Of a DNA stretch of 64,000 bases, positions 1-64,000 are shown piece by piece (the stretch's first letter is position 1; the number at the start of each line of letters is the position of its first letter). The translations under genes and the position numbers were made by a program. This DNA is from Bacteroidota bacterium. GTDB taxonomy: Bacteria; Bacteroidota; Bacteroidia; B-17B0; Aurantibacillaceae. Where the stretch lies: the NCBI GenBank assembly GCA_013288015.1, contig JABDCR010000007.1, positions 1 to 64,000 on the forward strand, read 5' to 3'. The notes under the pieces were generated by a model. That model was given only the letters and a program-made list of their open reading frames with translations, had not been told where the DNA came from and searched no databases.

Positions 1-876
1 AGCACACCTGAAAATTTGGGCTATCCAATTAACGGACCTGAGGATGATGTATTTTTTGTAATTAGCGGAAGCGGTTACCACGGTTATTTTGCGTCGGCTA
101 AGCATGGTGGTTTTGGTAAAACTGATATATATAGAATTACCTTTTTAGGCCCCGAAAAAACACCTATGCTAATGAATGAAGATAATTTATTAGCCAGTGT
201 AGCCGCACCAATAAGCGATTTTAAAGCGGAAAAAATTGTAAGCAAAGGCCCTAAAATGACTATGCTAAAAGGAATTATTAGCGATGAGCAAACCAAACTG
301 CCTTTAGAGGCACAGATTGAGCTAATTGATAATGAAAAAAATGAATTGCTGGCTACTTTTAGTTCAAACAGTGCAACAGGTAAATATTTAGTGTCGTTAC
401 CATCCGGAAAAAATTATGGTATAGCGGTTAAAAAAGATGGTTATTTATTTCATTCAGAAAATTTTGATTTACCGGCTACGGCCGATTTTCAGGAGGTAGA
501 AAAAAACATTGAGCTTAAGAAAATTGATGTGGGTAAGTCTATTGTGTTGCGTAACATATTTTTTGATTTTGATAAAGCAACCATTCGCCCCGAATCGGCT
601 AATGAGTTAGATCGTTTAATAAAACTGTTAACCGATAACCCAACCCTGCGTATAGAATTAGGAAGCCATACTGACAGTAAGGGCAGCGATGATTACAATA
701 TGAAACTATCGCAACAACGCTCACAGTCTGTTGTAAATTATTTAATAAGTAAAGGCATTGCAACCGCTCGTTTAGAGGCTAAAGGTTATGGAGAAACCGT
801 GCCAATTGCTACTAACGATACCGACGAGGGCCGTCAACAAAACCGTCGTACTGAATTTAAGATTTTGAGTAAGTAA
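1..876 (+). CDS. OmpA-family outer-membrane protein, 5' end outside the window
   Basis: The reading frame is open to the window edge (agc aca cct gaa aat ttg), so the listed TTG at 16 is internal and the gene is 5'-partial. The first ~50 residues resemble the tail of a PD40/WD40-like propeller (FGKTDIYRITF). A carboxypeptidase-regulatory-like beta-sandwich follows at ~85-165 (LKGIISDEQTKLPLEAQIEL). The C-terminal ~115 residues are an OmpA peptidoglycan-binding domain: FFDFDKATIRPES, the HTDSKGSDDYN loop, and the NRRTEFKI end. In this family the OmpA domain anchors an outer-membrane protein non-covalently to peptidoglycan. The PD40-CarboxypepD_reg-OmpA order is common in Bacteroidota, often next to PorP/SprF-like proteins, but the neighbour that would show this lies upstream of the window. 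Confidence 0.9.
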   Translation, partial: STPENLGYPINGPEDDVFFVISGSGYHGYFASAKHGGFGKTDIYRITFLGPEKTPMLMNEDNLLASVAAPISDFKAEKIVSKGPKMTMLKGIISDEQTKLPLEAQIELIDNEKNELLATFSSNSATGKYLVSLPSGKNYGIAVKKDGYLFHSENFDLPATADFQEVEKNIELKKIDVGKSIVLRNIFFDFDKATIRPESANELDRLIKLLTDNPTLRIELGSHTDSKGSDDYNMKLSQQRSQSVVNYLISKGIATARLEAKGYGETVPIATNDTDEGRQQNRRTEFKILSK

Positions 877-916
877 TTACTTATTGTTTTAAATAAAATT
901 TACATTATAAAGCATT

Positions 917-1765
917 ATGACACAAACAATATCTCCTATTATAAAACCGGAAGAATTATTGTCTTTAAAAAAAATATCCGGCATTATTCTTATAGATGCT
1001 AGGGCAGGAGCAAATGCGCAAGAGCAATATGAAAAAGGTCATTTAGAAGGTGCTTTATTTGTTGATTTAAACACACAGCTGGCGAGTATCAAATCTGACC
1101 CATCACTGGGCGGGCGACATCCTTTGCCAAGCCCTGTTCAATTCGCGCAGGTTTTAACGCAACTTGGTATAACGCCCGAAAGCCATGTAATTATATACGA
1201 CGATAAAAATGGCTCTAATGCAGCTGCCCGTTTTTGGTGGATGCTTAAATCTGTAGGGCATAATAAAGTACAGGTGCTTGATGGCGGACTTGATGCTGCT
1301 ATTAAAGCGGGATTTAAATTAAGTTCGAACGAAGAAATACCGCATAATACAGAAGCATATAAAGTAAGTAAATGGCTGCTACCACTTGCCGAAATAGATG
1401 AGGTGGCAAATGCTGCTAAGGATACTAATTTTCTTGTTATTGATGTAAGAGACAAGGTGCGTTATGATGGTGATAAAGAACCTATAGATTTAATTGCAGG
1501 TCATATTCCGGGAGCTATAAACATACCGTTTACAAGTAATTTAAATACTGATGGATTTTATTTATCTCCATCAGAACTGCGTGATAAATATGTAGAAGCC
1601 CTAGCAGGTAAAAAAACAGAGGATGTAATTGTTCATTGTGGCTCAGGTGTAACTGCTTGTCATACAATTTTAGCTATGGCTTATGCGGGCATTGAGTTTC
1701 CAAAACTATATGTTGGTTCTTGGAGTGAGTGGTCGAGAAACAAAAGACCCATAGCAACTAAGTAA
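917..1765 (+). CDS. sseA: Sulfurtransferase, 3-mercaptopyruvate type (two rhodanese domains)
   Basis: At 282 aa it has the normal length of a tandem-rhodanese sulfurtransferase. The N-terminal, non-catalytic domain spans ~10-145 (LIDARAGANAQEQYEKGHLEGA). The C-terminal catalytic domain spans ~165-280 (VIDVRDKVRY...GHIPGAINIPF). The active-site loop reads HCGSGVTACH. CGSGVT is typical of 3-mercaptopyruvate sulfurtransferases, whereas thiosulfate rhodaneses usually have CRKGVT. It would transfer sulfane sulfur from 3-mercaptopyruvate to thiol acceptors or cyanide in the cytoplasm. No signal peptide is visible. It starts 40 nt after the OmpA gene and ends at a bidirectional terminator shared with the convergent aminopeptidase. 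The substrate call rests on the loop alone. Confidence 0.88.
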   Translation: MTQTISPIIKPEELLSLKKISGIILIDARAGANAQEQYEKGHLEGALFVDLNTQLASIKSDPSLGGRHPLPSPVQFAQVLTQLGITPESHVIIYDDKNGSNAAARFWWMLKSVGHNKVQVLDGGLDAAIKAGFKLSSNEEIPHNTEAYKVSKWLLPLAEIDEVANAAKDTNFLVIDVRDKVRYDGDKEPIDLIAGHIPGAINIPFTSNLNTDGFYLSPSELRDKYVEALAGKKTEDVIVHCGSGVTACHTILAMAYAGIEFPKLYVGSWSEWSRNKRPIATK

Positions 1766-1788
1766 ACAGAATAGTAGTAACACATAAT

Positions 1789-1823
1789 AAAAAAGCCTGC
1801 TTAAAAACTAAGCAGGCTTTTTT
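1789..1823. terminator. Bidirectional rho-independent terminator
   Basis: A 9-bp perfect stem GCCTGCTTA/TAAGCAGGC with loop AAAAC is flanked by an A run on the left and a T7 run on the right. It can therefore stop transcription from both convergent genes, the sulfurtransferase (+) and the M1 peptidase (-). Confidence 0.9.
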
Positions 1824-1839
1824 ATTCAAGTAAATTTAT

Positions 1840-4476
1840 TTATGATTTAGAAGAATCATATATTTCTTTTAATTTGTTTTTAGTTGCTGTAACTGTAGTA
1901 AGTTGATTGTTTACCGAAGTAGCATCTCCGTTTTGTTTTTTAATGTCTTCTAATTTAGAAGTTAGTTCATCTTCTTTATCTTGATACATTTTCATTAAAT
2001 CTTTCAATGCTTTTTGTGCCGAATATTTTACGTAAACATTTTTCCCTTTTTCGGTGTAGGTTTTAATAAGGGCAGCACCGCTAAGTACAGTTTCATCTTT
2101 AGTACAGTGTTTTAAAAACTGCCCGTAGTTATTTACAAAACCAATGGCTTCAAAACCTGTAAAATTGTCTTTTTGTTTTACAAAAAAATCGTTGTTTTTA
2201 TCATCACCATTGTTGGTGTATAATTCCATAATGGTAAAACGTATGTTGTCGCTGTCTTCGTTCTCCAGCTCTTTTGCTTTTTGCATAGCCGCTTGCGGGT
2301 TTTCTTTTGCCAAGGCATCTAAGCCTGCACCTGCAACTGCGTATGATTTTTCTGATAACGCAGCTGTGTAAATGGCTTTTACATCTGCATCACCTTTATA
2401 GTGTTTAGCTAAAAAGCTAATGGCTTCTGCACGCACTTTTGTTTTTTCGTCACTTTGCGCCAGTTTAACTAATAAAGGTTTTATCTCGGCAAGTTTTACT
2501 CCATCAACTTCTTCAAAAAGTTTTATGGCTTTTATTCTAAGGTCGGCCATTTTATCATTTAAAGCAAGCTGAGCAACTTCATAAACAGCTGCATTGCCAA
2601 CTCCATCTTTAAACTGGTTAAGGGCTTCGTGTCTGTCTAAATATTTGGGTGCGTTTTTATATTGATACACATAGTCGAGGGTAGTTTTGTTTTCGTTTTT
2701 TATGCAAAGCAATTGTTTCTCGCCATCAAAGTTAATTAAGGCAGGTTTTTTATCAGATGAAAAACTAAACTCTTCGCTTACCTTGGTAACTGTAATTTTT
2801 TCTCTTCTAACAGTTTTAGTTGCACCATCACCAAAATACAAATCAACATATACAGGTAGTTTGTATAATGGGTTTTCTTCAAAATCTTGTTTTTGTTCAA
2901 CTTTTATTTTTACTTGTTTAGCGGCATCATCGTAGCTATAAGTAATATCAAGTATGGGATGTCCACCTGTCATATACCATTGGTTAAAAAACCAATTTAA
3001 ATCTTCGCCGGTTACTTCTTCAAAGGCTAAGCGTAAATCGTGTACCTCGGCATTTTTAAAACGATTTTTCTCTAAGTATAATTTAAGCGATGCAAAAAAA
3101 GCATCATCGCCAACTTGTTTACGCAGCATATGTAAAATTTGTCCGCCTTTGTTATAGCTAACGCCATCAAACATATCTTCACGGTTTTGATATTCGAAAC
3201 GAATAAGCGGAGGGTCCTTTTGTGATGATTGCATCATGTAACCCATTTTGCTACCATAGCTGTGTGCATCGGCTGCATCAACACCATGTTTATATTCTTG
3301 CCACAAATATTCGCCATAGGTTGCAAACGATTCGTTTAACGATAAGTTGCTCCAGCTTTCAGCTGTAACTAAATCGCCAAACCACTGGTGAAATAATTCA
3401 TGCGAAATAACATCTTCGCCTTTACTGCCATCAAGCAACTCACGCTCAGTTTGATAAACAAACTCTCCGTGCAAAGTAGCTGATGTATTTTCCATAGCAC
3501 CCGATACGTAATCTCTTGCAACAATTTGAGCATATTTTTGCCAGGCAAAGGGAGTGCCTAAACGGGTAGAGAAAAACTCAATCATCTCAGGTGTTAAACC
3601 AAATATATTTTTTGCATAAGGTTCGTATTTTGCTTCTACATAATAAGACACCTCTTTTCCTTTCCAAGGCGTATCAAGTACTTTTTTAAACTCGCCAATG
3701 CCCATCATAACTAAGTAAGCTGAGTGTGGTAAATCCATTTTCCAATGGTCGGTACGTGTACCATCCGTATTTTTTTTGCTGTCGGTTAGCAAACCATTTG
3801 ATAGGGTAGTATATTTTTCATCCACTGTAATATAAATTTCATCCGTAAATTTTTCATTTGGACTATCTACCGTAGGGAACCAAGCTGAGTTACTTTGTGT
3901 TTCGCCTTGTGTCCAAATTTGTGGCATTTTACTTTTATCTTCACCTTTAGGGTTAATAAAATATAAACCTTTATCATCGGTAATGGCTTGGCTGCCACCT
4001 GCTTTCAACTCGTTTGGTTTCGATTTGTAATCAATAAACACGGTGTACTTATCATTACGTGTGTATTCTTTATCTAAATCAATTTTTAACGAATCGTTTT
4101 CATATGCATATTTTAAATCACTATTTCCTTTTGCACCTACTAACTGCACTTTGTATATATCCATGCCGCGCGCGTTTAAGTACAATTTTTTTACCGGATA
4201 GAAATAAGGTTTAATGTCGAGCGTGGCTTTACCAAATAACCACTGGTTTTGCCAATCAAATTTTACTTCGAGCTTAGTGTGTGTTATATCGTTGCTTTTA
4301 GTGTTTGTTGCCCGATATGTTTTAGGGCTGGGCAGTTCAGGTTTTTTATCTACATAAACAGTATCTGTTTTTACAATAATTATTTCCTCTGCACCTTTCT
4401 TTTTTTTCTGAGCAAAGGCTGTTTGTGAAACACACAATAAGGCAAAGGCACTTATAAATAATTTATTAGCTGACAT
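1840..4476 (-). CDS. Secreted M1-family zinc aminopeptidase with C-terminal HEAT-like helices
   Basis: The 878-aa protein begins with a signal peptide (FISAFALLCVSQTAFAQ). An M1 N-terminal beta domain follows (~55-250). The catalytic domain carries the exopeptidase motif GAMEN (SGAMENTSATLH) and the zinc motif HELFHQWFGD near residue 357; the third zinc ligand is the E of NESFATYGEYLW, 18 residues after the second His. The last ~250 residues are alpha-helical, HEAT-like repeats (LRIKAIKLFEEV, VRAEAISFLAKHY), common in Bacteroidota M1 peptidases. It should remove N-terminal residues from peptides in the periplasm or outside the cell. No T9SS sorting domain is visible at the C-terminus. It is a single gene convergent with sseA. 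Confidence 0.93.
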   Translation of the reverse strand: MSANKLFISAFALLCVSQTAFAQKKKKGAEEIIIVKTDTVYVDKKPELPSPKTYRATNTKSNDITHTKLEVKFDWQNQWLFGKATLDIKPYFYPVKKLYLNARGMDIYKVQLVGAKGNSDLKYAYENDSLKIDLDKEYTRNDKYTVFIDYKSKPNELKAGGSQAITDDKGLYFINPKGEDKSKMPQIWTQGETQSNSAWFPTVDSPNEKFTDEIYITVDEKYTTLSNGLLTDSKKNTDGTRTDHWKMDLPHSAYLVMMGIGEFKKVLDTPWKGKEVSYYVEAKYEPYAKNIFGLTPEMIEFFSTRLGTPFAWQKYAQIVARDYVSGAMENTSATLHGEFVYQTERELLDGSKGEDVISHELFHQWFGDLVTAESWSNLSLNESFATYGEYLWQEYKHGVDAADAHSYGSKMGYMMQSSQKDPPLIRFEYQNREDMFDGVSYNKGGQILHMLRKQVGDDAFFASLKLYLEKNRFKNAEVHDLRLAFEEVTGEDLNWFFNQWYMTGGHPILDITYSYDDAAKQVKIKVEQKQDFEENPLYKLPVYVDLYFGDGATKTVRREKITVTKVSEEFSFSSDKKPALINFDGEKQLLCIKNENKTTLDYVYQYKNAPKYLDRHEALNQFKDGVGNAAVYEVAQLALNDKMADLRIKAIKLFEEVDGVKLAEIKPLLVKLAQSDEKTKVRAEAISFLAKHYKGDADVKAIYTAALSEKSYAVAGAGLDALAKENPQAAMQKAKELENEDSDNIRFTIMELYTNNGDDKNNDFFVKQKDNFTGFEAIGFVNNYGQFLKHCTKDETVLSGAALIKTYTEKGKNVYVKYSAQKALKDLMKMYQDKEDELTSKLEDIKKQNGDATSVNNQLTTVTATKNKLKEIYDSSKS

Positions 4477-4571
4477 AAGGTTTAAATTTCCTGCAAAAAT
4501 GCAATTTTTATACGATTTAACACTTATTTTATTACAAGTGGTTAAGTTTACGGATAAGATGTCTTTAAACT

Positions 4572-4603
4572 AAAAATCCTCACATTTTTGTGAGGATTTT
4601 ATT
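4572..4603 (-). terminator. Terminator at the end of the dabA-dabB-sulP operon
   Basis: A 12-bp stem AAAATCCTCACA/TGTGAGGATTTT has a short T-rich loop. Read on the minus strand it is followed by a T run, and it sits ~115 nt after the sulP stop codon. The stem is A/T-flanked on both sides, so it may work in both directions. Confidence 0.8.
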
Positions 4604-4716
4604 AAAAAATAATTTCTTATAGAATAAGTTAAAAGAAAGCTCTGTGCTACCTGCGCAAGTCGTTAACAAACAACAACGAAAAAACGAAGCATGCACAGGT
4701 GGTGCACAGATTTTCT

Positions 4717-6399
4717 TTACATTATTTTTTTAACACGGGTTGATGTTTCGTCGTGCCCTTTAGAACTGTGTAATTCATAACCGGTTAGGCTAACATTACC
4801 ACCATCATTTTCGTACTGAGTTTTAAACTCTTTAAGCGATTGTAATGAAGTGTGGTCAACTACTTTACAAGCAGATAAATCAATCACCACATGTTTACCT
4901 TTTTCAATTGCATATATTTTTTTCTTTAAACCTAAGTAATTAGAGAATAAAGCATCTCCGCTAACTTTTACACTTACGTTGTTTCCATTGGTGCTTATTT
5001 CCGAACGCGATTTAAATAAGTTGCCAACACCTGCGCCGCTTGCTATGTTTAAAATTAGCTCAAGTACTATACCGGTTGCAACACCCATTAATAAATCATC
5101 GCCTGCACAAACAAGTATAGTTACTACAAATACAACAAACTGATCTAAACCAAGATGAAACATATGTTTAAACTCTTTAGGACTTGCTAAACGGTAACCG
5201 GCAAAAATCAGTAGTGCAGCAAGTGCAGAATAAGGAATAACTTCAATAATAGGCACAGCCACTAATAATGCCACTAATAAAAATAAACCATGAAAGAAGT
5301 TAGCCCAACGGGTTTTTGCGCCAAAGCCAACGTTAGCCGAACTACGTACTACTTCAGCAATCATGGGGCTACCACCAATCATGCCTGTTAATGCATTACC
5401 AACACCAACACCGGTTAAATCTTTATTAGCGTTTGATTTACGTTTCCATGGGTCTAAACCATCAATGGCTTTTACTGTAAGTAACGACTCTAAACTACCA
5501 ACTAAGGCAATAAAAATAACCCATTTAATAAATACGCCAGGGTTGCTTGTTATACCATCAAAACTTACGTTAATAAAACTTTGGCTAAGTATGTCAGTGA
5601 TTTTTCCTGTTTTTACTAAAGCGCCCGGAGTGTCTTTAATAATAAATGAAATACCAAGTGATATAGCAATTACAATAACAACTAAAGGTGCAGGAATTTT
5701 TTTAAGAAACCCCGACTTAATAAAAGAGAAACCAAAAACAATTGCCAGTGATATAAGACCAATGATAAGAATATTTTTATCGTAGTTAGAGAGTATATCA
5801 GGCATGTGTTTTACAAGCCCCACAATATCATAACCTTTAGCTTTAGTTAAATCAGCAACGCCCGTAGTTGGGTCTATTGGAGCAGTGGTAGCATCTTTTA
5901 AAAATTTTCCATTAACACCAAATAAAATTGGTAATTGTTTAATGATAATCATTACACCTATAGATGCCAGCATACCGTGTATAGCTGCACCCGGAAAAAA
6001 ATCGGCGAAGTTGCCCATTTTTAATAAACCAAAAACTATTTGTAAAAGAGAAGCAATTACAATACAACCTAAAGCTAAATGCCAGCCTTGTTCGCCGCCG
6101 CCAAAAGCTGCTACACAACCCGATATAATTGGAATTAAACCTGCTGCAGGACCTTTAATAGTTAAACGAGAACCTGACAAGAGTGAGACAATTAAACCGC
6201 CTATTATAGCAGTAACTACACCAAATATGGGATTAGGAATGCCACTGGCTTTACCTATACCTAAACTAAGTGGTAGTGCTAATAAAAAAACCATAAAGCC
6301 CGATGTTAAATCGGCCATCAGGTTTTGTTTTAAGCCCGCTATACCATCTAACGGGATTTCTTGTTTTGTTGTCATTGTTGTTGTTTTGGTTGTTTCCAT
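4717..6399 (-). CDS. SulP-family anion transporter with STAS domain (probable bicarbonate uptake)
   Basis: The 560-aa protein has the SulP fold: an N-terminal membrane domain of ~10-14 segments (LTSGFMVFLLALPLSLGIGKASG, GPAAGLIPIISG, MIGGSPMIAEVVRSSANVGFGAKTRWANFFHG) and a C-terminal STAS domain at ~465-540 (KHVVIDLSACKVVDHTSLQSL). SulP proteins move sulfate, bicarbonate and other anions, often with Na+ or H+. It is the third gene of an operon behind dabA and dabB, only 35 nt after the dabB stop. Since DabA/DabB take up dissolved inorganic carbon, bicarbonate (a BicA-like role) is the best guess, but that is inferred from context. Sulfate or another anion is possible. Confidence 0.9.
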   Translation of the reverse strand: METTKTTTMTTKQEIPLDGIAGLKQNLMADLTSGFMVFLLALPLSLGIGKASGIPNPIFGVVTAIIGGLIVSLLSGSRLTIKGPAAGLIPIISGCVAAFGGGEQGWHLALGCIVIASLLQIVFGLLKMGNFADFFPGAAIHGMLASIGVMIIIKQLPILFGVNGKFLKDATTAPIDPTTGVADLTKAKGYDIVGLVKHMPDILSNYDKNILIIGLISLAIVFGFSFIKSGFLKKIPAPLVVIVIAISLGISFIIKDTPGALVKTGKITDILSQSFINVSFDGITSNPGVFIKWVIFIALVGSLESLLTVKAIDGLDPWKRKSNANKDLTGVGVGNALTGMIGGSPMIAEVVRSSANVGFGAKTRWANFFHGLFLLVALLVAVPIIEVIPYSALAALLIFAGYRLASPKEFKHMFHLGLDQFVVFVVTILVCAGDDLLMGVATGIVLELILNIASGAGVGNLFKSRSEISTNGNNVSVKVSGDALFSNYLGLKKKIYAIEKGKHVVIDLSACKVVDHTSLQSLKEFKTQYENDGGNVSLTGYELHSSKGHDETSTRVKKIM

Positions 6400-6434
6400 G
6401 TTTATTATTTAGAGCACATATTTTATAATATAAT

Positions 6435-8303
6435 TTAAGAAGACCTGTATGCTGTTTCGTGATTTGTTTTTATGTGCGGACCTAAGAACACGCGAGAAAA
6501 AATTCGTATCAAAGCAATGCCCGATATGATAAAACTTAATGAAGTAAAAAAAGCAAGCCCGGCTTGGTCTTCATGTATGTGTGTAAAAATTACATCTTCG
6601 CCAATAAATGTTGGAGTAATTGGGAAACCTGTTAAACCCAAACAAGAAAGTAAAAATACAAAGGCAATTTTTGGATGCTCGTATGCGTGTCCGTAAAACT
6701 GATTTAAATCGTAAGCGTCTTCTAGTAGCTTTAATCTACGAATACATAAATAACCAACGGTTCCGGCAAATACTACACCGCTCAAATAAAGATACACTTG
6801 GTTATGGGTAAAATTTTCGTTAAACGAAATAGCTAACACTAACCAAAAATGATTCATGATAATCATCATCCAACTCATTAGCACGTTTTTTCTTTCAGAA
6901 AAAGCTTTTAGTACACTAATTAAACCAACTAAGGCAAAAATAGTTGGTACATATTCGTGCAACTCGTAAGGTAAAGTTATGTGAGCATCTAAAACAACAA
7001 CGCCAATTATGTAGGCGGGAATAAAAAAAATAAGTAATCTTTTGGTAGTAAGAAAATCTAACATTTTTCCGGCTTCATTTAAGGGTGTCCATAAAATGCG
7101 ATTCATAAACGAATCTAAATTCCATTCTTTAACTGAAAGCATGTAAAAAGTGTTTCTTATTTTTCTTGGAAAAGAATTTTCAATGGTTTGCTTACGCGGA
7201 ATAAAATTATAAAACTGCTCTCGGATTAAATAACTAACTGATGATGGCGAAACCAATAACTGATAGGTTCTTAAAAAGGCATTGCCTGCAAAATGGAACA
7301 AGGCTAATTTTTCGAAACCAATAGAGACTTCAACAAAAATTAAACCAATTTGTGCCACCGATGAATAAGCTATCTGACTTTTTATTGTTGATTGAACTCT
7401 GGCTGTTAATGTAGCTACTGCGGAAGTTAATAAACCTAAAACAACAATTAATATACGTACTGAGATTTGATTTTCCCAAAAAGGGAATGTGCGCAGTAAA
7501 AGAAAAACACCCACATGTACCGAAAGCGAGCCGTAAAAAATAGCACTTGATGGAGTAGGGCCTTCCATAGCGCGTGGCAACCAAGATGAAAAAGGTAACT
7601 GTGCCGATTTAGCTGCTGCGGCAATTAAAATGGCAAACGATATAAAAACACCAATCATACTATGTGATGAAAGATGCTCATGCACTAAACTCTGATCATT
7701 TAATTTTGAAAAAGTAATGTTTTCGTGCCATAAATGATGGCTTGCCCACATAGCAAGAATTAAACCCACATCACCAATACGATAAACCGAAAAAACTTTG
7801 TATGCGTTTTTTACCGGCAAATAACGGTCGCGGTAAAATGCAATTAGTAAGAATGAACAAATGCCTAAAATTTCCCAACCAATAAAAAGGGTTTCAAAAT
7901 TGCCGGCAAAAATGGTAATGTTATAGCCAAAGTAAAACAATAACATAGCGTTAAAAAACCGTTTGTATCCTTCTTCTCTGTGCAAGTATCTTCTGCTATA
8001 AATAGTTACTAAAAAAGTTAAAAAGCCGCCAACAAAAAGATAAACAGCAGAAATTTTATCAAAATAAAAATCAACTAAAAACACATAGTTATCGGTGCGA
8101 TAAAGGGCAATATCAGGTAAGTTAAGTGTTGGATGACCATTTAATAACCAAATTGTAAAAAATATAAGAGAGCCGATAAAATGCAATCCAACAACTCCAA
8201 AAACTATCCACGAAATAAGCGACTCCTGTTTTTTAGGAATAAGTAAACTAATTATAAAGCCCACTAAAGGAAGAAGTACAAATAAGTGCAGCAATGAGGA
8301 CAT
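6435..8303 (-). CDS. dabB: DabB: NuoL/NdhF-like proton-conducting subunit of the DAB inorganic-carbon pump
   Basis: The 622-aa polytopic protein belongs to the proton-conducting NADH_5/antiporter-like family. The signature SQLPFSSWLPRAMEGPTPSSAIFYGSLSVHVGVFLLLR matches the family's lysine-bearing transmembrane region. No other complex I gene is nearby, and dabA lies directly upstream with an 11-nt gap. In characterised DAB systems, DabB carries a cation current that energises carbonic-anhydrase-like DabA, so that CO2 is hydrated in one direction inside the cell. Annotation pipelines often call such genes nuoL or NADH dehydrogenase subunit 5; the context argues against complex I. Confidence 0.88.
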   Translation of the reverse strand: MSSLLHLFVLLPLVGFIISLLIPKKQESLISWIVFGVVGLHFIGSLIFFTIWLLNGHPTLNLPDIALYRTDNYVFLVDFYFDKISAVYLFVGGFLTFLVTIYSRRYLHREEGYKRFFNAMLLFYFGYNITIFAGNFETLFIGWEILGICSFLLIAFYRDRYLPVKNAYKVFSVYRIGDVGLILAMWASHHLWHENITFSKLNDQSLVHEHLSSHSMIGVFISFAILIAAAAKSAQLPFSSWLPRAMEGPTPSSAIFYGSLSVHVGVFLLLRTFPFWENQISVRILIVVLGLLTSAVATLTARVQSTIKSQIAYSSVAQIGLIFVEVSIGFEKLALFHFAGNAFLRTYQLLVSPSSVSYLIREQFYNFIPRKQTIENSFPRKIRNTFYMLSVKEWNLDSFMNRILWTPLNEAGKMLDFLTTKRLLIFFIPAYIIGVVVLDAHITLPYELHEYVPTIFALVGLISVLKAFSERKNVLMSWMMIIMNHFWLVLAISFNENFTHNQVYLYLSGVVFAGTVGYLCIRRLKLLEDAYDLNQFYGHAYEHPKIAFVFLLSCLGLTGFPITPTFIGEDVIFTHIHEDQAGLAFFTSLSFIISGIALIRIFSRVFLGPHIKTNHETAYRSS

Positions 8304-8314
8304 ATTTTTTTAAA

Positions 8315-10843
8315 TTAATTTAATGTGTAAACAGGTAAATTTTCTTGTGAGGTTTCAATTACCTCGGTATCCGTTACCTTATCAATATTTTCTGCTAAAG
8401 GTTGGTACAGAGAAAAAGCACCATCTTTAATTAAATAAAATTCTTTTGTTTCAGGATTCATAGCAACTAAGTGTACCCACTCGTTTACAAACCACTCATA
8501 CATTTCGGGTAATTTCTGAATAGTTTGCAGCACCACTTCCGGAAAATGTTCGACAATAACCAACAAGCGAAGCGGGTCATGTATCTCAATCATCTGGCTT
8601 GGAAGCCCAGGCCTTAAATCTCCATCGGTACCGTTAGCTACACCAAATAAACCCATTACGTTATGTGGCAGTTTTGTACCTGCACCAAGTTTTTGATTAT
8701 CAACGCGCGAGAAAAAATATTCTAAATTAATGCCGCCACAAACAGGCCCGATTGGTTTCATGATACCAAACAGTAATTTCCCATCAAGGTCGGTACTGTA
8801 ATCATACGAATTCATAAAAGCTCGCCTGTCTAAAAACAAACTTTTTGTAAGTGCTCGTCTACCAATAATACAAAGTGTGTTGGTTGCATGATTATATTCA
8901 GGACGAGGTTCGAATAAAGAAACCGAACGGGTTTTTATTTTACTATGAATTTTTTCGGGAGTTTGTTTGGTGCTAATAGATTCAAACCTTCTCGACCTTT
9001 CTTTAGAATTTAAATCTAAGGCCTTTGCAAAAATTGCTTGATTTTTTTTGTGTATTTCTAAGTTTTTTGCTGATAAATTTTTTTCATCATAAAAAGCAAT
9101 TTCGTCGCGTGTGGTATCGTGTAAGCCTCCTAAAAATTGTGTCTCTTCAGGCACAACTAAACCCCTAGCAGCTAAAACCTCTCTTACCTTTGTATGATTT
9201 GCCATAAAACTCATTACGCGCGAGTTAACCGAACCCGGCCGACCAGAACAAGCACCACAGTCGTAACCGGCATAGTATGTGTTATTTACACTGCTGGCTC
9301 CATGACCAATTAAATAAATCAACGGGGTAAAATCTTTTATTAATGCAATGCTCCGTAACTGGCCCTCAACACGATTTGCCATTTCTTCAATGGTAAAACC
9401 TATCTGCAAACTATTTTCAATATCGGTAATGCTTTTATTTTCTATGGTAAGTGTTGAAACAGGGTCCATGTGCTCAAAAGAAGAAACCATAGTAGGGCTT
9501 TCTTTCGGACGGAAAATAGAAATCATTAATTTGAACGCTGACCAAAAACCAATCGTTTGCGAAACAAACCAACCTCTTACTAACGAATGTGTATGTTTAG
9601 TAAAAAGCACATCAGTTTCTTTTTTTGCTTTTGTGCCAAGCTCTTTAATTAAATATTTTGGTGTAACAGGTGCCGGACAAAGTTTGGTATAAAATTTTCC
9701 ATGTTCGGGCTTAAAGTAAAACTCAACACCAAAAAAACCGGGCGTGCCAAAAGTTTCGCAAGCAGTGTCTAGTTTTTCTAAATAACGACGTATAGAACAC
9801 TCTCTGTCATCAATACAAAACGCTGCCTGAAAACTTTTTATTGTATAAGTGTTTTTGTTGGCAGGTGCAATTTTAATTCCGGCAAGTACTTGGTTATAAT
9901 AAGTCCACTCATACGCATTTTGCCAAATAGCCATAACCTCGCTAAGTTCTGTCTCGGCAACTTCAGCAAAAATATCAACGGGCTTGCTTTCTATTCGAGT
10001 AGCCAAAGGCGCCCAAATTTTGCCAAACTTATCATCAAGTAAATCTATTTCAAGTAAAAGCTCAAAAATAATTAAATCCTTAAGCGATATTTTTTTTGTG
10101 TCTAATAGGGTTTGTGGTTGGTCTTCAACAGTAGCAACCATGCCAGCCCAACCTTGGTGTGCAAATTGCTGGTCGAATAAATATTGTTTGTAAAGTGATT
10201 CGTCGCCAACAATAATTTTCAGTAAACTACTAATATCATAATCTCCATGTAGCAATAAATTCTTAACCCTTTCGGTTTTAAAAAAACTGGTAAAGCTGTT
10301 ACGCTCCAATTCTTTTATAGAAGAAAGAAAGCCTTTATCCTGCACAGGAAAGTTCCACATAGAAATTCCTTGGTCTAAATAGCTACAAAGAATTCTGAAA
10401 AGAATGGGCTGTATAGATAAATCTAAATCTACATGATATACTTTTTTCCAGTTCAAACGAAGCAAACCAATTCTTGGATTGCCCATCGTATTGTATGGTT
10501 TGGTAGTTAACCGTTCCAACCACTCGACAACATTTGCTTCACCTTTTCTTTCAGTAATAATTTTTTCCAGAATATCCTTTCGGATCTTCCCGTTATCATA
10601 AAGCGAACGAAATTCGTTTAACGGAAGGGATACTTTATACCCAAAAATTTCGGAAGCATTATGTGTTGCTTTTTCAAATTTCAAATTTTGAAATGCATGC
10701 AGGGTGTTATGATGTATAAAATCTTTAAGGGGGGCTTGAGCAGGTAAAAAATGCTTTAACTCATGCAATACATCATGTTCATTAAAAGAAAAGGATTTCT
10801 GTTCCGTTTCTTGCACTTCGAGTACAGAATCGTGTATTTTCAT
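8315..10843 (-). CDS. dabA: DabA (UPF0753/DUF2309): carbonic-anhydrase-like subunit of the DAB inorganic-carbon pump
   Basis: At 842 aa it is close to family length. The putative zinc site is complete. CIDDRE at ~343-348 supplies the Cys, Asp and Arg in the C-x-D-x-R spacing of known DabA. GHGASS...YDCGACSG supplies His ~514 and Cys ~529, 15 residues apart, as in the Halothiobacillus protein (H524/C539 as I recall). DabA is a peripheral cytoplasmic protein, distantly related to beta-carbonic anhydrases, that hydrates CO2 when coupled to DabB. It is the first gene of dabA-dabB-sulP. A TATTTTTG -7 element lies just upstream on the minus strand. In a probable heterotroph the operon would supply bicarbonate for carboxylases in low-CO2 air. 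Physiology is inferred. Confidence 0.92.
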   Translation of the reverse strand: MKIHDSVLEVQETEQKSFSFNEHDVLHELKHFLPAQAPLKDFIHHNTLHAFQNLKFEKATHNASEIFGYKVSLPLNEFRSLYDNGKIRKDILEKIITERKGEANVVEWLERLTTKPYNTMGNPRIGLLRLNWKKVYHVDLDLSIQPILFRILCSYLDQGISMWNFPVQDKGFLSSIKELERNSFTSFFKTERVKNLLLHGDYDISSLLKIIVGDESLYKQYLFDQQFAHQGWAGMVATVEDQPQTLLDTKKISLKDLIIFELLLEIDLLDDKFGKIWAPLATRIESKPVDIFAEVAETELSEVMAIWQNAYEWTYYNQVLAGIKIAPANKNTYTIKSFQAAFCIDDRECSIRRYLEKLDTACETFGTPGFFGVEFYFKPEHGKFYTKLCPAPVTPKYLIKELGTKAKKETDVLFTKHTHSLVRGWFVSQTIGFWSAFKLMISIFRPKESPTMVSSFEHMDPVSTLTIENKSITDIENSLQIGFTIEEMANRVEGQLRSIALIKDFTPLIYLIGHGASSVNNTYYAGYDCGACSGRPGSVNSRVMSFMANHTKVREVLAARGLVVPEETQFLGGLHDTTRDEIAFYDEKNLSAKNLEIHKKNQAIFAKALDLNSKERSRRFESISTKQTPEKIHSKIKTRSVSLFEPRPEYNHATNTLCIIGRRALTKSLFLDRRAFMNSYDYSTDLDGKLLFGIMKPIGPVCGGINLEYFFSRVDNQKLGAGTKLPHNVMGLFGVANGTDGDLRPGLPSQMIEIHDPLRLLVIVEHFPEVVLQTIQKLPEMYEWFVNEWVHLVAMNPETKEFYLIKDGAFSLYQPLAENIDKVTDTEVIETSQENLPVYTLN

Positions 10844-10852
10844 TTAGTAACA

Positions 10853-10860
10853 CAAAAATA
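10853..10860 (-). promoter_or_regulatory. -7 element of the dabA promoter (TATTTTTG)
   Basis: The minus strand reads TATTTTTG, a match to the Bacteroidota -7 consensus TAnnTTTG, ending 9 nt before the dabA ATG. The leader would be very short. I see no clear TTG at -33. Confidence 0.5.
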
Positions 10861-10943
10861 GAAATGCTTTTTTCTTAACTGTCATTAAATAGTGCGAATT
10901 AGCAAAGCTTAACAATAATTAAGAAATGAAATAAAATGTTAAG

Positions 10944-11651
10944 TTATTTACTGTAGTGGCTTTTGTACGCTGCTGCTGCATACAAACCCGCAGTTTCAGT
11001 ACGTAAGCGACTGCTTCCTAATGACAGAGGTTGGAACTTATTTTCAATGGCCAGCTTAACTTCTTCTTCGGTAAAATCTCCTTCGGGTCCAATAAAGACA
11101 AGGCTTTTAACATTTTGTACAGAATTTTTCAAATCAGTTTTATCTTCTTCTATACAATGCGCAATATATTTTGACGAAGTATTTTTATGCTTGGCCATAA
11201 AATCTTTAAACGTTTGTACTTCATTAATAATGGGCAACATAGCCTGAATAGATTGTTTAACCGCGCTCTCAGCAATTTTTTTTAGCCGCTCTGTTTTAAC
11301 ACCTGTTTTTTCGGTTCGTTTACAAATAATAAATGAAAACTCATCAACACCAAGTTCGGTACACTTTTCAAGCATCCACTCAATTCTGTCGGCATTTTTT
11401 GTAGGCGAAATAGCAATGTGTAAATAGTAAGGTTTAGGCGCAGCTATTTGTTTTTTATTGATAATTTTTGCGCTGCATTTTTGCGGATTGGCATCGGTAA
11501 TTTCTGCTTCGTAAAAATTTCCTTTGCCATCAATTAAATTTATAGTGTCGCCATTTTTATGACGAAGCACCCTTATACAGTGTTTAGATTCTTCAATCGA
11601 TAAAAGAATATTGTTTGCATCTACAAATATGTTGGCAAAAAAAATCTGCAA
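10944..11651 (-). CDS. rsmE: 16S rRNA (uracil1498-N3)-methyltransferase RsmE
   Basis: This 235-aa protein has an N-terminal PUA-like domain (~1-70, HCIRVLRHKNGDTINLIDGKGNFYEAEI) and a SPOUT methyltransferase domain. The C-terminal knot shows the family motifs VFIGPEGDFTEEEV and LSLGSSRLRTETAGLYA. It uses S-adenosylmethionine to methylate N3 of U1498 in the 30S subunit. The usual start MQIFFAN is encoded by TTG, one nucleotide after the stop of the upstream TPR gene, which suggests translational coupling. Confidence 0.93.
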   Translation of the reverse strand: MQIFFANIFVDANNILLSIEESKHCIRVLRHKNGDTINLIDGKGNFYEAEITDANPQKCSAKIINKKQIAAPKPYYLHIAISPTKNADRIEWMLEKCTELGVDEFSFIICKRTEKTGVKTERLKKIAESAVKQSIQAMLPIINEVQTFKDFMAKHKNTSSKYIAHCIEEDKTDLKNSVQNVKSLVFIGPEGDFTEEEVKLAIENKFQPLSLGSSRLRTETAGLYAAAAYKSHYSK

Positions 11652-11652
11652 A

Positions 11653-12696
11653 TTACTTAGGCGCCTTTACCAGATTTTTTTTCATGTATTTTGGATTAGC
11701 GCAATTGGCCGCCATTTCTTTAGCCTCTTCAACACCCCGGTTGGCTGCTGCTGTAAACATATCGCAGGCACCTAATAAATCATTCATGGCATTGTGTTTT
11801 ACTAAGGCAACTTTATAATAATTCATCCCAAAATCAGGGCGCATTTTAATTAATTGGTTGTAATCAAAAATGGCGTTGTTCCATTTTTCTTGTTTTTCAG
11901 CTACTTCGGCACGTAACAAATAAGCGTCGTAATAATCTTTTTTAAGATTAAGACAGGTGTTTAAATCTTCAAAAGCCGAATCTAATTTATCAACTTTTAA
12001 ATCGGCCTGCGCGCGTAAATAATATACTTTGTAGTTTCTGGTTTTCTTTGCAATAGCCATATCTATATCTGCCATAGCTTTTTCGGGTTGGTTTGTTTCT
12101 AAATATACTTTGGCGCGCTCAGCATATATAGCACCCGAATCGGGTAGTATGGTCAAAGCCTCGTTTAATTTTACAAGTGCCGCATCGTATCTTTTTAAGT
12201 TAGATTGTGTTAAGCCGTCTTTATAAAGAATCATGCCTTCGGTCCAGCAAAAACAATCTTCAAAAACTTTTTTACCAATCTCACTGCCTTTAATTATTTG
12301 CTTTCTTATTAAGGTGCAGGCTTCTTTTTTACTTCCGGCTTTGTATTTTGTAGAAGCCAAAAGTGCACGTGCATCAGCATTTGCAGTATCAACAGATAAA
12401 ACTTTATCAGCATCTGCTTTCATGGCACTATAATTACCTGTATAGTAGTAGCAGGTTGCACGACGTGTATAAATATCTACCATACATTTTTTTATATCGT
12501 AGTTTAAATCCGGCTTTTTTGCATCGGCCTCTATAACCGCAATGGCTTTATCGTAGGCTTGAATGGCAAGACTATAGCTTTTACCTTTAAATTTGGTGTT
12601 ACCATCTTCAAAATCTTTATTATTGGCGCAAGTGATATTTTGAGCATTAATTTTTACGATTGAAAACAATGCGATAATAAATAGGAGTTTTTTCAT
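11653..12696 (-). CDS. Secreted tetratricopeptide-repeat protein
   Basis: The 347-aa protein starts with a signal peptide (KKLLFIIALFSIVKINAQ) and then consists of TPR-type helical pairs. Clear units include AIQAYDKAIAVIEADAK, ALVKLNEALTILPDSGAIYAERAKVYLE, KAMADIDMAIAKK and AIFDYNQLIKMRPDFGMNYYKVALV. TPRs form a protein-binding superhelix; the partner is unknown. It lies upstream of rsmE with a one-nucleotide gap and has its own promoter. The pairing with rsmE gives no functional hint. Confidence 0.85.
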   Translation of the reverse strand: MKKLLFIIALFSIVKINAQNITCANNKDFEDGNTKFKGKSYSLAIQAYDKAIAVIEADAKKPDLNYDIKKCMVDIYTRRATCYYYTGNYSAMKADADKVLSVDTANADARALLASTKYKAGSKKEACTLIRKQIIKGSEIGKKVFEDCFCWTEGMILYKDGLTQSNLKRYDAALVKLNEALTILPDSGAIYAERAKVYLETNQPEKAMADIDMAIAKKTRNYKVYYLRAQADLKVDKLDSAFEDLNTCLNLKKDYYDAYLLRAEVAEKQEKWNNAIFDYNQLIKMRPDFGMNYYKVALVKHNAMNDLLGACDMFTAAANRGVEEAKEMAANCANPKYMKKNLVKAPK

Positions 12697-12721
12697 TTGT
12701 GTTTGTTTTTTCTTAACGATG

Positions 12722-12752
12722 CAAATTTATTATTTATTTGTGATGACTTCAA
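12722..12752 (-). promoter_or_regulatory. Promoter of the TPR-rsmE pair (TTG-N20-TAAATTTG)
   Basis: The minus strand has TTG (12752-12750), a 20-nt spacer and TAAATTTG (12729-12722), close to the Bacteroidota -33/-7 pattern. It lies 26 nt before the TPR ATG and overlaps the very end of the upstream lipoprotein gene. Confidence 0.6.
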
Positions 12753-14052
12753 AATCAATAATGCTATCGCCAAAACTTAAGGGCCAACGCATTAGTGTCA
12801 AAGAATTAGCGTTAACTGTATAAAAAGCAAGGACACCTGAGCTTGAAGTACTGCTGGCCGCTGTAAGTCGGTTTAATTTTGGTTGATAGACCAATTTTTG
12901 TGCGCCGATATTCTGATAGGGTAAATAGTTTGAGTACTGGTAAGAATATATTTTTGAACTGCTTGAAAAAATAATGTAATTGCCATTTATTTTAACAGCT
13001 GATAAAATATTATCAGTAGGCAGACCTCCTAATGGACTCGATAAACTATTACTTGGTGCATAATATATATAAGCCTGAACTTGATTGCTTGCGTCGTTAC
13101 CCAATACATACAAACTATCGTTTCCTTTTTCAAACATAGCAACTACCGTAAAATTTGGTATAGGAGTGCTGTTAGAAAAAGCACCAAAGCCCGTAAACGA
13201 AACTATCTTATCTGGACTATTGGCGGGGAATTTACTTTTAAAAACACCCACGCCATAATTGCTTGTTTTAGTAAATAAATAAGGATAAAAATTTATATCA
13301 TTTAAGCGATACGATGTACCATAAGAGCCTACATTATCAAATGAATATATATCACTATTTAAAAACCCCACATATGGCCTGGTTCCGTCTGTATATAGCG
13401 AGGTATAATCTAACTGATTAACTGTGACACTTTCGCTATAGGATAACTGATTAGCAGCCCCTGGCTGTAAATAAAATGATTGAAAAGGCCTTATGCCTTT
13501 ACCGTTAACATACAATTGCTGATAGTAAGCTCCATATTTCATGCCATTATAAGCCTGAGACAAAACTATGGGTGAAATGGAACCGCCGCCCGCAGTATCT
13601 ATTTGGTTAATAGTTTGAGGATGGTTTCTTAAAACGGTGCAATAACCCCAAAGTAGGGTTGGTGACTCTGTAATATAAATGGGTTGGTACGATGTAATAG
13701 TGTTATAACCATCATCAGCCGTAATTTGCATTAAATAGTTTCCGGTTTGTAAATGATATTGGGTTAAAGGATAACGTATGTTAAACGTAAAACCTGCCGA
13801 TGTAATTGGTATAGAATAACTTGTCTGCAAAGGCGTATGGTTTGCATCGGTAAGTACAACATTTATATATGATAGGTGCTCATTATCAACCACGCTTGCA
13901 TTAACCGTAATAGTATCAAACATGTTAAAATGTTGATTTATGCTAGGCGATATCCAGGTTATGACAGGAGGTATACTATCTTTTTTGTCCTTTTTGCAAC
14001 TCAGTAAAAAAAATATGAACAAAAAAAACAATGCTTTAAAAACAAACTTCAT
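12730..14052 (-). CDS. Lipoprotein with Ig-like N-terminal domain, function unknown
   Basis: The listed ORF begins at a TTG (14058), but an ATG two codons later (14052) gives MKFVFKALFFLFIFFLLSCKKDKKDS, a lipoprotein signal with lipobox LLSC. That makes 440 aa. Residues ~25-125 look like a bacterial Ig-like domain (PPVITWISPSINQHFNMFDTITVNASVVDNEH, common in Bacteroidota surface lipoproteins). The rest is rich in beta strands and Ser/Tyr/Asn and may form a propeller. The Lys/Asp residues after the Cys could act as a surface-export signal. I do not recognise a catalytic motif. Confidence 0.75.
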   Translation of the reverse strand: MKFVFKALFFLFIFFLLSCKKDKKDSIPPVITWISPSINQHFNMFDTITVNASVVDNEHLSYINVVLTDANHTPLQTSYSIPITSAGFTFNIRYPLTQYHLQTGNYLMQITADDGYNTITSYQPIYITESPTLLWGYCTVLRNHPQTINQIDTAGGGSISPIVLSQAYNGMKYGAYYQQLYVNGKGIRPFQSFYLQPGAANQLSYSESVTVNQLDYTSLYTDGTRPYVGFLNSDIYSFDNVGSYGTSYRLNDINFYPYLFTKTSNYGVGVFKSKFPANSPDKIVSFTGFGAFSNSTPIPNFTVVAMFEKGNDSLYVLGNDASNQVQAYIYYAPSNSLSSPLGGLPTDNILSAVKINGNYIIFSSSSKIYSYQYSNYLPYQNIGAQKLVYQPKLNRLTAASSTSSSGVLAFYTVNANSLTLMRWPLSFGDSIIDFEVITNK

Positions 14053-14182
14053 TGGCAATGATTGATTTTCACGAAATTAGTAAAAAAAACCGCACCCAAA
14101 AAGGCTAATAACTTGTTTAAAAACGGTTAAATATTTTTTCTACCTTGGGATTGAAAACATTGGTGCTATCTTGCACCTCCCT

Positions 14183-15769
14183 ATGAATTCAATAAGTACA
14201 AATAAACCAAAATTAAAACTGCAAAACTACACACCACCTACTTTAGATGGTAAGTTGCAGCCGCAAGCTGTTGACCTTGAAGAAGCCGTATTAGGCGCTA
14301 TGATGCTTGAAAAAGAAGCACTGAGCAACGTTATTGATATTTTAAAACCCGAGGCTTTTTATAAACCGGCCCACCAAAGCATATACCGTGCTGTTTTAGA
14401 TTTATTTAATAACTCCGAGCCGGTTGATTTACTAACAGTAACTGCTCAATTAAAAAAAAACGCCGAGCTTGAAATTGCTGGTGGAGCTTACTATATATCG
14501 CAGCTTACTAACCGTGTAGCCTCATCTGCTAATGCAGAGTATCATGCCCGTATCATTCTGCAAAAATATATTCAGCGCGATTTAATTCGTATCAGCACTG
14601 AGGTTATCAATCATTCGTATGAAGATAGCACCGATGTGTTTGATTTGTTAGATAAAGCCACCGAAAGCATTTTTCAATTAGTTGATACCAACGTACGTAA
14701 GCAACAAGATAGTATTAGTAAATTATTGGCTAAAGCCATTACACAAATTGAAGAAGCTAGTCAGCAAACAAGTGGTGTAACAGGTGTGCCAAGTGGTTTT
14801 ACGGGTTTAGACAGAATTACCGGAGGCTGGCAAAAATCTGATTTAATAGTTTTGGCTGCTCGTCCTGCTATGGGAAAAACCGCATTGGTGTTAACTTTGG
14901 CGCGTAATGCAGCAGTTGAGTTTAACAAACCGGTAGTATTCTTTTCGTTAGAGATGTCTTCGTTGCAATTAGTAAATCGTTTGATATCCGCTGAAGCAGA
15001 ATTAGAACAAGATAAAATTCGTAAGGGACAATTGCGTGATGATGAGTTTGTACAATTAAACGAGCGAATTAAAAAACTAGCCAGTGCGCCTCTATTTATT
15101 GATGATACACCTGCCCTTTCTATTTTTGAATTGCGTGCAAAAGCACGTCGTTTAAAAGAGAACAGCGATATACAAATGATTATAATAGATTATTTACAAC
15201 TTATGACTGCCGGCGGAGAAGGTGGCGGACGTGGGGGTGGTAACCGCGAGCAGGAGATTAGTTATATTTCTCGTTCGTTAAAAGGGTTGGCTAAGGAGTT
15301 AGATGTACCAATTATTGCCTTATCGCAGTTAAGTCGTGATGTAGAGAAACGTGCCACGGGTAGCAAACGTCCACAGTTATCCGATTTACGTGAGTCTGGT
15401 GCCATTGAGCAAGATGCCGATATGGTAATGTTTATTTATCGCCCTGAATATTATGGTTTGGATGTGTTTGAAGATAACGAACCATCACGCGGTATGGCTG
15501 AGATATATATTGCTAAAAACCGTCATGGTGCTATAGCACAACCTCGCGTTAAATTTATTGGGCAGTTTGCCAAATTTGCCGATGTTGATTATGTGGAAGG
15601 CGCAAGAGATATGTATAATAACCAAACGCAGCCTTTAGCTCCTAACAGCGATTTTATAGCGCAACAAAATACAGTTACTGTACAATCTAAAGGATGGGAT
15701 AAAGCGGATGATGATGTTACCGACATCATTAAAGAAAATCCTAACCACGATATAGACGACCCTTTTTAA
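14183..15769 (+). CDS. dnaB: Replicative DNA helicase DnaB
   Basis: The ORF track begins at TTG 14171; the ATG at 14183 (MNSISTNKPKLKLQ) is the better start and gives 528 aa, usual for this phylum. The N-terminal domain spans ~20-125 (QAVDLEEAVLGAMMLEKEAL). The RecA-like motor follows, with Walker A ARPAMGKTA, the FSLEMS motif, Walker B IIIDYLQLM, and the DnaB motif LRESGAIEQDADMVMFIYRPEYY. It unwinds DNA ahead of the fork as a ring hexamer and binds primase. No intein is present. It ends 1 nt before the next gene. Confidence 0.96.
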   Translation: MNSISTNKPKLKLQNYTPPTLDGKLQPQAVDLEEAVLGAMMLEKEALSNVIDILKPEAFYKPAHQSIYRAVLDLFNNSEPVDLLTVTAQLKKNAELEIAGGAYYISQLTNRVASSANAEYHARIILQKYIQRDLIRISTEVINHSYEDSTDVFDLLDKATESIFQLVDTNVRKQQDSISKLLAKAITQIEEASQQTSGVTGVPSGFTGLDRITGGWQKSDLIVLAARPAMGKTALVLTLARNAAVEFNKPVVFFSLEMSSLQLVNRLISAEAELEQDKIRKGQLRDDEFVQLNERIKKLASAPLFIDDTPALSIFELRAKARRLKENSDIQMIIIDYLQLMTAGGEGGGRGGGNREQEISYISRSLKGLAKELDVPIIALSQLSRDVEKRATGSKRPQLSDLRESGAIEQDADMVMFIYRPEYYGLDVFEDNEPSRGMAEIYIAKNRHGAIAQPRVKFIGQFAKFADVDYVEGARDMYNNQTQPLAPNSDFIAQQNTVTVQSKGWDKADDDVTDIIKENPNHDIDDPF

Positions 15770-15770
15770 A

Positions 15771-16397
15771 ATGCACCTGAGAATAAATCCCGATAAAATT
15801 TTAATCGAAGATATTTTAAAGGCTGTTGAAATTTTAAAAAACGATGGCGTAATTGTGTATCCAACCGATTCGGTTTATGCTATGGGTTGCAGTTCGCAAA
15901 GCCCAAAGGCCATCGAAAAAATTTGCCGTATAAAAAGAACTACGCCAGAAAAAATTAATTTGTCATTAGTCTGTGCCGATTTAAGCCAGCTTAGTCAGTA
16001 CGCAAAACCCTTGCCTAACAACACCTTTAGGTTAATGAAAAAAGCCTTGCCTGGCCCATACACGTTTATTTTGCAAGCAGCAAACAACATTCCTAAAATG
16101 TTTTTAAGACAAAACAAAAAAACAATTGGTATACGTGTGCCCGATAATAATATTTGCCGAGAAATTATCAATCAGCTTGGTTTTCCTTTAGTGTCAACAT
16201 CCTTGCATAACGAAGATGATGAAATAACCGAATATTTTACCGACCCTGAAATGATTTACGGCCAATATGAAAAAATTGTTGATGCCGTAATTGATGGAGG
16301 TTGCGGAAACTTATATACCACTACTATACTTGATTGCACCGAAGATGAGCCGGTTATAGTACGTGAAGGTTTAGGAAGTTTAGATGTGTTGAGTTAG
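15771..16397 (+). CDS. YrdC/Sua5/YciO-family protein (threonylcarbamoyl-AMP synthase-like)
   Basis: This 208-aa single YrdC domain opens with the family motif DGVIVYPTDSVYAMGCSSQSPKAIEKICRIK and includes the nucleotide-site strand FPLVSTSLHNEDDE. TsaC/Sua5 enzymes make threonylcarbamoyl-AMP from threonine, bicarbonate and ATP for the t6A37 modification of tRNA. The STSLHN segment replaces the usual STSAN of TsaC and looks more like the YciO branch, whose activity is weak or different, so I give no gene symbol. It starts 1 nt after dnaB and is probably co-transcribed. A partial tsaB, another t6A gene, lies at the far end of the window. Confidence 0.85.
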   Translation: MHLRINPDKILIEDILKAVEILKNDGVIVYPTDSVYAMGCSSQSPKAIEKICRIKRTTPEKINLSLVCADLSQLSQYAKPLPNNTFRLMKKALPGPYTFILQAANNIPKMFLRQNKKTIGIRVPDNNICREIINQLGFPLVSTSLHNEDDEITEYFTDPEMIYGQYEKIVDAVIDGGCGNLYTTTILDCTEDEPVIVREGLGSLDVLS

Positions 16398-16400
16398 CAA

Positions 16401-17117
16401 TTATTGCAACTGCCTTCTGTACATCATTATGGTATTTTCTAAACCAAAATACAAAGCATCATAAATAAGTGCGTGTCCAATAGAAACCTCCAATAAATGC
16501 GGTAAGTTTTCTTTAAAAAATTTAAGGTTATCTAAACTTAAATCGTGCCCGGCATTTAAACCCAAATTACATTCGTAAGCTAAGACACCCGCATCGGCAA
16601 ATGCTTGTATGGCTTTATCTTTATTTACATGAAAGTTTTTAGCGTACAATTCTGTATACAATTCAATTCTATCGGTATCAATTCCTGCGGCACCTTCAAT
16701 CATTTTTAAATCGGCATCTACAAAAACAGATGTACGTATGCCATGAGATTTAAACAATGAAATAATTTCTTTGAGATATGTTTTGTGCTTAACTGTGTCC
16801 CATCCGTGGTCGGATGTAAGTTGCCCATCGGTATCAGGCACTAAAGTTACCTGAGTAGGTTTTACCTCTAAAACCAAATCAATAAATTTTTGCTCACGCG
16901 GGTTGCCTTCAATATTAAACTCGGTGGTAACTACTTTTTTTAAGTCGTACACGTCCGCATAACGTATATGTCTTTCATCTGGGCGTGGGTGCACGGTTAT
17001 GCCTTGCGCACCAAAACGCTCACAGTCTTTAGCAACCTGTATTAAATCTGGTACATTGTGACCACGCGAGTTACGCAGGGTAGCAATTTTATTAATGTTT
17101 ACACTTAGTTTGGTCAT
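16401..17117 (-). CDS. pdxJ: Pyridoxine 5'-phosphate synthase PdxJ
   Basis: The listed ORF starts at a GTG (17123); the ATG at 17117 gives the canonical [19 protein letters not shown] and 238 aa. PdxJ motifs present are [24 protein letters not shown] and [10 protein letters not shown]. It condenses 1-deoxyxylulose 5-phosphate with 3-amino-1-hydroxyacetone 1-phosphate to pyridoxine 5'-phosphate, in the DXP-dependent vitamin B6 pathway. The partner enzyme PdxA is also in the window (46841-47908) but in another operon. The gene converges with the YrdC-family gene, with only 3 nt between stops. Confidence 0.95.
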
Positions 17118-17143
17118 TAGCACAAAGTTATAATTGTATTTTT

Positions 17144-18418
17144 TTAATAGCCGTATTTATTTTTCCAAAGATTTTTTAAAAAAGCCCTCAGTTCATTTTC
17201 ACGTGGGTTATTACTTGGGTTATAAATTTTTGTGCCACTAATTTCATCGGGTAAAAACTCCTGTTCGGTAAAATTTTGCTCATAAGCATGCGCATATTTG
17301 TAGTCTTTACCGTAATTTAAATCTTTCATCAACTTAGTCGGTGCATTACGTAAATGCAAAGGTACCGGCATGTTTGGTTTTTCTTTAACTAATTGCATGG
17401 CTATATTTATAGCCTCGTAACTGGCATTGCTTTTTGGTGAAGTTGCCAGGTAAGTTGCACATTGCGATAAAATAATTCTTCCCTCTGGATACCCAATTAC
17501 ATTTACTGCCTGAAAACAATTATTAGCAATAACCAAAGCGGTTGGGTTTGCATTGCCAATATCCTCACTGGCTAAAATCAATAAACGACGCGCAATAAAT
17601 TTAATATCCTCGCCGCCATCAATCATGCGAGCTAACCAATATACAGCAGCATTTGGGTCGCTACCGCGAATGGATTTTATAAAAGCTGAAATAATATCAT
17701 AATGTAACTCGCCACCTTTATCATACATGGCAATATTATTGGTTAAGCTTTCTTTCGCCATTTCATCAGTAATCACAATCTCATCCGATTCGGCAGCGTT
17801 TACAACAATTTCTAAGGCATTTAAAAGTTTGCGGGCATCTCCACCCGATACACGCAATAAAAATTCGGTTTCTTTTAATTCAATTTTTTTATGCTTCAAC
17901 AGCTCATCTTTTTTAATGGCATGTGTAAGTAAATTTTCTAATTCGGTTTTGGTAAGATGCTCTAACACAAAAACCTGACAACGAGAAAGCAATGCGGGAA
18001 TGACCTCAAATGATGGGTTTTCGGTTGTAGCACCAATTAAAGTAACTGTGCCTTTTTCTACAGCACCTAATAATGAATCTTGTTGCGATTTACTAAAACG
18101 GTGTATCTCATCAATAAACATAACGGGCTTGTTTTGCCCAAAAAAATGCTGACTTTGGGCTTTTTCAATAACCTCACGCACATCTTTTACACCCGAGTTT
18201 ATAGCACTAAGGATGTAAAACGGACGTTTTAACATATGTGAAATGATGTTGGCAAGGGTAGTTTTGCCCACACCGGGCGGACCCCAAAAAATCATAGATG
18301 GCAGCAAACCTTGTTCTATGGCTCTGCGCAGCGGTTTACCCGGCCCAATTAAATGCGTTTGTCCGGCATAGTCGTCCAAAGTTTGCGGCCGCATGCGTTC
18401 TGCTAAAGGCGTGTTCAT
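17144..18418 (-). CDS. rarA: Replication-associated recombination protein RarA (MgsA), AAA+ ATPase
   Basis: At 424 aa it is normal family length. Start: [27 protein letters not shown]. Walker A is [11 protein letters not shown], Walker B is [19 protein letters not shown], and sensor 1 is [12 protein letters not shown]. The C-terminal part is the MgsA_C clamp-loader-like tetramerisation region ([40 protein letters not shown]). RarA acts at stalled replication forks. It lies 26 nt upstream of pdxJ on the same strand. Confidence 0.95.
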
Positions 18419-18509
18419 GACGTAAAAATGTTGAAAATAAAATTCTGTTGAAAACTATACAAAAAACCAATTCACTAATAAATTATTTTTAGCCCCAAAC
18501 CAGAAAAAG

Positions 18510-18959
18510 ATGATTCAGACAAAAAAAATAATAACCGTTGCGGCTTGCGTGTTGGCTTTCGGACTTTTTTCATTTAAAGGAGATAAAGATGCGTTAGATA
18601 AAAAAATATATACCCTACAGGTAGATGAAATGAAAGACGGTAAGCCAAAAGGTAAAAAGCCTGCCGAAGATGAACTTGAATTTAAAGATGGGAAAGTGTT
18701 TACCAATATAGCCTTTGAAAAACACGGCTTTAAATGGATGAAATATAAAGTTACTAAAGATAGCACCTATGATGATGAAGGGGAACAAAAAAAGTGGATA
18801 GAGGCCGAATCGATGGCTACTAATGAGATGGACGAAACCTTAGTTATTAATGTTAAAGTTGATGCTTACGATATTTCGGGCACTTATAAACTTACCAAAC
18901 ACGATGTACCTAAAAAATTGTACGAGTTTGTGGGCAAAGAAAAAGTTAAAAAGAAATAA
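18510..18959 (+). CDS. Small secreted protein of unknown function
   Basis: A 149-aa protein with an N-terminal signal or anchor (KKIITVAACVLAFGLFSFKG) and a highly charged, Lys/Asp/Glu-rich mature part (DEMKDGKPKGKKPAEDELEFKDGKVFTNIAFEKHGFKW) ending in KKK. The alternation DELEFKDGKVF...YKVTKDSTYDDEG suggests a small beta-rich domain such as a lipocalin-like or META-like fold; this is a guess from pattern only. No catalytic motif is seen. It is separated from the lipoprotein msrA by ~50 nt and may be co-transcribed with it. Confidence 0.65.
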   Translation: MIQTKKIITVAACVLAFGLFSFKGDKDALDKKIYTLQVDEMKDGKPKGKKPAEDELEFKDGKVFTNIAFEKHGFKWMKYKVTKDSTYDDEGEQKKWIEAESMATNEMDETLVINVKVDAYDISGTYKLTKHDVPKKLYEFVGKEKVKKK

Positions 18960-19010
18960 TTTGTAAGGTTTTTGGTTTCTGTTCGTCTACCTTTACATAA
19001 ACCAAACCTT

Positions 19011-19676
19011 ATGCAAACATTAAATATAAAAGCAACCCTGGTTTTAGTGGTTGCTTTTTTTATGGGCGCTTGCGCACAACAACCTAAATCGACTGAATAT
19101 AAATCAACTGAAAAAACTAAAATGACCGAAACAAAAAATAATAGCGTAACTGAAACCGCCACCTTTGGTGCCGGATGTTTTTGGTGTGTAGAAGCCGTTT
19201 TTCAGGAAATGAAAGGTGTTGTAAAAGTAACATCTGGCTATAGTGGCGGCACGGTAAAAAATCCAGGTTATAAAGAAGTTTGTACAGGTTTAACAGGTCA
19301 TGCCGAAGTGTGTCAAATCGAATTTGACCCTAAACAAGTTTCTTTTAAAGAATTATTGGAGGCTTTTTGGCAAACACACGACCCTACGACGCTTAATCGA
19401 CAAGGCAATGATGCGGGTACACAATATCGTTCGGTTATTTTTTATCATAACGAAACACAAAAGCAGTTAGCCGAAAAATATAAAGAGGAGTTAGACAAAT
19501 CGGGTGCTTTTGATAAGCCTATTGTTACTGCCATCGACCCATTTACTGTTTTTTATCCGGCTGAAGATTATCATCAAAATTATTTTAATCAAAATGGCGA
19601 TGCGCCCTATTGCCAGTATGTAATTAAACCTAAGGTTGATAAATTTAGAAAAGTGTTTCACAATAAATTGAAGTAG
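19011..19676 (+). CDS. msrA: Lipoprotein peptide-methionine (S)-S-oxide reductase MsrA
   Basis: The track's start at TTG 18972 is likely wrong; ATG 19011 gives a clean lipoprotein signal (MQTLNIKATLVLVVAFFMGAC, lipobox MGAC) and 221 aa. After a ~30-residue linker rich in Thr, Ser and Lys, the MsrA domain starts at ATFGAGCFWCVEAVFQ; the first Cys of GCFWC is the catalytic one. GYSGG, GHAEVCQIEFDP, THDPTTLNRQGNDAGTQYRS and PAEDYHQNYF are all present. It reduces methionine-S-sulfoxide in oxidised proteins. The signal places it outside the cytoplasm, unlike the cytoplasmic enzyme of many bacteria. Confidence 0.94.
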   Translation: MQTLNIKATLVLVVAFFMGACAQQPKSTEYKSTEKTKMTETKNNSVTETATFGAGCFWCVEAVFQEMKGVVKVTSGYSGGTVKNPGYKEVCTGLTGHAEVCQIEFDPKQVSFKELLEAFWQTHDPTTLNRQGNDAGTQYRSVIFYHNETQKQLAEKYKEELDKSGAFDKPIVTAIDPFTVFYPAEDYHQNYFNQNGDAPYCQYVIKPKVDKFRKVFHNKLK

Positions 19677-19739
19677 CACTAATCTTAATTAATCTTAAAA
19701 CTCAGGTCCGGGCAATTTAATTTTATTTTCTTTGCACTT

Positions 19740-19747
19740 TACTTTTG
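19740..19747 (+). promoter_or_regulatory. -7 element TACTTTTG upstream of the barrel protein
   Basis: TACTTTTG matches TAnnTTTG and lies 35 nt before the ATG at 19783. No convincing TTG at -33. Confidence 0.4.
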
Positions 19748-19782
19748 CCTGAAAAAAGTATCCAATAGGAAAATAGAGTTGA

Positions 19783-20538
19783 ATGAACCTGTCGCTTACC
19801 CCAAATAAATATAGAGATACGTTTCTTAAAATTTTATTTTTTTTGTGCTTATTTGCAACGTCAAAATCCTTGTTGCAGGCACAAACCAAGGCATGTAAGT
19901 TAGATTCCCTAAGAGATCAATTTATAAAAGATTCTACCTGGATTTTTCGCCCGAAAAACGTATTTCCTTTATTAGCCTCAGACCAACGTAACTCTTATAT
20001 AGGTGGAAAACCGGTAAACATTTGGGGTATAAAAGGTGGTGTTACATTATTTGATAGGCATAATGTAGGGTTAGGGGTATATAGCGTTACAAATTCTACC
20101 CAGCGTTATATAGCACGACAGGATAGAACAATAAATCAAAACACCACGTTACAATACTTAACTGCCTTTTACGAATACTCTTTTATTGAACGACGTTGGT
20201 GGGAGGTTGGTATACCTATTGAAATTGGTGGTGGCATGTATAATATTGGTAGTACAGATGTAAATACAAACAAAGCCCTTCCTAATAGAAAAGGACTTTT
20301 TATTCCTTTAGGAACAGCATTAGATGTGTATTTTAAACCTACCCGATGGTTTGCCATAAACGTAATGGGTGGTTATCGTGTTGCAATTACGGATAACGCC
20401 CGATTAAATTTTAACGGATGGTTTTATTCTTTTGGTGGGGCAATCTATTTAAGGCAAATTCTTCAGGATTTGCGTTATTACAATAAAAAAAGAATTTACA
20501 AAAAAGAGCTTGAAATAGTTAACCGTTTACCGGATTAA
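19783..20538 (+). CDS. Predicted outer-membrane beta-barrel protein, function unknown
   Basis: A 251-aa protein with a signal segment (FLKILFFLCLFATSKSLLQAQ), then a polar stretch and repeated amphipathic beta strands ending in aromatic residues (INIWGIKGGVTLFD, VGLGVYSVTN, TLQYLTAFYEYSF, WWEVGIPIEIGGGMYNIG, KGLFIPLGTALDVYFKPTRWFAINVMGGYRVAI, WFYSFGGAIYLRQIL). This is the pattern of an 8-10 strand outer-membrane barrel. The last ~30 residues are charged (NKKRIYKKELEIV) and do not look like the usual aromatic-ended last strand. Specific role unknown. Confidence 0.7.
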   Translation: MNLSLTPNKYRDTFLKILFFLCLFATSKSLLQAQTKACKLDSLRDQFIKDSTWIFRPKNVFPLLASDQRNSYIGGKPVNIWGIKGGVTLFDRHNVGLGVYSVTNSTQRYIARQDRTINQNTTLQYLTAFYEYSFIERRWWEVGIPIEIGGGMYNIGSTDVNTNKALPNRKGLFIPLGTALDVYFKPTRWFAINVMGGYRVAITDNARLNFNGWFYSFGGAIYLRQILQDLRYYNKKRIYKKELEIVNRLPD

Positions 20539-20584
20539 TTTTAAATTCGCTTGCTTATTTACTTTTAACCTTATCTTATAAATT

Positions 20585-21439
20585 ATGAAAGGAATAATTT
20601 TAGCCGGAGGCTCCGGCACTCGTTTACATCCGCTTACGCTTGCCATGAGCAAGCAAATGATGCCTGTGTATGATAAACCGATGATTTACTACCCGTTATC
20701 AATCCTAATGATGGCCGGCATTAATGAAGTTTTAATAATTTCTACACCTGCGGATTTACCAAATTTCGAAAAATTGTTGGGTACCGGCGCTCAAATTGGT
20801 TGCAAGTTTTCGTATGCCGTACAAGAGGTTCCAAATGGTTTAGCGCAAGCCTTTGTTATTGGCGAAAAATTTATTGGTAATGAAAAAGTTGCCTTGGTTT
20901 TAGGAGATAACATTTTTCATGGGCAAGGTTTAGGTCGCCAGTTACAAACCTGCAAAAATCCTGATGGAGGCATTGTGTTTGCTTACCACGTGAGCGACCC
21001 TGAGCGTTATGGGGTGGTTGACTTTGATGCAAACCATAAAGTGCTTTCTATCGAAGAAAAACCCGCACATCCAAAATCTAATTATGCGGTACCGGGTTTA
21101 TATTTTTACGATAACACAGTGGTGAAAATTGCTAAGGAGTTAAAACCGAGCCCGCGTGGCGAGTATGAAATTACTGATGTAAATAAAAAATATTTAGAGG
21201 CTAAAAAACTAGAAGTTCGTATACTTGATAGAGGTACGGCTTGGCTTGATACAGGTACTTTTGCATCACTTATGCAAGCGGGGCAATTTGTGCAGGTTAT
21301 AGAAGAGCGCCAGGGCTTAAAAATTGGATGTATAGAAGAGATTGCTTACAATATGGGCTATATCGATAAAGAGCAGCTGCACAAAATAGCGCAACCACTT
21401 ACCAAAAGTGGTTACGGAAGCTATCTTTTAAAGCTGTAA
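20585..21439 (+). CDS. rmlA: Glucose-1-phosphate thymidylyltransferase RmlA
   Basis: At 284 aa it has the length of short-form RmlA. The nucleotidyltransferase signature is at the N-terminus, [18 protein letters not shown], followed by [18 protein letters not shown]. Further motifs are [28 protein letters not shown] and [10 protein letters not shown]. It makes dTDP-glucose from dTTP and glucose 1-phosphate, the first step to dTDP-rhamnose. rmlB and rmlC are not adjacent; an RmlD-like gene is at 51208-52137. It is followed by the HHH gene after 3 nt. Confidence 0.96.
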
Positions 21440-21442
21440 TTT

Positions 21443-21730
21443 TTGTTGGCGGTTGAGGCAAAAAATAAAGCAAACGCTATAAAAGAGTTGATGCAAATTC
21501 CGGGCGTGGGTAAATCTATTGCTAACGATTTATACAACATCAACATAAAAAGTATAGCGGCTTTAAAAAATCAATCGCCCGAAGAGTTATATCATCTGTC
21601 AAATCAATATGCGGGTGTGGTGCAAGATAGGTGCTTGTTGTATGTTTTTAGATGCGCCGTTTATTATGCTACCGAGAAAAAACACGAAACCGAAAAATTA
21701 AAGTGGTGGAATTGGAAAGAGAAAAAATAA
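21443..21730 (+). CDS. Cdd1-like helix-hairpin-helix protein
   Basis: A 95-aa protein. The core LMQIPGVGKSIANDLYNINIKSIAALKNQSPEELY is a helix-hairpin-helix of the kind that binds the DNA backbone. The tail QDRCLLYVFRCAVYYATEKKH...LKWWNWKEKK matches what I recall of the Cdd1 ('pathogenicity locus') family. There is no upstream ATG; start is probably TTG 21443 or 21446. The stop overlaps the next ATG by one base (TAATG), so the two genes are probably coupled. Role unknown; a DNA-repair or DNA-binding role is only suggested by the fold. Confidence 0.75.
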   Translation: MLAVEAKNKANAIKELMQIPGVGKSIANDLYNINIKSIAALKNQSPEELYHLSNQYAGVVQDRCLLYVFRCAVYYATEKKHETEKLKWWNWKEKK

Positions 21731-22716
21731 TGACAGAAAACCCTTACAAAAATTTTTCAATTGCGTTTGATGCTTATTTTAATCAGGCGGTAAATCAGTT
21801 TCCTAAAACGCCCGAAAATTTATATCAGCCACTAATATATTTTTTGGCACTTGGCGGCAAACGTGTTAGACCCTTGCTAACATTAATTGCGGCTGATTTT
21901 TTTAATGGAGATGTAACTAAATGTTTATCGGCCGCTACATCAATCGAGTTTTTCCATAATTTTTCATTGATACACGATGATATTATGGATAATGCGCCAC
22001 TAAGGCGTAACAAACAAACTATACACGAAAAATGGAACAGCAGTGTAGCTATTTTAAGTGGCGATGTGTTGATGGTAAAAGCTTATCAGGAACTTGCCAA
22101 AACCGATAAAGAAATATCAACCGAACTACGAACTATTTTTTCTAAAATGGCAGTTGAGGTTTGTGAAGGACAACAGCTTGATATGGATTTTGAGACAAAA
22201 AACAATGTTGCCATTAACGAGTACATTAATATGATTCGCTTAAAAACAGCGGTGTTATTGGGTTGCAGTTTACAAATGGGTGCTATTTGTGCCAATGCTT
22301 CTAAAAAGGATTGTGAATTATTATACCAAACCGGAGAAAAATTAGGCATTGCTTTTCAATTGACGGATGATTATTTAGATGTGTTTGGTAACCCCGACCA
22401 AGTAGGTAAACAGATAGGTGGCGATATTATTTCAAACAAAAAAACATGGTTGCTTTTAAAAGCATTTGAGTTAGCTGATGCAAATCAAAAAAACAAATTG
22501 CAAGATTGGATTGCTAAGAAGGACTTTAATGCTACAGAAAAAGTGCAGGCCATAAAAGAAATTTTTACTGCACTTAAATTAGAAGATTACTTAAAAGCTG
22601 AAATAGATTTTTATTATAACGAAGCAATTGTTCTTTTAAAATCGTCTTCGGCTTCGCCCGAAAAAATACATGTATTTACTTTATTTGCGCAAAGTTTAAT
22701 GCAACGCACAAAATAA
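21730..22716 (+). CDS. Polyprenyl (isoprenyl diphosphate) synthase
   Basis: The track's ORF from 21652 runs into the upstream gene; the ATG at 21730 (MTENPYKNFS) gives 328 aa, as expected. It has GGKRVRPLL, the first aspartate-rich motif HDDIMDNAPLRR and the second LTDDYLDVFG. These bind Mg-diphosphate in chain elongation from IPP and an allylic diphosphate. A Phe five residues before the first Asp of DDIMD suggests a short to medium product (FPP/GGPP), but chain length cannot be fixed by eye. It is coupled to the HHH gene and followed 1 nt later by the alkyltransferase-like gene. Confidence 0.92.
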   Translation: MTENPYKNFSIAFDAYFNQAVNQFPKTPENLYQPLIYFLALGGKRVRPLLTLIAADFFNGDVTKCLSAATSIEFFHNFSLIHDDIMDNAPLRRNKQTIHEKWNSSVAILSGDVLMVKAYQELAKTDKEISTELRTIFSKMAVEVCEGQQLDMDFETKNNVAINEYINMIRLKTAVLLGCSLQMGAICANASKKDCELLYQTGEKLGIAFQLTDDYLDVFGNPDQVGKQIGGDIISNKKTWLLLKAFELADANQKNKLQDWIAKKDFNATEKVQAIKEIFTALKLEDYLKAEIDFYYNEAIVLLKSSSASPEKIHVFTLFAQSLMQRTK

Positions 22717-22717
22717 A

Positions 22718-23065
22718 ATGAAACAAGAATCAAAAACTCCCCCCGATTTTTACGATATGGTATACCAAGTGGTTCGCCTTATTCCTAAAGGTAGAGTTAC
22801 TTCTTATGGGGCTATAGCCAAATATTTAGGTGCTGCGGGTTCATCTCGTTTGGTGGGTTATGCCATGCACGGTGCTCATAACCAAAAACCAAAAGTACCT
22901 GCACACAGAGTAGTTAATAGAAATGGTTTGCTTACCGGCAAACATCATTTTGCTACTCCATATCAAATGCAGGAGCTTTTAGAAAAAGAAAAAATAAAAG
23001 TAGAGAATGATAAAATCATTCATTTCGAAAAATATTATTGGGATCCCCTAAAGGAGTTGTTGTAA
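22718..23065 (+). CDS. Alkyltransferase-like protein (ATL), MGMT fold without the active-site Cys
   Basis: This 115-aa protein is the DNA-binding half of an O6-alkylguanine-DNA alkyltransferase: VVRLIPKGRVTSYGAIAKYLG (winged helix), GSSRLVGYAMHGA (the Arg finger region), and PAHRVVNRNGLLTGKHHF. The catalytic PCHRV motif of MGMT reads PAHRV here, so it cannot accept an alkyl group. ATLs bind O6-alkylguanine, flip the base and hand the lesion to nucleotide excision repair. Length and start fit the family. It is 1 nt downstream of the polyprenyl synthase, so it is likely the last gene of that run. Confidence 0.92.
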   Translation: MKQESKTPPDFYDMVYQVVRLIPKGRVTSYGAIAKYLGAAGSSRLVGYAMHGAHNQKPKVPAHRVVNRNGLLTGKHHFATPYQMQELLEKEKIKVENDKIIHFEKYYWDPLKELL

Positions 23066-23072
23066 ACGCAAG

Positions 23073-24815
23073 TTAATCAACCCTAACTCCATTATGATAG
23101 CTAATGCGTTTTGTTTCCGCACCGTTTTTGTCGTAAAAAATCCACGTGCCATCGGGTACACTTTGCTCATGCCCTTTGCGCTTATCATTTATAACCTTAT
23201 AGTTCATTATGCTTTGTAATTTTTGGTTGGGTTGCCACACGGCGCTTTTACCCGATAAATGTCCGTTTTTAAAATGTTGTTCGCGCTGCAAACCACCGTT
23301 TTCATAATAATATTGCCATGTACCTGTTTGCTTGCCTTTTCTGTATTTGCCTTTACTATCAATAGTACCGTTTTCGGTATATTGTATAAAGCTGCCGTGT
23401 TTAAAACCAAATACGTAATTCGAAATTTCTCTTAGTTTACCAGTACGTTCAAACCAATACTGCCACTTGCCATTTTTTTGCCCGGCTTTATATTCGCCGG
23501 TATAACTCATTTTACCATTGTTATAAAACCCTTGCCACAAGCCATCTAAAATACCGGCTTTGAAAAAGCCCTTATCTTTTAATTGTCCGTTTTGCCACCA
23601 GGCTTGCCATTCGCCTTCTTCTTGATTAGCTACATAATTCCCTTCTTGTAATTTTTTTCCGTTTTCAAAAAAAGTAGTCCATAAACCGTTTTTTAAATCG
23701 TCGGCAAAAATCCCTTGCTTCCATAACTCACCTGTTTTGTACCAATATTTCCAGGTTCCGTTTTGTTTATCATTTGCAAAATCTCCCTCGCTTTCTTTTT
23801 TTCCATCTTCAAAAAAGTAAGTCCATAAACCTTCGCGTAAATTGTTTTTAAAAGTGCCTTTCATTTCCATACCGCCATTACTGCGATAAAAACTCCAAAG
23901 ACTATCTTTTTTACTTTCTATATATTTTCCATCCGACTTAATAGTTCCATCCTGAAAATATGCTTTGTACGGCCCATTTATTTTTCCGTTAACATAAGTA
24001 GTAGTATACTCTAAAGCTCCGTCTTCGTAATAAAATTTCCAAAGCCCAGTGCGTAATCCATTTTGATAAACACCCTTACCACGCAAAATATTTTTGTCGG
24101 TTACTAAAGTAAGTGTGCCATTTCCGTTTACAATAACCTGTTTGCCTTCCTCGTTCCAAAGGTTCATCAAATACTCAACACTGTCTTTATATTCTTTTTC
24201 CAGTTTAACTTTTCCGTTTTCGTAAAACTCGGCAAACTTGCCACAAGGTCTGCCATTGCAATAATTTTCTTGCGACTGAATATTTCCATTTGCATAATAA
24301 TTAACCAGTGGCCCATTTTTTCTGTCGTTTTCAAACAAGCCGTCGCTTTGTAATTTTCCGCTTTCAAAATAATATTTCCAGGCACCCTGTCTTTTTCCGT
24401 AGCTAAAACTTTCTATGCTTCGTTGCGTGCCATTTTCAAAGTACGATGTCCAAATACTATCAGGTCTGTCGTTTTTAAATACGGTTTCTTGCGCTGTTTT
24501 TCCACTATTATAATAATATAGATAATGGCCTTGCTTTACCCCGTTTTGATAATGCTCAACAGCCTTTAAATTTCCGGTATTATAAAAAAACCTCCAGGTG
24601 CTATCCTGTTTTCCGCCTTTATACCAACCTAAACGGGCAATTTTTCCGTTCTCATAATAGTTAACGGTTTTGCCGTGTGCAATGCCGCGTTTGTAGTTGT
24701 CTTCCGATTTTACTTTGTTTTTATCGGCATCCCAATATTCATAACGAGGCTGTGCCAATGTAATAAGTGGCAAACAATACAAGAGACAAATAATAGCACG
24801 GCATATTTTTTTCAT
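23073..24815 (-). CDS. Secreted YwqK/MORN-variant repeat protein
   Basis: The track begins at GTG 24821; ATG 24815 gives MKKICRAIICLLYCLPLITLAQ, a signal peptide, and 580 aa. The whole mature chain is about twenty repeats of ~23 residues of the MORN-variant (YwqK) type: Y-x-NG-K-x-x-x-G-x-Y-x-x-x-x-x-x-G-x-W-x-x-Y, for example GKTVNYYENGKIARLGWYKGGKQDSTWRFFY and GIFADDLKNGLWTTFFENGKKLQEGNYVANQEEGEWQAW. The repeats form a long beta sheet; binding partner unknown. The name 'toxin-antitoxin YwqK antitoxin' in databases refers to the repeat only and is not evidence of a toxin pair. It converges with the ATL gene. Confidence 0.85.
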   Translation of the reverse strand: MKKICRAIICLLYCLPLITLAQPRYEYWDADKNKVKSEDNYKRGIAHGKTVNYYENGKIARLGWYKGGKQDSTWRFFYNTGNLKAVEHYQNGVKQGHYLYYYNSGKTAQETVFKNDRPDSIWTSYFENGTQRSIESFSYGKRQGAWKYYFESGKLQSDGLFENDRKNGPLVNYYANGNIQSQENYCNGRPCGKFAEFYENGKVKLEKEYKDSVEYLMNLWNEEGKQVIVNGNGTLTLVTDKNILRGKGVYQNGLRTGLWKFYYEDGALEYTTTYVNGKINGPYKAYFQDGTIKSDGKYIESKKDSLWSFYRSNGGMEMKGTFKNNLREGLWTYFFEDGKKESEGDFANDKQNGTWKYWYKTGELWKQGIFADDLKNGLWTTFFENGKKLQEGNYVANQEEGEWQAWWQNGQLKDKGFFKAGILDGLWQGFYNNGKMSYTGEYKAGQKNGKWQYWFERTGKLREISNYVFGFKHGSFIQYTENGTIDSKGKYRKGKQTGTWQYYYENGGLQREQHFKNGHLSGKSAVWQPNQKLQSIMNYKVINDKRKGHEQSVPDGTWIFYDKNGAETKRISYHNGVRVD

Positions 24816-24820
24816 AAACA

Positions 24821-24828
24821 CAAAAGTA
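24821..24828 (-). promoter_or_regulatory. -7 element TACTTTTG of the YwqK-repeat gene
   Basis: The minus strand reads TACTTTTG, ending 5 nt before ATG 24815. If used, transcription would start at or next to the ATG, so the mRNA would be nearly leaderless. This also argues against the GTG at 24821, which lies inside the element. Confidence 0.45.
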
Positions 24829-24879
24829 AAAATTGAACGATTTTAATTTTAACTAAGTCTTAAAACTTGTAAACATAAC

Positions 24880-26358
24880 TTAGTTACCACAGGTGCAAAG
24901 TACTTCCTTGGTAACTGTTTGTTTTTGATTGGGGAGTACCGAAAACTCTTTCATGTAGATAATTTTCAGCGAATCAATTTTGGCATCGGCATGGTTTTTA
25001 TTCCAATCATGTATCATGTAAGTACACATGTAAGGACGTATAAACGCATTGCTGGCAAAAACATAATTTTCGTAAAATTTGCGCCACCTGTCATTTTTAA
25101 TATAAGCAAGTACACTGGTTGGCTTTGTATAATCAACTTTTGCGCCTTTACGGTTTATGTCAATTTTCAACGAGTTTTTTGCAGAGCCCTCCATAATATA
25201 CCAGCCATCATCTTTAAAAACGGTAGGCGCAAACATGCCCCAGTTTTGATTAAAACGTAAACTATAACCAAATTGAAAAAAACCGTTCGCCACCGTTAAA
25301 CCCGAACCATTTACCGTGCTTATATTCCAAAGCATACAAAGGGCTATGCAAAAAAACAAGAAAGAGTTTTTAACTACATTGAAATAATAATTTGCTGTAA
25401 TTTTTTTAAAGAAAGAAGTATCAATTCTCGTTTCGCTGAGTTGTTTACGTTTAATTTTTTTATCGAACCAATCCATTACATAGGAAGGAAGCAAACCTAT
25501 CGATGTCGTAATCCCAATTAAGTAAAACAAACCTACAAATAACGTAAGCGAAATACTCAGGTGAAGTGCTGCAATGCAGAAAATAAAAATTAAACGGAAG
25601 CGCGCATTTTTAAACGGAACAAATAATAAAAATGGAATGAGCATTTCAAACCACCTGATAAAAATGGTAAGATATTTTAAAACCTCTGGATAGGCTAACA
25701 ACACCTTTCCTAAAGGCCAGGTCATTTGGTCGAGACTAAGAGCATAGTATATAGCAGTGCCTTCGCTGTTCCATTCAGGCGATTCTTTCAGTAAGCCTGT
25801 AAAAAAGTAAATCGAAAAAAGCAAAATTACGTAACCCACTGTTGCAATAGTTAAAATGGTTTTTTTCTTTTCCGTACCTCTTAATAAACTTATTTTTTTA
25901 GAGTCGATGGAATAGAAATTACCCCAGGGCATAAAAATGCCCCAAAATAAAACCAAGCGCAATAAATCATCGCCGCTTTGTAAAACAAGTGTGTTGCGGT
26001 TTTGTAAGGATGTAAGTAAAAACCAGGCTAAAATGCTAAACACTTTGGTTTTATATCCTGCCAATAAAAAAAGATACACTATGCCTGTAATGATAAACAT
26101 GGTTAGCGCAAACGCATATGTATCAGCAAACTCAAAAAGAGAGAAATAGCCCGGGTTCCAAAAAGAGCGTTCAATGGGGTTAAAAGGCACTACACCCGTT
26201 TCAGTATAAAATGCTGTTAACGAATTTGCCCGTATACATAAATCAACTAATAAAATTAGCGATAGGGCTATGCGCATTAAACTAAGCGCGCGTACATCTA
26301 GTCCGTACAAATGTTTTAAGCGGATATAGAAACGGGGTATAAATTTTGCACTTATCAC
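24880..26358 (-). CDS. HTTM-domain membrane protein (vitamin K-dependent gamma-carboxylase-like)
   Basis: A 492-aa protein with four or more N-terminal TM helices of the HTTM type: SLMRIALSLILLVDLCIRANSLTAFYTETGVVP, FALTMFIITGIVYLFLLAGYKTKVFSILAWFLLTSLQNRNTLVLQSGDDLLRLVLFWGIFMPWG. More TM segments follow (VGYVILLFSIYFFTGLL, LTIFIRWFEMLIPFLLFVPF, LTLFVGLFYLIGIT), then a soluble C-terminal part of ~140 residues. The closing Cys-Thr-Cys-Gly looks redox- or metal-capable but may mean nothing. The start codon appears to be GTG (MISAKFIPRF). The domain is shared with gamma-glutamyl carboxylase; the bacterial function is unknown. No partner gene is adjacent. Confidence 0.8.
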   Translation of the reverse strand: MISAKFIPRFYIRLKHLYGLDVRALSLMRIALSLILLVDLCIRANSLTAFYTETGVVPFNPIERSFWNPGYFSLFEFADTYAFALTMFIITGIVYLFLLAGYKTKVFSILAWFLLTSLQNRNTLVLQSGDDLLRLVLFWGIFMPWGNFYSIDSKKISLLRGTEKKKTILTIATVGYVILLFSIYFFTGLLKESPEWNSEGTAIYYALSLDQMTWPLGKVLLAYPEVLKYLTIFIRWFEMLIPFLLFVPFKNARFRLIFIFCIAALHLSISLTLFVGLFYLIGITTSIGLLPSYVMDWFDKKIKRKQLSETRIDTSFFKKITANYYFNVVKNSFLFFCIALCMLWNISTVNGSGLTVANGFFQFGYSLRFNQNWGMFAPTVFKDDGWYIMEGSAKNSLKIDINRKGAKVDYTKPTSVLAYIKNDRWRKFYENYVFASNAFIRPYMCTYMIHDWNKNHADAKIDSLKIIYMKEFSVLPNQKQTVTKEVLCTCGN

Positions 26359-26406
26359 AGCTTGTTACCTTTTATCAAAACAATAAAATTGTAGCTTGTT
26401 TAATTT

Positions 26407-26414
26407 TACTTTTG
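26407..26414 (+). promoter_or_regulatory. -7 element TACTTTTG of the ABC ATPase gene
   Basis: TACTTTTG ends 11 nt before the ATG at 26426. Two TTG triplets lie upstream (26389 and 26396), neither at the best spacing. Confidence 0.45.
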
Positions 26415-26425
26415 TGTGAAGATAT

Positions 26426-27118
26426 ATGCAATTACCCATTATACAAATTATTGATGTTACAAAAAAGTACGTAATAGGTACCGAGGTTATCAACGCTCTA
26501 AATGGCGTATCACTAACGGTACAAAAAAACGAGTACGTTGCTTTAATGGGCCCGTCGGGTAGTGGTAAATCAACTTTAATGAATATGTTGGGTTGCCTGG
26601 ACACTCCCACATCTGGCGAATATATTTTAAACCAAATACCCGTTGCCAAAATGAGTGATAATGAGTTGGCTGAGGTGCGTAATAAAGAAATTGGCTTTGT
26701 ATTTCAAACCTTTAACCTTTTGCCGCGTTCAACTACTTTAGAGAATGTGGCTTTGCCTTTGGTTTATGCCGGGACAAAAAAAGAAGAACGAGAAAAACGT
26801 GCCAAAGAGGTGCTAGAGCAGGTTGGTTTGGGTAACCGTATGAGTCATAAACCCAATGAGTTATCTGGTGGACAAAGGCAGCGGGTGGCCATTGCACGTG
26901 CTTTGGTAAATAAACCTGCCATTATTTTGGCCGATGAGCCTACAGGTAACTTAGATAGTAAAACATCTATTGAAATTATGGCTTTGCTGGAGGATATACA
27001 TAAGCTGGGCAACACCATTATTTTAGTAACCCATGAGGAAGACATTGCCCGTTATGCCCACCGCATCGTTCGTTTGCGTGATGGACTTACCGAAAGCGAT
27101 ACATTAAATCCTAAATAG
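26426..27118 (+). CDS. ABC transporter ATP-binding protein, LolD/MacB type
   Basis: A 230-aa ATPase: Walker [11 protein letters not shown]-loop [10 protein letters not shown], signature LSGGQRQR, Walker [14 protein letters not shown]-loop VTHEEDI. The sequence [21 protein letters not shown] and [17 protein letters not shown] fit the MacB/LolD/FtsE-like group, which works with FtsX-type permeases in lipoprotein release, macrolide or peptide export. No permease gene is adjacent, so its partner must be elsewhere. The substrate cannot be told. Confidence 0.92.
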
Positions 27119-27130
27119 TTTTCTAACAAA

Positions 27131-27149
27131 ACATAGTTTAAAACTATGT
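27131..27149. repeat. Perfect 19-nt inverted repeat upstream of ftsK
   Basis: ACATAGTTT-A-AAACTATGT is a perfect palindrome, 9-bp arms around one base, in the 80-nt gap between the ABC ATPase and ftsK. No T run follows, and a one-base centre cannot form a stable hairpin loop, so a protein-binding site is more likely than a terminator. It sits ~30 nt upstream of the ftsK -7 element. Confidence 0.6.
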
Positions 27150-27181
27150 GGCATGCGTCCTTATAAATGCCTTGTATCTAC

Positions 27182-27189
27182 TACATTTG
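27182..27189 (+). promoter_or_regulatory. -7 element TACATTTG of ftsK
   Basis: TACATTTG lies 9 nt before the ftsK ATG at 27199 and fits TAnnTTTG. The resulting leader would be very short. It also argues against the upstream start (27148) of the track. Confidence 0.45.
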
Positions 27190-27198
27190 TTAGGTAGC

Positions 27199-29727
27199 AT
27201 GGCCGAAGAAGTAAAAAAAAATAAGTTAAAAATTCCCGTTTCTCCCGAAGAAAACAAAACCGAAATTCAAGATGTTTCAGGTGAAGGTTTTAGTACTCCT
27301 AAACCTAAAAAAAATCCAGCAGAAAAAAAAGAAAAGCCCAAAGCGGCTGATAGCATTAGTGTTTTAGATCGCGTAAAAAAAGTAGTAGAATTTTTTAAGG
27401 CAGAACAAACGCAACGCATTATTGGTTTGTTTTACATTTTTGCAGCCGTTTATATTGGTGTTGCTTGTGCATCATACTTGTTTACCTGGCAGGCCGACCA
27501 AGATAAAGTAATGGGACCTGCATCTTATCTTTTCTCTCCTGAAGTGCGCGTACAAAACTGGTTTGGTAAAATGGGTGCCATGCTTTCTCATTTATTTATG
27601 TACAAATGGTTTGGCGTTTCCTCGTTTTTATTTGTGCCTTTGTTGTTGTTAGGTGGCATAGCAAAAGCATTTCAACGTAACATTTCTATCAGCGCTAATT
27701 TATGGGCAAAAGCTGTTTTTGTGGTGGTGTGGGTATCACTTACGCTTGGCTTTATTTTTAGCGATAAACTACTTTTTTTAGGTGGCGGTTTTGGTTACAT
27801 CATCAGCACCAATTTACAATCTTTAATAGGGGGCATTGGTTTACTTGCACTACTGGTGTTAAGTTTTACCGGCTTTATTTTTATCATCTTTAAATTTAAA
27901 AAGAAAGAGCCCATAGCAGAAGAAGTTATTGTATCACCTGTTGCTCAACCTGTTGCCGTAGCTCCTCAGCCCGAAATAAAAAACGCCAATAAATTTGTTT
28001 TTGAAAAACTGCCTGAAGAAAAAGTAGTTGAAGAACAAATTATTGTGGAAGAAGTTGAAAGCAGCGAAATAGTTTTAGAAGTTTCTGATTCGGATAAAGA
28101 AGTCGAAAAAAAAAACGAGATAGTTGACTTAGAAATTGAGCCTGTAAAGTCTGAACCACCCGTTTTAGTTGATACAGATGTACTAGCGCAAAAAATTGTT
28201 GACCAGTTTGGCGAGTACGACCCCACCTTAGATTTAGGCTCTTACCAAATGCCGCATATTGGTTTACTAAACGATTATGGTAATGTAGAAACTACTATCA
28301 ATCAGGAAGAGTTAAACTCTAACAAGGATAAAATTATTGCAACCCTGCGTAATTACGGCATCGAGATTGATAAAATTAAAGCTACCATTGGACCCACCGT
28401 TACACTTTACGAAATTGTTCCTGCTGCCGGTGTTCGTATTTCTAAAATTAAAAACTTAGAAGATGACATTGCACTGAATCTTGCTGCACTTGGTATCCGT
28501 ATTATTGCGCCCATTCCGGGTAGAGGTACCATTGGTATAGAGGTTCCAAATCAAAATCCTGAAATGGTGCCCATGCGCAACATTTTAGCTACCGAAAAAT
28601 TCCAAAATACAACATTTGATTTGCCTATTGCGCTTGGTAAAACCATTAGTAACGAAACCTTTATTGCCGATTTAGCTAAAATGCCTCACTTGCTTATGGC
28701 GGGTGCAACGGGTCAGGGTAAATCGGTTGGGTTAAACGCGGTGCTGGTTTCTTTATTATATAAGAAGCATCCATCACAAATAAAATTTGTGTTGATTGAT
28801 CCTAAGAAAGTTGAGTTAACACTTTACAATAAAATTGAGCGTCATTATTTAGCAAAACTTCCAAATTCAGAAGAGGCAATCATTACCGATAACACCAAGG
28901 TTGTTCACACGTTGAATTCGCTTTGTATTGAAATGGATAACCGTTACGCTTTACTGCAAGATGCGCAGGTGCGTAACATAAAAGAGTATAACACAAAATT
29001 TGTTGCGCGTAAATTAAATCCTAACGACGGACACAAATATCTGCCTTATATAATTGTAGTAGTTGATGAGTTTGCCGATTTAATTATGACGGCTGGTAAA
29101 GAAGTTGAAATGCCAATTGCCCGTATAGCGCAGTTAGCGCGTGCTGTGGGCATACATTTAATTATTGCCACACAGCGCCCTAGTGTAAACATTATTACAG
29201 GTGTTATTAAAGCCAACTTCCCGGCACGTATTGCGTTTAGAGTAACTTCTAAAATTGATAGCCGTACTATTTTGGATGCCGGTGGTGCCGAGCAGTTAAT
29301 TGGTAAAGGAGATATGTTGTTAAGCACAGGTAACGATTTAATACGCATACAATGTGCTTTTGTTGATACACCTGAAATTGAAAAAATTACCGAATTTATT
29401 GGTTCGCAACGTGGTTACTCAAGTGCCTTTATTTTACCTGAATATATTGATGAAAATGCCGAAGGTGTTGCTGACATTGACCTTAGTGAGCGCGACAAAA
29501 TGTTTGACGATGCAGCGCGTGTTATTGTGCAGCATCAGCAAGGTTCAGCTTCTTTATTACAGCGTAAATTAAAACTTGGATATAATCGTGCAGGTAGAAT
29601 TATTGACCAGCTTGAAGCTGCCGGAATTGTGGGCTCTTTTGAGGGTTCTAAAGCCCGCGAAGTGTTAATTAAAGACCCTGTTTCGTTAGAGGAACGTTTA
29701 AAAGAGATGAGCCAACCAAAAAGTTAA
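27199..29727 (+). CDS. ftsK: DNA translocase FtsK
   Basis: ATG 27199 (MAEEVKKNKLK) is preferred over the track's 27148, giving 842 aa. After a charged N-terminus come four TM helices (IIGLFYIFAAVYIGVACASYLF, FLFVPLLLLGGIAKAF, AVFVVVWVSLTLGFIF, GGIGLLALLVLSFTGFIFIIFKF). A variable acidic linker rich in Val/Glu spans ~240-330. The motor has Walker A GATGQGKSVGLNA, Walker B YIIVVVDEFADLIMTAG, and the ATQRPSVNIITGVIKANFPARIAFRV segment. The gamma winged helix is at the end (ASLLQRKLKLGYNRAGRIIDQLEAAGIVG). It pumps chromosome termini through the septum and activates XerCD recombination. Confidence 0.95.
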   Translation: MAEEVKKNKLKIPVSPEENKTEIQDVSGEGFSTPKPKKNPAEKKEKPKAADSISVLDRVKKVVEFFKAEQTQRIIGLFYIFAAVYIGVACASYLFTWQADQDKVMGPASYLFSPEVRVQNWFGKMGAMLSHLFMYKWFGVSSFLFVPLLLLGGIAKAFQRNISISANLWAKAVFVVVWVSLTLGFIFSDKLLFLGGGFGYIISTNLQSLIGGIGLLALLVLSFTGFIFIIFKFKKKEPIAEEVIVSPVAQPVAVAPQPEIKNANKFVFEKLPEEKVVEEQIIVEEVESSEIVLEVSDSDKEVEKKNEIVDLEIEPVKSEPPVLVDTDVLAQKIVDQFGEYDPTLDLGSYQMPHIGLLNDYGNVETTINQEELNSNKDKIIATLRNYGIEIDKIKATIGPTVTLYEIVPAAGVRISKIKNLEDDIALNLAALGIRIIAPIPGRGTIGIEVPNQNPEMVPMRNILATEKFQNTTFDLPIALGKTISNETFIADLAKMPHLLMAGATGQGKSVGLNAVLVSLLYKKHPSQIKFVLIDPKKVELTLYNKIERHYLAKLPNSEEAIITDNTKVVHTLNSLCIEMDNRYALLQDAQVRNIKEYNTKFVARKLNPNDGHKYLPYIIVVVDEFADLIMTAGKEVEMPIARIAQLARAVGIHLIIATQRPSVNIITGVIKANFPARIAFRVTSKIDSRTILDAGGAEQLIGKGDMLLSTGNDLIRIQCAFVDTPEIEKITEFIGSQRGYSSAFILPEYIDENAEGVADIDLSERDKMFDDAARVIVQHQQGSASLLQRKLKLGYNRAGRIIDQLEAAGIVGSFEGSKAREVLIKDPVSLEERLKEMSQPKS

Positions 29728-29794
29728 TTTAATTAATTCTTTTTCTAATCTCTTTTTTAATACATTTAGCTACTAATTTCTAAAACCATTAATT

Positions 29795-30466
29795 ATGAAA
29801 AAACAGATTTTAACAATAGCTGTTGCTATTAGCTCATTGCAATTTTTTGCGCAAGATGTTAAGGTTAGAGAATCTAACGAAAGCTTTAGTAATGGCGGTC
29901 ATAATTCGCTATCGGTAACGCTTTATGTAACTGATGTTAACATGGTAGAAAAAGAATGGAAAAGTAAAATGAAAGATTTTGGTTACGATAAATCAAGCGA
30001 AAAAAGCAACGAATACTTTTTTGATAACGTTGTTATGAAAGATTTAGGTAACAACACAATGGATGTTTTCTCTAAAGTAACCGAACAAAAAGGTGAGAAA
30101 TCAGTTACGTTAACTGCTGCTTTCGATTTAGGGGGCGCTTATTTAAGCTCATCTGAACATAAAGATAAATTTGAGTATGTTAAAAAAATGATGCACGATT
30201 TTGCGGTTAAAATCAGCAAAGAAGAGCTTGATGATCAAATAAAAGCGGCAGGAAAAGCCTTATCAAACCTACAAGATAAACAAGCAGGTTTAGAGAAAGA
30301 TAACAAAGGTTTGGCTGATGACATTACGAATTATAACTCAAAAATTAAAAAAGCAAACGAGCAAATAGAGCAGAACAAAAAAGATATAGAAACCAAAAAA
30401 GGCGAAGTTGCCGCACAACAAAAAGTAGTAGAGGGCATTAAAGCAAAAAAAGAATCTATCAAGTAA
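29795..30466 (+). CDS. Secreted protein with C-terminal coiled coil, function unknown
   Basis: A 223-aa protein with a signal peptide (KKQILTIAVAISSLQFFAQ), a ~115-residue mixed alpha/beta domain (VTLYVTDVNMVEKEWKSKMKDFGYDK...SVTLTAAFDLGGAYLSS) and a ~75-residue coiled coil from ~145 (ELDDQIKAAGKALSNLQDKQAGLEKDNKGLADDITNYNSKIKKANEQIEQNKKDIETKKGEV). I do not recognise the family. The paired sensor-like domain plus coiled coil suggests a periplasmic oligomer. It sits between ftsK and lepA and is probably monocistronic. Confidence 0.7.
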   Translation: MKKQILTIAVAISSLQFFAQDVKVRESNESFSNGGHNSLSVTLYVTDVNMVEKEWKSKMKDFGYDKSSEKSNEYFFDNVVMKDLGNNTMDVFSKVTEQKGEKSVTLTAAFDLGGAYLSSSEHKDKFEYVKKMMHDFAVKISKEELDDQIKAAGKALSNLQDKQAGLEKDNKGLADDITNYNSKIKKANEQIEQNKKDIETKKGEVAAQQKVVEGIKAKKESIK

Positions 30467-30481
30467 ACGCTTGATTTTACC

Positions 30482-30489
30482 TATATTTG
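30482..30489 (+). promoter_or_regulatory. -7 element TATATTTG of lepA
   Basis: TATATTTG fits TAnnTTTG and ends 16 nt before the lepA ATG. No TTG at the ideal -33 distance is seen. Confidence 0.5.
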
Positions 30490-30505
30490 CCGACTTATTG
30501 TAGAG

Positions 30506-31105
30506 ATGAAACAGATTCGTAACTTTTGCATTATTGCACACATTGATCACGGAAAATCAACACTTGCCGATAGATTATTAGAATATACAAATACTATATC
30601 TAAGCGCGATATGCAAGCGCAGGTGCTTGATGACATGGACTTAGAGAAGGAGCGTGGCATAACGATTAAAAGTCATGCCATACAAATGGATTATGAATTA
30701 AACGGACAGAAATATGTCTTTAATTTAATTGATACTCCCGGTCACGTTGATTTTAGTTACGAAGTTTCCCGTTCTATTGCCGCCTGCGAAGGTGCGCTGC
30801 TTATTGTAGACGCCGCACAGGGCATTCAAGCACAAACCATTTCTAATTTATATTTAGCATTAGAGCATGATTTAACCATCATTCCTATCCTTAATAAAAT
30901 AGATTTACCAAGTGCCGAGCCTGAATTGGTAAAAGACCAAATTGTAGATTTATTAGGTTGCAAGCGCGAAGAAATTATGTCGGCATCGGGTAAAACTGGT
31001 ATGGGTGTACACGAAATTTTGGCTGCCATTGTTGATCGTATCCCTTCTCCCAAAGGAGATGAAAATGCGCCACTTCAAGCCTTAATTTTCGATTCGGTTT
31101 TTTAA
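30506..31105 (+). CDS. lepA: Elongation factor 4 (LepA), N-terminal part, interrupted by a +1 frameshift
   Basis: This ORF holds the GTPase domain of LepA: G1 [15 protein letters not shown]2 [11 protein letters not shown]3 DTPGHVDF, G4 NKIDLPSA, G5 SASGKTG. It stops after QALIFDSVF. Deleting one T from the T6 run at 31098-31103 continues the protein in frame as ...[27 protein letters not shown], an expected LepA sequence, giving 596 aa in total, the normal length. EF4 back-translocates or remodels stalled ribosomes. The break is most simply a homopolymer indel in the read data or a recent mutation; see findings for the frameshifting alternative. Confidence 0.93.
31098..31103 (+). other. lepA: lepA frameshift site (T6 run)
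   Basis: The sequence reads gat tcg gtt ttt taa ctc in frame; five Ts instead of six would give gat tcg gtt ttt aac tct. One extra T, or a +1 slip of a Phe tRNA from UUU to the overlapping UUU before UAA, restores the frame. Confidence 0.9.
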
Positions 31106-32297
31106 CTCTTTCCGTGGCATTATAGCTTACTTCCGTATTTATAGTGGCTCAATAAAAAAAGGCGATAAAATTAAATTTGTAAACACAGGTTCAGAATATA
31201 ATGCCGATGAAATTGGCGTGTTGCGTTTAAAGCAAGAACCTAGAGATAAAGTGCTGACAGGAGATGTAGGTTATATTATATCAGGTATAAAAGAAGCTCG
31301 CGAAGTAAAAGTGGGTGATACCATTACAACATCAGCTAACCCATGTATAGAAGCCATACAAGGTTTTGAAGATGTAAAACCTATGGTGTTTGCAGGCATT
31401 TACCCGGTTGATACAGAAGATTTTGAAGAACTGCGTTACAGCATGGAAAAACTTCAATTAAACGATGCCTCACTTACCTGGGAGCCTGAAAGCAGTGCTG
31501 CGCTTGGTTTTGGTTTCCGTTGCGGATTTTTAGGAATGCTGCACATGGAAATTATACAGGAGCGATTAGAGCGTGAGTTTAATATGACGGTTATAACCAC
31601 CGTGCCCAATGTGTCATACATTGCTTATTTAACCAATGGTGATGAGGTTATCGTTAACAACCCAAGCGATTTACCTGACCCGGGAAGGATTGATTATATT
31701 GAAGAGCCTTATATTAAAGCGGCTATTATTACTAAGTCTGAATTTATTGGACCTGTAATGAGTTTGTGTATTGAAAAACGCGGACAAATTGTGGGGCAAA
31801 ATTATTTAACGGCCGATAGAGTTGAATTACTTTTTGAAATGCCTTTAGGCGAGATTGTATTTGATTTTTACGACCGTTTAAAATCTATTTCTAAAGGTTA
31901 TGCTTCATTCGATTATCATCGCATCGGCATGCGTACATCTGATTTAGTGAAGCTTGATATTTTATTAAATGCAGAACAGGTAGATGCTTTATCTGCCTTG
32001 ATACACAGAAGCAACGCACATGAATTTGGTAAAAAAATCTGCGAAAAATTAAAAGAATTAATTCCGCGCCAGCAATTCGAAATTCCTATACAGGCTGCCA
32101 TTGGTGCAAAAATTATTGCCCGCGAAACTATACGTGCTATTCGTAAAGACGTTACTGCAAAATGTTACGGTGGTGATATATCGCGTAAGCGTAAATTATT
32201 AGAAAAACAAAAAGAAGGTAAAAAGCGTATGCGTCAGGTTGGTAGTGTAGAAATTCCGCAAAGCGCGTTTATGGCTGTACTTAAATTAAACGATTAA
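31104..32297 (+). CDS. lepA: Elongation factor 4 (LepA), C-terminal part, continued in the +1 frame
   Basis: The open frame continues from [10 protein letters not shown] at 31104; the track starts it only at TTG 31218. It holds LepA domain II ([47 protein letters not shown]), the domain III-like part ([25 protein letters not shown]), the EF-G V-like domain ([23 protein letters not shown]), and the LepA-specific C-terminus ([81 protein letters not shown]), which contacts the A-site tRNA. Nothing else is degraded, so the gene is probably functional or only just broken. Confidence 0.92.
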
Positions 32298-32330
32298 TAA
32301 AAAATTATAGTTTTACTTTAACTAAAAACT

Positions 32331-33212
32331 ATGGAAAGAATAGAAGTTTTAAAAACCTATAAAATATTTATAGGCGGACAATTTCCTCGCACCGAAAGTG
32401 GACGTTACTATCCCTTGCTTGATAAAAACAAAAAAAACATTGCCAATATGTGTCTGTCATCACGTAAAGATTACCGAAATGCCGTTGTTGCCGCGCGTGG
32501 CGCAGTAGGCGGATGGGGCGGAAAATCAGCTTTTAATCGCTCACAAATTTTATATCGCCTTGCCGAAATGCTGGAAGGGCGCAAAGAACAATTTATTGAA
32601 GAACTAACCAAGCAAGGTTCAACCAAAGTGCAGGCTTTAAAAGAAGTTGAATTAAGCATAGACCGCATTGTTTATTATGCAGGCTGGTGCGATAAATATC
32701 AGCAAATATTGAGTTCAGTAAACCCTGTAGCATCATCTCATTTTAATTTCTCGGTGCCTGAGCCAATGGGCGTTATAGCCGTTGTGGCTGATGAAACAAC
32801 TTCTTTAATCGGGTTAATTTCGGTTATCATTCCGGTTATTGCAGGCGGAAACACCTGCATTGCTTTAGCATCCGAAACAAAACCATTATGTGCTATCACC
32901 TTAGCTGAGTGTCTTGCCACCAGCGATTTACCGGGCGGTGTAGTAAATATACTTACCGGCACAAGTGCCGAATTGCACACACATTTCTCATCCCACATGG
33001 ATGTAAATGCCATTGTTTATTGCCGCGATAGTGCTACCGAGCGTAAAACCATTGACGAAAACTCATCTTTAAACGTAAAACGCTCGTACTACTGGCATAA
33101 AAACTGGACTAACGAAAGCGAGCAAAATCCATACTATATAACTGATTTACAGGAAATTAAAACAACCTGGCACCCGGTTGAAAATATTGGTGTTGGTGGG
33201 GCTAAGTACTAG
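32331..33212 (+). CDS. Truncated aldehyde dehydrogenase-like protein lacking the catalytic half
   Basis: The 293-aa protein matches the N-terminal NAD-binding half of aldehyde dehydrogenases: FIGGQFPRTESGRYYPL, ARGAVGGWGGKSAFNRSQILYRLAEMLEGR, VPEPMGVIAVVADE, GGNTCIALASETKPL, LPGGVVNILTGT. It ends near residue 293 and lacks the catalytic GQ-x-C region and the general-base Glu. The end is tidy (WHPVENIGVGGAKY) and no downstream remnant is visible before rpmI, so this looks like a settled short form, not a fresh pseudogene. It would not be active alone; it might bind a nucleotide or pair with a full-length ALDH elsewhere. Confidence 0.8.
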   Translation: MERIEVLKTYKIFIGGQFPRTESGRYYPLLDKNKKNIANMCLSSRKDYRNAVVAARGAVGGWGGKSAFNRSQILYRLAEMLEGRKEQFIEELTKQGSTKVQALKEVELSIDRIVYYAGWCDKYQQILSSVNPVASSHFNFSVPEPMGVIAVVADETTSLIGLISVIIPVIAGGNTCIALASETKPLCAITLAECLATSDLPGGVVNILTGTSAELHTHFSSHMDVNAIVYCRDSATERKTIDENSSLNVKRSYYWHKNWTNESEQNPYYITDLQEIKTTWHPVENIGVGGAKY

Positions 33213-33252
33213 TTATTTGGCATAAAACTGCCAAAAACCTCAATTTTTTAGC

Positions 33253-33280
33253 TTGCATTTCAGGAAATGTGCTATCTTTG
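33253..33280 (+). promoter_or_regulatory. rpmI-rplT promoter (TTG-N17-TATCTTTG)
   Basis: TTG at 33253 and TATCTTTG at 33273-33280 are 17 nt apart and lie just upstream of rpmI (33303). This is one of the best Bacteroidota-type promoters in the window. Confidence 0.65.
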
Positions 33281-33302
33281 CCATCCTTAAAAAAATAGAG
33301 AC

Positions 33303-33503
33303 ATGCCAAAAATGAAAACAAACTCCGGTGCAAAGAAAAGATTTGCATTAACCGGGACCGGTAAGATTAAGCGCAAGCATGCCTTTAAAAGACACATATT
33401 AACCAAAAAAGAAAAAGATCGCAAACGTGGTTTACGTGCAAGTGGTCTTGTTCACAAAACAGACTTAGGAAACGTAAGGTTTCTTTTGGCTATTGGTAAA
33501 TAA
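33303..33503 (+). CDS. rpmI: 50S ribosomal protein L35
   Basis: The 66-aa protein starts [36 protein letters not shown] and is a plain L35. It is very basic, normal length. The usual upstream gene infC is absent; a truncated ALDH gene sits there, so the common infC-rpmI-rplT order is broken. A promoter lies just before it. Confidence 0.96.
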
Positions 33504-33531
33504 GTTCTTTCAAAGCAAATTGCACAAAATC

Positions 33532-33567
33532 AAAATCGGTAAAGAATCAATTGTTAAACCCGATTTT
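33532..33567 (+). promoter_or_regulatory. Stem-loop in the rpmI-rplT intergenic region
   Basis: AAAATCGG (33532-33539) pairs with CCGATTTT (33560-33567) across a 20-nt loop. No T run follows, so it is not a standard terminator. Stem-loops before rplT bind L20 and repress translation in some bacteria; whether this one does is unknown. Confidence 0.35.
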
Positions 33568-33627
33568 CAGTAACAAGATTTACTATAAAATGTAAACACT
33601 GAAAGTCTAAAACAAAAAAAAAAGAAA

Positions 33628-33972
33628 ATGCCACGTTCAGTCAATCACGTTGCCAGCAGAGCACGCAGAAAAAAAGTCCTTAAGTTAACCAAAGGTTACT
33701 GGGGCGCTCGTAAAAACATTTGGACTATAGCCAAAAACGTTTGGGAGAAAGGTTTAACTTACGCTTATCGCGATCGTAAAAACAAAAAACGCAGCATGCG
33801 TGCTATGTGGATACAACGTATCAATGCGGCAGCTCGCGAAAACGGTTTAAGCTACTCTCAGTTTATGCACAAAATTCACCAAAAAGATGTGCAATTAAAC
33901 CGTAAAGCTTTAGCAGATTTAGCACTTAATCATCCAGAAGCTTTTAAAGCAGTACTTAATTCAATTAAGTAA
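33628..33972 (+). CDS. rplT: 50S ribosomal protein L20
   Basis: The 114-aa protein [83 protein letters not shown] is a typical L20, an early 50S assembly protein. It is 124 nt downstream of rpmI and ends at a strong terminator. Confidence 0.97.
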
Positions 33973-34006
33973 TCTTGTAGTAAATTTAACAGCTATAATA
34001 GTTAAA

Positions 34007-34043
34007 TAAAACCCCGGGCTAGTAAATAGCTTGGGGTTTTTTT
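34007..34043 (+). terminator. Terminator after rplT
   Basis: AAAACCCCGGGCT...AGCTTGGGGTTTTTTT: an A4C4/G4T4 stem core with inner GCT/AGC pairs and a T7 tail, 35 nt after the rplT stop. The tail merges with the -7 element of the next gene. Confidence 0.85.
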
Positions 34044-34050
34044 ATATTTG
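34043..34050 (+). promoter_or_regulatory. -7 element TATATTTG of the first T9SS paralogue
   Basis: TATATTTG fits TAnnTTTG, 44 nt upstream of ATG 34095, and begins directly in the T tail of the rplT terminator. Confidence 0.5.
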
Positions 34051-34094
34051 GTAACTTTAATTTAACATAAGAATGAACTTAATTTAATGTGAGT

Positions 34095-35369
34095 ATGAAA
34101 AAAATAATTACAGTAGCGGCTTCGGCTTTTTTGATTTGCAACACACTGTTTTCTCAAACAGCAGGACAAAAGAAAATTTTATTTGATTGCACCAAGGCAG
34201 AAACTTCGGGCAATGGTGATTGGGTTATTGATGCAGATTTGCATGATTTAAACTGGAGCCCGGGGCCTGTTGTGGGTTCAGGAAACACTCACTCAGACCC
34301 GCAAATTCTTCCAACGCCGTCACAAACAACTATAACATCTTCAACAGCCGAAACCTATTGGGAAGGTGCTTTATCATACTGGGCTATTGATTGTGTAAAT
34401 TATGGTTATTGGGTAGAAACATTGCCTTATAATGGGCATATAACCTATGGTAGTGGCACTAATGCACAAGACTTAAGTAAGTTTGACATATTTGTTGTTG
34501 ATGAACCAAATATACTTTTTACCGCGGCTGAAAAAACAGCCATGATGAATTTTATAAATAATGGCGGAAGCTTATTTATGATATCAGATCATATTACAAG
34601 TGATAGAAACAATGATGGTTATGATTCGCCAATGATATGGAAAGATTTTTTAACCAATAATAGTGTTCAAAATAATGCTTTTGGTTTTGCAATTGAGTAT
34701 CAAAATTTTTCGGATGCAAATTACAATTCTAATGTATCTACTATTTCAAACGATTCGATTACAAGAGGACCTTATGGTAATGTTAGTGAGGTTAAATGGA
34801 GTAATGGAACTTGTTTTACAATGACCCCTTCACAAAACAGCAAAGTAAAAGGACATGTATGGAAAAGTGGTAAAGGGCAAACTGATACTGCTGTTGTTTG
34901 TGTAACTTCTCAATATGGTTGCGGAAAAGTAGCTGCTATTGGAGATAGTTCGCCTCCTGACGACGGAACAGGCAACCCTTCAGCCAGTTTATATACAGGG
35001 TATACTGGTGATGCAAACGGAAATCATCGTCCATGGTTAATGAACATGATGATTTGGTTAGCAGAAGCACCTAATTGTACTACAACAGGTATCAAATCAT
35101 CTGTAACAGAGGGTAATGAGTTAAGCATGTACCCAAACCCGGCAAATGATAAGGTGCAGGTTAATTTTACTAATAGCTCAGAAAAAAATGCCGTTTTAAG
35201 TTTAATAAACATGAATGGTCAGGTAATAAATGCCCCACAAACACACCAAAAAAACAATAATCAAGATGTGTTTGTAGTTGATACTACTCCACTTGCAGCG
35301 GGAATATACTACTGCAAAGCGCAAGTTGACGATAAAATAAACATCAAAAAACTAGTGGTTATAAAATAA
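34095..35369 (+). CDS. T9SS-exported protein, paralogue 1 of a tandem pair; function unknown
   Basis: ATG 34095 is chosen over GTG 34089. The 424-aa protein has a signal peptide (KKIITVAASAFLICNTLFSQ), a ~320-residue body, and a T9SS type A sorting domain (ELSMYPNPANDKVQVNFTNSSEKNAVLSLINMNGQVI...PLAAGIYYCKAQVDDKINIKKLVVIK). The body contains FDIFVVDEPNILFTAAEKTAMMNFINNGGSLFMISDH and CGKVAAIGDSSPPDDGTGN. That pattern (a question of fact, 'NGGSLFMISDH') resembles glutamine-amidotransferase-like/ThuA or DUF4350 folds, but I see no certain catalytic triad. The product is likely exported across the outer membrane and attached or released. Strongly similar to the next gene. Confidence 0.8.
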   Translation: MKKIITVAASAFLICNTLFSQTAGQKKILFDCTKAETSGNGDWVIDADLHDLNWSPGPVVGSGNTHSDPQILPTPSQTTITSSTAETYWEGALSYWAIDCVNYGYWVETLPYNGHITYGSGTNAQDLSKFDIFVVDEPNILFTAAEKTAMMNFINNGGSLFMISDHITSDRNNDGYDSPMIWKDFLTNNSVQNNAFGFAIEYQNFSDANYNSNVSTISNDSITRGPYGNVSEVKWSNGTCFTMTPSQNSKVKGHVWKSGKGQTDTAVVCVTSQYGCGKVAAIGDSSPPDDGTGNPSASLYTGYTGDANGNHRPWLMNMMIWLAEAPNCTTTGIKSSVTEGNELSMYPNPANDKVQVNFTNSSEKNAVLSLINMNGQVINAPQTHQKNNNQDVFVVDTTPLAAGIYYCKAQVDDKINIKKLVVIK

Positions 35370-35380
35370 CCGCTAGTTTT
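35350..35380 (+). terminator. Terminator overlapping the stop codon of paralogue 1
   Basis: CTAGTGGTTAT-AAA-ATAACCGCTAG, an 11-bp stem with one T-G wobble, extended by AA/TT and followed by TTTT. The TAA stop codon (35367-35369) lies inside the 3' arm. The same structure with compensatory changes follows paralogue 2. Confidence 0.75.
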
Positions 35381-35392
35381 GTTAGCTTTGTA

Positions 35393-35400
35393 CTTAATAT
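35393..35400 (+). promoter_or_regulatory. -7 element TAGCTTTG of the second T9SS paralogue
   Basis: TAGCTTTG fits TAnnTTTG, 16 nt before ATG 35417, right after the terminator of paralogue 1. Confidence 0.5.
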
Positions 35401-35416
35401 TTTAGTATAATTGAGT

Positions 35417-36715
35417 ATGAAAAAAACAATTATCGTTGCTTCGGCTTTTTTATTTTGTAATGCACTTATTTCTCAAACAGCAGGACAAAAGAAAATTTTA
35501 TTTGATAACACACATGCCGAAACCGCTGGTAGTGGTGATTGGTGTATAGATTCTGATTTACAGAACATGACTTGGTACGCTGCCGGACAAACAGGTTCTG
35601 GTGGAAGTTATTATCATGCTAACCCACAACAGTATCCAACGCCTACACAAACAGCCGTAACAGCTTCAACGGCTGAAACATATTGGGAGGGTGCTTTATC
35701 GTACATTGGAATTGACTGCGTAAACAAAGGTTATTGGGTAGAATCGTTACCGTACACAGGAGCCATTACTTATGGTGCGGGTAACACACAAGATTTAAGT
35801 CATTACGATATATTTGTAGTTGATGAGCCTAATATTCGTTTTACTCAAGCAGAAATAACTGCCATAACGCATTTTATTGCAAATGGAGGTAGTTTATTTA
35901 TGATATCGGATCATACAGGGAGTGATAGAAATAATGACGGCTGGGATTCTCCTATGATATGGAATGATTTTTTGACGAATAATCCCGTTCAAAATAATGC
36001 TTTTGGTTTTAAATATGAATTACAAAATTTTTCGGACGGAAATGGAACTCAAACAAGTGGGGGCAATCCAAATATATCTGGTGTAGCAACTGATTCTATT
36101 ATAAAAGGGCCATTTGGCAATGTTAGCAGGGTTAAATGGAGTAATGGTACTTGTATGACCATGATTCCTTCTCAAAATGCCAAAGTAAAAGGACATGTAT
36201 GGAAAAATGGTAAAGGGCAAACAGATACGGCTGTTGTATGTGTTACAACTCAATACGGTTGTGGAAAAGTAGCTGCTATTGGCGATAGTTCACCTCCTGA
36301 TGACGGAACGGGTAACACAGCAGGTGGTCAAATTAGTTTATATAATGGTTATACCGGAGATGTTGGTCAAAATCACCGCGATTGGATAATGAACATGATA
36401 ATTTGGCTGGCAGCAGCAGAGCCTGCTTGTACAGCTGGCATTAACTCTATTACCGAGAGTAATGAGTTAAACATGTATCCTAATCCTGCAAATGGCAAAG
36501 TGGAGGTTAATTTTATCAATAATTCAGAAAACAGTGCTGTTTTAAGTTTACTAAACTTAAACGGACAAATTATAAATGCCGCGCAAACACATCAAAAAAG
36601 CAATGATAAAGATGTATTTGTAATTGATACTGCTCCATTAACAGCAGGCATTTATTATTGCAAAGTACAAGCCAATGATAAAATGAGCATTAAAAAATTA
36701 GTAGTTATAAAATAA
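35417..36715 (+). CDS. T9SS-exported protein, paralogue 2 of a tandem pair; function unknown
   Basis: ATG 35417 is chosen over TTG 35411. The 432-aa product has the same layout as paralogue 1: signal peptide ending FCNALISQ, the shared body (ETYWEGALSYIGIDCVNKGYWVESLPY, DIFVVDEPNIRFTQAEITAITHFIANGGSLFMISDHTGSDRNNDG, CGKVAAIGDSSPPDDGTGNTAGG), and a type A sorting domain (ELNMYPNPANGKVEVNFIN...AGIYYCKVQANDKMSIKKLVVIK). The two are alike over nearly their full length with small insertions (YYHANPQQ, NGTQTSGGNPNI), so they come from a tandem duplication followed by divergence. Acid-rich DRNNDG/DDGTGN loops may bind calcium. Confidence 0.8.
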   Translation: MKKTIIVASAFLFCNALISQTAGQKKILFDNTHAETAGSGDWCIDSDLQNMTWYAAGQTGSGGSYYHANPQQYPTPTQTAVTASTAETYWEGALSYIGIDCVNKGYWVESLPYTGAITYGAGNTQDLSHYDIFVVDEPNIRFTQAEITAITHFIANGGSLFMISDHTGSDRNNDGWDSPMIWNDFLTNNPVQNNAFGFKYELQNFSDGNGTQTSGGNPNISGVATDSIIKGPFGNVSRVKWSNGTCMTMIPSQNAKVKGHVWKNGKGQTDTAVVCVTTQYGCGKVAAIGDSSPPDDGTGNTAGGQISLYNGYTGDVGQNHRDWIMNMIIWLAAAEPACTAGINSITESNELNMYPNPANGKVEVNFINNSENSAVLSLLNLNGQIINAAQTHQKSNDKDVFVIDTAPLTAGIYYCKVQANDKMSIKKLVVIK

Positions 36716-36722
36716 CTGCTAA
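36698..36722 (+). terminator. 3' hairpin overlapping the stop codon of paralogue 2
   Basis: TTAGTAGTTAT-AAA-ATAACTGCTAA, the homologue of the hairpin after paralogue 1, with C-G changed to T-A and G-C to A-T so that pairing is kept. The T tail is weak (TTT AGC), so termination may be partial. Confidence 0.6.
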
Positions 36723-36763
36723 TTTAGCTGCAATAACTCACCTCTATTTTCGTTTAATTGCTG

Positions 36764-37606
36764 ATGAAAAAAGTATGCCTTTTGTTTTTATGTTGCCTTG
36801 GCATGTTTTCATCTATTGCCCAAAACAATAGGAAGCAATATTTTTCGCACGATGTTGGCATCCTTTTAGGAGCAAGTTATTACATAGGAGATTTAAATAG
36901 CAAGCATTTTGCTATGTCGCAACCGGCAATTGGTGTTTTTTATCGCTTTAATTATAGCTATCGCGTTGCCTTTAAAGCTGCGTTTAATTATGGAAGCATA
37001 CAGGGCGACGATTCTCAAAGTAGTAACCCCGACCAGTTAGAACGTAATCTTAATTTTAAGACAAACATTATGGAGTTTTCTGTGCGAACCGAATTTAATT
37101 TTTGGGAGTATAGAACCGGACATAAAGATTTTCTTTTTGCACCCTATGTTTTTTTAGGCATTGGAGTTTTTAATTTTAATCCGCAGGCACATTATCAAAA
37201 CCAATGGGTTAGTTTAAGAGATCTTTCAACCGAGGGACAAGGCACACCCTTAGCGCCGGGTACAAAGCAATATCCGTTAACGCAAGTATGTTTGCCCTTT
37301 GGTATAGGGTTTAAGCTAACTTTATCGCAACAAATTGGTCTTGGTATAGAGTGGGGACCCCGCAAAACATTTACCGATTATTTAGATGATGTAAGTGGCA
37401 CTTATGTAGATGCCGGTAAACTTGGCGAATATAAAGGTAGTATGGCTTCGATACTTAGCAATACCAGTAAAAAACCAGGTGCTGTAGCTGATGATACAGG
37501 TAAACTTCGTGGCAATCCAAATACGAAAGATTGGTATTTTTATTATGGATTAGTTATAAGCTTCAAGCTAAAATCTAAACCAAAAGAGTGCAAAGGGGCC
37601 TTTTAA
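36764..37606 (+). CDS. PorG-like (DUF6089) outer-membrane protein, probable T9SS component
   Basis: The track starts at TTG 36758; ATG 36764 gives MKKVCLLFLCCLGMFSSIAQ, a signal peptide, and 280 aa. The body starts with HDVGILLGASYYIGDLNSKHFAMSQPAIGVFYRFNYSYRVAFKAAFNYGSIQGDD, typical of the DUF6089/PorG family, followed by barrel-type strands (IMEFSVRTEFNFWEY, FAPYVFLGIGVFNFNPQAHY, VCLPFGIGFKLTLSQQIGLGIEWGPRKTFTDYLDDVSGTYVD). PorG sits at the outer membrane with the PorK/N ring in T9SS. It stands right after two T9SS substrates, but several DUF6089 paralogues are usual per genome, so I do not assign porG firmly. Confidence 0.8.
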   Translation: MKKVCLLFLCCLGMFSSIAQNNRKQYFSHDVGILLGASYYIGDLNSKHFAMSQPAIGVFYRFNYSYRVAFKAAFNYGSIQGDDSQSSNPDQLERNLNFKTNIMEFSVRTEFNFWEYRTGHKDFLFAPYVFLGIGVFNFNPQAHYQNQWVSLRDLSTEGQGTPLAPGTKQYPLTQVCLPFGIGFKLTLSQQIGLGIEWGPRKTFTDYLDDVSGTYVDAGKLGEYKGSMASILSNTSKKPGAVADDTGKLRGNPNTKDWYFYYGLVISFKLKSKPKECKGAF

Positions 37607-37635
37607 ATTTTTGCATTTAGTGTACTGTAAACTTT

Positions 37636-38133
37636 ATGCAAAAAATACTCCTCATATCAGATACCCATAGTTATTTAGACCAAAAACTTTTTAAATACAT
37701 AGAAACTGTAGATGAGGTGTGGCATGCAGGCGATATTGGTGATATTGGGGTTTGCCGCGAAATTAAAAAGCTAAAACCCTTAAAAGCTGTGTATGGCAAT
37801 ATTGATGGGCAAGATGCCAGAAAATTGTATCCCGAAAACGCCATTTTTATGTGTGAGCAGGTAAAAGTGTTTATTACTCATATTGGAGGTTACCCCAACA
37901 GATATAACCTAGAGGCAAAAAAAATAATTGAGCTGGAAAAGCCAAACCTCTTTATTTGCGGGCATTCGCACATATTAAAAATAATGTACGATAAAAAGTA
38001 TAATTTACTGCACCTAAACCCCGGAGCTTGCGGAATTCAGGGGTTTCATCAGGTAAAAACCATATTACGGTTTGCCATTGAGGGCTCCGAAATTAAAAAC
38101 ATGGAAATTATTGAATTGGGTAAAAGAGCCTGA
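37636..38133 (+). CDS. Metallophosphoesterase of the YfcE/MJ0936 family
   Basis: A 165-aa single-domain phosphoesterase. Metal-binding motifs are in order: SDTHSY, AGDIGD, GNIDG, THIGGYP, and GHSHILK. These are the five blocks of the YfcE/MJ0936-type phosphodiesterases, which use Mn or Ni and often act on cyclic or artificial phosphodiesters in vitro; the natural substrate is unknown. It is cytoplasmic (no signal peptide) and lies 29 nt after the PorG-like gene. Confidence 0.92.
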   Translation: MQKILLISDTHSYLDQKLFKYIETVDEVWHAGDIGDIGVCREIKKLKPLKAVYGNIDGQDARKLYPENAIFMCEQVKVFITHIGGYPNRYNLEAKKIIELEKPNLFICGHSHILKIMYDKKYNLLHLNPGACGIQGFHQVKTILRFAIEGSEIKNMEIIELGKRA

Positions 38134-38198
38134 TTTTGGGCACGAAAAGTTACCAAATCATTAATACTGTTAAAAAAACGCTATTATTAAAAAAATAC

Positions 38199-38230
38199 TT
38201 GACTTATGTACTTAAAATGTCCGACATTTG
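38199..38230 (+). promoter_or_regulatory. Possible promoter of the PhaE-like gene (TTG-N21-GACATTTG)
   Basis: TTG 38199-38201 and GACATTTG 38223-38230, with the first T of TAnnTTTG replaced. It lies 31 nt before the ATG at 38262. Weak match. Confidence 0.35.
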
Positions 38231-38261
38231 CAGCGCAAAATAAACGATTAAACCCAAAAAA

Positions 38262-39614
38262 ATGAAGACGAACAACCCGATCCTTGACAACATTATTGAA
38301 ACACAAACTCAAGCTGTTAACAGCTGGGTAGATTCTACTAAAAAAATTCAATCTGCTTTAATGGGCGGAAACATTGCTACAGAAGGACAAAACATCTACA
38401 AAGAGTGGATGGAAAAACAAATGGGCGCATTTAGCGGCATGCAAGCTAACTACTCTAAAATGGATACCAGCAAACCAGAAGAGTTCTTTAAAAACTGGTA
38501 TAACCAACAATTAGCTGAAGTAAAAAAAATGACTGATTTTAACCAGGGCATTTATAGCAGCGTAGCTAATTTCGGTAAATCTCCGGCTGATTATATGACT
38601 AACTACAGTCAAGCTAACCAAGCGTGGACAAAAATTTACAACACTTGGATGGGCACACTTAACTCTACTTACGATACATTTTCAAAAAATATTCCTAGCT
38701 CTTTAAACCAAGATGCTTTCAAAAATATTTTTGAAGGAAGTAAAGTTTATTTAAAACTTCAAGAGTTTTGGCAACCTGCTTTTGCATCTTTTCAAAACGG
38801 AAATTTTACAGCTGATAATTTTAAAAAATTCATGCAGCCTAACGCTTACAAAGAAATTACGGAGCAAATGTTCCAATCTATGTACGGTCAGGCAACATTA
38901 AAAGATGTATTTGATGCCTCTATCAAAAAAATACAAGACTTTTTTGTTAACCAACATAACTTATCAAAAGAGTACGCAAGCACTTTTACCAATATCTCTA
39001 ACGAATATCCTCAGTTAATTTCTGGTGATTTTGCAAAGCTTACTGATATGTACAAACATGCACAAAACGTGTTTGGAAAAAGCTTTGAGCCAATTTTAAA
39101 ATTAGCTCAACCAGGTAAAGAAAAAGAAGCTATCGAAGCAAACATTGCTTTATTAGATAAAATTTCTGAGTACTCTGTAAAACAAGCTCAATTGCAACAA
39201 CACATGTATAGCACTACTCAAAAAGCAATTGAAGAGTCGGCAAAACATGCGTTTGAAAAAATTACGCCTGATACTTTACAACAACAAAGCTTTACTGAAT
39301 TTTATAACGAGTGGTTAAAAACAAACGAAACTTTGTTTACTGAACTTTTTGAATCAGACGATTACTCTAAACTTAAAGGTGAACTTTTAAGCATCTCTAT
39401 GGATGTGAAAAAAGATTTTGAAAAACAATACGAAAGCGTATTTGCTATTTACCCTATTGTTTTTAAAAGCGAAGCTGAAGAGTTATACAAAACTGTTTAC
39501 GAATTAAAAAAACAAGTAAAAGCTCTTGAAACACGTTTAGCTGCTCAAGGCGCTGCTACAATTACTTTTGATGACGAAGACAAAACTTCTAAAACTGCTA
39601 CTAAAAAGAAGTAA
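38262..39614 (+). CDS. PhaE/phasin-like protein, probable PHA synthase subunit or granule protein
   Basis: The 450-aa, almost wholly helical protein has no signal peptide. Many Trp/Phe/Asn-rich amphipathic helices (YKEWMEKQMGAFSGMQANY, EEFFKNWYNQQLAEVKKM, AWTKIYNTWMGTLNSTYDTFS) recall phasins and PhaE. The C-terminal part FYNEWLKTNETLFTELFESDDYSKLKGELLSISMDVKKDFEKQYESVFAIYPIVFKSEAEELYKTVYELKKQVKALETRL fits the conserved end of PhaE, the non-catalytic subunit of class III polyhydroxyalkanoate synthase. The Ser/Thr/Lys-rich tail ends KTSKTATKKK, similar to phasin tails. phaC is not in the window. It is a single gene with its own terminator. Confidence 0.7.
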   Translation: MKTNNPILDNIIETQTQAVNSWVDSTKKIQSALMGGNIATEGQNIYKEWMEKQMGAFSGMQANYSKMDTSKPEEFFKNWYNQQLAEVKKMTDFNQGIYSSVANFGKSPADYMTNYSQANQAWTKIYNTWMGTLNSTYDTFSKNIPSSLNQDAFKNIFEGSKVYLKLQEFWQPAFASFQNGNFTADNFKKFMQPNAYKEITEQMFQSMYGQATLKDVFDASIKKIQDFFVNQHNLSKEYASTFTNISNEYPQLISGDFAKLTDMYKHAQNVFGKSFEPILKLAQPGKEKEAIEANIALLDKISEYSVKQAQLQQHMYSTTQKAIEESAKHAFEKITPDTLQQQSFTEFYNEWLKTNETLFTELFESDDYSKLKGELLSISMDVKKDFEKQYESVFAIYPIVFKSEAEELYKTVYELKKQVKALETRLAAQGAATITFDDEDKTSKTATKKK

Positions 39615-39633
39615 TCTTTAATTCTCTAATACT

Positions 39634-39671
39634 AAAAGCTCCTGTTGTGTTTATACAACAGGGGCTTTTTT
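39634..39671 (+). terminator. Terminator after the PhaE-like gene
   Basis: AAAAGCTCCTGTTGT-GTTTAT-ACAACAGGGGCTTTTTT: long stem with one T-G wobble and a T6 tail, 20 nt after the stop. Confidence 0.9.
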
Positions 39672-39927
39672 ATTGCACTGCTATGCTTTATTCTTGGTTT
39701 CCTTATCTATTGTTATAAAAGCAATTTGCCTATGTCATTTTGAATAATAGGCTGAAGTAAAGAGAATTTACAGTGTACTGCGGGGTGAAGAGAAGTTTGG
39801 TGTAGAAACCTACTATATAAAGATTTCTCCTTAGGAGGGTTAACATGATCAGAAGCAACAAGAATCAAGATTGTTTCAAGGCATTTACACACCATTCTTT
39901 ATTCTTAATAGATTACAACAGATCAAT
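39672..39927. other. Non-coding stretch with a possible decayed inverted-repeat copy
   Basis: This lies in the 367-nt gap between two convergent genes. No convincing gene is seen; ORFs of 60-66 codons on both strands have no recognisable sequence. At 39734 it reads GTCATTTTGA and at 39821 AGATTTCTCCTTAGGAGG, which recall the outer and inner parts of the dispersed repeat at 54.98, 55.80 and 57.18 kb. The far end (TCGAAATGAC) is missing. Confidence 0.3.
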
Positions 39928-39963
39928 AAAAAAACCGCCGTATGATAGTTCATACAGCGGTTT
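39928..39963 (-). terminator. Terminator of the SBBP-propeller T9SS gene
   Basis: On the minus strand: AACCGCTGTATGA-ACTA-TCATACGGCGGTTTTTTT, 13-bp stem with one wobble and a T7 tail, ~19 nt after the stop. Confidence 0.88.
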
Positions 39964-39981
39964 CAGAAAGTTTAAAGAAGC

Positions 39982-42315
39982 TTATTTTACAATAACTAAG
40001 CGTTTGTTTACAACACCTTCGTTACCCATAATGCTTACATTATAAACGCCTTCAGCTAAATTACTTGCATCAACATTTATATTTCCGTTTATAGTTTGGC
40101 TAAATACTAGTTTACCGTTTACATCAAACACTTGTACAGTTTGTTTTTCTGTTGCGGTAGTTTCTATAGTAAAGTTGCCTTTGTTAGGATTAGGGTAAAT
40201 GTTAACCTGACTAGCATTTGATAAAGACTTAATGCCTGACATGCGGTTATTATTTTGATTACTGTGCGATTTAACCTTCGCAGCCATTGTGCTGTTATTT
40301 CCGTTTAACCTAAGTGTTGGAGTACAGTTAAAGCCGTTAGATGAAACGCGCCAATCGCCTGTTGTAGCATAAGTGCTATAGTTTGGATCGGTTATGTTTG
40401 TTTGTGTACCAGATCCTGAAGCAATAACCTGCCAATTTCCGGTGCTATTATTATCTCTTTCTAAATCAACCGAGCTTACCGGTGTAAGTGTCATATTCTC
40501 TACAGCATAGGTGTTCCAGGTAAATGTACCTGAGCCATTGCCTACAAAATATACTGTATTATGATAAGGGCTCATAAAACTATAAGCACCGCTGGTATCC
40601 ATAAATTGAATTTTATAACGATATGTACTAACCATAGGGTCTCCGTTAGCTGGACCAATACTACGAACTGTATCCATAAACTGACTTAAAGCGTTATATG
40701 GCTGCGAGCCTATTTCTTTATAAATTCCGCTTGCAACTTCGCGGTAGATAATAAATTTGCTTGCGGTAGGGTAAGCTGTTTTATCCCAATAAACATAATT
40801 GTATTCATTTACGCCTATGCTATCATCAGATACCAAACAAATATTTGGAGTTACCGGTAAAGTAGCCATGTTGTTTACAATAAATGCATCTCCATATGAA
40901 TTTGCTGAAGTAAGTGCTATTCCGTTAAAAGAAATAGTAGGAGAATTATATTCACCAGTAATATATAAAGCACCATGAGGTCCGGTTGTAATGCCATTAC
41001 CTTGATCAAGAGAATCTCCTCCGGCAGTTCTTGCCCAAGACAACATACCGTTAGATTTGTATTTTGCTACAAAAACATCATATGTAGGGTTTCCTGTACT
41101 TGCGTTTGTAAACCATGTATTAAAAAGGGTTATAGGACCAACATTTAACGAATCTGAACTATAACTTCCTATAATATATGGGTTTCCGGCTGCATCAAGT
41201 GTTATGCTGTTACCATTGTTATTAGAAAATCCGTCTCCCTGAGTACATTGTGCCCATAAATCGTTTCCGTTAGCATCGTATTTTGCTATAAAAGCCTCTA
41301 ATGAATTTGTGTTATTTGTAACGCTATGTGTGCCAAAAGAAACAGTAGACGAAGCACCAATGTTCCCTGTTATATATACATTTCCGGCAGCATCAGAAGC
41401 TAATGAAAATGCAGCGTCATTATCAGTACTACCAGCTGTTTTTAACCACTGAAAAGTACCACTTGTATTGTATTTAACTACAAACATATCAATGTACCCA
41501 TTATTAGCAAGAGTAGTTCCGCCAAATGTAATATTGCTTGATTCAAAACTACCGGTTACGTATACGTTACCTGCTGCATCTGCACCAATTCCATATCCAA
41601 GTGCATCACCGGTTGTGCTAGAATTACTGGTGCTTCCTTTTACCCATAAACTATTACCGTTATTATCAAACTTAGCTATAAAAACGTCATTAGTAACACC
41701 ATCATTAGTACCGTTAATTGCGTTATTAATTCCAAAGGCAATTGATGTGCTGCTAAAATACCCGGTAATATATACATTGTTTGAAGCATCTACTGCAACA
41801 CCATAGGCTTTGGATGCTGCATTTCCTGTGCCTTGTTGTGCCCACTGAGCAACACCACTTGAGTTATATTTTGCAACAAAGGCCGTATAACCGCTTGTAT
41901 TTATTAATTTAACAGTACCGCCAAAATTAAGTGTGTCGGCATTATAATAACCTGATACATACACGTTTCCGGCAGCATCTGTTGCTAAGCCATTAGGATT
42001 AGTTCCGCCATTTCCGCCGGCTTGTTTTGCCCACAGTAAATTACCACACGAATCGTATTTTGCTAAATACATATAAGGGCCAGCCCCATATACATTGTGT
42101 AAAGTGGTGGTGCTAAAAGTTATGGTTGTTGAATAATAATAACCTAAAGCATAAACGTTGCCCGAAGCATCTGTAGCAACAGCATTACCGCCATCTTCAA
42201 AAGTTCCGCCTGCTTTTTTAGCCCATGCACAAGATGATTGTGCTTTTGCCTGATTTGATAAAACAACGGCTGCAACAAACAACAGTGTTGTAAATAACGT
42301 AGTGATTTTTTTCAT
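39982..42315 (-). CDS. T9SS-exported SBBP beta-propeller protein
   Basis: The 777-aa protein begins with a signal peptide (KKITTLFTTLLFVAAVVLSNQAKAQ). Residues ~27-500 are about eight repeats of ~55 residues of SBBP type, each with AxDAAGNVYVTG and a YNTSGTFQWLKTAGG-like segment (for example ATDAAGNVYVSGYYNADTLNFGG and TLDAAGNPYIIGSYSSDSLNVGP), a beta-propeller. A Fn3-like region follows (~510-640). The end is a type A T9SS sorting domain (VNIYPNPNKGNFTIETTATEKQTVQVFDVNGKLVF...LAEGVYNVSIMGNEGVVNKRLVIVK). Likely surface-bound or secreted adhesion or scaffolding protein; ligand unknown. Confidence 0.87.
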   Translation of the reverse strand: MKKITTLFTTLLFVAAVVLSNQAKAQSSCAWAKKAGGTFEDGGNAVATDASGNVYALGYYYSTTITFSTTTLHNVYGAGPYMYLAKYDSCGNLLWAKQAGGNGGTNPNGLATDAAGNVYVSGYYNADTLNFGGTVKLINTSGYTAFVAKYNSSGVAQWAQQGTGNAASKAYGVAVDASNNVYITGYFSSTSIAFGINNAINGTNDGVTNDVFIAKFDNNGNSLWVKGSTSNSSTTGDALGYGIGADAAGNVYVTGSFESSNITFGGTTLANNGYIDMFVVKYNTSGTFQWLKTAGSTDNDAAFSLASDAAGNVYITGNIGASSTVSFGTHSVTNNTNSLEAFIAKYDANGNDLWAQCTQGDGFSNNNGNSITLDAAGNPYIIGSYSSDSLNVGPITLFNTWFTNASTGNPTYDVFVAKYKSNGMLSWARTAGGDSLDQGNGITTGPHGALYITGEYNSPTISFNGIALTSANSYGDAFIVNNMATLPVTPNICLVSDDSIGVNEYNYVYWDKTAYPTASKFIIYREVASGIYKEIGSQPYNALSQFMDTVRSIGPANGDPMVSTYRYKIQFMDTSGAYSFMSPYHNTVYFVGNGSGTFTWNTYAVENMTLTPVSSVDLERDNNSTGNWQVIASGSGTQTNITDPNYSTYATTGDWRVSSNGFNCTPTLRLNGNNSTMAAKVKSHSNQNNNRMSGIKSLSNASQVNIYPNPNKGNFTIETTATEKQTVQVFDVNGKLVFSQTINGNINVDASNLAEGVYNVSIMGNEGVVNKRLVIVK

Positions 42316-42447
42316 GTAAGTGGTTTTAATTTTTAAGGAAATAAAGGTAATAAATATTTAGTTACCAATACGAATCAAAGAAATACTGATATGTTAAATC
42401 ATTGACTTAGTAGTAAATAAAATGAAATTCATCATAAAAAATGAAGC

Positions 42448-43791
42448 TTATCTGTTACCACGCTTGCTAATGCTTTTTTCTAATTTTCTGCGCTGATTTT
42501 CTCGGCGGCGGGCACCACCTAAATTAACCTTTTTGTTTTTCTCTTTTTTCTCGGCGAAGGCGCTATTGGTTGGTACTAATTTCTTCCCCTTTTTGGAGTT
42601 TTTATTTATATTTTTATCTTTTTTAACCGGTATCTCATCCGTAGTTAACTCGTCAGAAATTTCGACATCACTTGGTATAGTAAGAATTGGAATTTTTTTA
42701 TTCATTAATTCCTCAATTTCTTTTTGTTTTTCTTTTTCAGCCGGAATGACAAAACTCAATGCTATACCTGTTTTTTCGGCTCTTCCGGTTCTTCCAATTC
42801 GGTGTATATAAACGGCTGCTTCTCTTGGTATATCAAAGTTTATAACGTGCGTAACATCTGTAATATCTATGCCGCGTGCTATAACATCGGTTGCAATTAA
42901 TAAACGGTGTGTGCCATCTTGCAATTGTCTTACGGCAGTAAAACGGCGTTGCTGCGATTTATTAGAATGTATCAAACTTATTTGATCGGGGAAAGTAACC
43001 TTAATCATTTTATACAAAACATCGGCTACTTTTTTATTTTTTACAAAAAGTAATGCCTTGCTAATACTTGGGTCGTTTGCCAATAACGATTGTAATAAAT
43101 TTACCTTGGTATAAAAATTAGGCACCTGATATGCTCCTTGTGTAATATTTGCCAAGGGAGTTCCTCGCGAAATCAACTCTATATACTCGGGTTTATAAAA
43201 ATAATCTGTAATCATTTTCTCAACTTCATCTGTAAGCGTAGCCGAAAATAAAAGGTTTTGTCTTTTAGGAGGCAATGCATCCATTATTTGTAAAAGCTGA
43301 GGCCTGAAACCTAAATTAAGCATTTCATCAACCTCGTCAATCACTAATTTTTTTACGGAGTTTAGCTGTAATACACGGCTTAAATATAAATCCATCAATC
43401 GGCCGGGTGTTGCTACTAAAATGTCAACCCCATCATATACCTGTTGTTTTTGTGCTGTTGTTTTTACACCACCATACACACCCAGGCAGCGTACACTCAT
43501 GTATTTAGATAGTTTTTCTATTTCGCCAACAACCTGTACAACTAACTCGCGGGTTGGAACAACAATCAGTACACGTGGTTGTCTCTGCTCCGAATAGGTC
43601 AATTGCCTGAGTAAAGGCAAGATATAAGCAAATGTTTTTCCGGTACCGGTTTGTGCAATGCCTATGGCATCTTTGCCCGACATGATGATGGGGAATGCTT
43701 TTTCCTGAATGGGGGTAGGAGTTACAAAGCCTAAATCATCTAAAGCTTTATGTAATTGTTTTGATAAGTTGAGGTCGTTAAAAGTGCTCAC
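42448..43791 (-). CDS. DEAD-box-family ATP-dependent RNA helicase (DEVD variant)
   Basis: A 447-aa protein, GTG start (MSTFNDLNLSKQL). Helicase motifs in order: Q motif PTPIQEKAFP, Walker A AQTGTGKT, Ia PTRELVVQV, Ib TPGRLMD, II VIDEVDEML, III SATL, IV LLFVKNKK, V TDVIARGID, VI HRIGRTGRA. Motif II is DEVD instead of DEAD; the metal-binding D-E and the final D are kept, so ATPase activity is expected. The C-terminus (~375-447) is Lys/Arg/Asn-rich (KKDKNINKNSKKGKKLV, RRRENQRRKLEKSISKRGNR), suited for RNA binding. Likely role: ribosome assembly or mRNA turnover, as in RhlE-type Bacteroidota helicases. Confidence 0.94.
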   Translation of the reverse strand: MSTFNDLNLSKQLHKALDDLGFVTPTPIQEKAFPIIMSGKDAIGIAQTGTGKTFAYILPLLRQLTYSEQRQPRVLIVVPTRELVVQVVGEIEKLSKYMSVRCLGVYGGVKTTAQKQQVYDGVDILVATPGRLMDLYLSRVLQLNSVKKLVIDEVDEMLNLGFRPQLLQIMDALPPKRQNLLFSATLTDEVEKMITDYFYKPEYIELISRGTPLANITQGAYQVPNFYTKVNLLQSLLANDPSISKALLFVKNKKVADVLYKMIKVTFPDQISLIHSNKSQQRRFTAVRQLQDGTHRLLIATDVIARGIDITDVTHVINFDIPREAAVYIHRIGRTGRAEKTGIALSFVIPAEKEKQKEIEELMNKKIPILTIPSDVEISDELTTDEIPVKKDKNINKNSKKGKKLVPTNSAFAEKKEKNKKVNLGGARRRENQRRKLEKSISKRGNR

Positions 43792-43969
43792 GGCTTGTAA
43801 AATTTGCGTAAAGATACTTTAAATAAATAGCAAGTTTGTATTGAATAAAAACGCGTGATTTAAGTAAAAACTATCCACAACATATCGTTAATTATTTGTG
43901 TTTTTTACATTTTTATTTTCAATTTAAAAGCTATACCTTTCATAGCTTATTTTAACGCACTAAATTTTT

Positions 43970-44854
43970 ATGAAGGCATATGTTTTTCCCGGACAAGGTT
44001 CTCAGTTTTCGGGCATGGGTAAAGAGTTATACGATGGCAATTCTACCGCAAAAAGTTTATTTGAAAAGGCTAATGATATATTAGGTTTTCGCATTACGGA
44101 TGTAATGTTTGATGGCACGGATGAAGAATTAAGACAAACAAAAATTACGCAGCCAGCTATATTTTTACACTCGGTTGTTTTAGCACATACTTTGGCAGAC
44201 TTTAAGCCTGATATGGTTGCAGGGCATTCGTTAGGAGAGTTTTCGGCCTTGGTTGCCAATAAAACATTATCGTTTGATGATGCTTTGAAATTAGTTTACA
44301 AACGTGCTATGGCTATGCAAAAAGCTTGCGAAATTAACCCAAGCACTATGGCCGCGGTTTTAAATTTAGATGATAAAATTGTGGAAGAAGTTTGCGCCAG
44401 CATTACACGCGAAACAGGTGAGGTTGTTGTGGCGGCAAACTATAATTGTCCGGGTCAGTTAGTAATTTCGGGCAGTATAAAGGGGATTGAAATTGCTTGC
44501 GAAAAAATGAAAGCTGCCGGAGCTAAACGTGCTTTGGTGTTACCGGTTGGTGGCGCATTTCATTCACCATTGATGGAGCCTGCCAGAGCAGAATTAGCCG
44601 AAGCAATTAATCAAACAAATTTTAGTGCACCTATTTGTGCAGTATATCAAAACGTAACGGCAAAAGCGGTAACTAAGCCCGATGAAATAAAAAAGAATTT
44701 AATAGCCCAATTAACTGCGCCTGTACGTTGGACACAAACTGTAGAACAAATGCTGGCCGATGGCGCTACAAATTTTGTAGAAGTTGGACCGGGTAAAGTG
44801 TTGCAGGGTTTAATTAAAAAAGTAAATAAAGACGCTGAAGCGATAAGCGCATAA
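43970..44854 (+). CDS. fabD: Malonyl CoA-acyl carrier protein transacylase FabD
   Basis: A 294-aa enzyme with the oxyanion/start motif FPGQGSQFSGMGKELYD, the nucleophile motif GHSLGEFSALVA, and His in GGAFHSPLMEPA. It moves malonyl from CoA to ACP for fatty-acid synthesis. First gene of a run of six on the plus strand, with gaps of 4-15 nt. A TACCTTTC near-match to the -7 consensus lies upstream. Confidence 0.96.
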   Translation: MKAYVFPGQGSQFSGMGKELYDGNSTAKSLFEKANDILGFRITDVMFDGTDEELRQTKITQPAIFLHSVVLAHTLADFKPDMVAGHSLGEFSALVANKTLSFDDALKLVYKRAMAMQKACEINPSTMAAVLNLDDKIVEEVCASITRETGEVVVAANYNCPGQLVISGSIKGIEIACEKMKAAGAKRALVLPVGGAFHSPLMEPARAELAEAINQTNFSAPICAVYQNVTAKAVTKPDEIKKNLIAQLTAPVRWTQTVEQMLADGATNFVEVGPGKVLQGLIKKVNKDAEAISA

Positions 44855-44858
44855 CAAT

Positions 44859-45596
44859 ATGATAAAACACACCCGTATACTTTTAGTTTTTGGTTTTTTA
44901 GTTTTTGCTAATCAGTTTATTTACGCGCAACGATTTTTACAAGGCATAGCACTTTTTATAGGCGAAACTTCTTCGCGGGATAGATATATAAATTTATATC
45001 CGCAAGACCCACAACATGACCCTACATTTTTACATGCTTATCCACCTTCGCACAAGTCGGCTGAGCTGGAAAATTTTAGTGTGGGCTTTTTTGCCGAAAT
45101 GCTTAAAAGTTATGATTGGCGCTGGGTTACCGAAATAGATTTTTGTAACAAAGGTGCTTTAGAACACGAATTATTAAATCCATATACTAATGCACAACGT
45201 TTTGCGACAAATCACTACTCTAACCTGCAATGGAACAACTATTTAAAACGCTGGATTGATTTAGGTTTTAAGTTTAGAACTTACGCTATGGTAGGCGCAC
45301 GACTTGAATTTACAGTTGCAAGTGCTACACCGGCTTATACATATATTTCGGGTAGAGCAGCAAAACTTACGGTTAGCCCCGATGTGGCAATAGGAGCCGA
45401 GTTTCATTTAAAAGGCCCTTGGAATTTATTTGTAGAAGAGCATTATAACCCCGATGTTATTCCGCTATATACAAATGGAAAAGTAACAATGTGGAATCGT
45501 ACTTGGGAAACACGTTTAGGAATTATATACAGGTTTAAGGCCGGTATAGGCTCAGTAGATTTAGATTGTAACGCACCACGCTATCACGGCAGATAA
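44859..45596 (+). CDS. Secreted, probably beta-barrel protein of unknown function
   Basis: The 245-aa protein has a signal peptide (IKHTRILLVFGFLVFANQFIYAQ) and barrel-like strands (FLQGIALFIGETS, NFSVGFFAEMLKSYDWRWVTEIDFCNKG, WIDLGFKFRTYAMVGARLEFTVASATPAYTYISG, LTVSPDVAIGAEFHLKGPWNLFVEEHYNPDV, TWETRLGIIYRFKAGIG). It resembles the small outer-membrane-type barrels common in Bacteroidota. It starts 4 nt after fabD and ends 11 nt before ald, so it is co-transcribed. Function unknown. Confidence 0.7.
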   Translation: MIKHTRILLVFGFLVFANQFIYAQRFLQGIALFIGETSSRDRYINLYPQDPQHDPTFLHAYPPSHKSAELENFSVGFFAEMLKSYDWRWVTEIDFCNKGALEHELLNPYTNAQRFATNHYSNLQWNNYLKRWIDLGFKFRTYAMVGARLEFTVASATPAYTYISGRAAKLTVSPDVAIGAEFHLKGPWNLFVEEHYNPDVIPLYTNGKVTMWNRTWETRLGIIYRFKAGIGSVDLDCNAPRYHGR

Positions 45597-45607
45597 AAAG
45601 TAAAAAT

Positions 45608-46825
45608 ATGGTTATTTCAAAAGAAGCTTTGTACTCACTTACCAAAGGAGTAATGATGCCACAAGAAGAAATGCTTGAGGTGGCTCGTAAAAAAGGAAAG
45701 CTGTTTATTGGCATTCCGAATGAAATTGCTTATCAGGAAAACCGTGTGCCTTTAGTGCCCGATGCTGTTGCCCTATTAGTTAACAATGGACACCGCGTGT
45801 TGATAGAAACCAATGCCGGCAAAGCTGCTAACTTTTTAGATAATGATTATAGCGAAGCAGGCGCAGAAATTGCTTACTCTGCCGAAGAAGTTTATAAAGC
45901 AGATATCGTTATAAAAATTGCTCCACCAACGATGGAAGAGGTTGAGCTTTGTCAGCAAAAACAAACCATATTATCAGCATTACAATTTACAGCACATGCC
46001 GAAGATTTCTTAAAAAAATTATCTCAGAAAAAAATAAACGCTGTAGCTGTTGATTGGATTACGGATGACCAAGGCATTTTTCCTTTTGTACGTGCCATGG
46101 GTGAAATTGCCGGAGGTGCATCTATATTAATTGCAGCAGAGTATCTTACTAATACGCATAATGGAGTTGGTTCTATTTTAGGTGGCATATCAGGTATATC
46201 GCCAACCGAGGTTGTTATTGTGGGTGCCGGCACAGTAGGTGAATTTGCGGCGCGTGCTGCTATTGGTTTAGGAGCTTATGTAAAAGTATTTGATAGTTCA
46301 ACCAGTCGTTTACGCCGTTTACAAAGTTCTTTAGGTGCACGTATATTTACTTCTATTATTCAGCCAAAAGTTTTGGCTAAGCATTTAAAATCGGCTGATG
46401 TGGTTATTGGTGCTATCCGTTCTAAAACAGGCAGAGCCCCAATTATTATCAGCGAAGAAATGGTAAGCGAAATGAAAGTAGGTGCTGTTATTATTGATGT
46501 GAGCATAGACCAGGGGGGTTGCTGCGAAACATCGGAAGTAACCAATCATACAAAACCTATTTTCAGAAAACACGGTGTAATACATTATTGCGTGCCTAAT
46601 ATTGCATCACGAGTTTCTCGTACGGCATCATATGCATTTAGTAATTTATACTTGCAAATATTATTGGCGTTAGGAGAGGAGGGTGGTTTTGAAAGTCTTA
46701 TTCGTAAAGATACGGGCTTGCGTAATGGTGTGTATTTTTATAATGGTGTGTTAACCAACCAGTACTTAGCCGAGTCATTTAATTTACCTTACAAAGACAT
46801 TAACTTGTTAGTAGGCATGTACTAA
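45608..46825 (+). CDS. ald: Alanine dehydrogenase
   Basis: The 405-aa protein has the AlaDh/PNT N-domain (IGIPNEIAYQENRVPLVPDAVALLVNNGHRVLIETNAG, with the Glu, Arg and Lys-equivalent area) and the Rossmann domain (EVVIVGAGTVGEFAARAAIGLGAYVKVFDSS). The C-terminal His/Asp segment DQGGCCETSEVTNHTKPIFRKHGVIHYCVPNIASRVSRTASYAFSN is typical. The N-terminus has ~30 extra residues before the domain, usual in Bacteroidota proteins. It interconverts L-alanine and pyruvate with NAD. The alternative, transhydrogenase alpha subunit, is unlikely because no beta subunit is nearby. Confidence 0.9.
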   Translation: MVISKEALYSLTKGVMMPQEEMLEVARKKGKLFIGIPNEIAYQENRVPLVPDAVALLVNNGHRVLIETNAGKAANFLDNDYSEAGAEIAYSAEEVYKADIVIKIAPPTMEEVELCQQKQTILSALQFTAHAEDFLKKLSQKKINAVAVDWITDDQGIFPFVRAMGEIAGGASILIAAEYLTNTHNGVGSILGGISGISPTEVVIVGAGTVGEFAARAAIGLGAYVKVFDSSTSRLRRLQSSLGARIFTSIIQPKVLAKHLKSADVVIGAIRSKTGRAPIIISEEMVSEMKVGAVIIDVSIDQGGCCETSEVTNHTKPIFRKHGVIHYCVPNIASRVSRTASYAFSNLYLQILLALGEEGGFESLIRKDTGLRNGVYFYNGVLTNQYLAESFNLPYKDINLLVGMY

Positions 46826-46840
46826 TTCTGTATTAAAATT

Positions 46841-47908
46841 ATGAGCGAAGAAAAAATAAGAGTTGGCATTACACAAGGCGATATAAATGGTGTAGGATTA
46901 GAAATAATTTTAAAAACATTTACTGAGCCTGAGTTGCTTGATATTTGTACCCCGGTGTTATTTAGTTCACAAAAAACAGTTGCTTACTACCGTAAAGTAA
47001 TTGGCATGGATGAATTAAATTTTAATGCCGTACGCGATGTAAAACAAATTGTACCTAAAAAACTAAACGTAGTTGTTTGCTACGAAGAAGAGGTACCTTT
47101 TGATATTGGAAAATCAACCAAAGAGGGTGGGAAATATTCTCTCATCTCTTTGCAAAAAGCTGCTGAGGCAGCTAAACAAGGTGTTGTTGATGTGTTGGTA
47201 ACAGCGCCTATCAACAAAAAAAATATACAATCAGAAAATTTTAAATTCCCCGGGCATAGTGAATTTTTAGCCTCTTATTTCGGATTTGAAAAAGGAGCTA
47301 TGATGCTAATGTGCAGCGATGATTTGCGTGTTGGTTTAGTTACCGGGCATGTGCCTTTGCAACAAGTAACTTCACTTATTACCGAAGAGAAAGTAGCTGA
47401 TAAAATTATTCATCTGAATAAAACACTGAAAACAGATTTCGGCATTCAAAAACCACGCATTGCAGTTTTAGCACTTAACCCGCACGCAGGCGATGGAGGT
47501 GTTATTGGTAATGAAGATGATACGGTTATTAAACCTGCCATTAATAGATTGAAAGAAGAAATTATGGTTTATGGTCCGTATCCGGCTGATGGATTTTTTG
47601 GTGCAGAGACCTATAAAAAATTTGATGCAGTACTTGCTATGTATCACGACCAAGGATTAATTCCGTTTAAAGCTTTATCGTTTAACAATGGTGTAAACTT
47701 TACAACAGGTTTACCGGTTGTGCGCACATCGCCAGACCATGGCACCGCTTACGATATTGCCGGAAAAAATGTAGCTGATGGAGGCTCTTTCCGTAAAGCA
47801 TTATATATGGCCATTGATATTTATAGAAGTAGGAAAGCATATAAAGAGGGAAGTGCAAATCCTTTGAAATCAAACCCAATTAGTAAACAAACATCTTTTA
47901 GAGATTAA
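46841..47908 (+). CDS. pdxA: 4-hydroxythreonine-4-phosphate dehydrogenase PdxA
   Basis: A 355-aa protein with VGITQGDINGVGLEII at the start, VTAPINKKNIQSENFKFPGHSEFLAS (metal/substrate part), LNPHAGDGGVIGNED, YGPYPADGFFGAETYKKFDAVLAMYHDQGLIPFKAL and TGLPVVRTSPDHGTAYDIAGKNVADGGSF. It oxidises 4-phosphohydroxythreonine to the product that PdxJ uses for pyridoxine phosphate. It is the fourth gene of the fabD-lptB run; pdxJ is at 16.4 kb. Confidence 0.96.
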   Translation: MSEEKIRVGITQGDINGVGLEIILKTFTEPELLDICTPVLFSSQKTVAYYRKVIGMDELNFNAVRDVKQIVPKKLNVVVCYEEEVPFDIGKSTKEGGKYSLISLQKAAEAAKQGVVDVLVTAPINKKNIQSENFKFPGHSEFLASYFGFEKGAMMLMCSDDLRVGLVTGHVPLQQVTSLITEEKVADKIIHLNKTLKTDFGIQKPRIAVLALNPHAGDGGVIGNEDDTVIKPAINRLKEEIMVYGPYPADGFFGAETYKKFDAVLAMYHDQGLIPFKALSFNNGVNFTTGLPVVRTSPDHGTAYDIAGKNVADGGSFRKALYMAIDIYRSRKAYKEGSANPLKSNPISKQTSFRD

Positions 47909-47920
47909 TAAAACCACAGC

Positions 47921-48901
47921 ATGAAAGACTTAGTACAAAATTTTCCGAAGCAATTACAAGAGGCATTAAACATTGCGCAGGCTGCGAAAATTTCGGCACC
48001 AAAAAAAATAGATAATATTTTAATTACGGGTTTAGGTGGCTCGGGCATTGGAGGAACTAATGTAGCTGAGCTGGCTATAAAAATTGCAACAGTACCGGTT
48101 ACTATTAGTAAAGATTATTTTATTCCGGGTTTTGTAAGCGAAAACACTTTGGTTATTGTTTGCTCATATTCTGGCAACACCGAAGAAACTATTAGTGCTA
48201 TGCAATTGGCTATGCAAAAAAAGGCACAATTTGTTTGTATAACCAGTGGCGGAAAAATTAAAGAAATTGCCGAGCAACATAAATATGATTTAATTGTTAT
48301 TCCGGGTGGGTTTCCTCCTCGCTCTTGCATCGGATATTCGTTAGTGCAATTACTGCATGTGTTTGAAGCAAAACAAATTGCTAACCTTCATTATAAAAAA
48401 GAAGTGGAAGCCGCTATTGCATTATTGATTGAGAAAGAAGCAGACATTAAAGCAAAAGCAAAAGCGTTTGCCGATAAATTGCATAATAAAATACCTGTAA
48501 TTTATTCTTTAGGTAATACAGAAGGTTTGGCTGTGCGTTTTCGTCAGCAAATAAACGAGAACAGTAAAATGCTTTGCTGGCACCACGTTATACCTGAAAT
48601 GAACCACAACGAATTAGTTGGTTGGGCAGGTGGCAACAAAAATTTAGCCGTTTGTGTTTTACGCACCAGTTATGATTATGAAAGAAACGTAACACGTTTA
48701 GAAATAAACAAAGAGATTTTTGCTAAGTACACTGATACTGTTTTTGATATTGTGGCCGAAGGAAATTCGCCTTTGGTGCAAGCATTGTATTTAATTCATT
48801 TAACGGATTGGGTAAGTTGCTACTTAGCTGATTTAAAAAACATAGACCCAACCGAAGTAAAAGTTATTGATTTTTTAAAGGGAGCCTTAGCTAAGGTTTA
48901 A
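47921..48901 (+). CDS. SIS-domain sugar isomerase (bifunctional phosphoglucose/phosphomannose isomerase type)
   Basis: The 326-aa protein has two SIS folds. Key motifs: [80 protein letters not shown] and [16 protein letters not shown]-x-x-x-GYS and EMNHNE are hallmarks of the PGI/PMI branch, which interconverts glucose-6-P or mannose-6-P and fructose-6-P. Catalytic Glu and His (NENSKM, PEMNHNE) are present. It is 12 nt after pdxA. Confidence 0.9.
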
Positions 48902-48908
48902 GAACTCA

Positions 48909-49634
48909 ATGATTCTACGTTCAGAAAAAATAACAAAGCGATATAAAAGCCGTACGGTTGCCAACGAGGTTAGTGTTGAAGTAAAACAAGGAGAAATTGT
49001 TGGTTTGCTTGGGCCAAACGGTGCAGGTAAAACAACTTCGTTTTACATGATTGTTGGGATGATAAAACCCAATGCAGGCCGTATTTTTTTAGATGATGTT
49101 GAAATTACAGATTTACCCATGTACAAACGCTCACAAATGGGCATTGGGTATCTTCCCCAGGAAGCATCGGTGTTTCGTAAATTAAGCATTGAAGATAATA
49201 TACGTGCGGTGCTTGAAATGACCAAGCTAACCAAGCAGGAGCAAGCAGAAAAATTAGAATCACTTATTAGTGAATTTAATTTAAATCATGTACGAAAAAA
49301 TTTGGGCGACCAGTTATCGGGTGGTGAGCGCAGACGTACTGAGATTGCACGTTGCCTGGCTACCAACCCAAAATTTATTTTGTTAGACGAACCCTTTGCG
49401 GGCGTTGACCCCATTGCGGTTGAAGACATACAAAACGTAGTTAGAAAACTAAAAGAAAAAAACATTGGTATTTTAATTACCGACCATAACGTACACGAAA
49501 CACTATCTATAACCGATAGAGCTTATTTACTTTTTGAAGGAAGTGTAATTAAACAAGGTAGCGCTGATGATTTAGCGAACGACGAACAAGTCCGTAGAGT
49601 TTACTTAGGACAGAATTTTGAGTTGAGGAAGTAA
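48909..49634 (+). CDS. lptB: LPS export ABC transporter ATP-binding protein LptB
   Basis: A 241-aa ATPase: Walker [22 protein letters not shown]-loop [17 protein letters not shown], signature [16 protein letters not shown], Walker [22 protein letters not shown]-loop [25 protein letters not shown] and [12 protein letters not shown] are diagnostic for LptB. It drives LPS extraction from the inner membrane with LptFG. It is the last gene of the six-gene run and converges with the SLATT gene 5 nt downstream. lptC/A/F/G are not adjacent. Confidence 0.96.
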
Positions 49635-49639
49635 TATGC

Positions 49640-50128
49640 CTAGTTATTGTACAACTTACTTTTAAAAGTTGCGCTGTTGTATTTCTTTTTTACTTCTGTC
49701 CAAACTTTAGAGTCTGCCGCAGGTGCGGATTTTGAAAGAGCATCCCATTCTTTAGTTATGTTTCTAATACATTCTTCAAGGTGGTTGTTATCGGTAAATG
49801 TTTTTTTTGAAACATATTCTATTTGTCTTCTTAATGCACCATAATTACTCGCGACTTCCTTGTGCTTTTCTGCTCGTTCACCATATTTTAAAAAAGTTTG
49901 CAAACCAACAAGAATTGCTGCAGTCACACTCACAAGATAAAAAATTGCAGAGTAGACCCCTTCTGTTTTAACTTCTTTAGTCGCGCCTAATAAGGCCACA
50001 ATAACTAATGCAATAATTCCTAATGTATGATGATGTCTCTGTAGTTTTTTTGCGGATTCGTAGTGAGCTTCTACTGCTCGAGTTACTCGTCTGTCCCATT
50101 CTTCAAAAGTCGTCTTATAATTGGTCAT
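49640..50128 (-). CDS. SLATT-like two-TM protein
   Basis: The 162-aa protein has a short cytoplasmic N-terminus, two TM helices (HHTLGIIALVIVALLGA and YSAIFYLVSVTAAILVGLQTFL), and a helical tail with KYGERAEKHKEVASNYGALRRQIEYV, the segment typical of SLATT domains (SMODS/SLOG-associating two-TM effectors). SLATT proteins are predicted membrane pore-forming effectors in nucleotide-signalled conflict systems. Here no SMODS/CD-NTase or SLOG gene is near; the neighbours upstream are ruvB (18 nt) and an rmlD-like gene. It may therefore be an orphan effector or have a housekeeping role. Confidence 0.72.
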   Translation of the reverse strand: MTNYKTTFEEWDRRVTRAVEAHYESAKKLQRHHHTLGIIALVIVALLGATKEVKTEGVYSAIFYLVSVTAAILVGLQTFLKYGERAEKHKEVASNYGALRRQIEYVSKKTFTDNNHLEECIRNITKEWDALSKSAPAADSKVWTEVKKKYNSATFKSKLYNN

Positions 50129-50146
50129 GTTTTTATTTATGAGTTT

Positions 50147-51187
50147 TTAAAACTCATCATTATCATTAAACAAAGAGTTTCTGTTTTTTGACGGTATTTT
50201 TCCCATTTGTCGGTAAGCTTTTTCAGTGGCTTCTCTACCGCGTGGGGTGCGTTGCAAATAACCTTCCTGTATTAAAAAAGGTTCGTACACTTCTTCAATC
50301 GTTCCGGCTTCTTCACCTACTGCGGTACTAATAGTTGTAATGCCCACAGGGCCTCCTTTAAATTTTTCTATAATGGCACTTAGTATACGGTGGTCCATTT
50401 CATCCAAGCCATTGGCATCAACACTAAGTGCTTTGAGCGAGTATAGGGCAATTTCTAAATCAATTTTTCCCGTGCCTTTTATTTGTGCAAAATCACGTAC
50501 ACGGCGTAATAATGCATTTGCAATACGTGGGGTACCACGGCTACGGCGAGCAATTTCAAATGCAGCCTCGTGTTCAATTTCTATTTGTAAAATGCCTGCG
50601 CTGCGTTTTACAATACCGGTAAGTACAGTTGATGTATAATAATTTAAGCGTGATGTAATGCCAAAGCGAGCACGTAGAGGTGATGTAAGCAAACCACTAC
50701 GTGTAGTTGCACCCACTAAAGTAAAAGGGTTTAATTTTATTTGTACGCTGCGGGCACTTGGGCCGCTATCAAGCATAATATCAATTTTGTAATCCTCCAT
50801 GGCAGAGTACAAGTATTCTTCAACCACAGGGCTTAAACGATGTATCTCATCAATAAATAAAACATCGTAAGGTTCCAGGTTAGTAAGTAAGCCTGCTAAA
50901 TCGCCGGGTTTATCAAGCACGGGGCCCGATGTAATTTTTATGCTAACCCCTAAATCTTGCGAAATAATATGCGCCAAAGTTGTTTTACCTAAACCCGGAG
51001 GGCCGTGCAAAAGCACATGGTCTAATGCCTCTTGCCTTTGCTTAGCCGCTTGCACAAACACACGTAAGTTATCTACCACACCTTCTTGTCCGTTAAAATC
51101 ATCAAACAAAATGGGGCGCAAAGCACGCTCGGCTTCTTTCTCGGCAGATGATAAATTCTCTTCTTCGGGGTTTAAGTTCTCGTTCAT
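50147..51187 (-). CDS. ruvB: Holliday junction branch-migration ATPase RuvB
   Basis: The 346-aa protein has the RuvB start [24 protein letters not shown], Walker [16 protein letters not shown], Walker [26 protein letters not shown], sensor 1 [20 protein letters not shown], and the C-terminal winged helix ([24 protein letters not shown]). It pumps DNA through RuvA-bound Holliday junctions. Starts 20 nt after the rmlD-like gene. Confidence 0.97.
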
Positions 51188-51207
51188 TTCTTCTTCAAAG
51201 ATAGCCT

Positions 51208-52137
51208 TTAAACGCTTTGCTTTTTAACCTGTTCGTCCATCAGTTTAATGCCCTCAACAAAACTATGCGGGTTATAACCCAGGTCTTTTATAGCTTTATC
51301 AAGTATAAAACCTGTAATGGGTGGGCGTTTGGCAGGTTGTTTTATATCAGCTGATTTTGATGGAGTGATTAAGGATTTATCCAATCCATAATAATCGGCC
51401 ACCTGGTGTACCAATTGCAAAATGCTTAAAAAATCTTTACCGGATATATTGTAAACCCCTTGCGCTTTTTTCTGTACCAATAAAATACAACCATCGGCTA
51501 AATCTTCGGCCAGAGTTGGGGTTCTAAACTGGTCGTCAACCACGTTTATTTTTTTGCCTTGTTCTAAATTTTGCTTGGCCCATAAAACAATGTTACTGCG
51601 GCTCATGTTATCAACTATGCCGTATACCAAAACGGTACGTGCAATTGCCCAATGTAGTTTACTGCTTTGTATAATTTTTTCGGCATTTAATTTAGTCTCG
51701 GCATAAAAACTAAGTGGGTTAGGTTTTTCTTCTTCGGTAAGCGGGCCATGTGTTCCATCAAAAATAAAATCGGTAGACAGATGTACCAACTGTGGCTTGT
51801 AACCCGCATTTTTTTGCTGAAGGTTTTGCAGAGCATCCACTATATAACGCACGGCACTTGTGTTCATGGCTACCGCCCCTTCTTTATCGGTTTCGCAGGC
51901 ATCTACGTTTGTCATGGCAGCAGTGTGTATAACAGCATCGGGCATATGTTTTGTTAAAACCTGGTGCACCTGCTTTTCATTGGTTATGTCCATTTCATCA
52001 TACACATAACCGCTTGTTTGCAACAATCTGTTTTCTCCACGAGCTGTTGCAATAAGGTTTACATTGGCCTGGTTGCGCAGTTTGTACACCAGTTTTTGAC
52101 CCAATAAACCGTTGCTGCCTGTAATTAATATTTTCAT
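51208..52137 (-). CDS. RmlD-like dTDP-4-dehydrorhamnose reductase-family SDR
   Basis: A 309-aa extended SDR. Cofactor motif [13 protein letters not shown] (GxxGxxG), active-site pair with Thr/Ser in [10 protein letters not shown] and YAETK (YxxxK). Substrate-recognition part [12 protein letters not shown] is typical of RmlD. RmlD reduces dTDP-4-dehydro-rhamnose to dTDP-rhamnose. Related SDRs (for example methionine adenosyltransferase beta-like) are possible, so no symbol is given. rmlA is far away (20.6 kb). First gene of a minus-strand run with ruvB and the SLATT gene. Confidence 0.85.
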
Positions 52138-52195
52138 TTAATATAAGAATTAGTAAATTCGTTTTTATAATTGGCATCTAAAATAAGTAAAAATT

Positions 52196-53884
52196 ATGCT
52201 TGACTCACCCTTACACGAACATCATTTATTAAGATATAAAGTTGACATTGAGGATAAGCCCATGCGCAGCTTTTCTAAAACGGCTATTGTAAGCTTTTTT
52301 GACGAAAGCGATAAAAAAGTGGTTGTATTTAAGTATGGCGTAATTACGAAAGAAGAGATATTTGAAAAAATAAATAAAGGAGAAGACATGAACCTTAATG
52401 GGGCTTATGTATATAATTTCTCGTTAACCGATTACAGGGTTGATAAAGGCTTGGATGATAGTGTGCTTATTACACTAAAAAATTTCTCGGCCAAAAAGGC
52501 CTTTTTTGATTGCGATATTGTAAATGATTTTACCTACACAAATTTTGAAGGCGATAAAGTAGTTTTTGATTCGGCTATTTTTGGAAACGGAACCACCAAT
52601 TTTAGCAACTCGGTTTTTTGTAATGGCGATGTAAGTTTTAAAAAAACAAAATACGGTAGCGGAAGCACCAATTTTCAGAGTGTAAAATTTGGCGATGGCC
52701 TGGTTGTGTTTAACAACACCAATTTTGGTACAGGTAACCTGTCGTTTGTTGATTGTAATTTCAGTAATGGTAATGTTGATTTTAGGAACACGTATTTTGG
52801 CGATGGGCATGTAGATTTTAAGTTTGCCAAGTTTGCCAGCGGCGATTTAAGTTTTGAAAAAGCAGCCTTTGGTAAAGGAAAAAAAGATTTTAAAAATGTT
52901 GAGTTTGGCGGCGGTAAAATAGATTTCAGACGTGTTGAGTTTAACGATGGCGATGTATCGTTTGACGGAGCTGAGTTTGGCGATGGCAAAGTATCTTTTA
53001 GAAGTGCGCGTTTTGGGCATGGCGAAAAATTATTTACCCAGGCCGATTTTGCCAAAGGCGAGGCTCAGTTTGATTTGGTTGAGTTTGGTTCGGGGTCGGT
53101 AAATTTTAATAAAGCTACCGTAACCGATATTTCGTTTAAGGGTTGCGCGCTTAATTGCTATATTGATTTACGTTTTAACACCTGTCGCACGGTTGGTTTA
53201 AGCAACACCATTGTACGCGATATTTTAGATGTAAAACCCGAAGATGAAAAAGTAGTTATTTCGGTTTTTGATATATCGGGCATGCGCATTTTAGGCCGTA
53301 TGTTTATTGATTGGCGTGCTAACAATGTATATGATTTAATTTATCAGCAAACCGAAACCACCCTTTTCCAAAAGGCAGAGCAGTTTAGAATTTTGAAAGA
53401 GAATTTTAGAAACAATGGGCAGTACGAAGATGAAGATGCTGCTTACTTAGAATTTAAACGCTGCGAGGCCAAAGCAAACTTAAACGCCGCTATTGAAAAA
53501 GATAAAAAAAATGCCCTGTGGGCTTATCCTAATTTTTATTTTCAAAAATATGTGTTTGATTATGTGGGCCGTTATGCTACCGACCCAATACGGGTTTTAT
53601 CAAACATGTTTTTGGCCTTTACGGGTTTTAGTTTTATTTACTATTTTATTACTGAATATTTTCCGAGTTTTGGCACGGTGGCCACAACATTACCACCCGA
53701 GTTACAACACATACATAGTTTTGGTAACTGCGTTTACTATAGTGCTATAACCTTTTTTACCATAGGTTATGGTGATTATTTTGCCGAAGGTTACCTAAAG
53801 CCATTTGCCGCCTTTGAAGGCTTTACAGGGGTGTTTTTAATGAGTTATTTTACGGTTGCTTTTGTAAGGAAGATTTTGAGGTAG
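52196..53884 (+). CDS. Potassium-channel protein with fifteen 12-residue repeats (beta-solenoid-like)
   Basis: The 562-aa protein has an N-terminal ~120-residue domain, then fifteen back-to-back repeats of exactly 12 residues (125-304), consensus xxxxFGxGxVxF, for example RNTYFGDGHVDF and DGAEFGDGKVSF. A linker with pentapeptide-like and helical parts follows (~305-460). The C-terminal two TM helices enclose a K+ selectivity filter, FTIGYGD at ~521-527 (Ion_trans_2 type). The repeats probably form a right-handed beta solenoid, related to pentapeptide/Pentapeptide_3 proteins, in the cytoplasm. It may gate a tetrameric channel in response to a ligand or structure. No signal peptide, so the repeats stay inside. 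The next gene starts 1 nt after the stop. Confidence 0.82.
   Translation: MLDSPLHEHHLLRYKVDIEDKPMRSFSKTAIVSFFDESDKKVVVFKYGVITKEEIFEKINKGEDMNLNGAYVYNFSLTDYRVDKGLDDSVLITLKNFSAKKAFFDCDIVNDFTYTNFEGDKVVFDSAIFGNGTTNFSNSVFCNGDVSFKKTKYGSGSTNFQSVKFGDGLVVFNNTNFGTGNLSFVDCNFSNGNVDFRNTYFGDGHVDFKFAKFASGDLSFEKAAFGKGKKDFKNVEFGGGKIDFRRVEFNDGDVSFDGAEFGDGKVSFRSARFGHGEKLFTQADFAKGEAQFDLVEFGSGSVNFNKATVTDISFKGCALNCYIDLRFNTCRTVGLSNTIVRDILDVKPEDEKVVISVFDISGMRILGRMFIDWRANNVYDLIYQQTETTLFQKAEQFRILKENFRNNGQYEDEDAAYLEFKRCEAKANLNAAIEKDKKNALWAYPNFYFQKYVFDYVGRYATDPIRVLSNMFLAFTGFSFIYYFITEYFPSFGTVATTLPPELQHIHSFGNCVYYSAITFFTIGYGDYFAEGYLKPFAAFEGFTGVFLMSYFTVAFVRKILR
52568..53107 (+). repeat. Array of fifteen 36-nt coding repeats (12 aa each)
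   Basis: Translates to DSAIFGNGTTNF, SNSVFCNGDVSF, KKTKYGSGSTNF and so on to DLVEFGSGSVNF. Phe occupies position 12 in all units and position 5 in nearly all, Gly is fixed at 8, with no insertion or deletion across 540 nt. DNA identity between units is moderate, so the array is old and kept by selection on protein. Confidence 0.9.
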
Positions 53885-53885
53885 A

Positions 53886-54224
53886 ATGACAGATAAGAAA
53901 TTAATAAATGCTTGGCAAAAAGCTGCTGTTGACTTAAAATTAAATATACAGACACCTTTTGTTTTAAATAAAATAAACGGTGGAGAAATTAAATGTCTGT
54001 TGCTAATTGAAAATTTTGGCAGTAAAAAAGGAACACTTATTCTTTCTACCGATGACATGGACGACTTCGATGAACCTGAAAAGTACGGTTATTATTGCTC
54101 AGCTTTAAACCCATTTCATTATTCCAAATATAATCGCGACGGTTTTGTAGAGACATTAATTGATTGGGGTTTTTATGGGAAAGAAGATGAAAAGCCAACT
54201 TGGTATAATGGAGTTGTCTATTAG
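53886..54224 (+). CDS. Small protein of unknown function, coupled to the repeat-channel gene
   Basis: A 112-aa acidic, aromatic-rich protein (LLLIENFGSKKGTLILSTDDMDDFDEPEKYGYYCSALNPFHYSKYNRDGFVETLIDWGFYGKEDEKPTW). No signal or TM. It looks like the small immunity-type or SUFU-like proteins seen in polymorphic toxin loci, but I cannot name the family. Its ATG is 1 nt after the channel gene's TAG, so it is translated from the same mRNA and may bind the channel. Confidence 0.65.
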   Translation: MTDKKLINAWQKAAVDLKLNIQTPFVLNKINGGEIKCLLLIENFGSKKGTLILSTDDMDDFDEPEKYGYYCSALNPFHYSKYNRDGFVETLIDWGFYGKEDEKPTWYNGVVY

Positions 54225-54236
54225 ATAAAAAACATA

Positions 54237-54270
54237 CCGCAAAGTACATATATACTTGCCGCATAGTACA
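54237..54270 (+). repeat. Two direct repeats CCGCAWAGTACA, 22 nt apart
   Basis: CCGCAAAGTACA (54237-54248) and CCGCATAGTACA (54259-54270) match at 11 of 12 bases. The 22-nt period is two turns of DNA, so both lie on the same face. They sit just upstream of the -7 element of the winged-helix gene and may be operator sites, or iteron-like. Confidence 0.55.
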
Positions 54271-54290
54271 AGCTAAAAAATAGTGCCAAG

Positions 54291-54298
54291 TAATTTTG
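54291..54298 (+). promoter_or_regulatory. -7 element TAATTTTG of the winged-helix gene
   Basis: TAATTTTG fits TAnnTTTG, 23 nt before ATG 54322 and 20 nt after the second direct repeat. Confidence 0.5.
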
Positions 54299-54321
54299 TA
54301 ATAAATTAAAACCATTACAAA

Positions 54322-54972
54322 ATGAACACAAAAACATCTTTTTATTTAATGCACCGTAGCGAGCAAACTAGTTGGTTACGAGAAAACCACCCCAATGCTT
54401 TTTTGTTGCTAACCATTATTGCCGAACGTGCCCGTTGGAACGAAAAAAACTTAACAGGCGGTTTAAAACCTTTGCAATGTGTACTTGGCACCACCGAAAT
54501 ATTATGGAAAGGTTGTACACGCATGCAATTACGAACAGCCATCAGAACCCTAATACGTAACCATCAAATTGTTACCAAGACAACCAAACGTGGAACCGTT
54601 GTAACCCTTATAAATACTGATATAGTAGAGGTTAATATAAATAAAGTTAACCACAAAATAACCAACCAACAACCATCTGAAGGTGAAAATGCAACCACTA
54701 ACCTAAAAGGTTATAAAAAGATAGAAGGATATAACCTCGACCTCCCTCTTTATTTCTCTAATGATGTTATACATGCTTTAGCTATTGAGTTAAAAAAAGG
54801 TGATGCTGAAACTAAACGCTTAACAGAGGAGTTTGTAAAACACTGCGGGGTTTTAAAAACCACTTACTCTAAAAATGCTGCGTTTGCCCTACAGCGAGAT
54901 TTTAAAGATTATGCAGAAACACATCGAGCAACTGAGCGTCTAGTGCCGTATGGTGTTGTGTATTACAAATAA
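54322..54972 (+). CDS. Orphan winged-helix protein resembling phage/plasmid replication initiators
   Basis: The 216-aa cytoplasmic protein has an N-terminal winged-helix region of the phage replisome-organiser type: LRENHPNAFLLLTIIAERARWN...GGLKPLQCVLGTTEILWKGCTRMQLRTAIRTLIRNHQIVTKTTKRGTVVTLINTDIVEVN. The 'rectifier' motif (gives speed limits: G-x-L-x-x-x-Q followed by helix-turn-helix and a wing with TKTTKRGTVVTLIN) is common in Bacteroidota mobile elements. After a linker comes a helical C-terminal domain (~140-216). No integrase, relaxase or phage gene is near. It may be a remnant or a regulator of its own promoter. Confidence 0.65.
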   Translation: MNTKTSFYLMHRSEQTSWLRENHPNAFLLLTIIAERARWNEKNLTGGLKPLQCVLGTTEILWKGCTRMQLRTAIRTLIRNHQIVTKTTKRGTVVTLINTDIVEVNINKVNHKITNQQPSEGENATTNLKGYKKIEGYNLDLPLYFSNDVIHALAIELKKGDAETKRLTEEFVKHCGVLKTTYSKNAAFALQRDFKDYAETHRATERLVPYGVVYYK

Positions 54973-54980
54973 ACAGCCTT

Positions 54981-55048
54981 GTCATTTAGAACGAGGAACG
55001 ACTGAGAAATCCATTTCCAAACAGATTTCTCCCTCCGGTCGAAATGAC
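54981..55048. repeat. Dispersed inverted repeat, copy A (inverted orientation)
   Basis: A 68-nt element in the gap before the transaldolase gene: GTCATTTAGAACGAGGAACG...CTCCCTCCGGTCGAAATGAC. Its reverse complement aligns with copies B and C. Outer ends GTCATTTNGA/TCGAAATGAC pair, as do the inner GAGAAATC/GATTTCTC. Confidence 0.85.
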
Positions 55049-55143
55049 ATATGTGGCTTGTTTTTTCCTTAATAAGTTGTTGAATTTTAAATGTGGTATA
55101 AAAAAATTAAAAATTACTTTTACCAAAACTTAAAATACAGCAT

Positions 55144-55791
55144 ATGAAATTTTTTATTGATACAGCAAACTTGGCTCAAATTAAAGAAGCGCAAGACATG
55201 GGCGTACTTGATGGCGTAACTACAAACCCATCATTAATGGCTAAAGAGGGCATTAAGGGGCAAAACAATATTTTAAAACACTACGTAGATATTTGTAACA
55301 TAACTACCGGCGATGTAAGTGCTGAGGTTATTGCTACCGATTTTGACGGCATGGTTGCCGAAGGCGAAGCTTTAGCTGCCCTGCACGAACGCATTGTGGT
55401 AAAAATACCAATGATTAAAGAAGGCGTTAAAGCCATTAAATATTTTACCGAAAAAGGCATTAAAACAAATTGCACCTTGGTTTTCTCTGCCGGGCAAGCT
55501 TTATTAGCGGCTAAAGCAGGCGCAACTTATGTGTCTCCGTTTATTGGCAGGTTAGATGATGTTAGCACCGATGGACTTGCGTTAATTGATGATATCAGAT
55601 TGATTTATGATAACTACGGATACGAAACACAAATTTTAGCGGCATCTGTACGCCACCCAATGCACATTATTGAGTGCGCTAAATTAGGTGCCGATGTAGC
55701 TACTTGTCCGTTAAGTGCCATTACAGCTTTATTAAACCACCCCTTAACTACCAGTGGTTTAGCGCAGTTTTTAGCTGACGCTAAGAAGTAA
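55144..55791 (+). CDS. tal: Transaldolase (short, fructose-6-phosphate aldolase-like type)
   Basis: The 215-aa length is that of the short TalC/Tal type. MKFFIDTANLAQIKEAQDMGVLDGVTTNPSLMAKEG is the family start. The Schiff-base Lys lies in VVKIPMIKEGVKAI. GATYVSPFIGRLDDVSTDG and ILAASVRHPMHIIECAKLGADVATCPLSAI complete the barrel. It moves a dihydroxyacetone unit in the pentose phosphate pathway; fructose-6-P aldolase is the alternative activity. It is a single gene flanked on both sides by dispersed repeats. Confidence 0.93.
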   Translation: MKFFIDTANLAQIKEAQDMGVLDGVTTNPSLMAKEGIKGQNNILKHYVDICNITTGDVSAEVIATDFDGMVAEGEALAALHERIVVKIPMIKEGVKAIKYFTEKGIKTNCTLVFSAGQALLAAKAGATYVSPFIGRLDDVSTDGLALIDDIRLIYDNYGYETQILAASVRHPMHIIECAKLGADVATCPLSAITALLNHPLTTSGLAQFLADAKK

Positions 55792-55800
55792 TTTTACGTT

Positions 55801-55896
55801 GTCATTTCGACCGGAGGGAGAAATCTTTATTTGGGTGTATAAGAGAAAAATTGTGCGCAAATAAAGATTTCTCAGTCGTTCCTCCTTCGAAATGAC
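55801..55896. repeat. Dispersed inverted repeat, copy B
   Basis: A 96-nt element between tal and pgk: ends GTCATTTCGA/TCGAAATGAC (10 bp perfect) and an inner stem AGAAATCTTTATTT/AAATAAAGATTTCT (14 bp perfect). Longer than copies A and C because of an extended centre. As RNA it would form a long hairpin, so it may also end transcription of both convergent genes. Confidence 0.9.
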
Positions 55897-55957
55897 AAGC
55901 GTGAATTAAATAACTAAATAATTTTCTTGATTTTTATTTTTGAAGGATAGCCAAAAA

Positions 55958-57151
55958 CTATCCTTCAATTGCTTTTACACCCGGCAAACTTCCTTGCTCA
56001 ATATATTCTAATAAAGCACCACCGCCTGTAGATACATAACTTACTTTGCTGCTTAGGTGATATTTGTTTATTGCTGCAACCGAATCGCCACCGCCAATTA
56101 AACTATAAGCACCCAAAGCAGTAGCTTTTACAATACTTTCGGCAACGGCTTTAGTGCCGGCTTCAAAATTGCTCATTTCAAAAACACCCATAGGGCCGTT
56201 CCATAAAATGGTTTTAGAGTTTTTTATAACCTCGCTAAATTGTTTTATAGATTCAGCACCAATGTCTAAACCCATCCATCCATCAGGAATTGAATTGATA
56301 GCACATTGTTTATGGTTGGCATCGTTAGCAAAATTATCTGCAATAACAGCATCGGTAGGTAAATGCAATTGCACGCCTTTTTGTTTGGCTTTGGTTAAAA
56401 GTTCTTTAGCGGTTTCTAATCTATCATCTTCGCAAAGCGATTTACCAATAGTGCCGCCCATTGCTTTTACAAATGTAAATGCCATACCACCACCAATAAT
56501 AATGTGCTGTGCACGACTCATTAATTGCTCAATAATTAAAATTTTGTCGGATACTTTTGCACCACCTATAATGGCTGTAAAAGGTTTTTCCGAATTGTGT
56601 AACACTTTGCTAATGCTGGCAACCTCACCAGCCATAACGTAACCAAAACATTTATGCACGGCATCAAAATACTTGGCAATAATAGTGGTTGATGCATGTG
56701 CGCGGTGTGCGGTACCAAAAGCATCGTTTACATAAATATCGCCATGCTTGGCCAGTTTTTGCGCAAAGGCTTCATCGCCTTTTTCTTCCTCTTTATAAAA
56801 ACGTAAATTTTCTAACAATAAAACTTCGCCGCTTTTTAAAGCTGCTGACGTTTTAAACGCCTCATCCGATATGCAATCGTTTACAAATTTTACAGGCACA
56901 CCCAATGCAGCCGAAACATTTTTTACAATATGCTGTAAGGAATATTTATTGGTAGGCCCATCTTTCGGTCTACCCAAGTGCGACATTAAAACTATGCTGC
57001 CACCATCTTTCAATATTTTTTTAAGGGTTGGTATAGCTGCGTTTATACGGGTTTCATCCGTTACTTCAAAAGCATCGTTTAAAGGCACGTTAAAATCAAC
57101 ACGAATAACGGCACGCTTGTTTGCAAAATTTATTGAGTCAACTGTTTTCAT
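55958..57151 (-). CDS. pgk: Phosphoglycerate kinase
   Basis: The 397-aa protein shows [10 protein letters not shown] near the N-terminus, [78 protein letters not shown] and the C-terminal nucleotide loop [12 protein letters not shown]...[22 protein letters not shown]. It makes ATP from 1,3-bisphosphoglycerate in glycolysis. Single gene on the minus strand, with a dispersed repeat on each side. Confidence 0.97.
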
Positions 57152-57179
57152 ATTTTACTTGTGATTTTTAGTACTCCTT

Positions 57180-57247
57180 GTCATTTCGACTGTAGGGAGA
57201 AATCCGTTTCTAAACAGATTTCTCAGTCGTTCCTCCTTCGAAATGAC
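57180..57247. repeat. Dispersed inverted repeat, copy C
   Basis: A 68-nt element between pgk and dut: GTCATTTCGACTGTAGGGAGAAATCC...CTCAGTCGTTCCTCCTTCGAAATGAC. Outer ends pair perfectly over 10 bp. Same orientation as copy B; its right end (TCTCAGTCGTTCCTCCTTCGAAATGAC) is the same as in B. Confidence 0.9.
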
Positions 57248-57278
57248 AGAAGAGGTTATTTTTTTATTTTAAACATTT

Positions 57279-57716
57279 CTATTTTTTTCCGGTACTGCCA
57301 AAGCCACCTTCGCCGCGTACACTTTCTTCAAGGCTTTCAACGGTTTTCCATTCCACGTTTTCGTGTTTAGCAATAACCATTTGCGCAATGCGCTCACCAT
57401 CGTTTATTATAAACGTGTCGTTTGATAGGTTAACCAGTATAACTTTTATTTCTCCACGGTAATCGGCATCAATAGTGCCGGGTGAGTTTAAAACCGTTAC
57501 CCCGTTTTTAAATGCCAAACCACTACGCGGACGAATTTGTGCCTCATAACCCGCAGGCAATTCAATAAACAAAGCCGTAGGCACTAAGGCACGTTGCAGA
57601 GGTTTTAATTCAATGGGTGCGGCAAGTTCGGCACGTAAATCCATGCCGGCACTTTGGTTGGTAGCATAACTTGGTAAAGCATGCTTGCTTTTATTTACAA
57701 TTTTAACTGATAGCAT
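57279..57716 (-). CDS. dut: Deoxyuridine 5'-triphosphate nucleotidohydrolase (dUTPase)
   Basis: The 145-aa trimeric-type dUTPase has all five motifs: AGMDLRAEL (1), [28 protein letters not shown] (2 and 3), [11 protein letters not shown] (4), and [12 protein letters not shown] (5). It cleaves dUTP to dUMP and pyrophosphate, keeping uracil out of DNA and feeding dTMP synthesis. Its first 14 nt overlap the end of the flippase gene, so the two are coupled. Confidence 0.97.
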
Positions 57717-59217
57717 TTAACTGTTTTAGGTTTGGAAGCTCGAATTTAATAAACAACCAACAATAAATTGCGAGCAATATATTATTTAAAATTAATTCTG
57801 TAAACACCGATACATGTCCTTGCCATATAAGCGACACAAAATAAAACACCAAGGCAAACCCGAAAAAGAAAACAAAGCTGCGCAGGTTATAATTTGTTTT
57901 GTAATATTTTTGTGATAGAAAATACGATACCACCATCATACTGGCATACGATATAAGTGTTGCCCAAGCCGATGCCGCATAACTGTATTTAGGGATAAAC
58001 ATAAAATTTATAAGCAATGTAATGGTAGCCCCAAATATGGTTATATAGGCGCCAAACCTTGTTTGTCCGGTTAGTTTGTACCAAACCGATAGGTTAAAAT
58101 AAATGCCCAAGCATAAATTAGCCAACAATAAAATAGGCACTACAAATAAACCCGCCCAATAATTTTCGCTCACAAAATATTTTATCCAACTCATGTTCAT
58201 CATCGTTCCTAAAAACAAAAAGGAACAAAAAATGACAAAATACTTCATCACCAAAGCATTTAATTTCCGGGAGTCTTCGCTTTTTGCATGATTAAAAAAG
58301 AAAGGCTCGGCCGCAAACTTAAAAGCTTGTATAAAAATGGTCATTAGGATGGAGATTTTGTAACAGGCACCATACACGCCCAAATCATGCATGCCAATAT
58401 CGGCAGGCAATAATTTTTTTAAAATAATGCGGTCAAAGGTTTCATTAATCATGCCGGCTAAACCAACCACCAACAAAGGCAAGGCGTATTTTAGCATTTG
58501 CAGCCACAAGGCTTTATCAAACGTAAACGTAAAGCCCATAAACTCTTTAGTAAGCAAAAGCAAACTAAAAATGTTAGCAATTAGGTTGGCTAAAAAAGCA
58601 TAACCAATGCCTATTTGCGGGTTATATAAACTACCCAGGGTAGATGTTGTTTGGTTGGCTAAATCATTCTCGTACGCATTTTTGCAGAAGTGAATAAAGA
58701 AAATATTTACACCAATGTTTACTAAAATATTGGCAATTTTAATAAAGGCAAATTTCATGGCTTTTTGTTCGGCACGCAAACGTGCAAAGGGTATAGCCAT
58801 AATAGCATCGGTAGCAATAATCAGCACCATCCATTGTATAAAGTTTACGTTATTGGCGTAATTAAGTTCAGCCGCAATAAAGTTTGAAGACACCAAGCCA
58901 ATTAAAAGAAACAGCGTTGATGTGCTTATTAAAGAAATAAGTGCGGTGCTATAAACCACATGCTTGTTTTCGTTTTTATTTACAAAATTGAAAAAAGCGG
59001 TTTCCATGCCGTACGTAAGAATTACATTTAGGAAAGAGATGTAAGCGTATATCTCCGTATTTATACCAAAATCTGCCGGGTTAGTAAACTTGTAAGTGAA
59101 GAAGGGAACCAGCCAGTAATTTAAAAACCTTGGCAAAATGGTGCTTAAACCATATACCGCAGTTTGTGATGCTAGTTTTTTTAACGGATTTGCCAATGCT
59201 AAAATTTGTACCCTCAA
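57703..59217 (-). CDS. Polysaccharide/oligosaccharide flippase (Wzx-like, MOP superfamily)
   Basis: The 504-aa integral membrane protein has ~14 predicted TM helices. It starts [33 protein letters not shown], the usual opening of Bacteroidota Polysacc_synt proteins, and contains [61 protein letters not shown]. It would flip lipid-linked sugar units across the inner membrane. There is no ATG near the start; TTG 59217 or TTG at ~59196 is used. It overlaps dut by 14 nt. No glycosyltransferase cluster is adjacent. Confidence 0.9.
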
Positions 59218-59251
59218 ATGTAAGGCTTATTTTACAAGATAAAATTTTAGA

Positions 59252-59259
59252 TACATTTG
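59252..59259 (+). promoter_or_regulatory. -7 element TACATTTG of barrel paralogue 1
   Basis: TTTTAGATACATTTGTA lies 21 nt before ATG 59280. The same sequence precedes paralogue 2, so the promoter was duplicated with the gene. Confidence 0.6.
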
Positions 59260-59279
59260 TATTTCAACACATTTTACCC

Positions 59280-60161
59280 ATGAAAAATATTTTTACCGGG
59301 CTTGCTTTTTTCCTGTTTTTTGTTTTTACCCACAGCTGTTTACAGGCGCAGTACGATACTATTAAGTACGTTAACGGCACCAGACAAGCTGTAAAAATTA
59401 TAGAAGTAACTAAAAAAGTAATTAAGTTTAAAAACCCGAAAGATACAATGGGGCCAACTTTTGTGGTTAACATCAAAAATATTGAGCAATTTATTTTGAA
59501 GGGAGGTTGCGTTGATTTAAAAACAGAAGGTTATTTAAATTGTGTAAAAGACCCCGCTTTTGGCATTATTAAAAGCGAAGATTTTACTAAAAATATTTTT
59601 AGTATAGATGCGTTTCAGTTAACAAACTCTCATTTACAAGTATCGTACGAGCATATTTTTAAAAGCAGAACATTTGGCATTATGGGCTTTTATAATCAAG
59701 GTTTTTTAAGCGGAAAGGATTCTTTAACCTATAACCGACTCGAATGTAAAATAAATGGAAGTGCTTATTATAAAAACAACTATGGCGGACTGGATTTTAA
59801 ATTTTATCCTTACGTGCATAAAAAAAATACATTTTGGGTTGCTTTGGGTATAGAAAGTGGCAGGGCAACAAACATGAATATTGATTATCATTCTAAAACG
59901 GCGGCTTATCAGTATGGAGCAATGTACTATACCGATTTGCGAAACCCTTTTGCTTACTACGAAAATAAATTATACCTGGGATACCATGTTAATGCCGGGT
60001 TTTTATATAGAATAAATAAGCATTTTATTTGTCAGGGAAGCGTTTCGGTAGGGGTAAGTCAGTTTGGTAAAGACCCAGATCCTAACCCTCTGGTTAAAAG
60101 CCCTAATTATGCTTATTATTTAAAAGCTAATTTAGGTGTACTATTAGGATACGCTTTTTAA
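59280..60161 (+). CDS. Secreted barrel-like protein, tandem paralogue 1
   Basis: The track's start at 59130 lies inside the opposite gene; ATG 59280 gives MKNIFTGLAFFLFFVFTHSCLQAQ, a signal peptide, and 293 aa. The first ~75 mature residues (YDTIKYVNGTRQAVKIIEVTKKVIKFKNPKDTMGPTFVVNIKNIEQFIL) form a small beta domain seen in many Bacteroidota proteins. The rest has barrel-like strands (FGIMGFYNQGF, YGGLDFKFYPYVHKKNTFWVALGIESGRA, LYLGYHVNAGFLYRINKHFICQGSVSVGVSQF, YYLKANLGVLLGYAF), ending on Phe as outer-membrane proteins do. Function unknown. Confidence 0.75.
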   Translation: MKNIFTGLAFFLFFVFTHSCLQAQYDTIKYVNGTRQAVKIIEVTKKVIKFKNPKDTMGPTFVVNIKNIEQFILKGGCVDLKTEGYLNCVKDPAFGIIKSEDFTKNIFSIDAFQLTNSHLQVSYEHIFKSRTFGIMGFYNQGFLSGKDSLTYNRLECKINGSAYYKNNYGGLDFKFYPYVHKKNTFWVALGIESGRATNMNIDYHSKTAAYQYGAMYYTDLRNPFAYYENKLYLGYHVNAGFLYRINKHFICQGSVSVGVSQFGKDPDPNPLVKSPNYAYYLKANLGVLLGYAF

Positions 60162-60169
60162 ATTTTAGA

Positions 60170-60177
60170 TACATTTG
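60170..60177 (+). promoter_or_regulatory. -7 element TACATTTG of barrel paralogue 2
   Basis: Identical core AATTTTAGATACATTTGTA to the promoter at 59252, 20 nt before ATG 60198. Confidence 0.6.
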
Positions 60178-60197
60178 TACTCCGACACATTTTACCC

Positions 60198-61097
60198 ATG
60201 AAAAATATTTTTGCCCGACTTGCTTTTTTCCTGTTTTTTGTTTTTGTCCAAAACTGTTTGCAGGCACAGTACGATACCATTAAATATGTTAATGGAACAA
60301 AACAAGCTGCCAAAATTATTGAAATAACTAAAAAGGTAGTTCGGTTTAAAAACCCGAAAGATACGCTGGGCCCAACTTTTGTGATTAACATCAAAAATAT
60401 CGATCAATTTATTTTAAAAGATGGTTGTATTGATTTAAGACAAGAGGGTTATTTAAATTGTGTAAAAGACCCAACTTTTGGCGCTATTAAAAACGAAGAT
60501 TTTACTAAAAATATAATCAGTATCGATGCTTTGCAGCTAACTGATTCGCATCTGCAGCTTTCGTACGAGCATATTTTTAAAAACAGAAAACTTGGAATAG
60601 TAGGTTATTATAATCAGGGTTTATTAGATGGCTTTGATACTTCTGTTTATAAGCGATTAGAAATCAAAATAAATAACAGCGCTTTTTATAAAAAAAATTA
60701 TGGCGGGTTTGATTTCAAATATTACCCAACAATTCATAAAAGAAATACTTTTTGGATTGCGTTTGGTGTTGAGGCAGGCAGGGTTGTTGAAAAAATTACA
60801 TATGATCAAACTTCACAAAAATCGATGCCTGGTTTTCAATACATACTAACAACCAACGGTTATGTTTATTCTTCAAATACTAACTATGTATCCTATTATT
60901 CAGGACCATCTACTATAAGTTTAGTAAACAGGTTTTTTATCGGTGAGCATTTTAGTAGTGGGTTTTTATTTAGAATAACAAAGCATTTAATTTGCCAGGG
61001 GAACCTTTCGGTGGGGTTAAATGAGTTTAGTGGGGTAGAAGGATATAAATATGGCGTAAAAGCAAGTGCCGGTTTATTGTTAGGCTATGCTTTTTAA
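60198..61097 (+). CDS. Secreted barrel-like protein, tandem paralogue 2
   Basis: A 299-aa paralogue of the preceding gene, with almost the same first ~150 residues (MKNIFARLAFFLFFVFVQNCLQAQYDTIKYVNGTKQAAKIIEITKKVVRFKNPKDTLGPTFVINIKNIDQFILKDGCIDL). They diverge more in the loop region around 205-250 (YDQTSQKSMPGFQYILTTNGYVYSSNTNYVSYYSGPS). It ends LLGYAF as paralogue 1 does. Signal peptide at the N-terminus. Its stop is directly adjacent to the stop of the convergent rfaE2. Function unknown. Confidence 0.75.
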   Translation: MKNIFARLAFFLFFVFVQNCLQAQYDTIKYVNGTKQAAKIIEITKKVVRFKNPKDTLGPTFVINIKNIDQFILKDGCIDLRQEGYLNCVKDPTFGAIKNEDFTKNIISIDALQLTDSHLQLSYEHIFKNRKLGIVGYYNQGLLDGFDTSVYKRLEIKINNSAFYKKNYGGFDFKYYPTIHKRNTFWIAFGVEAGRVVEKITYDQTSQKSMPGFQYILTTNGYVYSSNTNYVSYYSGPSTISLVNRFFIGEHFSSGFLFRITKHLICQGNLSVGLNEFSGVEGYKYGVKASAGLLLGYAF

Positions 61098-61598
61098 TTA
61101 CTTACCCGCAATAATTTTATTGATAAGTGCCGTGGTTGAAAAACCTTGTGTAAGTTCAATAGTAACTACTTCTCCGCCACGGGCTTTTACAATGTCATAA
61201 CCAACAATTTCTTCGGCTTTATAATCAGCACCTTTTACCAGCACATCGGGTTGTACGGCTTTAATTAAATCGTAAGGGGTGTTTTCATCAAACAAAACAA
61301 CCGCATCAACAATGCCTAAGGCGGCTAAAATAAATGCCCGCGATTGCTCATTGTTTATAGGTCTTTCAGGTGATTTGTTTTGGCGTTTTACCGAAGCATC
61401 GGTGTTTAACCCTATAATAAGTTTGTTGCCAAAATCTTTTGCCTTGCTTAAGTATTCTACATGCCCTTGGTGCAAAATATCAAAGCATCCGTTTGTAAAA
61501 ATAATTTTTTGATTAAACATGCGCCAAACGTTTGCACGTTGTTCAATCTCGTGGCGAGATAAAATTTTATTCAATAGTATTTGCTGATAACTTATCAT
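61098..61598 (-). CDS. rfaE2: D-glycero-beta-D-manno-heptose 1-phosphate adenylyltransferase (RfaE domain II)
   Basis: The 166-aa nucleotidyltransferase has the CTP_transf_like HxGH motif in NGCFDILHQGHVEYLSKAK, with GLNTDASVKRQNKSPERPINNEQSRAFILAALGIVDAVVLFDENTPYDLI and VLVKGADYKAEEIVG as the family signature. It joins AMP to heptose-1-phosphate for LPS inner-core ADP-heptose. The kinase domain (RfaE1) is on another gene, as in many Bacteroidota. Its start overlaps the upstream membrane-protein gene by 32 nt. Confidence 0.94.
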   Translation of the reverse strand: MISYQQILLNKILSRHEIEQRANVWRMFNQKIIFTNGCFDILHQGHVEYLSKAKDFGNKLIIGLNTDASVKRQNKSPERPINNEQSRAFILAALGIVDAVVLFDENTPYDLIKAVQPDVLVKGADYKAEEIVGYDIVKARGGEVVTIELTQGFSTTALINKIIAGK

Positions 61599-62598
61599 GC
61601 TTATTACTGTTCATTAAAGGTAAGAATAAAAAACATAATCCGCCAATTACAATGATGGCAATAAACTGTGCACCCCATACAATCCAAGGGAAGGCAACTG
61701 CTATACCATTAACAACACTATAAAACAAAAGTATTTGAGTGCCAATTAGCTGATAAGCCCCAATGCCACCCGGACTAACCATTACCCCAATTGAGGTAAA
61801 CAGCATAAAAGCCAGTGCAGGTTTTACGCCCAGAGTTTTGGTTTCATCAAAACAAAAAAGGCAAACGTATAAGCTTAAAAAATACATTACCCATATTAAA
61901 AAACTTTGAACTATAAATAGACCCGGTTTTTCAAGGTCTTTTATAGATTTTAAACCATCCCAAAAACTTCGTAACATGCCGCCAATTTTTCCGGTAAAAA
62001 GCGATTTTATTTTATTTCTCAATGCAAATAAGGTGCCTGCAATAACTAATAGCACAACAGCAATAATAACCAGGTACAATGTATTGTGTAACAAGCCGCC
62101 AAACTTGGCAGATAAAGGTTGTATCACATATATTTTTGTTAAACCAATTAGTTCGCTAAACTGCACAGCCAGTGTAATAAAAAACAACAGTAAAAGTAAA
62201 ATAACATCTATAATGCGCTCTGTAATTACGGTGCCAAGCACGGCCGCATACGGAATTTTTTCGTACTTAGCCGCCACCCCACATCGGCTAAACTCTCCGG
62301 CACGAGGCACTGCGTAGTTTACTACATAACCAATCATAACCCCTGCAAACGAATTTTTAAACGATATTTTATGTCCAATGGGTTTCATCAGCATATCCCA
62401 ACGCCAGGCACGTACAGCATGAGCCAAAATGCTTATAAGCGCAGAAATAATTACAATAGTATAATTAGCATTTTTAAAAGATTGCTTGGTAGTTTCAATG
62501 TCTTTATCAGGAATGTTGTGTATAGAAAGCCAAACTAAACCAATGCCAATAGCGGCAAATAAAATAAGTTGTAAAGTGGATTTTACTTTTGGATTCAA
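61567..62598 (-). CDS. LPG-synthase-TM (UPF0104) flippase-like membrane protein
   Basis: The 343-aa protein has eight or so TM segments typical of the lysylphosphatidylglycerol synthase TM family: LQLILFAAIGIGLVWLSI, IISALISILAHAVRAWRWDMLMKPIG, FKNSFAGVMIGYVVNYAVPRAGEFSRCGVAAKYEKIPYAAVLGTVITERIIDVILL, and SIGVMVSPGGIGAYQLIGTQILLF. The synthase domain of MprF is missing; it is flippase-like or a structural part only, function unknown. TTG start is likely (TTG AAT CCA AAA). It lies between panD (5-nt gap) and rfaE2 (32-nt overlap), so the three form an operon. Confidence 0.9.
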   Translation of the reverse strand: MNPKVKSTLQLILFAAIGIGLVWLSIHNIPDKDIETTKQSFKNANYTIVIISALISILAHAVRAWRWDMLMKPIGHKISFKNSFAGVMIGYVVNYAVPRAGEFSRCGVAAKYEKIPYAAVLGTVITERIIDVILLLLLFFITLAVQFSELIGLTKIYVIQPLSAKFGGLLHNTLYLVIIAVVLLVIAGTLFALRNKIKSLFTGKIGGMLRSFWDGLKSIKDLEKPGLFIVQSFLIWVMYFLSLYVCLFCFDETKTLGVKPALAFMLFTSIGVMVSPGGIGAYQLIGTQILLFYSVVNGIAVAFPWIVWGAQFIAIIVIGGLCFLFLPLMNSNKHDKLSANTIE

Positions 62599-62603
62599 TT
62601 AGA

Positions 62604-62957
62604 TTAGGTTTTTAAACGATTTGTATTTGTGTCAGGAAAAATTACCCAGGGAGTAAAAGTTTTTGCTTTTTCAAAATCCATCATGGCGTATGAAATAATA
62701 ATTACCACATCACCCTTAGTTACTTTTAATGCTGCGGGTCCGTTCATGCAAATAACGCCAGAATCACGTTCGCCTTTAATTACGTATGTAATTAAACGCT
62801 CACCATTTCTTTTATTAAGTACATGTACTTGCTCGTTTTCAATGAGGTTAGCGGCATCCATTAAATCTTCATCAATAGTAATGCTGCCAATGTAATCCAG
62901 CTCGGCTTGCGTAACCGTTACCAAGTGTAATTTCGATTTTAAAACTTTGATTTCCAT
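62604..62957 (-). CDS. panD: Aspartate 1-decarboxylase PanD
   Basis: The 117-aa proenzyme has [91 protein letters not shown]. Self-cleavage at Gly24-Ser25 (YIGS) makes the pyruvoyl cofactor. It makes beta-alanine for pantothenate and CoA. First gene of a three-gene operon; promoter TACCTTTG just upstream. Confidence 0.97.
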
Positions 62958-62965
62958 GAGTTGGG

Positions 62966-62973
62966 CAAAGGTA
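62966..62973 (-). promoter_or_regulatory. -7 element TACCTTTG of panD
   Basis: Minus strand reads TACCTTTG, 8 nt before the panD ATG, so the mRNA leader would be only a few bases. Confidence 0.5.
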
Positions 62974-63031
62974 AAAATTATTTACGGGTTTTAGCCTTGT
63001 AATTGATTTTAACCATGCTGGTAACTTAAAA

Positions 63032-63061
63032 TTGCATAAAACATTTTTCTTTATAAATTTG
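63032..63061 (+). promoter_or_regulatory. Promoter of the small lipoprotein gene (TTG-N19-TAAATTTG)
   Basis: TTG at 63032-63034, 19-nt spacer, TAAATTTG at 63054-63061, and ATG at 63088. Good match to the Bacteroidota -33/-7 pattern. Confidence 0.65.
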
Positions 63062-63087
63062 GCTGTTAACCAAATAAACTGTCGGGT

Positions 63088-63597
63088 ATGAAAAAAGTTT
63101 TTGTCTTATCGCTGTCTTTGCTTGTGTGCATGCTAATTACGTTTGCCTGTAAAAAGAGTAGTACAACTACCACCACCACACCTCCTGCATCAACAACCTC
63201 GGCACCTACTAACACCACTACAACCAACTTTACGGTAGATGGTGTTTCTGCGAGTATCCCCACGTCGTACACTAATGCTTACGTGAGCACTTATGTGGCT
63301 ACGGGTTTTGATGGAAGCCACCAGTATCCTCAAATTCAACTAACATTTCCCGGTGCATCAAGTCCGGCATCGGGCAACTATGCCATAGTAAACACCAACG
63401 GGGCTTCGCCTGCGGCAGGGCAATGCGAACTTATTTTAGTAAACACTTCAGGCTCATATCCTGCATCATCGGGCAATGTAACTGTAGCAGTTACAACCAC
63501 TAGCACTATCACAACCACATCGGCTTATTTTACTAATATTTCTTGTGCTTATGCAGGCATTACGCATACGGTTACGGGCAATGTAAAATGGCCATAA
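63088..63597 (+). CDS. Small lipoprotein with a Thr/Pro-rich linker, function unknown
   Basis: The 169-aa protein starts MKKVFVLSLSLLVCMLITFACKKSS; lipobox TFAC with the lipidated Cys at ~21. A Thr/Pro/Ser-rich linker (STTTTTTPPASTTSAPTNTTTTNFTVDG) is followed by a ~110-residue beta domain (GASSPASGNYAIVNTNGASPAAGQCELILVNTSGSYPASSGNVTVAVTTTSTITTTSAYF). Similar Thr-rich small lipoproteins are common in Bacteroidota. It converges with tsaB, 1 nt between stops. Confidence 0.75.
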   Translation: MKKVFVLSLSLLVCMLITFACKKSSTTTTTTPPASTTSAPTNTTTTNFTVDGVSASIPTSYTNAYVSTYVATGFDGSHQYPQIQLTFPGASSPASGNYAIVNTNGASPAAGQCELILVNTSGSYPASSGNVTVAVTTTSTITTTSAYFTNISCAYAGITHTVTGNVKWP

Positions 63598-63598
63598 A

Positions 63599-64000
63599 CT
63601 AAGGTTGTATTTTGGCGTTTGTAAAAAACTCTTTTAAATAAAAAGGTTCAAAGTAGGCTATATCTTCAAATTGTTTTTTCGAGAATTTTGTAAAAGCAAG
63701 TGTTGCTATGTTTTTTGCAGATGGAAAAATTTCATCTATAAAAAATGCCTTATTATTGTTTTGTAAGAGTTGTTTTACCTTAGGCATTCCATCGCCAAAA
63801 AAGTAAATGGCTTTTTTCAGGTTAAAAACTTCAACCGATTTTTCATCAACCACCAAAGCGTTAACGGGGGTTATGGTTTCTAAGTTTTTATCGTACACAG
63901 CACAGTAAACCTCCATACGGCGGGCATCAAGCATGGGGCAGTATAAGGCGTCTTCATTTTTAATTTGTGCAATAGCGTAAGCCATACTTTGCAAGGTGTC
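63599..64000 (-). CDS. tsaB: TsaB, tRNA threonylcarbamoyladenosine biosynthesis protein, 5' end outside the window
   Basis: The frame is open to the edge (…DTLQSMAYA…), so the listed TTG at 63994 is not the start. The visible C-terminal ~133 residues contain YCPMLDARRMEVYCAVYD, YFFGDGMPKVKQLL, and FEDIAYFEPFYLKEF, the expected TsaB C-terminal half (inactive sugar-kinase/ASKHA fold). TsaB pairs with TsaD and TsaE to place threonylcarbamoyl on A37 of ANN-decoding tRNAs. Confidence 0.9.
   Translation of the reverse strand, partial: DTLQSMAYAIAQIKNEDALYCPMLDARRMEVYCAVYDKNLETITPVNALVVDEKSVEVFNLKKAIYFFGDGMPKVKQLLQNNNKAFFIDEIFPSAKNIATLAFTKFSKKQFEDIAYFEPFYLKEFFTNAKIQP

Follow-up and report, generated by a model that had tools for sequence, protein, structure and literature searches.

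The DNA analysed here, referred to as the window, is a stretch of 64,000 nucleotides from a Bacteroidota bacterium. One of its genes encodes a two-transmembrane (2TM) potassium channel pore preceded by fifteen 12-residue repeats of the pentapeptide class, which are predicted to fold as a long beta-solenoid. The product probably forms a tetrameric K+ channel in which four cytoplasmic N-terminal solenoids would serve as sensor or partner-binding rods that gate or anchor the channel and are coupled to TM1 via an invariant linker. Since the repeat type, the pore and the general rod-pore layout already occur elsewhere, the 12-mer channel counts as an uncharacterised variant within a known kind of protein that is apparently unstudied.

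Domain layout of the channel protein

The initial annotation had described a K+ pore fused to a long cytoplasmic solenoid. A profile match to the pore and AlphaFold models support this arrangement, the cytoplasmic location being a prediction. The start codon position is shared with the relatives of the protein, and the following features can be distinguished.

52196-53884, + strand: whole gene, 562 aa, with N-terminal cap, predicted beta-solenoid, helical linker and 2TM K+ channel pore
52196-52384, + strand: N-terminal small alpha/beta cap, residues 1-63
52385-53308, + strand: predicted beta-solenoid, residues 64-371, its irregular first and last coils flanking the 12-mer array
52532-52567, + strand: degenerate sixteenth 12-mer TYTNFEGDKVVF, residues 113-124, with D replacing G at position 8
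52568-53107, + strand: fifteen gap-free 12-mers, residues 125-304, with the Pentapeptide_3 match
52820-52999, + strand: repeats 8-12, residues 209-268, candidate binding or inter-subunit surface with the most conserved outward residues
53363-53500, + strand: helical linker with EQFRILKENFRNNGQYEDEDAAYLEFKRCEAKA, residues 390-435, nearly invariant in the family
53504-53566, + strand: helix before TM1, residues 437-457, followed by a conserved GRYxTxPxRV
53585-53659, + strand: TM1, residues 464-488, from AlphaFold and hydropathy
53696-53776, + strand: pore helix and selectivity filter, residues 501-527, with TIGYGD at 53759-53776
53795-53878, + strand: TM2, residues 534-561, with the invariant FVRKILR at its C-terminal end

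According to AlphaFold, the cap consists of three strands (residues 14-19, 28-35 and 41-50) and a helix (52-61), and no hydrophobic stretch was detected by hydropathy at the N-terminus. The TYTNFEGDKVVF unit lies directly N-terminal to the fifteen-unit array. The helix at residues 437-457 is possibly a slide helix. No RCK or other C-terminal domain is present after TM2.

The pore is well defined. Two hydrophobic segments (residues 467-489 and 537-561 by hydropathy) flank FTIGYGD, as had been claimed, and Ion_trans_2 (PF07885) matches the product above its cut-off (43.3 bits, E 3.3e-11), with TxGYGD between the two segments. Among 34 sequences, T522, G524, Y525 and G526 are invariant, and D527 is found in 97%. 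Arg and Lys are located at the end of each TM segment that is presumed to be the inner one, and the N-terminus would lie inside the cell.

The 12-residue repeat

The array keeps a strict register. Position 5 of the 12-mer is F in 14 of the 15 units and Y in one; G at position 8 and F at position 12 occur in all fifteen, G at position 6 in ten and V at position 10 in seven. Self-identity at a lag of 12 gives 66 matches vs 20.3 expected from shuffles (z = 10.8), and a lag of 24 behaves likewise. The repeats had been called fifteen exact 12-residue repeats. Their count, their register and the lack of indels (residues 125-304) hold, but they are exact in length only: family-wide, any two units of the same protein are on average 38% identical, and Tandem Repeats Finder detected no DNA tandem array, so that only the spacing is exact.

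Pentapeptide_3 (PF13576) matches the whole protein with 41.6 bits (E 1.4e-10), the curated cut-off for the whole-protein score being 27 bits, and the array alone with 43.3 bits. No PF00805 match was found in the product. A canonical pentapeptide repeat protein is defined by at least eight contiguous five-residue repeats (PMC8145042). With a period of 12 and alternating 5- and 7-residue units, the channel lies outside this definition. The pentapeptide core, a small residue at i-2 and Phe at i, appears twice per 12-mer (A3-x-F5 and V10-x-F12), and consecutive Phe are spaced 7 then 5 residues. Therefore, a five-residue unit alternates with a seven-residue unit, and the latter bears a G-x-G turn. 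Read as pentapeptide plus heptapeptide, the solenoid would form four-sided coils of 24 residues instead of 20, each made of four units with four inward Phe, which matches the four inward residues of the canonical 20-residue coil. Fifteen 12-mers would then give about 7.5 coils. A triangular 18-residue coil was rejected because it is incompatible with a repeat of 12 residues whose Phe lie at positions 5 and 12: they would not stack.

The view that the 12-mer falls outside the known pentapeptide patterns is not supported, since the Pentapeptide_3 cut-off is passed and the same 12-mer occurs in Streptomyces and Nocardiopsis. Plasmid records matching the channel protein number 75, for the most part from Streptomyces. 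Three plasmid-borne proteins fetched from these genera, annotated as 'pentapeptide repeat-containing', have the same 12-mer consensus (F..G.V.F..A.) and a Phe spacing of 5,7, and one actinobacterial 12-mer protein scores Pentapeptide_3 at E 7.6e-45. The window channel likewise carries many copies of xxAxFxxGxVxF with F spaced 5,7, as the Streptomyces 12-mer solenoids do. One Streptomyces plasmid match covering 64% of the query was set aside as a pentapeptide gene running into an unrelated recombinase. Three actinobacterial, plasmid-borne 12-mer proteins (L088, L089 and L090) show hydrophobic N-terminal segments and very uniform repeats, suggesting from their sequences that such proteins may be membrane-attached solenoids without a K+ pore. 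A plain explanation considered at the outset, Pentapeptide_3 units in an already characterised channel family, thus applies to the repeats; no such channel family was found.

Predicted structure

The AlphaFold monomer, modelled from a 34-sequence alignment, has a mean pLDDT of 86.6 and a pTM of 0.76. It places the solenoid at residues 64-371, helices at 373-457, TM1 at 464-488, the pore helix at 501-521 and TM2 at 534-561. The isolated solenoid (residues 60-376) is modelled with a pLDDT of 93.6 and a pTM of 0.89, and the DSSP string of the models contains two short strands per 12-mer. A solenoid fold is thus predicted for this part of the channel.

Foldseek, proposed as a check in the initial annotation, gave no match at E 1e-3 with the whole monomer model. 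The solenoid alone did match pentapeptide-type solenoids, the top matches being synthetic beta1 solenoids, HetL and QnrB1 (E 7e-5 to 1e-3). Superposition on solved pentapeptide proteins is poor, the best TM-score by target being 0.44 among the matches listed. In these models, low TM-scores are consistent with the same solenoid class and a different coil.

Distribution and conservation

Peptide patterns taken from the channel protein were used to scan 85,462 species genomes and gave 25 relatives, all but one of which carry a Bacteroidota name. Of the 87 genomes in the GTDB family to which the window belongs, 38 match, all but one of the matches being full-length or cut by a contig end; the order-level search took in the same 87 genomes. 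Among 396 genomes drawn from the phylum, only pore-level matches were obtained besides the window's own. The 12-mer version of the channel was encountered in a single Bacteroidota family, where its gene stands alone. The search for other proteins joining the 12-mer period to Ion_trans_2 yielded relatives within this family; the solenoid-pore proteins found elsewhere have other periods. A viral origin was rejected, as no relative was found in viral contigs or in phage records (tblastn of phage records). As a separate observation, PHROG 25690, of unknown function, matches the channel repeats at 1.9e-36 (window 52757-53179, residues 188-328), and phrog_15350 matches weakly across residues 173-558. 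Judging from these similarities, 12-mer solenoids or solenoid-pore proteins may exist in some phages or prophages.

The relatives comprise 34 distinct sequences that are 51-94% identical, with one copy per genome. Near-complete genomes assembled into one and two contigs are among those with the gene. The 217-residue repeat region aligns without gaps in all 34. The gene is under purifying selection, with a dN/dS of about 0.04 vs the closest relative, overall and in the repeats. Same-numbered repeats are 69% identical between species vs 38% among repeats within one protein; the array is therefore ancient, with a separate constrained surface on each repeat. A variable-number tandem repeat was rejected on the same figures, together with the constant length and the lack of a DNA array.

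Outward positions are more conserved in repeats 8-12 (0.82) than in the whole array (0.72), with p < 1/20000 by random draw, a value to be read with the positions not being independent. These residues are rich in conserved K/R and D/E. The conservation could instead come from subunit packing or folding. The solenoid might mainly be an assembly or stability domain, with four rods packing into the tetramer and an intracellular vestibule and no ligand. The constant array length in 34 relatives would be expected if the rods must match in register, and the conserved charges of both signs in repeats 8-12 could form inter-subunit salt bridges. However, 2TM pores such as KcsA and NaK are able to assemble without a solenoid-like domain, and other proteins of the same layout have solenoids differing in period and length. 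This explanation is considered improbable.

The most conserved parts of the channel are the linker, which is nearly invariant at 392-427, and the last 22 residues. Conservation of the linker beyond any other non-pore element suggests mechanical coupling between solenoid and pore.

Genomic surroundings and potassium uptake genes

No neighbour or partner gene is conserved across 22 loci of relatives, and the gene therefore acts alone. An operon or defence-system reading was rejected on this ground and because PADLOC gave no match for the channel product at E 1. A 162-aa 2TM protein is encoded about 2 kb upstream of the channel (49640-50128, - strand) and matches PADLOC 2TM effector/SLATT models at 4.7e-18; it apparently stands alone, flanked by an ABC-transporter gene and a RuvB-like gene. 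Its proximity, and the occurrence of small membrane effectors in bacterial defence systems, could indicate that the channel acts in a defence or toxin system as an effector that disrupts membranes. This is very improbable, as the channel has no PADLOC match, its relatives share neither the SLATT gene nor any other part of the neighbourhood, and strong purifying selection acts on a single copy per genome.

Downstream, a 112-aa orphan begins just past the channel stop codon (53886-54224, + strand), and a 216-aa product (54322-54972, + strand) has a weak DnaD-like helicase-loader match (phrog_2514, 2.7e-4). Neither ORF is conserved beside the channel in relatives, and both are possibly a mobile-element remnant. 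Further on, two adjacent ORFs of 343 and 299 aa (59130-61097, + strand) have clearly similar sequences with signal-peptide-like starts and are apparently tandem paralogues.

A further explanation is that the solenoid is a scaffold or localisation device, which tethers or clusters the channel via a partner without taking part directly in gating. Pentapeptide proteins of known function bind other macromolecules, gyrase inhibitors among others (PMC8145042). The conserved exposed patch is equally compatible with a partner surface, and the poreless Streptomyces 12-mer proteins show that the rod can work without a pore. The lack of a conserved partner gene and the strong conservation of the linker between solenoid and TM1 speak against it, and we regard a pure scaffold as rather unlikely.

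Kup is present in one to three copies in all six channel-bearing genomes checked (one of them a single contig), KdpA in one of the six and TrkH in none. The channel was thus rejected as sole K+ uptake route and, with Kup present and TrkH absent, need not be the main uptake system. From this distribution, it is probably a regulated passive conductance.

Proposed mechanism

In the preferred reading, the protein would be a stand-alone 2TM K+-selective channel, presumably tetrameric, whose regulatory part is N-terminal and cytoplasmic. Every subunit would bear one pentapeptide-type beta-solenoid, mainly of fifteen 12-mers, connected to the pore by the invariant helical linker and the helix before TM1. 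The four solenoids may bind a ligand or partner, most likely via the charged residues conserved on the surface of repeats 8-12, or they may pack together. The linker would then relay the state of the solenoid to TM1 and thereby set K+ conductance.

A broader and more tentative proposal is that pentapeptide-class beta-solenoids could act as a kind of K+ channel sensor that has so far not been described. In this view, four rods with a fixed repeat number would read a cytoplasmic ligand or partner with the face of repeats 8-12, the linker would open the pore, and lineages would swap coils of 20, 22 or 24 residues on one linker-pore module.

Solenoid-pore channels in other lineages

With the linker and pore alone as query, plasmid-borne 'pentapeptide repeat-containing' haloarchaeal proteins and an unannotated Aeromonas protein were found. 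The proteins of Halalkalicoccus jeotgali (WP_081461395.1), Salinibaculum (WP_302083717.1) and Aeromonas caviae are like the window channel in their order of solenoid, linker, pre-TM1 element and pore, in a conserved R just before TM1, in a T(I/L)GYG pore and in a C-terminus right after TM2. The window channel, with its helical linker and 2TM pore in this order, belongs to the same architecture class, which has no formal family. Linker-pore identity to the window channel is 23-35%, and the linker is alignable only weakly between distant channels. The solenoid period is 10/20 in Halalkalicoccus and 11/22 in Salinibaculum vs 12/24 in the window channel. The Halalkalicoccus protein is matched by both Pentapeptide (1.8e-29) and Ion_trans_2 (3.2e-13), as is one Bacteroidota protein from the phylum search. 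On the sequences, one general channel plan is combined with solenoids of 5+5, 5+6 or 5+7 units, and a similar linker-pore module joined to other solenoid types is what one would expect if the domain were a modular one for gating or anchoring. Five larger Bacteroidota channel-like proteins were also seen; they have a TLG(Y/F)G filter, a greater number of hydrophobic segments, a repeat-poor N-terminal part and a similar linker. Pfam recognises little in the two tested.

The claim of an undescribed system does not survive these findings, given the solenoid-linker-pore proteins in haloarchaea, Aeromonas and other Bacteroidota and the lack of a conserved partner gene. No paper on pentapeptide-fused K+ channels was found in the mostly open-access literature searched, and a review of pentapeptide proteins (PMC8145042) contains no word starting with 'channel'. 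With such a channel, the pentapeptide proteins, most of which lack a known function, would gain a measurable read-out, the ion current. The unit series 5/5, 5/6 and 5/7, carried by one kind of linker-pore module, is a natural experiment in pentapeptide coil size.

Comparison with known systems

The Knotted Solenoids of Brevundimonas (PMC13123833) share a beta-solenoid with inward-facing Phe. In contrast, they are triangular, knotted and dimeric, occur in other bacteria and have no pore described; their identity with the channel repeats was rejected on bacteria and topology. HetL (3du1), QnrB1 (2xtw), MfpA (2bm5), EfsQnr (2w7z) and the synthetic beta1 solenoids (4yfo) are placed in the same beta-solenoid class as the model by Foldseek (best E 7e-5). 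Canonical pentapeptide proteins share the small residue at i-2 and Phe/Leu at i, but they have five-residue units, 20-residue coils and no channel, and their TM-scores to the model are low. The Streptomyces/Nocardiopsis 12-mer proteins (e.g., WP_328741277.1) have in common the Phe at positions 5 and 12, the Gly at 8, the Val at 10 and the Ala at 3. They differ in that their array is not followed by a K+ pore, their repeats are more uniform and their N-terminal region is another one.

Like the window channel, MthK, NaK, KcsA and KirBac have a 2TM pore with a K+ filter. Where well studied, prokaryotic K+ channels are mostly regulated by C-terminal RCK, Kir or cyclic-nucleotide domains. In contrast to these four channels, the window channel has no C-terminal RCK/Kir domain, and its putative regulatory domain is the N-terminal beta-solenoid. 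Such a regulator, in bacteria and archaea, would add another gating or anchoring principle.
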